DNA from: Sporodiniella umbellata
Taxonomy: Eukaryota > Mucoromycota > Mucoromycetes > Mucorales > Rhizopodaceae
Assembly (NCBI GenBank): GCA_025677835.1
Contig: JAIXMR010000026.1
Span: forward strand, 112,001 to 176,000
DNA length: 64,000 nucleotides
Direction: 5' to 3'
The first letter of the stretch is position 1; the number at the start of each line of letters is the position of its first letter. Positions 1 to 64,000 of this stretch are shown piece by piece. The position numbers and the translations under genes are program-made. The notes under the pieces are model-generated. The model saw only the letters and a program-made list of their open reading frames with translations, searched no databases and was not told the origin of the DNA.

Positions 1-46
1 TAAAAAAAAAAAACTCATCGTAGCGACTAACCCCCAACAAAAAAAG

Positions 47-733
47 TCATTGAGTTATTGGAGAAACATCAACATAAACTTGACCCCGATCGTATTCGTG
101 ATTCCAAACTAAGAACTCCTTTACTTGTTGCAAGCGCTAAAGGAAACACAGATATGGTGAAGGAGCTAATCAAATGGGGAGCCGATGTCAACAACCCCGT
201 AGGCGACATTGTAGGAAATAAACCTCTTCATTTAGCAGTGATTTCCAATAATTTTGATACTGTATTAACCTTACTAGAAGCAGGTAATCAAAAGAAATGA
301 CTGAATAGGTTTTTCTTTAATGTATGTGTGTTCAGGAGCCAAAACCAGAGCAGACAGTCAGCATAAACTTGATACCCATCAATTAAGAGCGCCTCTAAGT
401 CTTGCCACCTCTCGACTAAACATGTTGATGAATCAAGCGTCTGGAAGTCAACGAAAATCTTTGGACCATGTAATGAAGGTACGTGTTTACTTTAAAAGAC
501 AACACTTGTTTTTTGTGAATACTTTATTTTATGAGAGGTTATTGTATATATATATATATATCTGAGACAATCAAAAGATTATCCGTCTTTTGAAGCATTA
601 TACTACAGGCAATGAAAACAACGATCTAGATGAATTGACAGACAGAATTTCCAATATGGGAATGGTGGAAGAAGAAAATCAAGACATTTTGCATAGTTTA
701 AGAGATGTGATTGAGAAGATGAAGATAGTCTAG
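47..733 (+). CDS. Ankyrin-repeat protein, 3' part (5' end outside window)
   Basis: Reconstructed exons are 47-283, 336-478 and 578-733, each joined in frame. The acceptor before 47 follows a CTAAC branch-like motif, so the gene starts upstream of the window. The first exon carries classic ankyrin signatures: a T-P-L-x-x-A-x-x-x-G-N turn, then V-x-x-L-I-x-x-G-A-D-V-N and a P-L-H-L-A-V repeat start. This indicates a protein-interaction scaffold. The last exon is acidic and probably helical. The partner and pathway cannot be told from this fragment. The stop TAG at 731-733 overlaps the stop of the convergent gene. Confident that it is ankyrin; the exon 3 acceptor (AAAAG before 578) is weaker than the others. 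Confidence 0.75.
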
Positions 734-1621
734 CAATAAAGCCCTCCCTTATGAATAGATACTTTTCCTTCTTCTTTCAACCTTTGTCCAAAACGTTCAT
801 AATCCTCTTGGGTCACAAACAAAAAATGATCTTCAGACCATATACACAACTCAAACTCTGGGTCTGTCTCACATAACCGCTCCAATATATATTCTATATC
901 CTCTTCACTCAAGCCCATTTGCTTGGCCAAATGGGAGAAAAGGCATTCCTTTTTCTCCTTTACCCACGCTTTGACTTTAGTGTGATATTTGTTGTATCTC
1001 GCTTCTTTCTGTTTCTTATCCTTTTCTTCTGCTTTTTGTTTCTTTGTGTTCTCTTTTTCTTCCTGTTTGGCCTTTTTCGCTTTCTCCTTTCTCATCTTTT
1101 CAAGCTCGTCTGCTCTTTTGATAGATTCTTCGAGTTGTTTTTGTCTAAATATTTCATCATAGACTTTCTCTTGCGCTTTTCTTTCTTTTATCTGTTGATC
1201 TAAATACTATTCGAAGCAAATGTTAATTTCAATAAAATAAGAAAAAAAGAAAGACTTGCCTCTCGATATTGTCTTTTGGCTTCTTTTCGTTTTAATTTCT
1301 CGCCTTTCTTTTTGCCTATTTTTCTTGTTCTCAAAGAACTAGAGGAGCCTTCCATAGGATCACTAGCATCGTTGTCTGAATCTGTCTGTTGTTGTTGTTG
1401 TTGCTGATTTTGATGTTGATTCAACTCTTCTTGGAGTCGTTGTTCTAAAAGCTCTTTTTTTATTTAAAAAAAAAGTTTATGTTGTTGTTCCTTATCATTT
1501 TATTTTCTTTTCTACCTTGACGTTCTTGTTTTTTTTTTTTGTAGAATTCTAAAAGAAATATAATAGATATTATACAAACAACCAAAGGAACAAAGGTAAT
1601 CAACGGAATCTCTTTTGTCAT
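730..1621 (-). CDS. DDRGK1: DDRGK domain-containing protein 1 homologue (UFMylation E3 cofactor, UFBP1)
   Basis: Exons (minus strand) are 1516-1621, 1260-1453 and 730-1206, giving about 258 aa. The N-terminus has a single hydrophobic segment (about residues 5-25) suited to ER anchoring. It is followed by a long Lys/Glu/Gln-rich charged region and a C-terminal winged-helix domain containing Q-M-G-L and a V-S-I segment near the end, as in animal DDRGK1. In animals DDRGK1 works with UFL1 in UFM1 conjugation at the ER and ribosome. That role here is inferred from the family. Intron 2 (1207-1259) has a GC donor (GCAAGT). The TAG stop at 730-732 shares bases with the ankyrin gene stop. Divergent from the BAG gene. 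Confidence 0.85.
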
Positions 1622-1802
1622 AATCTTTTTAAATCAAAATAAAAAAGAAGATTAAAAAAAAAACACATAGTTAAATCTCCACCTTAAAAAAAAAAAATAG
1701 CATACGATAGAATAAACAGACTTATTGCCTTTTTTTTTTTATTGAACCCATCACTAGCCCAAAATTCACGAATCAACTTTTCTTGTTATTTTATTTTGGA
1801 AC

Positions 1803-2563
1803 TTGTTTAAGGTTTGCATCAAATCCTTTTTTGGCTTTAAACAAGTTTCCAGAAAAGAACGCGCTACATCCATCACACTTGCTTGGAATAAGCAACAGTT
1901 TCAACTGGATTTTAAAGAATTTCGACAAGGTTTTGATGAAGCCACTGTGAAAGATTTGAAGAAAAAGTGTAAACTGATGACAGATGTGCCTATTGCTTCT
2001 ATGAAACTTCAAGTATCTGGAGGTAATTACTAGTCGCCTCCCCCCTATAGACCTGTATATAGATACTGAACATGACATCCATAGCCAATATAAAGGATGA
2101 TACAGCTACCTTAACAAGTGTAGGAATCTGTCGCAATTCGCTTGTGACATTGAATGGAGAACAAGTAGATGTAAGTGATGTGGAACAAAGGCCTTTCATT
2201 TTAAAACAATAAATATAGGAATCCAAAGTAAAACAAGTAGCTTCTGGTAACCCTGAAGAATATGCACTTGTTCAGAGGATTACAAAGATTATGGACACAC
2301 TTTCCAAAGGTACCGAACAAGAGCTATCTGAACTTGAGCTAGCCCTGGAGAAAACATCGGAAGAAGAAGAAAAGAAAAAGTTGAATGACAAAAGAATCTA
2401 TTTATCTGAAAAGATCATGCAGTGCCTGATCTCTCTCGATTCAGTCGAGTGTCCTTTTGAATTCGAAACAGCGCGCCAACAGAGAAGAGAAAGTGTTCGA
2501 TATTCCCAGCAGTTATTGGGCCGTGTAGATAAAGTCAAAGCTGTGCTGACTGCTAAAAACTAG
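1803..2563 (+). CDS. BAG-domain co-chaperone with N-terminal ubiquitin-like domain (start unresolved)
   Basis: In-frame exons are about 1803-2022, 2085-2170 and 2219-2563. Exons 1-2 read as a ubiquitin-like fold: an I-T-L-A-W strand, then M-K-L-Q-V-S-G followed by D-D-T-A-T-L and an S-V-G-I turn, as in BAG1. Exon 3 encodes a helical BAG domain of about 90 residues, which in the family binds the Hsp70 nucleotide-binding domain and promotes ADP release. No ATG exists on this strand between 1622 and 1934. The first in-frame ATG, at 1977, lies inside the ubiquitin-like domain. The given start is therefore only the left limit of plausible coding. Non-AUG initiation, an undetected leader exon or a sequence error are all possible. 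Confidence 0.75.
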
Positions 2564-3983
2564 ATATCTCGTTATTTATAAATAAAAAAAAAAGTAGTAC
2601 CTCTATTTACTAACGTAGCTGTTCTGTGTCTCAGAAACTCTATGGCAACTCAAGGGTCAAAATTTGTTCAGGTTCATCGTTATAGCGAGGTTAAGCATAC
2701 ATTTTTTTTTAATTCAAAAAAAAAAACTGTCTGTTCTCAGCTAAGGTATTAAGCAAAAAAAGTTCCTTCTAGGCAACCTGCCTGTACAAACCATGTTATT
2801 GTCCTGGCTTCTTTGATGGCAAACAAATACGTTTTTGTGTGCTTGAGAAATAAAAGGGTAAATCTACTTGTACATATGACGTGCTTAGTACAGCGTCTTT
2901 ATCTGATTTGAAAAAAAAAAAAAAAAGGAAAAACAAAGAACCTGTAATTGTTTTGATGAGAGCTATTATAACAGAACACAGATGCTTTATACCCTTTTAT
3001 ATTAACTAATAGGTTCGTTTCTATAGATACTTGTACGAGACAAACTGTGGTTTGTCTGTATTAGAGTCAATACAATCTATCAGAAAGAATACACACAAAT
3101 GCATAAATCGTGGAACCAATGGGTTGTATTCAGCCTGTGCAGAAGATTTATATCTTTATTAAAAATACAAGATAAGCATTATGGCTGAAACTGAGTATTT
3201 ACGCGTTTCAAGTAAAGAGCCAGCTCAAACATTAATACAGAAAGAAACAAGAGCGGTTGTCTTCACAGCTTTTTATTTTGCACTCCAAAAAAAAAAAAAA
3301 AAAAAAAAACTCCCTCCCAAACCTGATAATAATATGTATGTGTTGGCTTAAAATACCGCAGTAGAGAGTACAGGAAAGTTGTGCCAGCAAGAAAAAAAAA
3401 ACTCGGTATGTTTTGGTTATTTCTAGATATAACCAAATACACCTTACGTATAGTTTTACAGAAAAAAAAAAGCACTTATTTCATCAATCGAAAAACAAAC
3501 AGCCCATTTTTTTTTTATGTTTGGAGGTAATTTTCACTCAGCTATCAGAATGGACTCTCCAGTTTGAGAAAAAAGACCCCCTTTAACCAGAATCACTCTT
3601 GTCGTTGCTTTTGTTATTTCCTATTCAAGTGTTATAATGAATAGGCAAATAAAGAATATGGTTAATAAAGTATGAGATGGATCCAAGGCAAACCACTTTC
3701 TTTTTAGTTGGGTATGAATATCTCAAAACGGAGTTGGGCACAAGAAATTTAGAAGCTTTTTTTTTGTGTAGCTATAAAAAGAGACGCAAGATCGCAAGAG
3801 ACTGTGCGTGTCTGAGCCAGCCTTATTCTATAAAGGAAGCTCGGAAAGTCTGTAGAAGGCGGTCTATGGGACGGTTTTGAAAATATTTGTATTATTATTT
3901 TTTGAGATCCGCCCCAGGGAACTTTGTACCTCCAAAAGAAATTCGGTAAGACCGGAGGCGCATGGAAAAAGGAACCTTATTTT
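2564..3983. other. Intergenic region with weak gene-like signals
   Basis: No conserved protein is recognisable. At 2592-2632 there is an intron-like segment (GTAGTA donor, TTTACTAAC branch, CTCAG acceptor) followed by a short ATG frame at 2642. That frame reaches another splice-like pair but closes after a few residues. It may be a spliced 3' UTR, a short non-coding transcript or noise. Poly-A tracts lie near 2910-2926 and 3287-3309. The segment 3770-3985 is listed separately. Confidence 0.4.
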
Positions 3984-3985
3984 TT
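3770..3985 (+). ncRNA. Possible structured non-coding RNA (tentative)
   Basis: This stretch is markedly less AT-rich than its surroundings and has no convincing reading frame. A TATA-like GCTATAAAAAG lies at its start and a T-run (TTATTTTTTAT) at its end, as for a pol III unit. CGGTCT near 3865 is complementary to AGACCG near 3952. I could not match it to U1-U6, SRP, RNase P/MRP or tRNA. It may simply be an unusual intergenic segment. Confidence 0.2.
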
Positions 3986-4538
3986 ATATATTTACAAAAG
4001 AGTATTTACAAATCAATCGAGAGACGAACAGAGTTGAGTGAACATGATCCGTGAGAAGCCTGTATTGAGTTTTGGGTCTCTGCTTCCAGACAGTCAGGAT
4101 CTTGTGTCCGTGTTTTGCCCAGTGTGACTGGGAACGAGAGATCAATGTGTGGATGATGAGAATGATGGTAAAGAGCATAGTTCGTATTTTGGTGGCCGTT
4201 TTCAGCTTGTGTAAAGGGCCGGAAGCAGACTTTGGACTGCGGATGATATGGGTGAGAGCATGATGAATCAATGAGGAGAAGGTAGAGGTATATTTGGGTT
4301 TGATATCGGGGGTAATAGTGTCAAGGATATCGTTCAGGGTCATATCCATCAGACGTTGATGTTCTATATGTCTGTCTTGGATTTGCGGTCGATGACTGAC
4401 ATTCTGTCTTTTCTTTTTCTTTTTTTTCATAGGTCGGACGTTCGTATGAAGCGCTGCCTCGGCTTCCTGTATCATCTTCTCTAATAGCTTATTGGCATGT
4501 TGTAATCTGTTGTCCAACATATCTTGAGTTCTATCCAT
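3984..4538 (-). CDS. Small basic orphan protein with one short hydrophobic segment
   Basis: A single uninterrupted ATG frame of 184 codons, unusually intronless for this neighbourhood. The N-terminal half is charged and helical, with a poly-Lys patch near residues 38-44. A hydrophobic stretch near residues 118-133 could be a membrane anchor. The C-terminus is basic. I recognise no family. Coding status rests on the open frame, its ATG and its length. No function is assigned. Confidence 0.4.
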   Translation of the reverse strand: MDRTQDMLDNRLQHANKLLEKMIQEAEAALHTNVRPMKKKKKKRQNVSHRPQIQDRHIEHQRLMDMTLNDILDTITPDIKPKYTSTFSSLIHHALTHIIRSPKSASGPLHKLKTATKIRTMLFTIILIIHTLISRSQSHWAKHGHKILTVWKQRPKTQYRLLTDHVHSTLFVSRLICKYSFVNI

Positions 4539-6340
4539 TCCATATGAGTGCTTTATTCCAGTGCATGCAAAATATGTGTCTTACGTGTTTATTTCGGCTA
4601 TCTCATCTATCTTTTCCAAATAGCATTTATTGCGCCATTCAAGACTACTAAACGGTTAATGATCTCTCTGCTCAATTCACAGTCGGTTGTACCTACAAGT
4701 CACTTTGAAGCTGGACTAGTTTAATCATCTTTTTTGCCTCATGTGATGTGTTTGGGGCCTAAATTGTGTACTGTTATTACGAGTCAAATCGACTGGTCTT
4801 TACCATACATTCGTATTCAGTGGCCACATCTCTTTCTCAATCATCACTGAAGAGTAAGAGGGTGGTAATGGATCATGTTTTTCATAGTAGTTTAAACTGT
4901 GTTCCATGCATGTAATTCCCTCTTATTTTTTTTTTTTAAAAAAAATCTTTTATATGAAAAGTGAGAGAGAAAAAAAGGGGGAGAAAGTAGATAAAGAAGA
5001 AAAAGAGAAAAGATTAAAAAAAAAAAATACAAAAGAGGGTCTTGGTTTACTAATAAATATTTTATGTGTAACTTGCTTTTTTTTTTTTTTTTTTTACACT
5101 CACTTTTATATATAGCAGTTTGCACTACTCTCTTACTTTTCCACGTGTATAAAGTCAGTGTTATGTTTATCACATTCAGTTGTTCTCATTTTCAGCTCCC
5201 CAAAAAAAAAAGTTATTATTTTCAGTGTACACAATTCGAATTAATAATTCGTTTTCCCTTTGTGAGTATCACAGATCCCGAAACGGCTAACGAAATGCTT
5301 GATGATTCTAATTAAAAAGCTATTTAAAACCAAACCCATTTATCCTTTCTGTGTATTTTATTTGCTATTTAATTGAAACCTGATCACCTTTCGAAAGTCT
5401 TTTTCATTTTTTTTTAATTGGGAGTTATTCAAAACAAACAAAATTCCAGAATATTTCCTCCCCCTTGTTTTTTACTATTAGACAATAAGTGTATTGATAC
5501 AACGACATGTATAGAAATAAAATGCAAATAATTGACCATATTTCTGTTGTACTAAAGTTGAAGTCAGAATCGTGTACAAACAACTTTACTGTTTAAGCCA
5601 GATGTTGTGCTTTTGAAACAATCCGTGTGTGTATGTGAAGATGCGCGAATCTGGGGTAATGGGGCGCTTAATATACGTGAAAAGCACTATATAGCATTTA
5701 CGTGACACTATAGCTCTTGTGATTAGGAGCCCTTTACGCATTGATTACAAAACGATAGGATTTCGAGGCTTTGTTGCCAAACATTTGTTTTTAACGAAAT
5801 TATACGGTTACCCAATTGACACGTATTTTAATTATCATCATTACAGAAATAGAAACCATCTCTATTAGCCGAAGCTTTACTAAGCAACACTTTCAAAGTC
5901 GATTACCATGATTGTACCAAATTGAGCCTTTATTGATGTAAATATATATATATATATATAGAACTTCACTACAACCAATGATGAAGTTGGTTTTTTCTTT
6001 ACAAAAAAGTAAAACTATTGGTTCTCTATAGCGCTTTCTTTTTAGTTATTCTGTGTACATACAACACTCAGGGAAAAGAAATAAAACAAAGTGTCCCCTT
6101 TCCAACAACTTGTATAGCAAAATGTTTCTTTGATCAAACCACTACATTTCTTAGGAAACCCAAAGTATTTTTTTTTTTTTTGCTAAATTAAGGACGGCAT
6201 ATCCACGGACTTTTCTGTTTTATACTAGTGTGGTACAAATGTAAAGAATATATTTACATGAGCTTTGGTATATACATCGATATAACAAAGAGGAATCCAA
6301 ACAAAAAACATAGTTTGACCGATCATATTTTACTGTAAAT
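4539..6340. other. Intergenic region, 1.8 kb
   Basis: AT-rich DNA with A/T homopolymers near 4926-4944 and 5080-5095 and an AT dinucleotide run at about 5941-5960. Only short, low-complexity frames are present on both strands. A few codons around 5270-5315 look protein-like but have no start or partner exon. Nothing can be supported as a gene. Confidence 0.5.
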
Positions 6341-7869
6341 TTATGACATTTTTTTTATTTGTATTATTTTTTCTACTCTAAAATCCTTCAGAGAATCTAT
6401 TGTAGTGTAAATAAACATTCTCGTATGAAAGACATTTTGAACCAACCTCTTATAAACACTCATGACGCTTGCTACAAATGCTTCTAAATGGATAATCTGT
6501 TTGGCACCAATTTGCATACGATGTTCCTATGTATGTAAGGGTTTAGTACGGACAGTAGACGGCTAAAGAAACCCCTTACATGATATGCAGCTTTTTCGAC
6601 AATTTTAGGCTTGAGAGAGTTATCTATTTTCTTTAGGAGACCAAAGGTGATTTTTTTCAATATCACGGTGGGTTCAATATATTTGACGATCAATTCATAT
6701 AATAGGGGTCGAATAGCTAACAGACTATTTGGTGTTTGTTCTTTCAATATAGCATTAACAATCAGCGAAATTGTAACTTCCCAATCCAAATCGTCCATTT
6801 GAGTTACTTTAGTGAGGTCAGAACTATCAATAAAAAGGCTGGTTTGAGACCCACATAGTATGCTTGTCCATTCCAACTTACTGTCGAACGGCTGTGCTTT
6901 CCAAAGCCAATAAAGAGGCTCGCATGTTTTTTGCACTATGTATAGCGATATCTGTGGCCAGTTTTTTGGGAAGTTTGATGTCTTCCTTGGTTGCCACGTT
7001 CAAAAGTGTACCAGCAACTTCATCTACCTCAGGTCTGGAAACCCTAATCAGCAAACAACGAGATCGAACAGGGGGAATAATTTTGCTAAGACTATTGCAA
7101 CATAAAATAAGTCGCATGTTGGTAGTATACTTTTCCATCGTTCGACGAAGTGCTGCTTGTGCTTCTCTCGTTAACTCGTCCGCTTTATCAATTACAACCA
7201 CTGTCAAAAAAAAAAAAAAAAAGGTGTAAATGTACCTTATATTTCAAAAAAGATATGGTCTACCTTTGAATTGGTGTTTGGCAGAAGCATCAATCTGTTG
7301 ACTTTGAGCTATGCTTTTGATGACATCCTGTACAATAACACGATCATAAATTCCCAAATCGCTATTTCATAAAAAGTTTTTGAGTGCCTCAGTTTTTATC
7401 AAACGAGAAGTTTTAGATTCTAAAAGTCGAAACTAGGGGACCTACCTAGGGTTCAATTCCAAATGATAATTGCTTGAAACAGCAGTAAAGTTTAATTTTT
7501 TGTTTGTGCTTGTTAGGAATTGGCGTGGCTCAACTTTTATCTACTTTGAATCAGCAAACGGTTGTTTTGAAAAAAAAAAAAAAAAAAAAAAAAAAGCATC
7601 TAACCCTTTCTACTCCAGGTCCAAAAAGTTCTCTCAAAACAGCTGCAATTCGAGTTTTTTTTCCTGCTCCAGGTTGACCGTAAAACATCATGTGAGGAAA
7701 GCTTTCAGAATTAGCCTGTTTAGAGATGAAAAAAAAAAGAGTATTATTTCTTTGTCTATAACAGATTTGCAAAAAGTCTTACAAGCTTTTGTAAATGCTT
7801 TGATAAATCAGCATGGTAGGTTAATTGATCCAACGACTTTGGCTTGTATTTATCCACCCAAAGACTCAT
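6341..7869 (-). CDS. RFC3: Replication factor C subunit 3 (yeast Rfc5 type)
   Basis: Seven exons: 7783-7869, 7605-7715, 7446-7540, 7264-7361, 6882-7200, 6580-6838 and 6341-6526, about 384 aa. This is the small AAA+ subunit of the clamp loader that places PCNA on primed DNA. The start M-S-L-W-V-D-K-Y is the family start. The P-loop region reads Y-G-Q-P-G-A-G-K-K-T. The Walker B acidic pair is degenerate (V-I-D-K-A-D-E), as is usual in this subunit, and the S-R-C motif with its arginine finger is intact. The C-terminal exon contains the conserved H-L-E-A-F-V segment and then an extra tail of about 30 residues. What look like two overlapping frames at 6878-6936 is an intron, not a frameshift. 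Confidence 0.92.
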
Positions 7870-7885
7870 ATTCGGTTGTTTCGTG

Positions 7886-7917
<32 letters not shown>

Positions 7918-8353
7918 AGAGCAACAGGACGCGCTTGCATTTTTCTCAGCGCGTTCTTGGTATGCATTGTGACTTATAAATTGGATGTGTGCACAAACAA
8001 GCTGCCAAGTTAAATATTCTGGCCTTATTGAACACTTCATGATTATATGCGGTAGTGTATAGTAGTGCTCGTATATAGTATGCGTTGCTTTTAATGTATG
8101 CACAGTGGGTTGCTATTGGTTATAAGTGTCGTTTCATCTATTTGCTGTTTAAAACAAAGCTCATACGAAGCTCTCGTTGTTGTAATGCAATTTTGGTATA
8201 CAGAGTCACTATGAAAAAAACAACTAGAGAGTGTTGAACAGACAGGAGTTGGGTACACGTTAGTGCTGGGCGCAGGCACATCTGAAGTTGAATATATAAG
8301 CTGAAAAAAAAAAAAAAAGACTCAAAGTATCTTTTCTCTCCAAAGAAAAACAA
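7870..8353. promoter_or_regulatory. Divergent intergenic region between RFC3 and the complex I subunit gene
   Basis: About 480 bp separate the two start codons and presumably hold both promoters. It contains a poly-A tract at 7886-7914 just upstream of the RFC3 ATG and another near 8303-8318. No specific factor site was identified. Confidence 0.4.
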
Positions 8354-8763
8354 ATGTTACCGGTAGCACATCGCTCTCAAGTTCAATCGCTTTACAAAAG
8401 GTCATTAAAGCTTTCTCTTGATTGGTACATTCAACGCGATCTATGGCGTCAAAAAGCGTTACAGATTCGAGCCCAATTCGAACACAACAAGCATATTACA
8501 AATTCCAAAGAAACCCAACGTCTTATACAACAAACCGAAAAACAGCTTCAAGAATGGGCGCACCCAGACCCATATAAATGTAAGACGATTTCTTTTTGAC
8601 ATAGTATAGAAAGAAACTGACAGAAACGGTAAAGTGCCTCTGGGCCCTGATGGTACAAAGTGGGAGCGCAACCTTCCTCCTTTCGTGGTAAAAACAAACA
8701 GAGATACCGATGGGTACTGATTTACTTTTTCTATAGGACGACGCTTCTGTCCACCATCACTAA
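8354..8763 (+). CDS. NDUFB9: NADH:ubiquinone oxidoreductase LYR subunit (B22 / NDUFB9 family)
   Basis: Exons 8354-8579, 8635-8687 and 8737-8763 give 101 aa. The LYR-type motif L-Y-K-R-S-L opens the domain, followed by R-A-Q-F-E and then H-P-D-P-Y and P-D-G-T-K-W-E-R-N, matching the H-P-x-P-Y and P-G-G-x-x-x-E-R elements of NDUFB9. The family is an accessory subunit of the mitochondrial complex I membrane arm, usually together with acyl carrier protein. It is shorter than the mammalian protein and ends in a His tract. The exon 2 acceptor (TAAAG before 8635) was chosen because every nearer AG creates a stop. Confidence 0.8.
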
Positions 8764-8972
8764 CCGTATACATGCAACTGCATACATTTACATATACCAA
8801 GCAGACAACGTATTTTTGTTTTTTTTCAAGCCCCTTCCTTTTTTTTTTTTTTTTTTGAAAAGGTATTTAAGACTTATCAATTTTATAGCAAGTATATCTC
8901 TTTTGGAAACCTGTCTTTTAAAAATAAAACAATATGAAATTTTTTTTTTTCCTTCTCTTTTTTTTTTTTTTA

Positions 8973-9549
8973 ATGTCTTCAACTCTAGGCAGACTTGAAA
9001 ACGTAAAAGATCATTTAAAGGCATGTCTTTTTTCATGCGTATCACTGTGCCGACGCGCGTATTGATCTATTTTTATTAGCCAACTATGTCACCTACTCAT
9101 CAGAGCCCTATTACCTGTCATGTCCTTATCGCCTCTTTGGGTCTACCTGGTCAAGAGATTGATGTCAAAATAGAAAAAGAGAACAGTAACGAATTCTCAA
9201 TTCTTTCTAGGTGGTAAGAAAGAAAAAAAATCATAGCCTGTGTGTGTATGTGTATTTATAGTTTTCTGTAGTAAAACTAACAGTGATGGACGTTGCCCTA
9301 ATTTACTTCCTCACGATTATAAAGTTGAAAAGGGTATTTACCGAGTAACTTTTGAGACCAAAAAGTATTTTGAAAGATTGAATCAAGAGTGTTTTTATCC
9401 TTATGTTCAGGTAAATAGAACAAGCATGCATGAATGCACTGACCCCCTTGATTGCGCAGATCGTATTTGAATTGAAGGAGCCAAAACAGCATTATCATAT
9501 CCCATTGTTGATTAGCCCTTATTCCTATACAACTTATCGTGGAAGCTAA
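8973..9549 (+). CDS. 5-hydroxyisourate hydrolase (transthyretin-like)
   Basis: Exons are 8973-9020 (or 9038), 9080-9213, 9272-9410 and 9460-9549. The enzyme hydrolyses 5-hydroxyisourate, the uricase product, in purine degradation. The sequence shows the family hallmarks: S-P-I-T-C-H-V-L near the N-terminus, T-N-S-D-G-R-C-P in the middle, and the diagnostic Y-R-G-S at the extreme C-terminus. The first donor is ambiguous. A GC donor after the AAG ending at 9020 and a GT donor after 9038 both keep the frame and differ by six residues. No peroxisomal SKL-type tail follows the Y-R-G-S end. Confidence 0.9.
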
Positions 9550-9749
9550 AAAAAAAAAAAAAAAAAAAAAACAGGCGGTATAATTATTAGCGCAACCATC
9601 AGCCAAAAACAAAAATAAAAAATGAACAGCTGCATTACGAAAGTAGCGTGTGGAATTTCTTTTTTATTTTTCTCTTCTTTCTATTTCCGACGTAATCTCC
9701 TTTTGATTTTATTTTCCCTTTTCTTCTCCTTAATATATCAATAATACAG

Positions 9750-10273
9750 ATGACCAAACGAATGAGCAAACAAAAAACATTTGCTGCTGAAAGGTGGTAT
9801 ATGGTGGGTGCTTACCTAGCCGGCTCAACAGAAAAAGAAATAAGCGACTTGGTGGGATTAAGCGCAGCATCTGTTCATAATGTGATTACTCAGTTTAAGA
9901 AAACCGGCTCCCCAATTCATAAACGACTCAGTTCAGCCGAAAAACGTAAATAACCAAAGAAAAAAAAAAGGGGAAGAGAGAGAGAGAGAGAGAAAAGAAA
10001 AGCCAAAGTAGGATGGTTAAAGTCAAATGTATAGAAATCAAACATCAATTTGACGACAATGGAAGGATATATGATAGCGATGATGAAATAGTGGTAATTT
10101 TCCCTCTGAATGGCGGAGTAGATTGGATTGAGCTTACAGAGATTTTTCTAGGAACCACCCAGTCATTCTATGTTATTCAAAAGAAAACAGAAAAGACAAC
10201 CGTCAGCAAAAGACCTGATCAACTATGTTTTGATCAAATCTAGCCCGAAAGATACCAGCAATGTAAGCCACTA

Positions 10274-10317
<44 letters not shown>

Positions 10318-10707
10318 TACGCATGTGTAACAAGTACTGATACTATGATGAAGGTTGTAGACGAAGAAGAAGAAGACAGACAGACGGTCTTAATATACCA
10401 AAACAAATGGCGACCTCCCTCACCACCTTACCAACAGCCCAAGCCATCAAAAGAAGCCTTGGCTGATCAGACTGGCATGCCCTCACCTCCTCTTAGTGAG
10501 CCTAGAGATGCTAGTTCAGATTGGACTGTGGAAGAGGACAAGATACTGATGGCGCATCTGCTGACCCGACTCAGTAGCGAACGATGGAACGAGGCAGTAG
10601 CCAAACTGAAAGGAAGACATGATAGTGCCAGCTGCAAGAAACGATGGGAAAAATTAAGATGTAATTTATTAAAAGGGGCCCATAAATCAGGCACCCACGG
10701 CTGGTGA
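9750..10707 (+). CDS. HTH plus Myb/SANT-like DNA-binding protein
   Basis: Proposed exons are 9750-9947, 10035-10093, 10152-10262 and 10354-10707, about 240 aa. The N-terminal ~60 residues form a homeodomain-like helix-turn-helix (E-K-E-I-S-D-L-V-G-L-S followed by a recognition-type helix), resembling those of transposases and paired-type regulators. An acidic, Pro-rich linker follows. The C-terminus has a Myb/SANT-like repeat with W at the start (D-W-T-V-E-E-D) and conserved W and R-W positions. A nuclear transcription or chromatin role is inferred. Without the 58-nt intron at 10094-10151 the frame appears shifted. The exon 1-2 junction is the least certain. The last 21 bp overlap the convergent PX gene. 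Confidence 0.55.
10278..10310. repeat. (TA)n microsatellite
   Basis: An uninterrupted TA run lying inside the third intron of the HTH-Myb gene, between donor 10263 and acceptor 10353. Confidence 0.95.
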
Positions 10708-13121
10708 CCCAACCATTAATTTAAGCGTATGCTGAATAAAATGTTTTGTGATCTTTGGTATTAATAAGAGTAGAGGTGGGTCTATGTCCCCATTGCTACT
10801 GTTGTCGGTGGTGATTGTATGGAGAGAGGAAGGTTGGCTGTCACTGCTGCTATCGTCTACTTCATCCTCATCGTTTAAATCTTCAAAGGCAGGCATAAAG
10901 TGAAAAGCCTCATCGTTCACATCCTGAATTCGGTCCATCGATGCCAGATCGGAATGGACCATCATTTTGGCCTTGGTCTTTTGGAATCGATAGATCTTTT
11001 GTTGGTAGCGGTAATGGCAGAGGGAATCGATTTCCATTTTAAGCTGAGTTCTGGCCTCTTCTGTTTCAATGCCCGTTTCCTGAACACAGGCGTTCATGTT
11101 GACTTTGCCTTGAAGGCCGACGGTCATGAAAGTAAACAGTCGGTCGACATAGCGAATCAGGTCATCAAACACATGGGAGGCTTCTTGGGTATGCACCTTG
11201 TAGACAAAATCATAGAACTTTTGCTCATGGCGTTTGACCAAAAGAATCAAAGACTCTATCGAATGCCGTTCATCCTGTGGATTCATAGTCAGCAGCAAAT
11301 CGTCTATAAAGGCAGCAACATGACGTATGCTGGTGCTAATATCAGCTGCTCGATACACCTGGGCAAGCGGTTGATAAAACACTGCAATGAATTCCTTTAG
11401 CAACTCGCCCGTCACGCCCTGGAAAACGAGGTCGGCCATGACCTCTTGTTCTTTCAATAGACTGTGGAGATCCCAGAGACGATAGAGTTCCTTGATAAGC
11501 ACTTTGGATTCTTCGTTGTCTTGTAGTAACGGAGATAGTTCACTTTGGCTTAAAACAGGTTTCACTTCCTTGTTTTCTAATAAGGCCATGATTTCAACCG
11601 TAGATGACCGATAGTCTATCATTCACCCAAAAGAGAGATGGGTTACAAGCCCATTCCTTTTCTTTTCTTTCTTTACCTTTCTTGTCTAGCTCGCGTCGTG
11701 TAGAAACAGCGTTCGCTATCTTTTCGCACATACGCTCGTTATTGACTCTTTTCTCAATCTGTTCAATCGACTTTCGAAACGACTTGGATTCTTCACTCAT
11801 ATTGGATAACAGCATTCTAAGATACGTCAGACCTTGCGGTAGAATCCGGTTACGTTTACCTTTGAAACAGACTTTTGCTACCAAAAGGCTGTGCTAGAAA
11901 TAGATCGAGTACTCCTTTGACCATAAACAACGGATTGGAGATCTTGAGTATCATGGCCAGTGTTCTATACGGTAGCATACTATGTGTTCTTTTCAGTGTG
12001 TTTAGATTTTCTGCAGCAGAATCGTGGGTGACAAATTGTTTATGTAATGCAAATGCAAAGCTACCCAAAAAAAAAAAAAAAAAAAAAGTGTGTGTGAGAA
12101 GTCGGTGGGATGGATTCTCTATTTACTTGATCCGGCCCCATTCAAAAGCTTTGAGTAGACTGGGAGGTAAATCTTCAATCTTGCTTGTGTTTTTGATGAT
12201 GTCAAAAGTATCGATCAGGCCATTGGGTCGAATGATCTCCTTTTTTAGATCTTCCAAGGTCTGATGCAGATTCTTGACGCGTTCATCCATTTCTTTCTGG
12301 TATTGTTCACGTTCCTGTTGTCTCAAACGATCGGCTTCTTCTCGATCCCGTTGTGGAACAAACTGGATAGGTTGATCTGTGAGGAATTGACGAAAGAGGT
12401 CATGTTGGGCGAGCTGAGGTTGTTTGAGAAGTTGGTGAAGAAAACCATCGAGGGCGACCCGATCCCGTTCTTTGTATAGCTTTTCGTCCTCTTCCGCATG
12501 GTATTTGTGCGGCACAGGGGGTATCGTAGGGAAATGTCGCCTGAGTCGCTGGTGGAGCAACTTGAAATCCTTGTGTCTTTTGGCCACATAGACAATATCA
12601 GGAAAATGGCTCTCCACAATAAATTCTGCATGTTTGACTTTGTAAAGGGACGCTTTCTTTTCTTCTACCTGTCTTACGCCCACAATACGGATCTGAGGAT
12701 AACAAACGACAGAAGGGCTTGTTTCTGAAATCCGGATGCTCTCCTCTTGTCCCTCTTCTAATCTCACACTGGCACAGTAAGCAAAAACCAACGATCGTTT
12801 GATCTTTCGTTGAATGTGTTTTCTTTGCATAGAGCTTTTGGTGTGTTGAGGACAATAGAAATTCTCAAGTTGGGCTTTATTGAATTCGTTCAGCAGAATC
12901 TTACACTTTGGCCAGAACTCATCCTGTTCCACCTGCTTCAATAGGGGAAACTGAATCACCATATTATGAAACATGTAATCGATCAGTGGGTAAGGGCTAT
13001 CGACTTTCTCCTTATCTAAAAGTGCGTCTGGGTTTTGTAGAAGCGTGGCTATCTCATGGTTCAATTGATCTGTGATCAGCTCCCGTTTGAAATAATGTAG
13101 TTGCTTGGGTGTAAACTCCAT
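10687..13121 (-). CDS. PX domain protein with flanking PX-associated domains (DUF3818, Lec1/Ypr097w-like)
   Basis: Exons 12127-13121, 11860-12060, 11677-11816 and 10687-11615, about 754 aa. Order: an N-terminal PX-associated helical domain beginning M-E-F-T-P-K-Q-L; a PX domain around residues 140-260 with R-R-H-F-P-T-I-P-P-V-P; a charged coiled coil; then a long C-terminal helical domain of DUF3818 type. The family binds phosphoinositides, and the yeast member is implicated in lipid handling at organelle contacts. A peripheral membrane role is therefore likely, by inference. An acidic Ser-rich patch sits near residues 680-710. The 3' end overlaps the convergent gene. Confidence 0.85.
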
Positions 13122-14224
13122 CCTAAATAATTGTAATCACTAAAGAAGAAGAAAAAGAAAGGAAACGGATCACTTTTTTTAAAGAAAAAAAAAAAAAAAG
13201 AGGAAAAAAGGAAAAGAAAAAAACACAAACGATCAAATTATGACGTTGTAACAATGCTATGGCAACCAGCCTCTTTTTTATTTATTTGATTCTCCGTTAT
13301 GAAATCAGGATTTTCAATCCAAAAGCCAATGAAGTTGGGACTTTACAGAAAATAAAGAGTGCCTAATGTATCAAAAGATATGTGTGACGCAAGTAGTCAT
13401 CTCATTTGTAAGCGCTCAAAAAAGAATTTTCTCTCTTTCATGTGCATTTCATAAGGTAACAAAAAAGCTATTTTTGACAAGACAAAAAAAAAAAAAAAAA
13501 AAAGAAAAGAAAAAGCTCAGAATGACGTTTTTAAATCATATTATTTCTTTAAAAAAAAAAAGAGGGGTGTTGATTCTTCATTCTATCTGTGCTTTCTTTG
13601 TCAAGTCAGAATGGCTGTGAACACCTTAGGATGGATGCTTTTGGCGCCATTTAAAAGCTGATGAGAGAGAGAGAGAGAGAAAGAGTATCATTGTTTTCTA
13701 AGGCCCTGATCGGATATGTATTTCACCCCCTGTTTAGGCTGAATGCTCTCGATTCTCACACATGTAGACTATCCCATTGGTTTCCTAGCAAAAGTCAATA
13801 CAACTTTCATGACTTTGCGTACATTCTTACGGATACTATGAACAACCTATCTGTCATGTTTAGATTCCCCCTTTTTGAAAACCGAGTAAGCCAAGTTTCA
13901 TAAAGGCCCGTGGTTAGAACTCCCTTTGGATACCACTTTAGGCAAAGTCCAACCTGTCCGTCACACGAGGGGGTGCTCTTGGGTAACACACATCTCTCAG
14001 ATCACAAGCGCGTCGTCAATCTTTGTTTAACCCGCAGAGTTCAACAAAAGACAATCGATTTCGACGCTTAATGAACGCTAAAGAGAAAGCGGTAGAAAGA
14101 AATCAATTGATAGAATGAGGGACTGTATTTTTTTTTTTGTTTGTATGGCGATGCGTGTGGATGGATTGTTTTTATTGTTTTTTATTGTTGTTATTATTAT
14201 TATTATTATTATTGTTATTTTGGA
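13122..14224. other. Intergenic region, 1.1 kb
   Basis: Upstream of the PX gene and downstream of the zinc-finger gene. Contains poly-A tracts (13183-13199, 13484-13503), a GA run at 13661-13682 and an ATT triplet run near 14188-14213. The frames present are low complexity and none is supported. Confidence 0.5.
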
Positions 14225-15068
14225 TCAACCAAAATGAGAGTTTCTTTGAAAAGACTCTTGAACCAGATGAAGATGTTGACGAAAAGAATGAATGTGAGAG
14301 AATTGTAAGCGTACAGGTACTTGCTTATATTCCCGAGGTTTTGCACAGAATTGACCAAAACCTTGGAGCGCTTCAAATTCGGCTGCTGTGACGGCGGTGG
14401 ATAGGGCTGAGGTGACGTCTTTGGGTGTATGGGAGATGTGTTGGATGGGTGTGGTGAGGTCCACGAGACGAGCGTCTTTCATGTTTTGGATGAGCGTTTG
14501 TCTGAAGGCAAAGTCTGGGTTCTTTTGAGGGTCGAAAGGCAAAGGGGATGTATTGGGGGATGGGTAAGGCCAGAGTGGGTAAACGCCTGCAGAGGGAACA
14601 AACACAGGAGGGTAGTAAGGATAGTGTTCCTGAGCAAGCCTAGGGTCGTAAACAGGAGAAGGGATAAGTCCAGGTGGGTGGAAAGGCTGGAACTGTGTAT
14701 TAGGCGAAGACGGTGGTGGCGCATGGGTTGTTGCTGTACTCTCAGACCCGCTGTCGGAAGGCTTGTCAGAAAGGTGCATTGACTTTTTATTGCGGTAGTG
14801 AGTGTTGGTATGCTGCATCATATTATCAATTCGACTGAACGTACGATCACAATTCACTACAATACATTTGTATGGTTTCTATCAGAGGCTTAGGTTAGCT
14901 TATTCTGATTCCCCTTGATCTTCTTACTTCGCCTGTATGTTTTCGTGCATGTCTAGCCAAATGCTCGCTTCGAGAAAAGATCATATTACAGTCACCAAAC
15001 CCTTTACATTGAAACTGTTTGGCTTCACGTCTTCTTCTTCTCGATAAGCTTCGTGTATCCTCAAGCAT
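14225..15068 (-). CDS. C2H2 zinc-finger transcription factor, two fingers
   Basis: Exons 14928-15068 and 14225-14878, about 264 aa from the ATG at 15068. Two adjacent C2H2 fingers lie near the N-terminus. The first has C-x5-C and H-x3-H with an R-S-E-H-L recognition helix. A T-G-E-K-P-Y-K linker is split by the intron. The second has C-x4-C and an S-R-I-D-N-M-M-Q-H helix. The remainder is Pro/Ser/Tyr-rich and looks like a regulatory tail. A nuclear DNA-binding role is inferred; no target can be named. The start could lie further upstream because the frame stays open. A possible last intron (GTACCTGT donor near 14315) would give a different short C-terminus ending at 14215. Confidence 0.75.
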
Positions 15069-16834
15069 CGGTTTCTTTATTCTCGCCACTTTGTTTACAA
15101 TTGTCGGGTGAGAAAAAGGAGGAGGAAAAGGCCAAAAAAAAAAAAAAAAAAAAAAAAAAGGAAAAGGAAAAGAAGGAAAAAAATAGATGTTAAAAGAAGA
15201 CCAGAGCAAGGAAAAAATATTTTTCATGATTAAGATACCGTCATGCACTCAGTCCAGGGCCAAAACATTTTACATTTCAGACGTTTTGAGACTGAACTTT
15301 TTTTGGTTCTCCATTTGTGGGTTTTAACCTGATTTGAAAACAGTCAATAGGGCCCCCCCTCTCTTTGTTTTACCACTCTTTTGACCAAGGCTTTGCTACC
15401 TCTTTATATTTGCTAAAAGCGACCGGCAGTCGCCTCACCCCTCTCTTTCTTTTTCTTTCTTTTTCTTTCTTTCTTTTTCATAAACCCATTGAATTGTTTG
15501 TCACACTTGTTTAAAATAACTTGCTCATGATATAAGGCTGTTGTCATCACCGAACACTAAATATAAGGAGAGACCGCCATTGTTAATTCCACAAGCCAGT
15601 AAAATAACAAAGAAATACAAACAAAAGAAAAAAAAAAGAGAGCTGTTACTGCCTTTTTCCTCCATCCATATAGCAATCTTGATTTTGTTCGAGGCCTTCA
15701 ATGTCCTACCTAAAAAAAAGAATCTCCTTACACCTTCAAGACTCCGTTTACAAACACGGTGATTCATGGTTTCTCAACAACAATGAAAGGGTGGCATTGA
15801 TTCAGCTTATACAAGACGCGTTCAAAGCGAAGCATACTATCCAAAGACTTTTTTTTTGAAATTCTGCTTATTTTATGTAGAGAACGCGTTCTACAATACA
15901 TCAAGATGCCATCCTGTGCAAGAAAAAGGGGAAGCTTAGAGATGCTTTGTCATCATTGTGTTGAATCGACTTGATGTCTTTCCATTCGTTTGGGTACACA
16001 AACAGGGGTAGCTTATCGTTTTCGTTCCTTTTGATTGGAACTGAAAGAAATGCACAGAGCATCATGAGAAGCGCCTTGTCCTATTCGTTTTCAAACCGGA
16101 CAAGCGTAAAACAAAGATCCCACAGAGGGTTTCCAAGCAGACCTGTTGGATGGATGAAACCCTACTACAGCTAGGTAGTACAGGCGCTCACTCTCAATCT
16201 GAGACTCAAGATTGGTCTAAATATATTTCAGGCACACACACAATACACTATGTTTCTGCCTTTGTTTTTCTGAGAATGACGGAATACTAAACCAAACGAT
16301 AGATGCAAGAGCCAATCAAGAGTGCTAAAACAAGAAGAAGGACAAGCGACTTGTCTTTGCTAAAAACAAAGCAAGCGACATTGTAGAGTAATCAAAGAAC
16401 ACCTAACGCGCTTTTAAAAAGAAAAAACCTTCCGCGGTACACAAGAGCGGCAGACGAATACAGCCTTTCCTTTATTGTTATGAGAGTATACCCTATCCAT
16501 GATTTAGCATGATTTCCGCAAAAAAAAAAAAAAAAGGTGTCTTTACTACCAAACTTTGTATGTTTGGGTTAATACAGATCTTGTCAATAAAAAGAAAAGG
16601 AGGGTTCTTTTGTATACAGTTGTTCAACCGATACTTGTTTTTATTTTTTTTCAGAGAGAATCACTCTCTCATGTTTGACGACCCAAAAACACAGGCGATT
16701 GAAGATAGGGATAGAAAATGAGGCTTACAGGAAAACAAGGCGTGTCGGTTAAATATGTATCCCCTTACACTGTGTGGATGTATAAATAGTTCAAGGTTTT
16801 TATTTATTATTATTATTTATTTTTTTTTTTTTTT

Positions 16835-16870
<36 letters not shown>

Positions 16871-16897
16871 TTAAAAAAAAAAAGAAACAAGCGATTC
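15069..16897. other. Intergenic region, 1.8 kb
   Basis: Contains a long A-run (15134-15159), pyrimidine-rich stretches near 15440-15478 and a TTA repeat next to the HNH gene. A 67-codon frame at 15971-16174 and others here lack family features, splice context and conserved motifs. No gene is supported. Confidence 0.5.
16839..16870. repeat. (TTA)n microsatellite upstream of first HNH-like gene
   Basis: About ten TTA/ATT units end roughly 28 bp before the ATG at 16898, separated by an A-run. The sequence is the reverse complement of the TAA repeat that follows the same gene. Confidence 0.95.
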
Positions 16898-17796
16898 ATG
16901 GCCCAAAACAACAATGGTATAACAGGCTCTTTTGGCCAAAGAAGAAACAGGGACTCGAATGAGACCATGGATCGATTCAAAGCTTACACAAAAGACGTAG
17001 GTGGTCTGGATAGTATCGATTTCAAAAATACAGACTTTCTTCGGTTTAGTAAAGCATGGTTTGCTATGAAACGAAGCGAGTATTTCCAAAGGGTTGAAAA
17101 GGTAAGTGGTGGATAGTATAGGCTAAGAGATGTTGATGTATGTGCGACTAGCTGCGTTATTCTGTCTGTATTGAATGCGGTAAGCTGTTAGAGTCAAAGG
17201 CAAGCCTGAATGCTGAAGTGGAAAGGGTGATAGTACGACGAAAGCGAGGTCCTCTGTGTGTTTTGTGTGCTGGGTATATCTAACTATCGATCTTGCTATT
17301 AAAAGAAAACGATGACTAATCTATGCCCTCTAAGCCTTTACGAAAAATTCGAGAGTCTTGACGAGGAAATCATGATGGAGGAGTATTTGTTACACGGACT
17401 TTTGCCGCATGCAGCGATTGGGCAAGTGGCTCTGACGGAAGCGTGTATCGATGTCCGAATGGAACGCTTACGAGACCATCTGTTGAGAAGAACCCTGAAG
17501 AAAAGCGCTTCTGCAGACGTTGCGACGACGGATCAACTACTCCATCTGATTGTACAGTCAGGTATGCGATGTGCTATCTCTGGCTGGCCTGTCTATTCGG
17601 GAGGTTACAAATGGTGGTCTATGTCAATTGATCATGTGTTCCCGATAAGCAGAGCCACAATAGGTGTACACCATGTTTCGACGATTGACAATCTTCAAGT
17701 CACTGCCAAAATACTCAACGCAGTCAAGCTCTCTTATTCTCAAGACGCTGTTGTTTCCTGGTTCAATCGATGGCGGGCGTATAAGCTAAGGGATCG

Positions 17797-17800
<4 letters not shown>
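16898..17800 (+). CDS. HNH endonuclease-like protein A (tandem copy 1)
   Basis: Exons 16898-17101, 17152-17273 and 17335-17800, 263 aa. The N-terminal region has an F-L-R-F-S-K-A-W-F-A-M-K-R segment. Next comes a probable zinc ribbon with C-x2-C at residues 74-77 and 104-107. The C-terminal half holds R-C-A-I-S-G-W-P, then D208-H209 in I-D-H-V-F-P-I-S, N228 in N-L-Q, and an L-N-x-x-K end: the spacing and residues of an HNH (beta-beta-alpha metal) nuclease site. Such folds cut DNA or RNA using one divalent metal. Activity here is inferred. All three exons align with the downstream gene, with matching intron positions around the zinc ribbon. I know of no characterised orthologue. Confidence 0.7.

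Positions 17801-17826
<26 letters not shown>
17798..17826. repeat. (TAA)n microsatellite at the stop codon of HNH-like gene A
   Basis: The stop TAA at 17798-17800 is the first unit of an uninterrupted TAA run. It is complementary to the TTA run before the gene. Confidence 0.95.
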
Positions 17827-17832
<6 letters not shown>

Positions 17833-18071
17833 TAACCATCCTCATCATAACAAAAGCCCTGTTGACGTCTTGCCTTCTTTTTTAACCCAGTTTCTGACGA
17901 TGGTTCGGGTTTATGCAAGAGAAAGGGCATGTGATTTGATACGCGTTTGTCTTATTATGGCAACTCACTCCTTATCGGGTGGCTTTTTGTTTTTGTTGAC
18001 TCCTTTAACTTAAAATTATAAATTAAAAAGGCTATTGCATCCTGTTCTCTTTCTTTTCCTTTTGTTGAAGA

Positions 18072-18972
18072 ATGGATGAAGAGCTCTTCAAATCACTGAG
18101 GGAATCTTGCCATGCCGAATTGCAATTAACTCACCCAAGACTATCCAAAAAACTCGCGGCGCATAGCTATCACTTGGATATCTACAATGTAGACAAACTG
18201 GATTACACACAGAAAAGCTTTCGGCGGTTTAGTGCCTATTGGTATGCAATGAAACGACAGGAGTATTTTAATCATCAAAAGATGGTATGGTATTATTCCG
18301 CCTCTACTTTTTCATACAAACTAACCTAACCATCCTTTTTGTTTTTTTTTTTTTAGATTCGTAATACTTCATGTACTGAATGTGGCCAACACCTTCAGCA
18401 TAATCTGCCTGGAAGAAGAAACATCCGCAGGCTTCCCCGTCGTGATTCAGGACTGTACTGTCAGTTATGTCATCGGTAAAGGTAAAATAAAAGACAATAT
18501 GACGCTCTACTAAAGCGCTCTATGTCAAAGGCTTTACACGAATTTCAAAAGTCTGGATGAAGAGTTGACTGTGGTGGAGTATTTAACCCACGGACATATA
18601 CCATGTCATCAGGTTTGGAAAGTACTAAGTTCTAACCCCAGTATTCCTTTCCCAAAGAAACCAAGTAACTGTGCACGGGCTACAAAGGAAGATTTGATCC
18701 AATTGGCTTTGGACTCGGACATGCGGTGTGCTATTTCTGGATGGCCCATTTTATTTGGGCACGGTAGTTGGTGGTCAATGTCCCTTGATCACGTCTATCC
18801 TATATCCAAAGCAAAGAAACTCACATCGTATGGCACGAGTATCAAAAACCTTCAACTCACTTCCTACATCTTGAACCAAGTCAAGGATGACGATTCTCAG
18901 GACGCCATCGTCTCTTGGTTCTGTCGATGGCGAGACCACCAGAAAAGAAAGCGTTCGTTTTTTGGTCATTAA
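18072..18972 (+). CDS. HNH endonuclease-like protein B (tandem copy 2)
   Basis: Exons 18072-18284, 18357-18475 and 18531-18972, 257 aa. It is the clear paralogue of the gene 270 bp upstream: same exon phases, F-R-R-F-S-A-Y-W-Y-A-M-K-R near residue 55, zinc-ribbon C-x2-C pairs at residues 77-80 and 106-109, R-C-A-I-S-G-W-P, D197-H198 in L-D-H-V-Y-P-I-S, N217 in N-L-Q, and L-N-Q-V-K. The C-terminus is strongly basic (K-R-K-R), which could aid nucleic-acid binding or nuclear import. All candidate catalytic residues are retained in both copies, so neither looks like a decayed pseudogene. Biological role unknown. Confidence 0.7.
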
Positions 18973-19388
18973 ACTATGATTCTTTGTAAACCCAAAAATT
19001 GGTGTTTTTCTTTTTTTTTTTTTTTTTTGAGCTGCCTTTTCTACATAGAAACGAACAAGAACTACCCCTAAAAAAAAAAAAAAGGCATGCCATCACTCTT
19101 CCCTTTCAAATCTTCTCTCGTTTGACATTACAAATACTCAAATGTTTCGCGCATCGCCTCTTGTTTTTTTTTTTGTAGGGGATCATCAACACACTGTAGA
19201 TATTAATAAAAAAAAAAAAAAGAAAAAAAAAAAAACATGGGCCTTTTCTATTGTTTTCTGTTTTTATGTCTTTTTGCGTCGGTGGGTGTATATATTTATA
19301 TATATTTATATATATATATATGTTTTTTTTTTAAAATATATTGTACATGGTTGCGAAGAAGGAGTGGAAGAAAATGCCGTCTGCGTGT
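18973..19388. other. Convergent intergenic region, 0.4 kb
   Basis: Between the stop of HNH-like gene B and the stop of mS38. Poly-T and poly-A tracts (19011-19029, 19070-19083, 19208-19234) and a TA-rich run (19292-19322). No coding signal. Confidence 0.5.
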
Positions 19389-19786
19389 CTATTTACCAAG
19401 TCTCTTTCTCAAAGCGCGAGTTCTCTTTCTTAACTTTTTGTGCTTGTGTTTGTTCATCTTCAAGCGACGCTTTCTAAGCACACTTGTGAGTTCAAAGGTC
19501 TCAACAACAGGCTGAGGTACAGAAGGAGCGGAAAAAGGTGAAAGGCGAGAGACGTAGTGTGCAATGCTGTTGGATTGGGCTTCATTCACGTCTAGACACG
19601 AAAAAAAAATAAAGGGTCATTTTGAGTGTTCAAAAGGCTGAACTTACGATGAGACAAGTATTGAAATGGTTGTGTGTTGTTGGGCAGATGAGGAAGAGTA
19701 GATACAGATCGTTGCGATGCCCATGTCAGCTTAGGAATAGCAGCCTTACGAACTGTATTCAAAAATAAACGGGCTGTGGACAGCAT
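19389..19786 (-). CDS. Mitochondrial small ribosomal subunit protein mS38 (COX24/AURKAIP1 family)
   Basis: Exons 19648-19786 and 19389-19591, 113 aa. The N-terminus (M-L-S-T-A-R-L-F with Arg/Lys and no acidic residues) resembles a mitochondrial targeting peptide. The last ~32 residues are the highly basic family block S-V-L-R-K-R-R followed by K-M-N-K-H-K-H-K-K-L and R-T-R-A-L-R-K-R. Yeast Cox24 and human AURKAIP1 carry this block and sit in the mitoribosome small subunit near the mRNA channel. The intron sits between the presequence-like half and the conserved half. Divergent from RPS18. Confidence 0.88.
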
Positions 19787-20017
19787 GGATAAAGGTTGGG
19801 GGGTTAAAAAAAAAAAAAGAAAAAGAAATGCCCCCCTTGGAGAGGTTTTGTTGGATTTTTTAAGCCACCGATCCATTCAGGAGGGTAAAATGAAGGGGGT
19901 GCGGGCCGAACCAGCGGATGCGAACGCTCTCTCACTAGGGATGGGTGGAGAAGGTTCAAAGAGGTCTCCAGATCCACTGTCAAGGTTCCTTCCTTTTCGT
20001 AGCCATCTTCATTGACC
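19787..20017. promoter_or_regulatory. Shared divergent promoter region of mS38 and RPS18
   Basis: Only 231 bp separate the start codons of a mitochondrial and a cytosolic small-subunit ribosomal protein gene. Both promoters must lie here or overlap the first exons. No specific motif is claimed. Confidence 0.6.
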
Positions 20018-20666
20018 ATGGTAAGTGAAAGAAAGGATGGATGGCATCCAATGTCGATAAGAAACTCACACTCTTACTTCTTTCCACCTTCTCACTTGAT
20101 AAACATCAGTCTCTTGTCGTTCCCGAAAGAAACAACGTATGTAACTTTAGAAATACCTTGCTTTTTTTTTTGTTAGGCCCATTTTCTTGTGATTACTAAT
20201 TCTGCTTCTACTTTTTTTTTTATTTTCACAGTTCCAACACATCATTCGTCTTCTTAACACCAACATTGACGGTCGTGTCAAGGTTCAAATTGCCTTGACC
20301 TCTGTTAAGGGTGTCGGTCGCCGTTTCGCTAACATTGCCTGTAAGAAGGCTGATGTCGATCTCACCAAGAGAGCCGGTGAGCTTTCCAGCGAAGAATTGG
20401 AACGTATTGTCACCATTCTCCAAAACCCTGCTCAATACAAGATCCCCAACTGGTTCCTTAACAGACAAAAGGACATTGTAGATGGCAAGTCCTCTCAAGT
20501 TATCTCTAACGTGCTTGATACCAAGTTCCGTGAAGATCTCGAACGCTTGAAGAAGATCCGTGCTCACCGTGGTCTCCGTCACTACTGGGGTATTCGTGTC
20601 CGTGGTCAACACACCAAGACTACCGGTCGTCGTGGACGTACCGTCGGTGTCTCCAAGAAGAAATAG
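20018..20666 (+). CDS. RPS18: 40S ribosomal protein S18 (uS13)
   Basis: Exons 20018-20020, 20110-20136 and 20232-20666, 154 aa. The start codon alone forms exon 1 (ATG followed by GTAAGT). Exon 2 supplies S-L-V-V-P-E-R-N-N. Exon 3 carries the conserved uS13 body ([24 protein letters not shown]) and the near-invariant end [12 protein letters not shown] and V-S-K-K-K. The protein sits in the 40S head near the P site and intersubunit bridge. Codon use is strongly biased toward C-ending codons compared with neighbours, as expected for high expression. Confidence 0.98.
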
Positions 20667-20873
20667 TAAGATGCGCGCATTCCTTCACCATCGATCCACC
20701 TTTAACCGTTTATCTTTTCTTAGAATCATCCTCTTTGACCTTTTCTCGCCTTTTTTTTTTTTTATTTTGTAGAATGGACGTGTGTATCATTTTGCCTCTT
20801 TCTAGTTAGCAATCAAGCATCTTGTACAAATAAAAGCTTTCAACTACAAAAAAAAAAAAAAAAATCTTTTTTA

Positions 20874-21749
20874 TTAGACCTTTTTATTGATTTGTTCTTG
20901 CGCAAAAGTCCAATAGCTTTCTTGTTTTGCTTTATCTAACGAGTCTTTGGAGCTCTGAGCTAGTTTTCGTGAACGATAGTATTTGCCAGTTTCTAGCCCA
21001 GGCTGGGTGATATAATACACATAATCGTCCGTGGCTGTCTCTTCGGTGACAGTGAACGAGAACCAAGTCAAGACATACTTTAGAAACAGCCGTGCCAGAA
21101 AGCTTGAATGGCGATTCAGGTCAGTAGAAGGAACAAAGCCAGGACAGAAAGCCAGGACAGGGATCTCTGTCTTTTGAGCAGCAAGATAAGCATTCCATAC
21201 CGAGGCCAGTTTGGATAGACGGTAGTAACGCATGGGATGCCAATGCTCGAATGAACCTTGCAGGTCTTGAAGTTGAACGTCTTGAGGCATACTCGAGATT
21301 TCCGAACGGCTTCCTCCCTTGATGTCAGGGTCATGAAGAGAGGAAACGACAAACAGAATCCTTCTTTCGGGGCAGGTGCTCTTTTCCACCCAAGGGAGTA
21401 AGCATTCATGCAAATAAAGAGGGCCAATGCCATTGCAAAACACTGTTGATTCAGCACCGGCAATCTGTCTAAACTCGGCCGCGACAGCTCCTGCGTTATG
21501 AACCACCACATCAATCGAACGTAATCCGAGATGTTCAATAGCCAAAGCGATGCCATCCAGTTTTTCGAGGTCAAGGATCAATTCATACAGTAGGCTCTGT
21601 TGGCTTTCGTCCGACACAATCCATTTTCTAGCACGGTCCAAGGCGCTTTGTGAGCGACCGGTGATAATGACCGTATGGCCTCTGTCAATCATCTTTTTGG
21701 CTGTCAATCTTCCTAAACCGCAAGTGCCACCGGTGATCAAGACAATCAT
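20874..21749 (-). CDS. Short-chain dehydrogenase/reductase
   Basis: Single exon, 291 aa, a normal length for the family. The nucleotide-binding signature T-G-G-T-C-G-L-G is at residues 7-14, followed by R in the T-G-R-S strand end, which favours NADP(H). The N-A-G motif is present (V-V-V-H-N-A-G). The active site comprises S in V-V-S-S and Y-R-L-S-K (YxxxK). Overall it resembles the retinol-dehydrogenase/protochlorophyllide-reductase-like branch of classical SDRs. Substrate cannot be predicted. A hydrophobic stretch in the C-terminal third may contact membrane. Intronless, unlike most neighbours. Convergent with RPS18. Confidence 0.88.
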   Translation of the reverse strand: MIVLITGGTCGLGRLTAKKMIDRGHTVIITGRSQSALDRARKWIVSDESQQSLLYELILDLEKLDGIALAIEHLGLRSIDVVVHNAGAVAAEFRQIAGAESTVFCNGIGPLYLHECLLPWVEKSTCPERRILFVVSSLHDPDIKGGSRSEISSMPQDVQLQDLQGSFEHWHPMRYYRLSKLASVWNAYLAAQKTEIPVLAFCPGFVPSTDLNRHSSFLARLFLKYVLTWFSFTVTEETATDDYVYYITQPGLETGKYYRSRKLAQSSKDSLDKAKQESYWTFAQEQINKKV

Positions 21750-21892
21750 TTTGTAATTGGATAAAGAAAAAAAAGAAAAAGAGAAAAAAAAAGGGGGGGA
21801 GGGAGTATATTGTGTAAGTGAGTTTTTAATTTATTAAAATACTTTAAACATGGGATAGTAAACTAAAGTACAAGAATATACAGAGAGTTGAC

Positions 21893-23462
<1,570 letters not shown>

Positions 23463-23704
23463 TTTAATGTTTATGAAAGAAAAAAAAAAAAAAAAAAAAA
23501 AAAAAGTCTAAATAACTAAATGGCACAGTATTTGAGTATGAAAATTTAGGTGAAAATTTTTATTCGCTCCAGCCAATCAAAAAAAGAGATCTGGGAAAAA
23601 AGCTGTGTTTGATGAATCTCATCTCCTCCCGATTCTTTCGTGTCACTTTGATGTGGCAGTTCATTATTTGCTCAGAGAAAATTTTCATGCAGAGAGAGAA
23701 TGGA

Positions 23705-24831
23705 TTATTCAACAAGATCGTAGAAAAAGCCAGAGCCTAAGCCCACAGGCACAGGAGGAATTTCTATCGCGCCATGAGGGATTTCTACTCTATCACCCGC
23801 GATTTGTAGCAGTTTCACCTTGACGCCTACTTCAGTCAGAGCATGAAACAGCTCAGCCGTCTCCTTGCTTGTGAATCGTTTGTCCAACAACATACTGAAG
23901 CCATCCTTCCATTCGGCCGCCTCTCTGGCAGAAGTACAATGAAACTCTGCTAGCGGAGTGTTTTTGTCATTAAAGAGTGCAAATGATAAATTAGCTCCGG
24001 CGGTGGTGGTGGTGGTGGTGGTGGTGGTATTCACCAGGTCGGTCGGTGGTGCCGTTGAGGTAGTTGTGTTATGGGAAAACCCAGAGGTCGAGAATCTTCG
24101 TATGGGCTTGATCTCGTGCACTGTGCTCAGTTCGATACGGTTAGTAAGCCTTTCCATGGTGCGTACCAACATTGGGTTTTTTTCTGCAAAATCACCAAAC
24201 AGGATGGTTTTCTTGGACGTGCTCAGCTTATAGAATCGCCAACGCTTACCAGACATGGAAGACGTATTGATCCCTAGTCCAGAATTTGAAGTCATTGTAC
24301 TCGAGGATGGGCTGGAAGTACCGTTACCGTTGGGTATCACAGACATGCGGTTGATTAACACTGGACAAGGAAACCACGCACCCTCTAACAAACAACTGAT
24401 ACGTTGTTTCTTTAGAAACTCATACGATTGTTTGGAGAGTCGCGTACGCAGGTTGCTGACATAGAGATAAGTGACACCTTCCCTTTTCTTTTCTTTTCTT
24501 TACCTTATAGCATCCCTTCCTAACAAATCGTCCGCCCATTCTAACTCTTTTAGTCTGCGATCACGAATCACTTGATACGGTGTACTAAACATGTTTCTAT
24601 CAAATTCTTGAATGTCTTTCACCGCATCGTCATTGAGTGCCGATCGAAGCTGGCTTCTTACTAGCGCTGACACTTTAGAAAAATCATAGGTGGTAGCCTC
24701 CATGTCGTGGAATATTCGAAAAAACGTCTGTAGTGTAGTAGAATGAACGCGATCAAAATCAAGGATGAGTGGTTGAAAGACAGCAGGCGTGTCTATACCC
24801 AATAAGCATTATTATTAGCCCTTGCCATACA

Positions 24832-24866
<35 letters not shown>

Positions 24867-25400
24867 AACTTACTGGACGAGCTCACATTCCAATGACTAC
24901 ACAGTAAGTCTGTGACTTCAATGCTTGCCTTAGCAAACGGACATCGTTTGCCTTCCGGTCGATGGGTTTGCTCAAGAATTAGCTATAAAAAACGTGTTGT
25001 GAGTTAAACTGGTTTTGTACGACATCAGTACTTTTGAGAACAAGCTTTCTTCGTTCATAGCAAAATAGTGCATTTCCTCCAGTCCAAAGACGCCTACTCT
25101 TGTAAACTCACGTTGAGGCACTTCTGTCTATAGAAACTGTTCGTTTAGACGTACAGTCCTTTTTTTTTTTTTTTGTAACTATTGACCGAAAAACCAATTT
25201 TTTTCCATTTTTTCAAGCCTGGTAAAAGAATAGCATCTATCTTTGAGGCACCCCAAATATCTTTCAACATACTGATATGATAAGCGTTGTGACTTGAAAC
25301 GCTTGTTGTCTGTCTTTTACAAATGTTTTGTAAATAGGCTGTTTGATAATCCAAAATCATAAGCTTCAAGGTGTCTGTTGGATAGTTTTTCATTAACCTC

Positions 25401-25441
<41 letters not shown>

Positions 25442-26296
25442 GGGGAGGGGAGGGAAAGAAGAATTATACATATATATATGTATAGAACAGATACAGATAT
25501 AGATATCAGCCAACATGTATATATGCACACATTGAAACACTAAAAAAAAAAAAAAAAAAGGCCTTACCAGCACATTCTTTTTCATCTTTGACCCTTCAAA
25601 AGCCCCGGTGAGTTTACTTCGATGTTCGTTTGTAACGTTTTTCAACATGGCGATGAGTAAAGAGAGACTGGAGGTGGATAAAAGGTATTCTGGACTTAAC
25701 AAACGATCGACCAAGATCTTGATCAACTCGGGTTCTTTCTTCATTGCACGATGAAGAGTAGGATAGCCAAAACAGTCGATACTCTCCACCCCCTCTGCTG
25801 CACTCTGTTCGTTGGCACAAACAAGTTTTTCTAGAATCCCTGTGGCTGGACGAGCGATGGTGGATAACGGTTGATTGACCACAATATGTGCAATTTGGGC
25901 TACAAACGCATCGTCCAAAGATTCCCAGCCAGTGTTATGTTCCATAAGAGAAAGAAACGAGTTGAGCGCATAAGCCAGTGTGTTTCCTGTTGAGTTATTA
26001 ATGATGTCGCATAAAGAGGCAAGGCCGCCTCTTTCCAAAAACTCTGTTGCAAAATCTTTTTCCTATATCAAACAAATCAATCAACAAAGGCTCTTCTCTC
26101 TTTAGGTTGCAGGAGCTGAGATTACTTTAAGATATCTTTGTAATGAGAATGTGGCAATCTTGAGCGATTTGTCGTCCATAGGTGTCAGCGACGGTGTACT
26201 GTTTTCTGATAAACTAAACCCAGACGATAGTCTTTTTACTAAATTCTCTGCTTCTTGTGGTGAAGGCTGTACATCAGCATCGTAAACTTGTGCCAT
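23705..26296 (-). CDS. ELMO/CED-12 family protein
   Basis: Exons 26126-26296, 25568-26062, 25187-25399, 25032-25127, 24874-24982, 24504-24792 and 23705-24455, 707 aa. N-terminal armadillo-like helices (about residues 20-290) lead into an ELMO domain with R-V-G-V-F-G-L, C-P-F-A and L-L-C-S-H-W. A PH domain covers roughly residues 470-690, interrupted by Ser/Thr-rich low complexity including a poly-Thr run. A P-P-V-P motif ends the protein. In animals ELMO proteins bind DOCK GEFs to activate Rac; a polarity role here is inferred. The intron between exons 2 and 3 carries two microsatellites. Confidence 0.88.
24833..24862. repeat. (CA)n microsatellite
   Basis: CA run inside the intron between exons 5 and 6 of the ELMO gene. 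Confidence 0.95.
25407..25439. repeat. (AC)n microsatellite
   Basis: AC run directly at the 3' end of the intron between exons 2 and 3 of the ELMO gene. On the coding strand it is a (GT)n tract just upstream of the acceptor. Confidence 0.95.
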
Positions 26297-26344
26297 GTTC
26301 TAATTTTGTTCTAATTCAAAAAAAAAAAATAATAATAGTAAAAA

Positions 26345-26386
<42 letters not shown>

Positions 26387-27321
26387 AGTAAACAAAACAA
26401 AAATAAAAAAAAGTAAAAAACGTGGAAGACAACAGTTTTTGTTTCCTCAAGAGAGTAACACAAAGCAAGATATGAACAGAAAGCCTTTGCTTATACAATC
26501 GCTTTGAGCTTTTGTCTTTTGTCAGCTTTCTAACTGCTGGTTGTATGCATAAACAAGAGAGGATTGTATCTATTCTATTGGTAATGTCTCAATTACAAAA
26601 CGACTGTGTTTTTCATGTTAATGAATCGTCGTCTGTGCACTAGGCTTATTAAATTAATTAAATTGGAGTCAGAAAAACAGATGTAGCCAAAGACAAACGT
26701 TAGAATACATCAAGTGGATTGAAAGCAGTCCGTTTAAAGTTCTTTTTTTTTTTTGGAGGGGCTTTTTCTAACCTGCTTGAGGTTCATTTGGTTTCAGAGT
26801 GAGAGATCATCCAGATCAGAAATTTAACCCAAAAAAAAAAAATTACCCAAGTCAATACTTTGTCTAAACCCATGTTGTATGCTTTCTCATAGATGCAGGG
26901 ACAAGCAGAACCCACTTTAACAACACATACTAGTTTTTTTTTTGTTTTTTTTTTTTTGGAATCCGCGCACAAAAGAAGTACAGCACGCGTTGTGACTTTT
27001 TTTTCGTATAACCAAAGTGTTGACTAAGAAACGGATATTAATAATCAAGAGCAGTTTCATGTACTACATTCTCTAATAACGAAGGCAATAAATGACTGTT
27101 GTACAAGATAAATTTTGTTTTTATTCAAGATAACTGATGTCAAAACAAATAGACCAAAGTAGGTAGCAAAGAGCTTGTAGATTTGTATTCTATATACTAG
27201 CAAGGATTGACACCCACGCAGATGGAAATAAATGTACTAGCTTTTGCCCTAGCGGCTTGATAATATCCCTCCCTCTCTGCTCTCCCTTCAGTTGTTTTGC
27301 CCTCCTTTTATATCTGTACGA

Positions 27322-27360
<39 letters not shown>

Positions 27361-28810
27361 TTTTTTTTTTTCTAAGGATTGTACAATCGACTTTTGGGAT
27401 TTTCCATTGCGCTCTCTTGATTCCACTGTACTGTAGACAAAACAAGAACCTATATCGATGTGTAGAAAAGCTTAAAAGGATTATGTAAGTTCCTCCCTGG
27501 TACTGTAGGTGCTATTGATTTCTTTCAATAGCTTGTTCACGTGCTGTCTTTTCAGGGCTCATTTTTGTTATTAAAAAAAGTGTTTTGGTTTTTTATTTGT
27601 TTTGTTATTTCTTTTTAATTACTTGCTTGAATAGACCGCAAAAAAAAAACTTAATTTTCTCTCTCTCTTTTTCCTACTTTTGCTAACAACCAAGTCTCTT
27701 TTTTTTAAAAAAATACAAACCCTTTTCTGTTTCTTTTTGACCATAGAAACCAAATGGCGCCACTCCCTGCTTTATTTTTAGGCATTGGACTGTCAAGAGT
27801 ACTCTACAGGGTGTTTCCACTTTTTTTTTTATTGGGAAAACTCAAGCGCTAAGCACTAACCAAAAAGTTTCCATGGATCACTGTTTGAGCTGTTTAAAAG
27901 AGTACGCGAATGGTTTCCTGTATTTAAAAAAAAAAAAAAAAAGTAACACACACAACAAAAAAGCCCATCCATTTCTGGTTTCTCCTTAAAAGACTCATCC
28001 CATAATTTAACGCCCTTGCTGTTCAAAAGTTATACCAGAGGATTGTATTCACGGGCCTTTTCTTGAGCTTACTACTGCTTGAAGATCTCTTGTTTTGTGT
28101 TACCTATTCTGTCTCCCACCATCACTTCTATATCTGATAACGACTCTAAAAGGAAAAAGAAAGGGGAGGGAAAGGAAGGCAAAGGGAAACAGAAAGGGAG
28201 ACAAAAAAAAAGATGTACGTCACTCATGTACATAGGTAGATGTATATCTGATGTCAAACTATGAAAATCATTCTATTCTGTCTACTTTCTTTATTTGTCA
28301 TTCATACTTCCAAAAATAAAAGGCCAACCATACACCGTGTATTTAAAAGAAAATAACTTGACTCTTAACTGTACATATGTATATTTTTGTAAGTCTCTGA
28401 AGTCTCTCCTATCTATTTTATAAGTTTCGTAATTTTGTAAGGAAGTATTTTTATATATTCGAGTCCCTGAGATTGATTCATAAATTTAAAGAGGCTACTA
28501 AGCTCAGAATTTTACAGACACATTTCAAGAGCCGTCTGGTATTTTGTGTTGCTTTTGCACACTCCTCCCCCTTTTATTTACGAAAGAAAGAAAAGTTTAT
28601 TTTTATCCACAAACATACTCCCCCCCAAAATAGAAAGTAAGATATAAAAAAAAAAAAAAAAAAAAAAAAGAGGTGAAAGAAAAGCACAAGTATTTCTTAA
28701 TCTATTAGCTTCCTTTTTTAATTTTTAATTTTTTTCTCTTTTTTATTATTTTTATATATATTTTATAACTACCTTTTTTTTTTTTTTTTTATAACTCTAT
28801 ACAACTATCT
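26297..28810. other. Divergent intergenic region, 2.5 kb
   Basis: Between the ELMO and RhoGEF start codons, the longest divergent spacer here. It contains a 38-nt A-run (26348-26385), a GT microsatellite, several T-runs and many AT-rich blocks, but no credible exon on either strand. It probably holds the promoters and 5' leaders of both genes. Confidence 0.5.
27324..27357. repeat. (GT)n microsatellite followed by T-run
   Basis: Uninterrupted GT dinucleotides followed by about 15 T, in intergenic DNA. Confidence 0.95.
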
Positions 28811-29547
28811 ATGGAGGGGCCTACGGTAAAAAATTCAATTCCTTCTACCAATACGTACAGTCGATATAGGATACCCTCTTCTTCTACTGCGACAACGATG
28901 ACAAGCGCCAGCTTTGCGTCTGAGGAAGAGCCCACGGCCGATTACAAACGTAGTTATACGATGGACAATTTCAACCAGCTAGGCTATTTTAGCTCGGCCG
29001 ATATTATCCATCCTGAATTGACCCCTTCAGCAGCGATTCGAGATCGATACTACCAATCCACACGCTACCTGCAGACACATGGAGACGTGGATGAAGAAGA
29101 CACTGTATATGAAGAAGACACCATCTCTGGCGATATTCTCGACTATCGCCCTGGTCAGAGTGAGGTTTGTATTAAAGAGCCTAGCGTCTATAGCCTGAAC
29201 GACTCCATCATCTCATTGCACACAGAATACAACGGCAGCAATAATGACGACGCCAGCTCAATCACCAGTATTCGTACCCTGGATGATAGACTCCAAGGAA
29301 AGTCAAGGGCTAGCCAGCTTAACCAGTTTGCTGTCAAGACCGCCAAGAAGGTATCCAGGTCAGGGTCCTTGTTTAGACGAAATGTAGATGATAAAAAACT
29401 CGAACCGTTTGTGCCTGTACGTGATAGTTTTTCAAGGACAGACAATTCAAGTTCAAAAACCATGGGGGGCATGAGTTTACTATCTAAACTATCGAAATCC
29501 ACTGCTCCTATGAGAGCTAAACTGTCTGCTATCTCATCTTTTTCCTC

Positions 29548-29581
<34 letters not shown>

Positions 29582-32500
29582 TATATATATATATACATAT
29601 ATATATATATGTACATAAATATGCAGAGACACCTTACCCCATATATCGCCTATAAAAAAAAAAAATTTTTTTTTTTTTTTAGAAAATAACCTGACAGGCA
29701 GAAAAAGAATGGCCGAGAGCGTGTACAACATGCCTGTCTCTGTTCCTTCTTCCATCATCTCTCGACCACTCTATCCTACTCGCATCAACAGCGACAAATC
29801 CAGCATACACCATTTCCCCCGCTCCCTCTCCGCCTCTTCTTCTACCTCCTCCACCTCCACAGCCAACATGATCGTCTCCTCCGCCCTGGTAGAAGAACCA
29901 ATGCCTATCCTTAGAGAACATTTTTACAAAATATACCCAGCCTTTCTGTCCAAAGTAGCCGAAGCCTTCAGAGACGCCATTGAGCTATCTACCAAAACAA
30001 AAGATGGGATTAAATACACCAACGTATTTGATGGAAAAGAAGCCGTGGTAAGTTTTTATTATTATTATTATTATTATTGGGTTTCTATTTATATCATTCG
30101 TCCCCCCCCCTCCCTCTCTCTCTCTCTCCCGTTTGTAGGACAAATTGTCTGGATTGATTAAATCCAACGATCGCAATTTAGCCATCTTGCTCGGCCGAGC
30201 TTTGGATAGTCAAAAATTCTTTCATGACGTGAATTACGAACATCGTCTGAGAGATTCCAGTCAAGAGATTTATTGTTTTCAAGAAAATATCGGAGCGTTT
30301 GTGCCTTCTGAAGCCAAAGAAGAAGAGGTTTTGGCTTTGCCCACGGGCGTGTTTACTCTCTTGACTGACTGTTACTCACCTACATGCACCAGGGAAAAGT
30401 TGTGTTATTCGTCTCGATGTCCCCGTCGGCAAGAACAGACCAAACACGTCAGGCGAGGGCATTCCCGTGAAGGAAGTTTCTCTCATCTGGTGATGCATGT
30501 AAGGGAGAGCATGAAGAGGTAGCCAAGATTGTTAACAATATACTCTAGGAAGAGAGACTATGGATTCATGATGTCCCGGTAGAGATACTGGACACGTTAT
30601 CCAAAGATGAAAAAAAGCGACAGGAGAACATATTTGAACTGATCTATACCGAAAGCGACTTTGTAGAAGATATGAAATATATATTAGATGTACTCTTCCC
30701 CATACACATAGATATATACACATACACACACACACATATCTAGAAAAAGAGAGTGAGAGAAAGAAAGGCTGACTTTATTCTCTATAGTATTGGGTAGATC
30801 CCTTGTTAGATGAGGCCTCGCCCGTCACAGGCGACAGACAACGTCTAGTAGAAACCATCTTTTGGAATCTCAATCAGGTTTATACAGTCAACCATCGATT
30901 CTCACAAGCCCTGCTGGAACGTCAAGCGGAAAGCAAGGTGGTGGACAAGATAGGTGATTTACTTTTATCGCATGTTGACTTTTTTGAACCCTTTGTTCGT
31001 TACGGTGCTCATCAACTCATTGGAAAATACGCTTTTGAAACCGAGAAATCCACTAACCCTTCTTTTGCCGATTTTGTTAACCAAACCGAACGTCTGCCTC
31101 AATCTAGAAAACTCGAGTTGAATGGCTATCTTACCAAACCTACCACCCGTCTGGGTCGATACAATCTCTTGTTAAGAGAGATACTCAAGCATACAGCCAA
31201 AGCGCATCCCGATCAAAAATATATCCCAGAAGTGATGGCCAAGATTACAAAGTTCTTGTCAGACGTCAATAGAGAGACTGGTGTGACCGAAAACAAGTTT
31301 GAGTTGGAACGTTTGGATAAGCGCTTGGTGAACAGACATATTTCTAATTTGGTAATAAAAAAAAAAAAAAAAAAAAAAAAACAGTCCACTGATAGCCAAT
31401 CCAGGATCTGGATTTATTATCTGAAAATCGACAGATAGTCATGAAAGGCACTTGGAAAAAAGGTTCTGGTTCAGAGTCATCCGATGTGATTGTCTATCTT
31501 TTGGATCATTGCTTGCTTATATTAAAGCCTAAACAAAACGAAGAGAGATATAAACTTTATCGAAAGGTACTTGCAAAAAAAAAAAAAAGAGAGAAAGAAA
31601 CACTGAAAATACATATGGATAGCCTATTCCACTTGCTTTGCTATCTATTTCGTTTCCTGATCAAAACAAACGAGGCAGTACCATTATTACCTTAGGAAGG
31701 CCAAGTACTGCTTCTTCAGCGGGTTCTATCGAAAGTAGCCAAAGTCATTCGAGTATCGTTTCGACTGCAGCCTCGGTCATCCATCAAAGCAGTAAAAGTG
31801 GTTTCCCTGTATCGTTTGTACATCTCGGTCGACAAAGCTCAGGTTCTATGACACTCTATGCACCTTCTTCTACCGTTCGAAAACAATGGTCTGATAAGAT
31901 TGAAGGGCAGAGAAAGGTGTTGGTTGAAAAGCATAGAGTGTTTAATATCAAATCTATCAACCATAGTTTCTTTAGTAGTTTTAACAAAGTAAACTGTATT
32001 GCTGTCTTTGGTAAGAAATAGTAGCAAGCGGTTATCATTGGAAATGCTTTCCCCAAAAAAAAAAAAAAAAAAAAGAAAGAGACTGAATGACTGTTGTTAT
32101 TAGATAACGGGCAATCGTTTGTGTTGGGTGGTGATCAAGGCGTTTATCTTAAAAAAGGAGGAGATCTGGGGGATAGCTTGACTCGTATCCTAACCATGGA
32201 AAAAGTATCCCAGATCGATGTGTTGGAGCAATCGAACTTGATTCTTGTATTGGCCGACAAGATCCTCTATACCTATTCGTTAGATACCCTTTTGCCTACC
32301 GAGACAGGTATGAAGCGTGGAAGAAAACTTAGTAGCCATGTGTCGTTCTTTAAGGTAGGCAAGATCTGGGATAAATCCGCTGCAGCCATGGCTTCGACCG
32401 AAGAAGAAAAGGACGATATCAATGGTATTGAACGCACCTTGGTTTGCTTTGTACGTTATAGCGCAATGACCTCTACGATCCGTGCATTGGAGCCTTGTGA

Positions 32501-33299
32501 GAACACAGAGTCTAAAAAGAAACACAAGAACCTCAACCGGTTGATCCGTGGGAACAATGAGGCGCTCAAGGTCTATAAGGATCTGTATATTCCTGGTGAA
32601 GCTTCTTCTATACAGTTCTTTAAAAACATTATATGTGTGGGGAGTGCTCGCGGTTTTCAGATGGTCAACCTTAGCTCTGCTGAAGTACAAAGTAAGAATA
32701 CTCTTTTTAAACACACTAGATACAGTCCTAACCGTTTCATCCAAGGTGTCTTGGATCCAAACGATGACAATAACAACTCACTCCTAGCACAGCATGAATA
32801 CATCAAACCTATCTCTATGTTTCGTCATAAGAATGGCGATATCCTCCTATGTTATAATGGTAGGTGAGAGTAATCTGACGGGGGGTTTGACTTTTATCGA
32901 TAGAATTGGCGTTTTATATCGACAAGAAAGGAAAGCGTGTTAGAAAAGATTGGTGTATTACATGGGAAGGTCATCCTACAGCCTTTTGTTTCAAGTTCCC
33001 TTACGTGGTTGCTTTCAACACGAATTTTATAGAAGTGAGACACATTGATACTGTAAGTACTTTGGAAGTCAAACCCACCTAACTTTTTTTTTTTTTATTA
33101 TTATTAGGGCGATTTATTGCAAGTCATTTCTGGAACTAACATTCGCTGTCTTCGACCTGACTCTACTGAAATAATACACGGTGTGATGGACGATCGTGTT
33201 GGAGGAAACGAGGTTGTATTTGAGTTGGACTTGTTTGAAGCCAGTCGTAGAAAACAAAGTATGATTAAGAATGTACAAAGAGCCATTAGACAACATTAA
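28811..33299 (+). CDS. ROM2: Rho1 guanine nucleotide exchange factor, Rom1/Rom2 type (DEP-DH-PH-CNH)
   Basis: Ten exons: 28811-29549, 29683-30047, 30139-30498, 30549-30689, 30788-31351, 31405-31566, 31623-32010, 32104-32859, 32904-33052 and 33108-33299, 1271 aa. Order: Ser-rich N-terminus (residues 1-290); a DEP-type region with a Cys cluster ending S-R-C-P-R-R (near 450-465), typical of fungal Rom proteins; a DH domain from about 510 to 715 (I-Y-T-E-S-D-F-V-E-D-M); a PH domain interrupted by Ser-rich low complexity (about 725-900); and a CNH domain to the end. Rom proteins load GTP on Rho1 downstream of cell-wall stress sensors, controlling glucan synthesis and actin. Long A-runs lie right after donors at 29550 and 31352. 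Confidence 0.93.
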
Positions 33300-33479
33300 T
33301 CTTTGCTTCACTTATTGGATACCCCACGTACACCCCCACTTTGGTTCACCATTTATACATACATACACATACACTCCCCTTTAAATCAATCGATATTTTT
33401 CTTTTTTTTTTTTTTTTAGAAAAAAAAAAAAAAAAAATAGATATTTATTTCTAATTCTAAACTTTCCTTTAAAAAAAAG

Positions 33480-34687
33480 TTAAGTCTCATTTGCTCTTAT
33501 TATATCTAAAAAAAAAAAAAAAAAAGTAAGCAAATAGGACAGATATGAGTTGTTTCTCTACCGAAATAATGATGCTGCATAGCTTCTTTTGCAGTCAGAC
33601 GTTCTTGATGATCGTATTTTAATAGTTTGTTGAGAAAGTCAAGGGCGTCTTCGGTAGCAAACAGCTGGTTATCAGCAGTGATATATTTCGTCCAAGGTTT
33701 ACGGGTATGTCTTCCCAAAATAGTGTTATATTCAGCGCTCAGTCGGATCCTGTATTTTGAGGTATATCTATAAAGATCGTCTGTACCAAGCACTCGGGCA
33801 ATCTTGACAAGCTGATCGTAATTATCGTGTCCATGAAAGAAAGGTTCTTTACGAAAGATCTAGGCTCGATATAGAAACAAATCAACACACAAGGGTATGT
33901 GACATGTTTTCTTATTTACCATACTAGCCAACATACAGCCATAACTCCATAGGTCTAAGCTATAGTCGTACTCTTGGAAATCTACCAAAAGCTCGGGTCC
34001 TTTAAAGTAACGAGAGGCTACACGGACATTGTAAGCGGTGCCTGAATGATAGAATTCAGCCAATCCCCAATCGATCAAGCGCAACTGTACAAGGGATAAG
34101 GACTCAAAAGGCCTGTTGTTGAGGTTCTGATTACCTTTTTCTTTTCATGATCAATCATCACGTTGTGAGGCTTTACATCGCGGTGCATGATACCTTTTGA
34201 GTGGCAAAAATCTAGAGCCTGTGTTGTTTGAGTGAGAGGGGGGGGGGAAAGACAAAGATGGTTTGGTTACCTTTAAAAGTTCATACATATAGAATCGTAT
34301 ATCGTATGCTGTAAATTGTGGATAGAGAGTCTTGAAGTCTGTGTTGTTTACATATTCAAACAGTATGGCAGGCATTTTTGACTAGTGGTGTGTCAATAAA
34401 AGGTCATTCTCTACAAGATACCTTACAATTGGATCGCGTACAACATCCAGCAGACCCACCACATTGATACCGCCTGCCAAATTCTGAAGAATCTTGATTT
34501 CTCTTCGGATCTTCTTTTTCTTGACAGGTTTTAATGCTTTAATAATGCACTTTTCGCGGCGGACGACGTCGATCCCTTCAAAAACTTCAGAATACTTTCC
34601 GCGTCCCACTTTACGCACAATCTCATAATTTTCTTGACTCCTGTATCCATAATATAAACAACGTTTTTTTTTTTTTCAAGAGACCAA

Positions 34688-34727
<40 letters not shown>

Positions 34728-34843
34728 TACCCCCATTCGATTTGAAGATTATCATAGTCCCAATAGGCAGATGGCATATTAGCATTCACATCAGCATAAC
34801 ACCTTGCTATGCTTTTACATTGTGCTGGCAATGCACCACTCAT
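33480..34843 (-). CDS. CKA1: Casein kinase 2 catalytic subunit alpha
   Basis: Seven exons: 34731-34843, 34427-34640, 34271-34381, 34135-34218, 33920-34084, 33562-33859 and 33480-33505, 336 aa. All kinase landmarks are visible: G-R-G-K-Y-S-E-V-F, the Lys-rich K-P-V-K-K-K-K-I helix unique to CK2, [11 protein letters not shown] (the CK2 form of DFG), and G-P-E-L-L-V. CK2 is a constitutively active Ser/Thr kinase for acidic sites, forming a tetramer with beta subunits. The last exon adds only eight residues, giving a short C-terminus. Intron 1 contains an A-run of about 34 nt. Confidence 0.96.
34691..34724. repeat. Poly-A tract (poly-T on the coding strand)
   Basis: 34 consecutive A inside intron 1 of the CK2 alpha gene. 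A second run of about 32 A lies at 34897-34928, just upstream of the start codon. Confidence 0.95.
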
Positions 34844-34896
34844 GGTTTTTGAAAATAATGAAAATATGTTTATTTTGAAATTTAAGAGAGGGAAAG

Positions 34897-34936
<40 letters not shown>

Positions 34937-35657
34937 GAAGAATAAAGGAAATAGTCAATTCTGGATTCAACAAAAAGTAAAAAAAAACAGTAAATCAGAC
35001 ATCTCTTTCCTATCGGACATTGAATTCTGCCTAAAGTCGAAGACAAAAAGCTGGGCTACAGAGTTGTGAGGGGCTTTAGACCACGTTGTATCTGATGTTG
35101 AAAGCATAGAGTATTTTTGCAGGAAAAAACAATAGAAACAACAAGACCAGAGAGAAAAGAACCAAGGGAAAACAGCCATTCATTTTATAAAAGAAAGAAA
35201 GACGAAAGATTGGCTTATTGACGTCAAAATCTAAAGATGCACTGGTCGTATTCAAAAGTCTTGATAAAGGGAAAAATAAGAAGAGAGACGCATTGAGGCT
35301 TTACTTGTTTCCTCATTCGATGTTTAAGAAACGTGGCTTTGAGTGTGAGAAAAAGAAGAAGCGTGACGATGCATCAGGGATGGTTTCGTTTTCAGTGAAA
35401 AATAACTCTTGGGTGGATACAAGCCAATCCATTGATATAAAAATGGCAATTTGCATTATTTTGAACGTGTGACAAAGCAAAGAAGGGTAAGCGTGAGATG
35501 AGTCATTTAGATTGAGGTCGTATAAGGCGATAGAGAGAGATGATGCAAGAAGAGCGACCAAGATAGAGGCTATAAATTAGTCACCGGTCAATTTATATCT
35601 GTTTTCTTCTTTGCCTATTTTTCATTTTTCATTTTTTTTTTTTTAAATAGAGAGAAC
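34844..35657. other. Divergent intergenic region, 0.8 kb
   Basis: Upstream of CK2 alpha and the cupin gene. A frame of 84 codons at 35218-35472 is Lys-rich, with no motif and no splice partner, so it is not called. A T-run precedes the cupin start. Confidence 0.5.
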
Positions 35658-36014
35658 ATGCTGTCCTCTATCAACGATCCTTATGTGCCTATTCCTCAAA
35701 TCCCAGCAAGTCTGCACGGTCTATGGAAAAATACTATCAAAAGTCCACACCTTCAGACAGTGATGAAGTTCAAGGCTGGCACCTTGTTACCCCCTCACCA
35801 TTTCCCTGCAATAGCTCATATTCATGTACTCAAAGGCACAATACGCATTGACGATCTTCAATCATGTCAAGCATATGTTTTGCAGACCGCTGAAAGTTGT
35901 ATGATTCCTTCCTTTCTGGTCCATGAAATACAGTTCTTGGAAGACACTGAATTTAAACTTGAATTAAACGGTCAAGAGGATTGGGTGATCTATTGGGATT
36001 TTGAAGAGCGATAG
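35658..36014 (+). CDS. Small cupin-domain protein
   Basis: Single exon, 118 aa. The sequence reads as one conserved beta-barrel: K-A-G-T-L-L-P-P-H-H-F-P-A-I-A-H-I-H-V-L-K-G carries the two spaced His of cupin motif 1, and P-S-F-L-V-H-E-I resembles motif 2 with one His. This suggests a metal-binding cupin of the ChrR/anti-sigma-like small class. No substrate can be assigned. The 3' side has a long T-run and G-run near 36039-36080. Intronless and short, but start, stop and fold pattern are all consistent. Confidence 0.7.
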   Translation: MLSSINDPYVPIPQIPASLHGLWKNTIKSPHLQTVMKFKAGTLLPPHHFPAIAHIHVLKGTIRIDDLQSCQAYVLQTAESCMIPSFLVHEIQFLEDTEFKLELNGQEDWVIYWDFEER

Positions 36015-36264
36015 TCTTTTCCCCAATCAAAATACAATTTTTTTTTTTTTTTTTTCTTTTTGGTGGTGTGGGGGGGGGGGAAAGCAAATCAAAAGATGTA
36101 TAAGAAAACCCAAGAAATGGAGTCCATCGATGGATTGCAGCTAAGCCATGTTGTTTAAGAAAAAAAAAAAAAAAAGGATTCTTTTTATTATGCTGATTAT
36201 TTGGTGTGTGTGTGTGAGAGTGTGAGTGTGAAAGGGAGGGGAAGATGTGCAGAGGAGGGATGTA

Positions 36265-37909
36265 TTATTCTTCATCTTCTTCAAGTACATCGTCTTCTTC
36301 AAGATAGTCTTCTTCATCCAAAAGCTCCTCATCCACAGTAGCTTCTTGGTATTGCTGATATTCAGAGACGAGATCGTTCATGTTGGATTCGGCTTCAGTG
36401 AATTCCATTTCATCCATTCCTTCACCTGTATACCAATGCATGAAAGCCTTTCTTCTGAACATGGCCGTGAACTGTTCGTTGACACGCTTAAAGAGTTCTT
36501 GAATGGCAGTGCTGTTACCGATAAAGGTACCGGACATCTTGAGACCCACGGGGGGAATATCACAGAGCGAGGTCTTGACGCTGTTAGGAATCCATTCGAC
36601 AAAATAAGAAGAGTTCTTTTGCTGGACAGCCAACATTTGGTTTTCGACTTCCTTGGTAGACAGACGGCCACGGAAGATGGTGGCTACGGTCAAATAACGA
36701 CCATGACGAGGGTCAGAAGCAGCCATCATGTTACGGGCGTCAAACATTTGAGCGGTTAATTCGGGCACGCTCAGGTTACGGTACTGTTGAGAACCGAAAG
36801 CGGTCAAGGGAGCGAAACCGACCATGAAGAAATGAAGACGGGGGAAGGGCACCATGTTTACAAAGAGCTTACGAAGATCCGAGTTTAATTGACCGGGGAA
36901 ACGCAAACTGGTAGAGACGCCAGACATGACAGCAGACACGAGCTGGTTCAATTCACCGTAAGCAGGGTTAGACAGCTTGAGGGTACGGAAGCAGATATCA
37001 TATAAAGCTTCGTTATCGATACAGAAGGTAGCATCGCAGTTTTCAACCAGCTGATGCACGGTTAACACAGCGTTGTAAGGCTCCACCACTGTATCCGAGA
37101 CTTTGGGAGAAGGCACGACAGAGTAAGTACACAACATACGGTCAGGGTATTCTTCACGAATCTTGGAAAGCAGCAGAGAACCCAGACCAGAACCAGTACC
37201 ACCGCCCAAAGAATGACAGAGCTGGAAACCTTGCAGACAATCGGTATGTTCAGCTTCCTTACGGATAATGTCCAACACAGACTCTACCAATTCAGCACCT
37301 TCCGTGTAATAACCCTTGGCCCAAGAGTTACCAGCACCAGACTGACCAAAGATAAAGTTATCAGGTCGATAGAGCTTACCATACGAACTGCCACGGATAG
37401 CATCCATCGTAGCAGGCTCAAGATCTACCAAGACGGCTCTAAATTAACTTTTAAGTTCAACCACTCCTACAAAATAATAAAGGGAGAAAATAAAGGGGGG
37501 GGGGCAAAATAGGAGAAGAACGAAAAAAAAAAAAAAAAAAAAAAAGGATTTCCTAGTATCTAAAAATCTTACCTAGGAACATATTTGCCACTGGATCCTT
37601 CGTTATAGTAAACGTTGATACGTTCAAGTTGTAAATGATTATCACCGGCATAAGCACCTGTAGGATCAATACCGTGTTCTTGACTGATCGTCTCCCAGAA
37701 TTTTTGACCGATCTTTATAGAGGATGTATTAAAACAAACAATGCCTACATAAACAAACCGTTCAACGTTTACTTACTTGGTTACCACATTGGCCTTTTCA
37801 AGATGAAGTTTTTTTTTTAAAAAAAAAGATGAGTTAGAGAGAGATGAGCCAAAAAAAAAAAAGTCTTTTGGAATACTCTACCAGCTTGAACGTGAATAAT
37901 TTCTCTCAT
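36265..37909 (-). CDS. TUB2: Beta-tubulin
   Basis: Exons 37882-37909, 37777-37793, 37573-37712 and 36265-37438, 452 aa. Starts [15 protein letters not shown], with the M-R-E-I autoregulation tetrapeptide. The GTP signature G-G-G-T-G-S-G is intact, and the tail is highly acidic (E-E-D-E-E). The protein forms heterodimers with alpha-tubulin for the spindle and cytoplasmic microtubules. Benzimidazole-relevant positions: F167 appears as F in T-Y-S-V-V-P context and E198 lies in N-E-A-L-Y, the sensitive-type residue; F200 is replaced by Y. The first two exons are only 28 and 17 nt. Confidence 0.97.
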
Positions 37910-38510
37910 TGTTTATTAGGGTCGGGTATAAGTCTTTGAAAAATGGAAATTTGTATTAAAAGAAGAAAACGATTTGATAGTTGAAAAAAAGGTGTATAAA
38001 AGAGACTTGAGCGTTTTTAAAAAAAAAAATAAAAAAACGTGTATTTTTTTTTTTGGATTGGAAGCACACATAATTCATATAGTCTGGCTTTTAAAATAAA
38101 TAGAAAAAAGGTTCATGTCAAGAGAGAAGAAAATAAGGTTCACTGAAGATTTTCTTTGCTTCCATTTCCTTTTATCTTCAAAGTACTTTCCCCCTTTAAA
38201 TCCCTTGAGACTTTTTCTTCTATCGTGTACTTTTCTCTCTCTGCTTGGATTTTTTTCTATTACAGCGCTCTCTCGTCGGGTCGTACGAGAGATCTTTTGA
38301 TTGGCATGTCCTTTTCTTCTCTTTGGGGCAAAACAAAGAGAAACAAACAGGGAGGTGTGAGAGAGGGATTTTACATCTCCTTTGTTTTTGGTACCTGAAG
38401 GGGGGGGGGTATCGATAGCGTACAAAGATTTTTTTTTTTTTTTTTTTTTTTTCGTTTATTGTTTATACAGTACATTACAATCTTTTCTTTTCTTTTATTT
38501 ATTTTTTTGG
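37910..38510. other. Promoter and 3' flank region, 0.6 kb
   Basis: Upstream of beta-tubulin and downstream of the glycosyltransferase-like gene's stop. Runs of A/T near 38019-38055 and a T-run at 38430-38452. No coding signal. Confidence 0.45.
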
Positions 38511-39999
38511 TTAGTCGTGAGGTAAATCAAACATCTGGAGTGGTGCAATAATGTCTTTCTTTCCTTGTTGAGCAGCTTGTTCCCGATATAAAGAAATCCC
38601 GCCAGTAAAACTACTGGATTTAGCGCAGACACCAGGTCGACCGGCTAGGAAATACTGCGCTCTTTCAGCCACCAGTTTATCCACAATACCCAACACGCCC
38701 GAATCGTTCCCTGTGGCCACTGGAAGCAAACGCCAGGGCAGTATAGGCAGAGAGCGATCGCTGGCTGTCAAGGTCACATTGAGTTGCCTGTAAACATAGC
38801 GGATCGCTCGATGATGTGCTGGTCTCAATGCGTTTGGGTGGAAAGAACTGGATTCGGGTTTGGCTCCTGGAGTAGAGAGCAAATGAGGATAATCCGTCAG
38901 TAAAAACACATGCTGAACATCCAGCTTTTTGACTTTATCAACTAGATCTTGTGCACAAGGCACCAGATTCTTCACAGCTTCTAATTCTTCCATACGCCAA
39001 TGGATGGCTACAAACGGCTTCAGCTCGGCTGCAATCGCTTGCGCTCGATTCACCAACCTTGGACTGTAAGGAATCGGTTTTTGTACCCTATCTCCGTCTA
39101 AAAATTTAAATCTTGCTTACAGTTAGTTTTGGTTTTTTCAGCTTGTTTCTCCTTTTTTTTTTTTAAAAAAAAAAAAAAACACCTTCGGTCATAGTAGAGA
39201 TGAATAACGTCCACAGGGGTATCCGATGCGCCAAGGTACTCGTAAGCTCTTGCTTCGTTGCTGAGTAACCGTGCGAGGGTATGTGTGATGTTTTTCCCTT
39301 TTCCTCTTGCGTCCAAGAGTTGATAATCGACCGTGGGTCTATCGGTGAAATCAAAAGAGTCGCGGAAACAGTTCTTTTTCTTATAGAGAAGTTTGGATCG
39401 CTCAATGCCTTGGATGTAAATCTCTTGCGCTGAAGGCACAGCCTCTGCCGCCTTTCTTTCGGCCAGCCAGGACTGAAAGTCTTGCATACGAATGGCATCC
39501 ACATAACCCTCGTTGAGCTCTAACCAACGCTGATCGTCATAGTAAAAACTAAAGGGGTGTTCTAAACAGGCGCCCAGATGCGACCGATGCACATTAGGCA
39601 AGACAATCGTTCGCCCTAGCTTTTTAGCTAAAAAGGCGAGCTGTCTGAAATGCATCTGTCCTTTGGATTCTGTCCTTTTGTTCAGTATTCGAATTCGGTC
39701 AAACACCCTCGTATCCTACCTTGCTCGCCAATAAATACAGGTAGGATGAACTGACATCGGTCTTTACCACAGTACTTTTGATCCATAGGTCCAACGTCTG
39801 CCCCCCTTGCTTGTTGTCTGGCTAAGGCTGGTCCTTTCACCCAGCGATAGCTATATTTTACGTTGGCTGGATAACTAAACGTTGGTTTTTCGTCCAGTCT
39901 GAGGTCTATGGACCTCTCTTGTAGTATATAGAGTATACTGGGTATGAACACTGAAAATAATAAAGCAAGAATATAAACCCTATAATTCTTTACGGCCAT
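38511..39999 (-). CDS. Type II membrane protein, O-fucosyltransferase-like glycosyltransferase
   Basis: Exons 39720-39999, 39183-39669 and 38511-39087, 447 aa. A short cytosolic start (M-A-V-K-N-Y-R) is followed by one hydrophobic anchor (about residues 8-25), the usual Golgi/ER type II layout. The luminal part has N-R-x-x-x-F-D-R-like start features, L-P-x-V-H-R-S-H-L-G, and later V-A-I-H-W-R-M-E-E-L, resembling the H-x-R motif of GDP-fucose O-fucosyltransferases. Several Cys could form disulfides. Donor sugar and acceptor are inferred only loosely. The exon 3 acceptor (GATAG before 39087) was chosen by frame. Confidence 0.6.
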
Positions 40000-40512
40000 T
40001 TTTTTTTTTCTTTTTTTTTTTTGTAACAATAATCAAAAAGAAATCTAGCAAAATGAAAAAATAAAGATCGACCCAGACAAAACTCTAAAAAAAGAGTTTC
40101 TTGGTTATAAAAAAAGACAAAAAGCAATTAGAATTCATTTGTATTTCAGATTCAGAAAAGTGGATTCATCCATACAATTCTCCTTTTAAAGTAAAATCAT
40201 AAAGTTTTCTAAATACGACGATTTGTATTCTGCCGAGGCTGGCCCGGTGTTTTAAACCCTGATAGAACCGCGCCTACGTTCACTTTCTGTGACTATTGAA
40301 AACATTTCATTAAAAAAAAAAAAAAAAAAAAAGAGCGTGTTCAGAATTAGCTGTGATGGTTGTTCCTGAATCGATAGAGATACAAGTGGCTGTTGTGTTG
40401 AAACTGAGACCAAAGCTGTATTTCGTATTGAGTGATAATAAAAAGGGATTGTATGTGTAGCTTTCGATCACACAGCGTTGTTCAAAAAGCTGTACAACTG
40501 CTTACACTTTTC

Positions 40513-40543
<31 letters not shown>

Positions 40544-41343
40544 GCAATATTGTTCTATCTATATTTTGGCTAGAGTATCTGCAAAATCATGACCCAACAA
40601 ACGAGTACGAAGCACACCATTATCGTCAAACAGAGACATTCAGGAATCAAAAGATTCTAACGTAGACCAAACAAATAATCAAGAAATAAGACACAAACCC
40701 CCTCTGTTTAAATACTGATTACAATAAAATGAGACTTAAATAGTCTTAAAAAGAGGATTGCTTTGTTAGAATGGCGTATCTTTTGATGTTTTATCTAGGG
40801 TATAAAGTAGATGGCGTCAAAAAGAAGAAGCTAGGGCTGTGTTATCGATAGTACTGCAGATGATGAGAAATAAACAAACAGATTGGTCTTTGTCTATTGT
40901 TCTGCTCAGTTCAAATCTACAAACACGGAATATACTCTCTGCAACAATGATACTTTTTGACTCAATAATTGTTTGTTATCTATCAATCGCTCCATCGGAT
41001 TGAATTAGCCTACAAGGCACTGTACATTTTTCTATACCACGCACACGATTGTTGACTACTGGGTCATTGATAAACCAAAGTGTGTTTAGATCAGAGCAAT
41101 GACGGGTGGGCGAGGGGAAGAAAAAGGAAATATTACGGCTTACAAGTAATAAACAAACAAACAAAAAAAGGTTAAAGTTTAAGAAAAAGATGCTTTTATT
41201 TTTTTGGCTTTCGTTTTATTTTTCTTTAATATTTATTACATCTATTCACATGTATGAACAACGGGTATTTGTTTGTTTGTTTGTTTGTTTTTTTTCTTCT
41301 CCATATGCTTTTTTTTTTTTTTTTTTTTTTTCTGTTGGTTTCT
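40000..41343. other. Intergenic region, 1.3 kb
   Basis: Between the glycosyltransferase-like start and the chitin synthase stop. Poly-A (40313-40331), a GA run (40522-40541), a TTTG repeat (41270-41290) and a T-run (41310-41331). No credible exon. Confidence 0.5.
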
Positions 41344-44300
41344 TTATGCATGGTTTTGTAAGATGTTCTCAATACATGCATTAATATAATCTTTTCTGCT
41401 TTGCATGGAGACACCAAAAGTTTCTTGAAGTTCCTCACGCACTTGTTTCTTGGTGATTTTAGCCAGATCGGCAGTTTCTAAAATACGTTGTACTTGATAC
41501 ATGATTTCTTCATTACTAGGACCATCCATAGGACCGAAACCATCCATCATGAGAGAGTGGTTACTGTTGGCTTTGTTAAATTGGGGTGATGTCTGAAGAG
41601 GGATGTATTGGCCAGGCGAATTGAGCTGTTGTGCGGGAGCAAAAGAGGCCATGGACCGGCTAGAGGGAAGCATATGAGAGCTACCACTATAAGCCATGAG
41701 AGGAATGGATGCAGATGAGGGGAATACCATGCTGTTATGATCCGGGCCCAAGCTTTGACGAGGCTGATGGCTACTTCTGGAAGCAGAATGCATACTCATG
41801 TTATCAGGAGGCATCATCATCATGCCCGAAGCCCCTCCTCCATAGACAGATGCAGCCTGGGGACGATAACCACCACTTCGACTACCATGGGTGTAGCCAC
41901 TGCTATGAGACAAGTTGTCACTCCAATGATCTTCAGAAAGCACTTGCTGCTCATATTCAGACCATTTCATCGTAGGTATTGTCTTGGGGTCGAATTTGTC
42001 ATCCTCCGCAGCAACGGCAATTTTCTTACCCTTCTCACCTACCACCACACGCGTATTACCCCATGAGAAGTCATCGAAATGCCAGTAAGAGTAAATAGGA
42101 ATATAGAAAGCGAATACGGGCAAGGCCAAGATAGAGATAAGCATCCACATGATGAATTCCCAACGACCCTTAATGATGAAAAGCAACGCTTGGAGACCGT
42201 AAGTACCAGCGATGGTAGCGATGGTGATAATAGGAATCGTATCACCATCGAGCGTGGCTAATGTATAGATAAGATAGCCCAAGTAGCCCAGGACGGCAGG
42301 CATAGCCAGCGTACTGATCAGATCCAACATGACTACAAATCGCATAGAGAAACAACAGAAACCACAAAGACTGGGCAAAAAGACAAGTTCGCCCAGGTTA
42401 TGAACGGTCGAGTTAATCCAACGACGACGTTGGGAGACCAACACAGACCATGAATCCGGGGCGTTTGTTTTACACTGAGCGTCCGATGTGAATTTGGTTT
42501 TGAAGCTTGGGAAATGCTTCAGCAAAAGGGTAGTCAAGTAACGATCTTCACCCAAATGCAGCAAGTTCTTTTTGTGAAGCGTATCTACAATGTTGACCGA
42601 ATAGTCTGCGATGATTTCGTTACTCATGAACAAAGCGCGTTTACCGTCCACGGTACGGACACGGTACATGGTAAAGCAACCCGGAAGACAACTGACGGTA
42701 GAGAAAAGCGACTCGAAAGACTTGATGAGATGGTGAGAGATAAAATACTCGTAGACTTGAATCATAGTCACCCAGCTGTCCTTTTCGTTTGACAGGTTAG
42801 TTTCACCACATACGCCAATGATCTTTGAATCGTGCACGGTACTTGACACCAGATAGTTGAGACCGTCAGGCATGACTTCTGTATCGGCATCCACCATGAG
42901 TACGAACTCATAAAAGTCAGGGCTCACGCCAATCACGTTCTTCATTTGATGGTAAATTTCAAGCTGCATAGGGTTCATGGGTGCATCGTAATGGACGCGA
43001 TTGAGAAAGTTCATCAGGATCAGTTGGGAATCACGCTTACCACGATTACCAGGCTTTTGGCGTTCGTGAGGCGTACCGCATTTGGCAACCACAATATAGG
43101 GTACCACATGCCCTCCCACTTCATACAGTCCAGAGTAGATCTTACCCATGTTGTGCTGTTTACTACCTTCGCCTACAGAGATAAAGGACAGAGGTTCAGG
43201 GTCCACATGGGCGTCTACGCCCAGGATATCAAGCACGATACGTGGCGTGGGCAAGTCGTTACCACTACCGATAATCATCCCGTCACAGATCACAAACAAC
43301 AACTTGCGCTTGTCGTCATAGTGAAGACGTGCAATCGAATCAATCGTCTTTCGCAGCGAGTATTCATCTTCGGTATAACACGTCACTTGACAGATAACAA
43401 ACTTGTCATGTTCTTCAGGCGCACGTCGACCCCCGAATCGAATCGCGGCTACAAACTTGAAGATAATCACGGAGGCCAAAAGACAGGTGACGACCAACAT
43501 CAGGTAAGTGGAGAACTTACATTTGGTCGAATTACGTTCGTCAACATGGCCGACAAAATACAAGTTACGTAAGCAGGCCAGCTCACGGTTTTTGGTCGCC
43601 TCATCCAATCCAAGTTTATGAAACGCGTTACTGATATCACTCCCGGCGTGTTGCTGGAACAAGTCCACCACCTGTTGGTTAAGAAAGTTGGTGTTGATAT
43701 TAGCAGGGGCAGGCGTGTTGCCAGGACCTTTGGCATATCGACCGCCCATCATGTAAGTCGTCAGGTCGTAGATACGCGTGTCGATCACGGCCCAGATACG
43801 TATCGAATTCAATCCGTTGAAAGTCGTGACGGATTTGGCAGCGTTGGCGATAGAATCCCAGTCGTAACCCATATTGCCCAGTTTGTAGTTTTTGCGCAAA
43901 TAAGTCATTTGGTCATAGTACCAGTTCCCGTTGAAAGCGTCCGAGGTGTATCTAAAATCATGGTATTGAGCATTGGTGTCGGTGAGATTGATTTGATAAT
44001 CCAAAGAGACATAGGGCGAGACGCCCTCACAAAGGGCTGAGACCTGTACAGGGAAAAGAGAGGTGGCGTCTTTACCACCGTATTGCATGATGGAAGAAGT
44101 GGGCACGAGGGTTGGAGGGTAGTGGCGAGGGGCAAAGTTGGTGAGATGAAAAACTTCACCTCGAATGGAGACATAAGCCCCACGGGAATGAGTCGAGTCA
44201 TGCTGTTGAAGTTCTGAAGTGGTGTAGATGTTTTGTTTGGGGCAGATGGCCTCACTGAAAAAGACAAGGAAAAAGATGACAAAGCCAGAGAGCAAGAAGA

Positions 44301-47087
44301 TCAACAGACAGAGTGTGAACTTTTCACGCCAGGCGACGCGTATGTCCTTACGCTTCATACGACCACACCAAATCAGACATTTGGAAGGGATCCACCATGT
44401 ACAGAAATAGACGAACCAAAGCCATCGTTTACGCCCAGGTGACATGGCTGATTCATCTTCCTCGGTTTCATCCAGATTTTCCACAACGGCCTCACGTTGT
44501 GGGACAAGTGCTAGACCTGCGCCTGGTTGGCTGCTGTAATAAGATTCTGAGCCATAGAGTGAACCGTCCTGTTCGTTGTATTGCCCCGATTCATCCTCCG
44601 AGTAATAAGAACGGTTGTCGTTATCATAGTAATTTTGGTTGGGCAGAGGAAGCCCAGCAGCAGCAGCAGCAGCAGCAAATGGATGTGATACACTTGTCTC
44701 ATCTTCTTTTCCATTATCCTTTGCCTGTCTTTGCTCGATTTTTTCAAACGATCTTAGTTGATCTTCCAGTTCTCGCCAAGCTGTAACACTCAAAAAGACC
44801 TTGAAAACAGTTTAAACATCTTTAAAACAAAAAAATTTTTTTTTTTTCCTTTTCTTGGTTACCTTATTCTGAGTGATAGACATATTAGGAGAAGTCCAGT
44901 TCATGATACCTGCTACAATTTCACATTGGGATCGTAAAAGACGAGATCGGTCAAGGTCTTCAAACAGATGGCCGTAATGATCCAAAAAGTCTTGGTGTTG
45001 ATAAGATTCGACATAAAGAATCGTGGGTAGTTCCAAAAGAAGTGGTATTTTAAACGATTCAACTTGCGACTGCACCAATTTAGAGTCAAAGCTACCCGAC
45101 TCTTTGTATTTAGAAAGTAAGCAATAGATTGTCCAGAGCTTGGCCTCTTCAAAGGAAGCAATCAGCTCATCAAGAGCAGACTGTGTTTGTGAGAGGACTG
45201 TGGCTCCATTGCTGTCTGTGGTGCTACCCTCCTTTTCGTTGCTACCACCTTTTCTTCGTGTCGATCTGCGCTGAGAGGGGTTTCGCATGGGCTTAGCGGA
45301 TTGTTGAGCGCCAATGATGGCTGTGTTATGCTTGGGATGTTTTTGGATCTTGACGTTAGCGAAAAGCTCGATCATGAATGCGTTCCAGGAGGGTTCCACA
45401 TCGAGTCCCCCTTTGAAAAGAGAAAGAAAGTCGACCGAGATCTGACTGTTGTTTTTGTCAATGAAGCCATCGGTGGCGTACTCGACCGGGGTATCTCCAT
45501 AGTGCTGAATGATAAAATGACGGTTGATGGTATCTGAATTCTTGACAGAGAAAGCAGGATGTGTAGAGTTGAATTTGATGAGTGAATCCATAATGTTGTT
45601 GTCTGTATAGGCACGTTTGCTGAGATCGGTCATGGTGTTTGTTTCCTGGCAGACGCCCTTGGGCTTGACTAACAAATCAAGCCCGGGTGATTGATAGTTG
45701 ATGTTGGGCACATGAACGCCCTCGGCTCTAAATGCGTCTGCTTCTATTTGAAATAAAGTACGGTCCACATAATCCTGAATACGCTCGTTAGCCAAGTTGA
45801 TGGCCAGCTGCTCAAAACCAGCCACAGGATAATAAGACTGAAGACCGGGGAAGTCCAAGAGACCGATGAAGCTTGTAAAATCTTCTACACATGTTTTGCT
45901 GTTGATCTTTTCCACTACCCAGGAGAACAAGAGAGAGTAGAGAACCTGACAAAGGTCATCCCTCTGTACTGCAGCCTGTTCGGCGTTCAAGATCAGTGTG
46001 GTGATGTCTTTACGAATCATGGTTGTTTTGAACGTCAGGACATTCTCAAGCGCATGAGGGTCTAAGCCTAGAAAATCGGCCACCAACTCGAGCAACTCAC
46101 CATTTTTGACAAAAGCAGCCTCTTGTGTACTTGTACCTGAGGGGTCTACAAAATTCAGGTTGCCCAGGTGCAGGATGGTGGCCACAAGCTGAATGATTCT
46201 TCCGATCTGCTCTTTTCTGAAGCCACAGGTTTTCATCGCTGCCTTGAGATGTTCAAAGTTCTCTGCATCGCTGGGTAATGCTGGGCGTTTTGAGAATTTT
46301 TGAAGGTAAGGATAGGATGCATCTGTGAGCTGTAATGTGGCCTTTTCCTCCGCAGATATACCCGCCATCAAATAATAAAATATATTGAAATTGCCATCCA
46401 ACGATGCCGGTACGCTCTTGGCTGTGACACGAGAAGTTTCTAGGGAGTAGTGGAGTGTTTTTGAGCCCACCATACGTCCTCTTTCGTTGAACTGAATCTC
46501 AGTGTAGTAGCCGAACCGTGAAGAAGAGTGGCTTGTGCCTGTCTGGCAGTGCCCAAAGGCCTCAAGTATCCTTTGAGACTCTGAGATTTGTGTCTGAACT
46601 TTGGATTCTTTTTTATGACTACTCAGTTGTACAAGATGGCGGATGGATAATTTACGGATGTCGGACTTGCCACTCCCGCTGACTCCTCTAAAATAAATAT
46701 AAATTACTTTGGGCTAATAATGAAATAAATAAAGGCTACATACCGCAAGACCACCGTTTGATCGCTTGCTGTTCTTCTCATATGAAAATAAACACGGTTG
46801 ATTAGATCAAACAGATGAGGCTCTAATGTCTGTTTCTGGCGGGTGGCATCTTTGTAAGCAGCCACATATTCAAGACTGGCTTGGTCGTCGTTGATCGCCA
46901 ATGGCTTCAGCGGGTTGAGAGCAATCAGATGGCGGGAACCAATATTGATATATGTCTTGTATTCATTGTACCGTGTGCGTAAACAACCGGTCACGCTTTC
47001 TCCTGTAGTGGCTGACAAAGTCGATAAATCCACTCTATCCAGATGGTCTGCCTCTTCTTTTCCTGTTGTCTTTCTTGATTTTTTCAT
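41344..47087 (-). CDS. Chitin synthase with N-terminal myosin motor-like domain (class V/VII type)
   Basis: Exons 46744-47087, 44863-46687 and 41344-44799, 1874 aa. The N-terminal ~720 residues are a myosin-like motor: P-loop G-V-S-G-S-G-K-S spanning the exon 1-2 junction, switch I S-S-R-F-G, and switch II-like D-F-P-G-L. Then come membrane segments, a cytochrome-b5-like region (G-E-V-F-H-L, near residue 930), and a chitin synthase core with L-G-E-D-R near 1475 and Q-R-R-R-W near 1510, the UDP-GlcNAc catalytic motifs. Further membrane helices follow, and a DEK-C domain closes the protein. It makes cell-wall chitin at growing tips; the motor region aids actin-dependent delivery or retention in studied fungi. 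A poly-Ala run lies near residue 765. Confidence 0.95.
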
Positions 47088-47441
47088 TTTTCTTGAAAGA
47101 ACAAACAAAAAAAAAAAAAAAAAAAAAAAAAAAGGCGGGGAAAGAAAGAACTTTTAAAGAAAAAGGAGAGAGAGAGAAAAAGAATTAAATAAAAACAAAA
47201 AAAAAAACCAAGAAATCCAAAAACAGGCTCAACAATGATAAGTCCTTTACAAATAGGTTACACGACTAAAGCAGTTTAAAAATAAACTTTTTTTTAAAAA
47301 GGAAAAGCAGTAATAAATAAAATATATTTTTAAACCAAAACAGATTAAAAAGTAAAAAAAAAAAAAAAAAGTAAAAAAAAAATTAGAGAGAGCAAAAATA
47401 AGAAAGATAATAATAACATTTTGAGCCACGCACACACCTTT
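47088..47441. other. Short intergenic region, 0.35 kb
   Basis: Upstream of the chitin synthase and downstream of the Gln-rich gene. Contains A-runs (47107-47133, 47354-47370). The chitin synthase promoter must lie here or within the neighbour. No coding signal. Confidence 0.5.
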
Positions 47442-49082
47442 TTAAGTACTGATCATACTTGCTGCTGTTGGCTCTTCTTTATTAAAGAGATGGCAATGGG
47501 GACTGTGTTTTTTCGGGGATCGTTGGCAGTTCCCCTTATGATGACAGTCTTTGAAATAATAAAAAAATACGGGCGGTATCTGAAAAGAGGGTTCCACGGT
47601 CTTTTTGGTTCGCTTCGTTTCGGTTTCTTTGGCCAGGCTGGAAAGGTCAGGTACAGAGTAAATAGATCGACCCATTTTCATGTTTTCCAATTCCCTCTGG
47701 AGCTTGATAGGCAACTTGATTTCTTCTTCTGAAATGATGGTTTTGGTAGAAGAACGAACCGAATGTGTGCGTTGCTTTGTGTGGGGAATCTCGAGCTTCT
47801 CTTCCGGTGGTGGTTTGACAGCCGTCGTCGTTGTCGCTGCGTGCTCCTTGCAGCGGTGATGGGTGTGATGGTGGTGGCAATGTTTACGGTCATACAATGG
47901 CCGGGTTCTGGGCTTGGTTCGGGCTTCCAAGGAGGCTTGCTGCAATTTCTGGATTTGTTGTTGTTGCAACAGAAGCTGCTGCTGCTGTTGTTGTTGTTGA
48001 TACTGCTGCTGGCCAATCAGGATATGCTGTTGATGATGAAGTTGCTGCAGCTGTTGTTGTTGCTGAGTAATGATCTGTTGCTGTTGTTTCTGCATGTCGT
48101 GTTGAACCTGAAGTTCTTGCTGTCGCTTGAGCTCTTGTATTTCGAGTTTGTGCCTCATTTCATCTTCTCTCTGTCTTATCTCTTGTTGCATCACCTCTTG
48201 CTGCCGGATCTCGAGCTGTCTTAGTTCATGAAAGGTCTCCTGCCTTATCTCTTGCTTGATGTCGGCCCTGATTTCTGGCGACTGCCTGGCCTCGAGCGGT
48301 CTGTTTTCAGGCGGACTTTGGATGGGACGTTGAAAAATGGGATAAGCCGAGACAGAGCGGTTGATCTGCAGCTTTTTGCTAGGCACCCAGTCTTCTTTGG
48401 CCATCAAGTGATGCTGCTGAGGGAAATGAGAAAATGAATTGCGAATGAAGGTAGGAGAAGAAGCCAGGGTCGGCTGCTTTGGCTTGGGCACCATCTCAGG
48501 TCTCTAAATTAAAGTCAGTGAACATGTTTGCGCGCTGTCTACTCTTACATGCAAAGGCACCAAGCTGGTCATAGCGGACGTGGAACGTGCTATTGGGTTC
48601 TGGGGTGCTTTATAAAAACGTGGTTTGTCTAAAGCAGGCATAGAAAGGGAGGGCTCGATCTTCTTGGTTACCTCCTGACGATGCCTTTCTTTCATACGAA
48701 GCAGCAGCTGTTTATTGACTTTCGGGGCTGACAGCCTCTGTTTCAAGGGATGCCCTTCGTCTGATTCGCTGTCATCATCGCTGTGTAATGGTGGATTTGC
48801 AACCAGGGGTCGAGGAGAAGTCTTGGCAGGTAGTGGAGACTTGGGTGCAGGAGGTGCGGGCGAGTCAAACTTGATCAGAGGCGTAAACGGCTTTTCTTTG
48901 GCTAGAGGAGAGTCCAATTCGTTCATGATATCGTCCATTAAGCTTGTATCGTTTTCCTTCATAATAGGCGAGTAGTCCAGCTTGTGTGCATACAGCAGGC
49001 TAGAGTTGGTAACACCAGACTCAGTAGGAGGAGACGGCGTTGGCCCTTGCTTTCGAGACCTCTTAAAGTTAAGCAGACCCAT
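47442..49082 (-). CDS. Gln/His-rich coiled-coil orphan protein
   Basis: Exons 48549-49082 and 47442-48503, 531 aa. The N-terminal third is Pro/Ser-rich with an acidic D-S-E-S-D-E patch. The middle is a long Arg/Glu/Gln-rich predicted coiled coil (about residues 245-330) passing into near-pure poly-Gln runs. A His-rich block (H-C-H-H-H-H-T-H-H) follows. The C-terminus contains a Cys/His cluster (C-H-H-K-G-N-C, C-H-L). Such composition is common in regulatory or condensate-forming proteins, but no domain is recognised. It lies 5' of, and co-oriented with, the chitin synthase. Confidence 0.7.
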
Positions 49083-49444
49083 GATAACAATAGACGATTA
49101 ATAAAATGAAACGTTTAAAAAAAAATAAAAGGAAAAAAAAAAACAAAAAAAAAGGCACAGGAATAAAAAGGAGAGAAAAAAGGGGATCTAAAGAAGTGAA
49201 AAGAAGAGGGTTAAATGTATGCAGTACAAATGAATTTAGTTTATTTCCTATTTTTTTTTTTTTTACCCCTAAATCTATGCACACCTTTACAATGTTAGGA
49301 TTGCATCCAAAAGTACATAAATACACATGAAAAATGTTTGTTTTTATATGTTTTTTTTTTTTTTTTTTTTTTAGAAAAGAAAAAAAAAATAGAATTGTTT
49401 ATTTCATTAAATGCGTTGTTGTTGTTTTTTGTTTTATTTTATTC
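49083..49444. other. Intergenic region, 0.36 kb
   Basis: Purine-rich DNA with A-runs followed by T-runs near 49250-49265 and 49350-49372. Promoter of the Gln-rich gene and 3' flank of eIF5. No coding signal. Confidence 0.5.
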
Positions 49445-50751
49445 TTAATCAGAATCAGAGTCTTCTTCAGCGTTTTCGACCCACTCCAAGAAAGGCTTAG
49501 CTGCCTTCTTGACTTCTTTGGAAACATCGCGTTCAACATAGCGCTTGGAAGGCTTTTCACCCCATTTAAGGAACACATCGTCTTCGATAATGTCCAAGTC
49601 GTACAGTTTCATCAAAATAGTAGGTGTTTTCTTTAAGAGACCGTCTTTATGACTAAGACCAACAAGTCTTTCAATACCACCAAGAGTGGCCTTTTGATGC
49701 TTTTCATCCGTAACAAACTTGCTAAGCAAATCGCCACGCTTGGGTATTTGGGCAATGACGTTTTCGTCAAAGATGCATTGAATAAGCACAAGACATGTCT
49801 TGTATTTCCCATAAACGCCCAATTCTTCGGCTTTCTCAATGATTTCTTTGTCAGAAGAAGTCTTGTTTTGTTCTAGCCAATCGCCAAACAACTCATACTT
49901 GTTGTCTACCTCGTCTTCATCGTCTTCGCCACCGGCAAAGGCACCAGAACCCTTCACGCTCAATTCTTTCATACGTTGAGCTACAGCAGCCTCGCTAGTA
50001 TCTTCTGACCAATCTTCCAAAGCAAGTTTGCTTTCCATGTTCAGTCCAGCAGCTTGCTTTTGAAGACGTTGGGAGATAATATCATCATCTGATCCGTTAC
50101 CGTCAGCTCCAGCTTCACCTGCATCGACTGCATCTTCGCCTGTATTATTGGCTTGAGCAGTAGCAGCCTTACGCTGTTTACGTACATTCTTAGAAGCTAC
50201 AGCAGGAGGGTTTTTGACAATATAGGCAGAAAGCTTGTGACGCATATCAGCAGTGTGTCGAGCACCGCAGGCCTTGCAATCCATTTGAATTTCATCGTTC
50301 TTGATGATAATATCGGTTTCAGGATTCTTACAAGACTGACACAAAACAAACTTGTTGATGAAACCATCCAGGGTGGATTGGAGTTTGTTGGCATCGTGGT
50401 CTCCATTCACAATGTAACGTTCGTTTTTGTCATCACATTTAACTTGAGCACCTAATTCGTAACCAAAGAACTTGGTGGGATCTAATAGGGGTTTTAGTTT
50501 CGGTTGTTATTAAAAAATAATAAAACAAAAGCGAGGGGGGTTTATTTACAGGAAGGAGGGCGAGACAAAGCGCGGGCAATTTCTGCCATGTTGACAACAA
50601 CAGTCTTGATGCCGTTACCTTTACCCTCAACCTACAGATGATGAATAATTGTACTCTTATTTTTATATAAAACTACCTTTGCTTGAAGACGAGGCATTTT
50701 GTAACGGTAAAAAGAATCTTGAACATCACGTCTTACGTTGATTGTAGCCAT
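49445..50751 (-). CDS. TIF5: Translation initiation factor eIF5
   Basis: Exons 50677-50751, 50550-50631 and 49445-50481, 397 aa. The N-terminal domain starts M-A-T-I-N-V-R-R-D-V, with Arg15-type residues in R-Y-K-M-P-R. A C4 zinc finger follows (C-Q-S-C ... C-K-A-C). The middle linker is acidic. The C-terminal W2/HEAT domain ends in aromatic-acidic boxes (F-L-E-W-V, E-E-D-S-D-S-D). eIF5 is the GTPase activator for eIF2 and an assembly hub of the 43S complex. Family identity is clear along the whole length. Confidence 0.97.
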
Positions 50752-53632
50752 TTTGAATAGTTGTTGTAAAAGTGTATATTAATTAATTCTAATAACAATT
50801 CAGTTCTTGCGTTTTTTTTGATTTAAGCCAACAACTTTTTTTTTTTTGGTTTATTTTTTTCTTACTTTAAAATGTTGCGTTTGGTACTGTTCTATGTTTT
50901 TTTCGTATGTTGAATTCCACTTTGATAATGCACAATTCATGTACAAGCTTGAGTAAAAATATAGACTTTTTTTTTTCTTTAAAAGATGCAGCGAACTTTC
51001 TTTTATGTTAAACTTTTCTTTCTTTTCTAAAAAAAAGGAAAGGCAAAACTTGAATGTAAAATAAAACTTTCAGGAAAACAAAAGACTCAACCGCAGTTCA
51101 TCCGCTCAAATTTTTTTCTTCTTCCCAAAACAAGCCACATCTTGTTTCTCACTGCCTACCGTTGTCAGCACGTGATATTTCTACACGGTTGAGCAACGCC
51201 ATAGAACTTTGGCTTCAAAACTCACTCCAGAAATAATTCCTCGGTTGGTAGACGCCAACCTAGATCAGCGCGTTTGCACTACCCGACTCCTTTGGTGTTT
51301 TGCGGATATCTTTGTATCACTCTTTTGGCGCCTTTTCAAAAAAAAAAAAAAAAAAAAAAAAAAAAGCGTATACGATTTTCAAAGCGGAACCGATGTATTA
51401 CTATTTTATTATTGTTACTTTTTATCAAGCTTCAATCACAACCCCCTTCCTCTCTCCGTGTTTTGATGTCATTCTTCGAGACTTTAGTAACGAGCAAAGA
51501 AAAAAAGGTTTAATTGTCTCCCCTCCATATTTCTCTCTTTTTTTTTTTTTTTTTTTTTACTGATCCATTTGTGTGCTTGTTTTGTTTGCCTGTGCTTGAT
51601 GAAAGCGATATGTTACGATAAAAAACACACATTCCTATGTTTAGACAGACTTTTCTCTTTGTACATGACACGTATCGGTTAGGTTTAAATGATCAGTTTT
51701 AAATAAATACATACATGTTCAAATCTATAGTTATAGATCATAGTCTTATTTTAAACAAGTTCTCGGTATTGATGAAAAAGTTGATCACGCTAAACTGTTG
51801 TAGTGATCTATATCCAAAGTATATAAAACAGCAATGATTAAACATGCATCAATATATGCATTCCGTGTAGCCGGAACTGCAAATGTAGTATACATAGTTT
51901 TCCAAAATAAAAAAAAAAAACAAGTGCACAAGTATGTAAAAATTGATTTTGTTGAAAACCAAGCAGGGTCAGACTGTTTTGTATTGAATTATACTTGATT
52001 TGAGAGCTACTTGCTGTTACTCAAAACCCGGTACGATACAATTATGGATCTAGGCATCCACTAAAGAGCTAGGTAGATATTGGATAGAAATGTATATTTT
52101 ATCTATTCATTTTTAGAATGATAGGATCATGGCTTCTAAATACTCTTTCTTACTCTGTCTAATACAGTGTTTATACAAAAGCGGCTTTAAAGAACGTAGG
52201 CCGCACGATACAGTCTCTGCTAATGCTTTTTTCTCTTGTGTAGAAACAAATGGTCTTTAGGGATTGGACATGGGCAATTTTGTTTAAAGATATTTCGATT
52301 CGTTCATGTAGTATATGTCTATGACAAAGAAGGGTTAAAGCAAACCACAGCAGGAGTCAAACTATACTCCCATTGTCTTTTTTTTTTTTTTTTAATTGTT
52401 GTTATTGGGTTCTTGAGTCTATTGAACCAACCGTATAGTTCCAATCAGTCTATTTGTTGTTATTGTGGTTTTACTTGTACTATTTCCTTCTAAACTATTC
52501 AATGGCGTAACTTAGCTACTTTAATTTTAAGGTGGATTTAAACTCAAATGTACAAACTTACCCTATAATGGAATATAACGCTTTGAAACTATCGTTCTGA
52601 ACAACTTTATTTTGCGAAATTCGCATTAGTATGTATTTATCGCTATGTGAAGTTTTAAAGGTTAACCTCTTTTAATGTTTAAGAAAAGATTGAGCTTCTC
52701 TTAAAACAAATAGCTGTTTAAATGCTTAAGTAATCGCTCATTTCAAAAATTTCTTTGGTAGAGCTGTTTCAGTTCAACTGCCATTAAAAAGTGAGTCAGG
52801 ACAAATTTTCGTATGGCTCTCTATCTGCCAAACTATCGTATACTACTCTTCGTAGTCGCTAGTCGATGCTCAAGATACAATGAAAAAAGAACAAAAACTA
52901 CATGCCGTATTAAACATACCACATTGTTTTCTAGTCTACTCCTATAAATTTTACATGTGCAAATTTGGTTTATAGGGTTCAAGCCGTGAATTCAGGTGTT
53001 TAGACAGATACTGCCAGTAGGAGTGCGCCACTTGATTTTATAGTACAAATGCCATAAAAGTTGGCATGTAACATCGCTTGATGCTAACAGCCGCCGTATG
53101 GAGTCAAGTAGACTATGTATTAGTACACACATTAGTACGGAAAAACGCAAGACACGGACAAAGATTTATATAGAGCTTTTATTTTGGCTTTTAATAGTCG
53201 CGCTACTATCAATAAAGGGCCTGCTTGATTAAGAAATCTTGGCTCGGGTACCCTTTTTCTGTTCTTTAAAACAATAAAATTAAAGTTTTGTAGGTTATTT
53301 ACTCACATACAATTACTTGTAATCCCATTGCTGTAAATATGGCCGCCTTACCTTTAAGTGGGTTACAGTAAAAAGCTGGTCTATCACCTGTCTGACTACA
53401 TGGACTGCTAATTTTTTTTGAGTCAAAGCAAAAAGAAAGCCTGGTTTTATCATCCAACGATTGATACACGCTGTCAAATCACTTTTTTTATATCTTGAAA
53501 AGCTTCAAAGTGATTTATAAAGCTTTGGCCGTCACATTTACCAAAAAAAAAAAAAAAAAAAAAGAAAAAAACATGGTCTATCCTAACAATTTTCTTCTTT
53601 CCTCTCCTTTTTTTTTTTTTTTTTTTTTTACA
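50752..53632. other. Intergenic region, 2.9 kb
   Basis: The longest block without a gene. AT-rich, with A/T runs (51340-51365, 51539-51559, 53541-53562, 53610-53629). A stretch at 51209-51330 reads for about 40 codons without stops but has no ATG and no recognised family. Frames near 52236-52493 are low complexity. No repeat family, tRNA or transposon was recognised. Confidence 0.5.
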
Positions 53633-55463
53633 ATGTCGACTACTTACATCGCAAGTTCATCAGAAGGATCTGATATGGATGTGTCCGATGACGATGTTCA
53701 AATATATGAGCCCAATCAAGCAGTAAAATATTGTTTTCAGCCTTTTGATACCTTTTCGTATACTGTTTTGTTTTTCTACTTTTCTATTTTTTTGTTTTCA
53801 ATTTTCTTGTCATAATAACCGTTACTCTCTCTTTAAACTCTCAGCGAACCGCAACAACTCAGATGGATTCAAACCAAATGGATGAAGACACGGAATCGGT
53901 TTCAAGCTTTTGTACCGCTCCCAACTCACCCGAGTCTTCTTCCTTTCGCGAACTAGAATCAGAATGTGAAAGACTCACTCATCGGGTAGACAGTATTGAC
54001 AAGCACAGCGAGGTTTTAGAAAAAAACCTTAAAGACATGGAAAGTCGTCAAGAGAAATTGAACCTTTTGCTTCTTGAGCTACAGGTTCGCTCATCTATCG
54101 GCCGCAACACCAAACACAATCGCCCCACATCAACGACAGTTGCATCGTCTGCAAATATAGCAGAGGCCTCTCCCATGCCCACACCTTTAGCCGCTACTAG
54201 CACAACATTGCCTATAAATACATTAAGCCCTGGAAGTTCATCCCAACCAACTGCTTCATCGTCTGTGAGCTCGCTTCCTTCTGCAAATGTAAAAACCCCA
54301 ACTAAAAGAGAAGAAAACAAACAACAAACACAAAAAAATATTACAGCGATTGCAACAAGCGAAGCGCCTATAAGAGAAACCAGCAAAGATGTATGTCTTT
54401 TTTTTTTTTAGGAAAGCAAAATTAACAACGCATATGTATAGGGAAAAAAACCAGATATCAATGAAAATCCTACTGATGTAAGTTTAAACTTGATAAACTT
54501 TAAATAACAATACATTCATGTTTAGTATGCGGCACTTGAACGATCATTGAATGTAAGTTTTTGGTAGACACGAATAACAGTCTAATATGAATATTATAGA
54601 TCCTAATGTCCAAAAACACCATCAGTAGCCTTACTACTGCTGAGAGAAGAAACGCAGTAGCAGAAGTTGTTAGAGATATGATCCTGGATTTTGAAAAAGA
54701 GGAAGAAGCCGGTAGAAAGAGCATTGCAAAGGTGCGAACGCAAGGCATTCAGTCCATTGTTCAGTCTGCTGGCCAACTCAGCATTCAGCCCAACACTAAA
54801 TTCAGCGCTAAACCCAACACTCAGTCTGGTGTTCATCCTAACTTCCAGACAAACAGCAAGCCCCACACCCACCCCAACACCCAGACTAATATTCAAACCT
54901 TCTTTCAGCCTAAACCACAGACCAAGGCCCACAACGTCGTCCCTCCAAAACCAAGTCCTATACAGCCTAGCAAACAAAGTGTTCCGCAGGCAAAACCCGC
55001 CAACACATATGCCACCGAACAATATTATCCGCAAGCTCAGAGGCTAAACACACAACCCAAAAAAGCAAACACTTCAACCTATACTCCACTACAACCATCC
55101 CAGAAAAGAAGATTATCTGAACCTGGAGAGTTGCCAGACAACAAAATGGCCAGACCGGAAAGTTCAGATTCAGTTGTACAAGAAGAGCAACAAACAAATA
55201 ATGTGAGTTTTGATTTTAAATAGAAGAAAGGTATAATATAGCTTTTTGTTTTTTTATTTTTTTTTTTTTTCTTTTCCTTTTTTTTTCTGTAGGCACTTTT
55301 CCGACCCTTCCGCTCCATTACAAGTACTCTCGGGCTTGGCTCAGCACAAACCGGAGAGTCGCTTATGCCAGACACAGCACCCTTGTGTATTTTCGAATCA
55401 AGTGGCGGTCAATGTAACGATAGTAACTGTAAGGCATCACACTGGCGTGATTTTATTAAATAA
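53633..55463 (+). CDS. Protein with C-terminal zf-C3H1 zinc finger (Red1/ZFC3H1-like)
   Basis: Exons 53633-53722, 53845-54390, 54442-54477, 54526-54552, 54600-55202 and 55293-55463, 490 aa. The body is Ser/Thr/Pro/Gln-rich and probably disordered, with a short coiled coil around residues 60-100 and a repetitive Gln/Asn/Thr/Pro region around residues 310-400. The end reads L-C-I-F-E-S-S-G-G-Q-C-N-D-S-N-C-K-A-S-H-W, a C-x8-C-x5-C-x3-H finger of the zf-C3H1 type. That finger is found in fission yeast Red1 and human ZFC3H1, which scaffold nuclear RNA decay complexes. The link to RNA surveillance is inference from this one domain. Two exons are only 36 and 27 nt. Confidence 0.7.
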
Positions 55464-55581
55464 ATTTACATGAGGATTATTATGATTTACAAATGCCCTC
55501 CTTTGTGCGAGTGCATAATATTATATTTGGTTGTGGGTAATTATAGATGTATGTGCTTTCCTTCTTAGTGTTAGCGTCTAC

Positions 55582-58158
55582 TTATTTTAAGCGTAACCAC
55601 ATGTCTTTCAACCTATTGGTTGACTTTGTGTTTACTTTAGGTTCGATCAAAATTGATTTTTTGTATTGCTCCTGAATATTGTATAAGTATGATGCCATCT
55701 GTATTTGTTTTTATTACCTCTTCTGATAGTATCGGACAGTCGGCTATAGAAAGGAGGAGCTTTCTGTCGGGTTTGATGTTGAATCGTTGGTACTTGAATT
55801 TCATAATCGACATAATAGTTTCGCCCATCAACCTGAACTTATCCCAATGTATCGTTCCATCTATACGATGATCTTTATTTGCTTCTGCGAGAGAGACCAG
55901 GTCTTGATTGTGAATACCTCTAAAACCAAAAGTTAATAGCTATACGATGTAAATAGCACTTACAAATAAGGTATACCGGGTCCTTTGGTAGCCTTCAGAG
56001 CCATTCGATAGGAGCAGAACGACTTGTCAGAGCTCATCAGTCGTTCAAGGCTTTGGAATTGTTTGTATAGCTTCTTTCCAATGACTGCCTGTCGTGTCTG
56101 TTTTAATCGCAAAACAGACGCGTTGTTGATTCCTGCCAAAACAGCCATGAGCGAGTTGTAGTTGTACAGGTTACGCAATTCGATGGCGACTGACATGAAC
56201 TTTAATAGGACCGACGCTCGTTTATTTGTTCGAGATTGGCTGACTATAAGTGTTGAGACCCACGCGGATATAAAGTTGAAGTGAGCGATGGATGCAGAGA
56301 CTCTGTTGTTTGAGTTGGGTTGTGCCGTATTGTTCCACATGTTACGAATGAATTCACGGTCCTTTGGGAACAAGAATAAGTTAGCATAAGGATATATATG
56401 AATTTCTGTTCGTTTGCTATTACTTCGATGCGAGAAAAAAGTTCGCTGTCAATCAAAGTCAACTGCTCGGCGATATGAAGATCTGAGCTTTTCATAAACA
56501 ACTTTAGGTTCAACTTGTCTTCTACGCCGAAGCTGGTCATAATGCTTATATGTGCTGTCCATCCACTAGCAGCGGTAATTGTTGATGCTGTGTAGTTGTT
56601 GCAGCCCTTGGTATCTATATTGATCATTCCACCTGCAAACTCTGCACTACGTAATCCATTGAAAACTTTAGGCTGAGGGGCTGTCACGTCTCGTGGGGAC
56701 TGAGGAGGTGTGTCCTGAAGTATATGGAAAGAACCGGATATATAACCACTATCCTTTTTGTTGCCTGAGAACACATCATGATCCGTCATGCCCCAGACCT
56801 CATCTGGGTCGGTCAAAGGTGGTTCACGTACGACCAAGGGGGCCAGACTATCGCAAATGGGCGTAAAAGCATCGTATTTTGATATCCGGTCCAGAAAGAC
56901 TATCAGATATCGTCTGGCTTGTGGAGAGCAAAAATCATTCCAATGACAAGATAACCAGTAAGCAAAAATAGTATGGATCCTACAAAAGAGAGCACATTGA
57001 TATACATGTTACACTTGTATTACGCTACTTTGCAAGCCTACCTTTTTTGTTGTTCGGTTAAAAAGGGCAAAAAACCATCACACTCAAATCTGTTGAACAT
57101 AAACTTTTTATATTATTAAAAAACGACAAAAAAAGGCTTTTCTTTTTTTTTTGAAAGATATTCTGTTTACCTTTCCACCAGTCGTTTGATAAGCTCTGTA
57201 GGCTTCATGAACTTTCTGTAGAAGGTAAAAAATACCGGAACTATGTTTTTATCTTCAGGTTGTTTTTTTTTTAAGAAAAATTTTTGTAACCAAAAGTATA
57301 GAGTGGTCTATTTACCATGCTCTTTAGATAACAAGCGGTCCAAAAGGTTGTCTATAGTCAAGCCAGTACAAAAGTACTCACTAGAAAGGGTTAGTGTGGT
57401 TTCTATGGATGTCTGTAGGCCTATTTTGCTTACCTACTGTCTTTGGACCCACGCCTGCTCATTTTATTCTGAGAAGGAGAAAAAGCTGAGAGAAATGAGT
57501 CTGATGGTGGATTTATAGCATTATCGGGATCGGCTGCATCTTCCGATGTAGTACGCGGATCATGAATTTCCATTAAAAGCGAAATGTAAACATACTGTAG
57601 GTCATGAAGAGAAATGTCCATAACGTGGATTTGGTTGTTTAGATGGATGCTACGGTCAGACCTCAGTCCTATCTTGTACACTGGGACATCTTGCTCAAAG
57701 GCAAATGCTGTTTTAAGGAGTTAGAAGGAGAGGTGATTATATTAAAAAAAAGGAGGCTTTTACTTGACAAGTCGGCTTCGTTCATATTATGCATATCATA
57801 ACATAATAGGCCACCGTGAAACGCTGGTAGTGTTTTCTATTTAATGAATAATTATTTTCCTTGTTTTTTTTGTTGGTGGGCCCCTTTCTGCCTCCTTTAC
57901 TTACAATAAGCTTTGGATCGTCTATTTCCACCAGTTTCAAAAAGTATTCTGTATTATTAAAAAAAATACTTGCTTTGTGACATCGGTGGCCTATACAGGT
58001 TTTAAAAACATGTGTTTTATTTACAGAAACTTACTCGGAAGTTCTGGATCGTATTTTAAAATTGAGTTTGGCAGACTGTGTTTGATAAAAGACGCCTTTT
58101 CAACCTTAGCTTCTCCACAGACGGCAATAGTAAATACTTTCTCCTCTATTTGTAACAT
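55582..58158 (-). CDS. RasGEF (REM + CDC25) with N-terminal Ras-like pseudo-GTPase domain
   Basis: Eleven exons: 58035-58158, 57905-57948, 57764-57836, 57434-57707, 57316-57380, 57171-57240, 57042-57089, 56424-56979, 55964-56361, 55718-55919 and 55582-55671, 647 aa. Residues 1-135 follow the Ras fold: F-T-I-A-V-C-G at the P-loop strand, L-L-C-Y-D, V-P-V-Y-K-I-G-L-R-S-D at the NKxD position, and a Ras-like final helix. The P-loop Gly-Lys-Ser is lost (E-K-A-S) and there is no DxxG. A REM domain (about 172-270) and CDC25 catalytic domain (about 390-630; N-F-I-S-A-W-V, L-R-N-L-Y-N-Y-N-S-L-M-A-V-L-A-G) follow. It should activate a Ras-family GTPase. Confidence 0.85.
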
Positions 58159-58316
58159 AATGTATGCAAAGAAAAAATAAAAACAAAAACCAAAAAATAA
58201 GTTTGGAAAACAAAAAAGAAATAGAAATATATTAATAGGCGTCTTATTTAAAATAAAGAAATGGCAGCATATTTTTTGTGGTAACCAACAGTCCTCTCCT
58301 CTCTCCTTAAATTTTA

Positions 58317-59250
58317 TTAAGCAATGTTTGCTAGATAATCTTTAACTTCACTCAGGCTCAACTTTCTAAATAAAGGAATTTCTTTTCTCTCGCCTCCGTA
58401 AACGCCAACTGTGCTTTTGCCAATAATGCCAATTTCCAAGCTGTTTTCTGTCATTTGCCCTTCAAAACCTTCTTTGAGCTAAAAAAAAAAAAAAAAAGAG
58501 GTACATGAGTTGTTTTTCTATAGGCCTATTCTAACTAGTCATCTTACGGTCAAAATAGCTGTGTGTACTGCGTCTTCCAATTCCATCTCCTCATTATATC
58601 TCTTTTCCAAAAAGGTCTTTGCATTGATCATGTTTTTGCCAATAGCGCTGGCTTTCCACGCGAAATAAGACCCAGTAGGATCAACTTGGTAGAGCGCCGG
58701 TCCATTCACTTCATCAAAGCCTGCGATTAAAATAGATACACCAAAAGGACGCACACCACTATTGACATTTGAGTATTTTTCATCTCTCTACCCTTTTTTT
58801 TTTTGCAAATTTACCCGCTTTGAGTATATTCCTGCATCACACTAGCTACCTCTTGCACAAGAATACGTACTGGAGGCTCCTCCATATAAACCCTCTTATA
58901 GGCTTGTGCTGCTTTACGTGCTTTACTGACTAATACACGGAAATCAGGTCCCATGCCCGAATAAACCATGCCAATGTTGGCACAGATCATCTCAATTTTT
59001 TGAACAGTAGAGTCATCTACAAGACTGGATGCCGATTTCTTTTCAGTAGCAATGACAATGCCGTTGGTGGCTACAAAAGCGAGTTGATCAATATTGATGC
59101 TTACTGAAAAAAAAAAGGAGTATCAAAAGTTCTACCTTTAATACCAACACTGGTGACGCCACCAGAAACCGCATTCAAAGCATATTCAATTTGTACAAGT
59201 TTTCCGGAAGGCGAAAAGGTGGTGAGTGAAAAGCTATATCTATCAGCCAT
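58317..59250 (-). CDS. PRE8: 20S proteasome subunit alpha 2
   Basis: Exons 59136-59250, 58815-59070, 58548-58758 and 58317-58478, 247 aa. The alpha-subunit N-terminal signature is present ([20 protein letters not shown]). Other conserved segments are [25 protein letters not shown], and [15 protein letters not shown]. This subunit forms part of the outer gate ring of the 20S core. The intron 1 acceptor is at 59071. An earlier AG would insert a non-conserved stretch of about 10 residues and was rejected. The protein is slightly longer than the human one at its C-terminal third. Confidence 0.96.
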
Positions 59251-60161
59251 CTTTTTTTTTTTTTGAAGTTTAAGAAAAAGGTCTGGAAAAGTGAGAAATA
59301 AAAAGTAGTTTCGTAAACATACGCGCGTCTACGCTGCATTTATGATGACGCACCTATCTGAGTTTACTTAGGAAATCCGAAGGGGAATAATCTCTAATTT
59401 TGTTACATTGTAACACTTTTTTCTTTAATCTGTTGAATTGGTACACGTCTTTTGCATTCTGGAGACAGTAGCAAAACTAAATTTAAACCATTCTAGTTTT
59501 CTTTTTCTTTTTTCTGTCATAGCTTTACTTACAGTAGCTCGATAGTTGCATGAACTCTAGCTGTTTACATCCAAGGCAAATAGTGGGCTTTTGTGTAGAG
59601 CTGAACAAAAGCTACTTTGGACATGTCTTTGCTTGTAATAAAGCAGAAAAAAAAAAGTAACCCGCCAAGTTTAGCAGACGGCAAGTGGAGCAAGCAGTTT
59701 TCTCAGCTATCCCTATCTTGTTTTCAAGCTACTATGCTTTTTTGAATGAAAGTTTTGGTTAAATTCTGTATCCATGAGTTGTTCTTGCTTTTTCCTCAGA
59801 TCAGAGACTGACAGTCCATGGCGGATAACCAAATTAGCCGTTTCTTTTTTCGAGTTTATGCAAGTCGTATTTTTTTTTTTTTTTTGACAGAACAATAGTA
59901 CTGATTTCGAACCAAAAAAAAAAGAAAAAAATTACAAAGTTTTGACCAAAGTTTTTTTTTTTTTGAAGTAATTTGTTCTTATTGTCATATTATATGGTCA
60001 CGAAAATATAACCATAGGGTTGCTCTTTCCTATTGTTGCCTTTTCAAACCTTTGTGGCTTTCATTAAACTTTACGGAGACTGAATATGTTCACATTTTCA
60101 TGTCTAAAAACTTTTTTATTTATTTTTTTTCATTTCTTTCTTCCCCCCTCAGATAAACAAA
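59251..60161. other. Divergent intergenic region, 0.9 kb
   Basis: Between proteasome alpha 2 and the importin gene. Contains T-runs (59263-59275, 59869-59886, 59952-59963) and a TGACGCA-like element at 59346. No coding signal. Confidence 0.45.
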
Positions 60162-63100
60162 ATGGAGGTAAAAAACACTTGTTTTTAATAGAAAATACTA
60201 AACTCGCTTTTCTTCTTCCCAAAAAGCAATTTGCTGCAGGTCTTGAAGAACTTTTGACAAAGCTGGCTTCGGCCCAAGATTCTGAAACGATTCGAATTGT
60301 AAAAAAAGAAAAAAAAACCACCAGTCACCGAACCTCTTTTCACATGTTTTGTACTAGGCTACCTCTACTTTAAACACGCAATTCTACATTTCTCCAGACT
60401 GCATTCCCGCCTTTGTGGAGATTATCAGTCGTTCGCCTCATATCCAAGTGCGTCAGCTAGCTGCCGTTGAATTGAGAAAGCGTATTTCTAAACGCTGGCA
60501 TGAAATTCCTGATAATGCGCAAACAGCTATCCGGAGCCAGTTATTGCAAATCGTTCTAAGCGAACAACAGTAAGACCTTTTAAATCGCAATTCAAAAAGG
60601 GGAAAGAGTGTACGTGTTTAACTTGAATTAGTGAAATCGTTCGCCACTCAACAGCCCGTGTAATTTCATCCATCGCACGTATTGATGTTCCTGAAAACAA
60701 ATGGCCAGAATTACTTGGATTTTTGAATCAAGCATGCGCTAGCCCAACAGCAATCCATCGGGAAGTAGGAACTTACTGTTTATATACCCTCTTTGAAGTG
60801 ATCGCAGATTTCTTTATGGACCACACCGCTCCTTTGTACGAATTATTCCTAAAGGCCATTGCCGATCCTGAAAGCAAACGAGTAAGAGTGACAACAGTGT
60901 TGTAAGTAAATCAGAATATATACATATATACGGTTTTGGTAGACACAAAGTCAAATAACATAGTTAAGCTGCTTGTAGAACTTTAGGGAAATTGGCGGAA
61001 TTTATAGAATCGACTGATAAGGAAAACATCGTAAGTTGCAAGGCCTTGTTTGTTTGTTGTTTTAACGCATGCCATTTTTAGAAAGCATTTAAAGAAATGA
61101 TCCCTGGCATGGTGAATGTATTGGAACAATGTCTCAAAGAGGGCGACGAGGAAAGTGCTAGTGAAATCTTTGAGGTTTTCGACACTCTGCTTATGCTGGT
61201 ATATATAATCATCCCAAAAACATGCTTCATCTGACTTTCTGTTATCTCTATAAAAAGGACGCACCCCTTTTATCTACACATTTGGCCGACCTAATCCAAT
61301 TCTTTTTAACAATCGGTTCTAACAAAGAACTGGATGACTCCCTTCGTGTCATGGCTCTTTCTTTTCTCATGTGGGCTGCAGTATAGTGAGTGTTAAAAAA
61401 AGAAGGCAATGCAAAACGTTGTTTATTGATTACTTTTTTTTTTTTTAAAAAAAAAATCAAAGCAAACAAAACAAAATTAGAACACTTAAGCTCATTGGAC
61501 CTATTATCGAGAGATTGATGCCTATTGGAACTGAGGAAGACCCTGAAGATGTTGATGAAGACTCGCCTTCTCGTGTAAGTCCTGTTTTGTAAATACCCAC
61601 AGAGTTTTCAACTTACCGTGTTTACTAGCTTGCTTTCAAAGTTTTAAACGCCCTTGCTACCAATATGCCACCACAACAAATTTTCCCCATCGTAATGCCT
61701 ATGGTTGTCAACTATATGCAAAACCCCGACCCCAACTACCGAAAGGCAGCAATGATGTCGTTTGCTGTTGTTATTGAAGGATGCGCAGACTACATGAGTC
61801 CTAAACTAAATGAGTTGCTTCCTCTTGTTTGCACCGGTCTTCAAGATCCTGAGATTATTGTTCGCCGTGCAGCCTGTATGGCTCTGGGCTGTCTGGCTGA
61901 GGAAATGCCTACGGAAATTTCAGAGAGTCATCAGAGTCTTCTTCCTCTTGTTTTCAATTTGATGAACGATACAAATCCAGAGGTCACACGTCACGCATGT
62001 AATGCTTTAGACGCTATTCTTGACAGTCTAGATGAGCAAGTACTTCAGTACTTGCCTATGCTTATGGAGAAACTACTTTTCCTTCTCGACAATGCACCTC
62101 AAGTGGAAACAAAGGCCACAGTGATGGGTGCTATTGGTAGCGCAGCACATGCTGCCAGTGGATCTTTCGAACCTTATTTTGCTCAAGTGATGCCCCGTAT
62201 TCGCCACATGATGACCTTGAATGAAGGTACAGATGAGGCACTCTTGCGTGGTGTAGCTACAGATTCGGCTGGAGCTATCGCTGAAGCTGTAGGTGCAGAT
62301 AAGTTTAGACCTTTTACTCAAGACCTAATGGCATTGGCCATTGAACAACTAACGCTCGAGTCTCCTCGGTTAAGAGAGAGTTCTTATGCCTTCTTCTCCA
62401 TTATGGCTCGTGTTTTTGGAGAAGAGTTTGCACCTTATTTACCTACAGTCATGCCTCATATTCTGGCCTCTTGTAAAGCAGAAGAAGGAGGAGATGGCTT
62501 GAATCCTGGAAGTGAAATAGACTTGACTTTAGGAGAGGGTGATGGTGACGAGGACGATAACGCCTTCAATTTCAGTTCTTCTATTGCAGACGAAAAAGAG
62601 TTTGCAGCTGATGCTTTGGGTGAAATTTTCGAGAGTACCCAGGCCCACTTTTTACCCTATGTAGAATCAGCAGTACAAGAATTGACTGAACTGTCTGGCC
62701 ACTTATTTGATGGCGTTCGTAAAGCTGTTGTTGGAAGTCTCTTTGGCTTTTTGAAGACATTTTATGTTATGTCTGGATCAGAAGAATGGAGCGCCGGTCT
62801 ACCTGTGACTTACCCTGTCTCTGACAATGTTCAGAATATGATCAAGGTAGTAATTCCTACTATTCTGAGTCTTTGGAAAGAAGAAGATGATAAAATGGTA
62901 GTCGTACAAGTATGTACCGAGCTGGTCCAGGCCTTAAAACTTATGGGTCCTAGTGTTGTGGCCGAGCAACTAGAAGAAATTTCAAGAAATGTACTTGATA
63001 TATTTGAGAAACGATCTTTGTGCCAGTTGAACTACGAAGATGATGACTATGTAGATGAAGAGGAGGAGGCTGAGTCAGAGTCTTTGTTAATTGGCGCTGC

Positions 63101-63853
63101 TGGTGATCTTGTTGCAACTCTGTGCGGCGTTGTAGGAGAAAGCTACTCATCCTATTTCGATGTATTTATGCCTCTTATTGCCAAATACTACAAGAAGTCA
63201 AAGACACCATCAGAGCGTGCCATGGCTATCGGATGTCTTGGTGAATGTGTTACCGGTATTAAAACTGCAGTTACTCCCCACACAGAACGCTTGCTTCAAT
63301 TGTTTGTGAAGGCATGTTCGGATGAGGAGCACTCGGTACGTAGCAACGGTGCATATGCCCTTGGTGTTCTTGTGAGTCGTTCTCAGGTTGATCTTAGTAC
63401 TCAATACCCTGCTATTTTGACCACTTTGTACCCTCTCTTTCAACCACAACCTGTGCCTAACATTACCGATAATGCCGCCGGTGCTGTTGCACGTATGATC
63501 GTCAGTCGCCCTGATGCGGTACCTCTTGATCAAGTCTTGCCTGTATTTACGAGTGTACTACCCCTCAAAGCAGATTTCGCTGAAAACGAGCCTGTATTCC
63601 ACTGTATTTTCCAACTGTTCCGTGCCAACAATCCATTTGTAAGTAAAACTGATAGTACTGTAATAAAAATTAATACTTGTTGTAGGTTCATGGACAGGTG
63701 CCCAGCTTCCTTCCTATTTTTGCACACGTGTTGAATAATGAGGGGCAGATATTAGATGATACACGATCTGAGCTTGTACAGTTAATACGTGCTTTGAATG
63801 CCCAATTACCAGCTCTTGGTATTGCTCATAGTGAATTAAGCCATTATTTGTAA
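60162..63853 (+). CDS. KAP123: Importin beta-family karyopherin (IPO4/Kap123 type)
   Basis: Ten exons: 60162-60167, 60227-60298, 60358-60569, 60632-60901, 60979-61030, 61082-61198, 61258-61385, 61463-61574, 61629-63638 and 63686-63853, 1048 aa. The first exon encodes only Met-Glu. HEAT repeats run throughout. Recognisable are V-R-Q-L-A-A-V-E-L-R-K-R near the N-terminus (importin-beta N-terminal domain), L-G-K-L-A-E-F-I-E, and the A-M-A-I-G-C-L-G-E and S-N-G-A-Y-A-L-G-V repeats near the C-terminus. An acidic loop (E-G-D-G-D-E-D-D) interrupts the middle. Kap123 imports ribosomal proteins and histones H3/H4 through nuclear pores and is released by Ran-GTP. Confidence 0.94.
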
Positions 63854-63949
63854 TCTCTAATTCTTGCACACTCACACCACACACACGCACATATTCATAG
63901 ACTTTTTTTTATTTAATAAATACAGACCCCTATTATATTGAAACAATCA

Positions 63950-64000
63950 CTACACGACGTTGACTTTAGGCAAACAGTTGTACTTCAAATAGATAGGCGT
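63950..64000 (-). CDS. Possible C-terminus of a gene entering from the right edge
   Basis: On the minus strand the last 51 bases form an open frame of 16 codons closing with TAG at 63950-63952, ending N-C-L-P-K-V-N-V-V. It is followed downstream by AT-rich 3'-flank-like DNA with AATAAA. Too short to identify. It may be chance. Confidence 0.25.
   Translation of the reverse strand, partial: TPIYLKYNCLPKVNVV

What the first reader, a model, noticed from the sequence alone, without database searches (positions are those of the whole stretch)
16898..18972. Tandem pair of uncharacterised HNH-nuclease-like genes with an added zinc ribbon
Two adjacent three-exon genes share intron phases, a C-x2-C/C-x2-C ribbon and a C-terminal D-H ... 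N-L-Q ... L-N-x-x-K site typical of HNH nucleases. Putative catalytic His and Asn are kept in both while the flanks diverge, which argues for selection on nuclease chemistry. I know of no described eukaryotic family with this architecture. It could be a domesticated nuclease, a homing-type remnant or a genome-defence enzyme. Seen: motifs and duplication. Inferred: activity.
Basis: partly seen in the sequence, partly recalled or inferred. Interest (0 to 1): 0.75.

Follow-up and report, generated by a model that had tools for sequence, protein, structure and literature searches.

The report
Fungal HNH-nuclease gene pair
Two neighbouring genes in a bread-mould-like fungus encode proteins related to a DNA-cutting enzyme type that is common in phages and bacteria; the protein layout is known there, and the unusual part is finding a small, intron-bearing family of them settled in a fungal nuclear genome.

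Summary
The window is from Sporodiniella umbellata (Mucorales): gene 2 equals its deposited hypothetical protein BY458DRAFT_508386. Both genes have three exons with introns of phase 0 and 2, a CxxC/CxxC pair and the D-H, N and N-x-x-K residues. The HNH part scores 25-27 bits against a phage/bacterial HNH profile; 0 of 200 shuffles of each protein reach that. The assembly holds two more members found: C116, with a textbook HNH motif, and C9, which lost the catalytic His and second Asn. Shared introns suggest long nuclear residence. The layout is not new outside eukaryotes: 29 of 81 viral and 5 of 28 bacterial relatives also have an upstream CxxC/CxxC pair. Ribbon homology is not shown for the window pair: 81 and 50 of 200 Cys-preserving shuffles score as high. 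Most likely these are domesticated HNH endonucleases, with an intact site in the window pair. Three protein searches named no other fungal relative, but 10 of 11 weak matches name no organism and sensitivity is limited. Activity and role are untested. Moderately interesting, of a known kind.

The parts
16898..17800 (+). Gene 1 (263 aa), three exons: 16898-17101, 17152-17273, 17335-17800
   Evidence: not returned by protein searches
17102..17151 (+). Gene 1 intron 1, phase 0, GTAAGT...AG
   Evidence: same position and phase in gene 2 and in my C9 model
17274..17334 (+). Gene 1 intron 2, phase 2, GTATAT...AG, just after the second Cys pair
   Evidence: same position and phase in all four members
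17152..17273 (+). Gene 1 exon 2, CIEC...CVLC cysteine pairs (putative zinc ribbon)
17335..17797 (+). Gene 1 exon 3, HNH domain (D208 H209, N228, N237, K240)
18072..18972 (+). Gene 2 (257 aa) = hypothetical protein BY458DRAFT_508386; exons 18072-18284, 18357-18475, 18531-18972
18285..18356 (+). Gene 2 intron 1, phase 0
18476..18530 (+). Gene 2 intron 2, phase 2
18357..18475 (+). Gene 2 exon 2, CTEC...CQLC cysteine pairs (putative zinc ribbon)
18531..18969 (+). Gene 2 exon 3, HNH domain (D197 H198, N217, N226, K229)

Best explanation
The pair are members of a small nuclear gene family descended from a prokaryotic or phage-type HNH endonuclease and long resident in the fungal genome. Each protein has an N-terminal part that is helical in the model, two CxxC pairs that probably bind zinc and touch DNA, and a C-terminal His-Me-finger (HNH) domain. 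Proposed mechanism (recalled from the superfamily): the Asp of D-H and the Asn of N-x-x-K hold one divalent metal, the His of D-H activates water, and the enzyme nicks or cuts DNA. Shown here: HNH homology, the kept residues in the pair, the cysteine pairs, the duplication, the shared introns. Inferred: zinc and DNA binding, catalysis, place of action. Host role unknown; DNA processing and defence against foreign DNA are both open.
For: HNH-only profile from 12 hand-picked phage/bacterial proteins: gene 1 26.9 bits, gene 2 25.2, C116 57.2, C9 10.6; 0 of 200 shuffles of each reached the real score. Independent profiles (three of the four proteins scanned, C9 not): phrog_1035 to C116 E 7.3e-15, to gene 1 E 1.6e-4; phrog_338 to gene 2 E 1.5e-4. 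Profile-profile match to the 12: four fungal proteins 98.1% probability, window pair alone 95.2%, C116 alone 98.5%, C9 alone 21.6%. D, H, both N and K invariant in 9 aligned proteins. Identity by codon position shows purifying selection. Intron 2 is shared by all four, intron 1 by three. The locus DNA is not repeated in the genome apart from simple-repeat and one 53-base match; ORFs around the other two copies look like ordinary cellular genes by eye.
Confidence: 0.6

Rival explanations
1. The HNH fold is kept as a DNA- or RNA-binding scaffold and the proteins are no longer nucleases.
For: The C9 copy lost the D-H His and the second Asn yet my splice model keeps an open 350-aa frame. The pair scores far below C116 against HNH profiles.
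Against: All five site residues are identical in both window genes although they are only about 44% identical overall.
Confidence: 0.2
2. A homing-type selfish nuclease gene or its remnant that spread by cutting and gene conversion.
For: Closest profiles are phage HNH families. Passages of PMC10448857 say that the homing endonuclease genes shown for phage ICP1 generally have a DNA-binding domain at one end and the nuclease at the other, and that homing often cannot be inferred from sequence alone.
Against: The genes contain their own introns at shared positions, the members are diverged to 21-44% identity, the locus DNA is not repeated in the genome, and neighbours of the other copies look ordinary by eye.
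Confidence: 0.1
3. A component of DNA defence or DNA repair of the fungus, with the C116 member acting in mitochondria and the window pair elsewhere.
For: The first 30 residues of C116 have 6 Arg/Lys and no Asp/Glu; gene 1 has 5 and 3, gene 2 5 and 5, C9 2 and 8. HNH nucleases are common effectors in bacterial defence (recalled).
Against: The hydrophobic moment does not single C116 out: 0.43 against 0.47 for gene 1, 0.39 for gene 2 and 0.34 for C9. No localisation, expression or phenotype data.
Confidence: 0.1

Closest known systems
phrog_1035 (annotated 'endonuclease VII') and phrog_338 (HNH endonuclease) of phages
   Same: HNH site in a C-terminal domain; phrog_1035 aligns from the Cys pairs to the HNH in C116 (73-266) and gene 1 (70-234)
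   Different: Families of viruses of prokaryotes; the match of gene 1 and gene 2 is weak (best E about 1.5e-4)
Phage and bacterial proteins with CxxC/CxxC plus HNH, for example the 223-aa ORF in MT835470 (L010:817-1488)
   Same: CxxC/CxxC pairs first, then linker, then CAISG...SID-x-I-x-P...N-x-Q...N-x-x-K
   Different: L010 has D-Q instead of D-H and two Cys-pair units; the ribbon is not demonstrably homologous to those of the window pair
Gme HNH nicking endonuclease (PDB 4h9d)
   Different: Binds Zn through Cys38, Cys41, Cys73, Cys76 (start of the abstract of PMC3765158), within the nuclease domain; the window genes have no CxxC in exon 3
Cas9 HNH domains
   Different: The window proteins have only 257-263 residues; Cas9's RuvC and guide-RNA parts are recalled and were not searched for
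T4 endonuclease VII
   Same: Name given to phrog_1035; His-Me finger nuclease (recalled)
   Different: Recalled: its zinc cysteines flank the active site; in the window genes the last ribbon Cys lies 88 (gene 2) or 101 (gene 1) residues before the D of D-H

Membership tests
HNH / His-Me finger nuclease superfamily | D-H, following Asn, and N/H-x-x-K residues at the expected spacing | tested here: met
   Present in both window genes; invariant in 9 aligned proteins. In the fuller set of 14, H and both N stay invariant, D and K do not; C9 was in none of these and lacks H and the second N
HNH / His-Me finger nuclease superfamily | Profile similarity above chance | tested here: met
   0 of 200 shuffles reach the gene 1 or gene 2 score with the HNH-only profile; PHROG E about 1.5e-4
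HNH / His-Me finger nuclease superfamily | beta-beta-alpha metal fold | tested here: inconclusive
Pfam PF01844 HNH | Score over the curated cut-off | tested here: not met
   Gene 1, gene 2 and C9: no HNH family reported; only C116 passes, 24.4 against 21.4 bits
Phage ribbon-HNH proteins | CxxC/CxxC pairs N-terminal of the HNH | tested here: met
   All four fungal proteins
Phage ribbon-HNH proteins | Ribbon homologous in sequence, not only in Cys spacing | tested here: inconclusive
   Cys-preserving shuffles at or above the real score: gene 1 81/200, gene 2 50/200, C9 7/200, C116 2/200
Endonuclease VII / Gme HNH type | Zinc-binding Cys pairs inside the HNH domain | tested here: not met
   The only CxxC motifs of gene 1 and gene 2 are those in exon 2
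Homing endonuclease gene | Spread into cognate empty sites | not testable with these tools
   The tool states that the genome has no relatives here; indirect signs are against
Nuclease | Metal-dependent DNA cleavage | not testable with these tools
   Needs protein

The most novel reading that the evidence does not exclude
A lineage-restricted eukaryotic family of domesticated ribbon-HNH nucleases that has split its work: one mitochondrial member, a tandem pair with intact sites acting elsewhere, and one catalytically dead member that regulates or guides the others, serving as a DNA defence or DNA-processing system of Mucorales.
Probability: 0.1. Interest if true: 0.6.

Novelty: new member of a known kind. 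Interest (0 to 1): 0.35.

Why it matters
If the pair are active, they would be intron-bearing, duplicated HNH nucleases fixed in a fungal nucleus, a type that I recall mostly from phages, bacteria and organelles. The four-member set, with one textbook member and one that lost its site, makes a compact test of what such an enzyme does after it settles in a eukaryote.

Tried and rejected
Pfam on exon 3 alone and on full proteins, and NCBIfam on full proteins: no HNH family for gene 1 or gene 2; weak zinc-domain and cytochrome hits of gene 2, below cut-off, were judged chance from Cys spacing. Viral scans with P0002 alone (6 stretches) and with the four fungal proteins (56 stretches) found no relative passing tblastn. 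Phage tblastn with P0002: 111 records, none covering 80% of it; the 30 listed align within residues 164-261. With P0001: 2 records, E 2e-3 and 0.4. Own-genome search with phrog_1035 gave C116 (E 2.1e-11) and a chance-level place in C145 (E 3.15); with phrog_338 C116 and gene 1. PDB by sequence: the mixed alignment A4 finds HNH structures, but its bacterial rows may drive that; the fungal-only alignment gives 6 matches, none HNH. dN/dS: dS saturated, YN00 failed. My expectation that the ribbon itself would prove homologous to phage ribbons was not borne out for the window pair.

Limits of the ribbon count: 81 viral loci were examined (L010 plus the 80), one had no located ORF, 29 had the pattern; the shuffled mean is 3.3, maximum 7. 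So 29 of 81 is not a population frequency. For the profiles I picked by eye 8 of the 29 ribbon-bearing loci and 4 of the 11 proteins P0003-P0013. For some searches I left out 5 of those 11 proteins (P0004, P0006, P0008, P0011, P0012) that stood.

Papers: ten searches. Six, joining HNH with Mucorales, Mucoromycota, early-diverging fungi, Rhizopus, fungal zinc ribbon or fungal gene families, returned none; one listed 14 papers, mostly on CRISPR by title; the others listed 5, 1 and 2. I saw passages of PMC10448857, the start of the abstract of PMC3765158, and listings with abstract starts for the rest. No positive control was run to show that other Mucorales are in the protein database, so absence of fungal relatives is weak evidence.

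Full report
What the locus is. The window lies in contig C118 of a 25.9 Mb, 198-contig assembly. Gene 2 equals hypothetical protein BY458DRAFT_508386 of Sporodiniella umbellata, a species of Rhizopodaceae, Mucorales. Both genes read on the + strand, 271 bases apart. Gene 1: exons 16898-17101, 17152-17273, 17335-17797 plus stop. Gene 2: exons 18072-18284, 18357-18475, 18531-18969 plus stop. Intron 1 is phase 0 and intron 2 phase 2 in both. The deposited gene 2 model supports the splice pattern; gene 1 has no counterpart among the hits.

Family in the genome. Searching the assembly with gene 2's exon 3 gives four places: gene 2 itself, gene 1 (E 1.1e-31), C9 (9.0e-7) and C116 (4.8e-4). The search with the C116 protein finds C116, gene 1 and gene 2 but not C9. 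The C116 gene is BY458DRAFT_489240, 270 aa. The models show the phase-2 intron directly after the second Cys pair in all four, and the phase-0 intron in gene 1, gene 2 and C9 but not C116. The four ribbon cysteines are invariant in the four. C116 carries DHIVPLSKGG...NLR...LNHVK and passes the PF01844 cut-off (24.4 against 21.4 bits); gene 1, gene 2 and C9 match no HNH family of Pfam. C9 has D-L for D-H and lacks the second Asn.

Is it HNH? With a profile of the HNH part of 12 phage and bacterial proteins, the scores were 26.9 (gene 1), 25.2 (gene 2), 57.2 (C116) and 10.6 (C9) bits; none of 200 Cys-preserving shuffles of each protein reached its real score. With the full-length profile: 24.6, 23.9, 66.0 and 11.3, against a best of 5.3 among 800 plain shuffles. 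These 12 proteins were picked by eye from hits of P0001, P0002 or the P0002-led alignment, so the independent PHROG result counts more: phrog_1035 E 7.3e-15 for C116 and 1.6e-4 for gene 1, phrog_338 1.5e-4 for gene 2; C9 was not scanned. In nine aligned proteins C177, D197, H198, P201, S203, N217, N226 and K229 (gene 2 numbering) are invariant; in the fuller set of 14 only the His, one Pro and the two Asn are.

Is the ribbon novel? Not as an architecture; as a homology it is open. Of 81 viral loci examined, 80 had a located ORF and 29 have CxxC/CxxC upstream of the HNH, against a mean of 3.3 in shuffled upstream parts (maximum 7); of 28 prokaryotic genome loci 5 do, against 0.27 (maximum 2) (loci). 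A phage ORF that gene 2 finds at E 2e-3 has the same order of parts. But a profile of the ribbon alone does not beat Cys-preserving shuffles for the window pair: 81 of 200 (gene 1) and 50 of 200 (gene 2) score at least as high; C9 7, C116 2. So the ribbon may have been inherited with the HNH and diverged, or been acquired separately.

Selection and mobility. Codon-position identities between the window genes are 0.55, 0.66 and 0.41 over 227 codons; the third position is the least conserved, as in coding sequence under constraint. Exon identities are 29, 33 and 48%. dS is saturated, so the ratio that NG86 would imply should not be quoted as a measurement. The pair's DNA is not repeated in the assembly: apart from itself only two matches between its own simple repeats and one 53-base match in C195. 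ORFs around C116 and C9 look like ordinary cellular genes by eye; they were not run through a family library. These points, with the shared introns, argue for long residence, not for a mobile or freshly homed gene.

Distribution. Three protein searches over 5.8 billion sequences returned the two deposited Sporodiniella proteins and 11 weak matches (E 5e-4 to 8.6), one named as a Parcubacteria protein and the other 10 without an organism name. The search needs shared five-residue words and did not retrieve C116 with gene 2 as single query, so distant relatives can be missed; I ran no control for other Mucorales.

Reading. Most likely: domesticated HNH endonucleases with an intact site in both window genes. 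The role is not known. The strongest counter-signals are the absence of matches of the pair to curated HNH families, the low-confidence models and the paralogue that lost its site. Scored 0.35: solid and slightly unusual for a fungus, but of a known kind.

Noticed in passing
window 16828-16866 and 17797-17835: Gene 1 is bracketed by two (TTA)n/(TAA)n tracts in opposite orientation, 39 bases at 95% identity; the stop codon of gene 1 lies at the start of the second tract. Probably simple repeats, not terminal inverted repeats of an element.
   Followed up: partly
L001 (G000:C116:34358-37429), minus strand: Paralogue BY458DRAFT_489240 has a basic, acid-free first 30 residues (6 R/K, 0 D/E), like a mitochondrial presequence, though its hydrophobic moment is not above that of gene 1; it has the best HNH motif of the family.
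   Followed up: partly
L004 (G000:C9:87077-90541): Paralogue with D-L in place of D-H and a lost second Asn, but an open 350-aa frame in my splice model; a candidate catalytically dead copy.
   Followed up: partly
L010:817-1488 (MT835470.1, phage of a human faecal sample): ORF in an unannotated phage record with two Cys-pair units and an HNH-like domain in which D-H reads D-Q.
   Followed up: no
window 20193-20666 and 21893-22906: Neighbouring reading frames look like ribosomal protein S18 and S-adenosylhomocysteine hydrolase (by eye): ordinary housekeeping surroundings.
   Followed up: no
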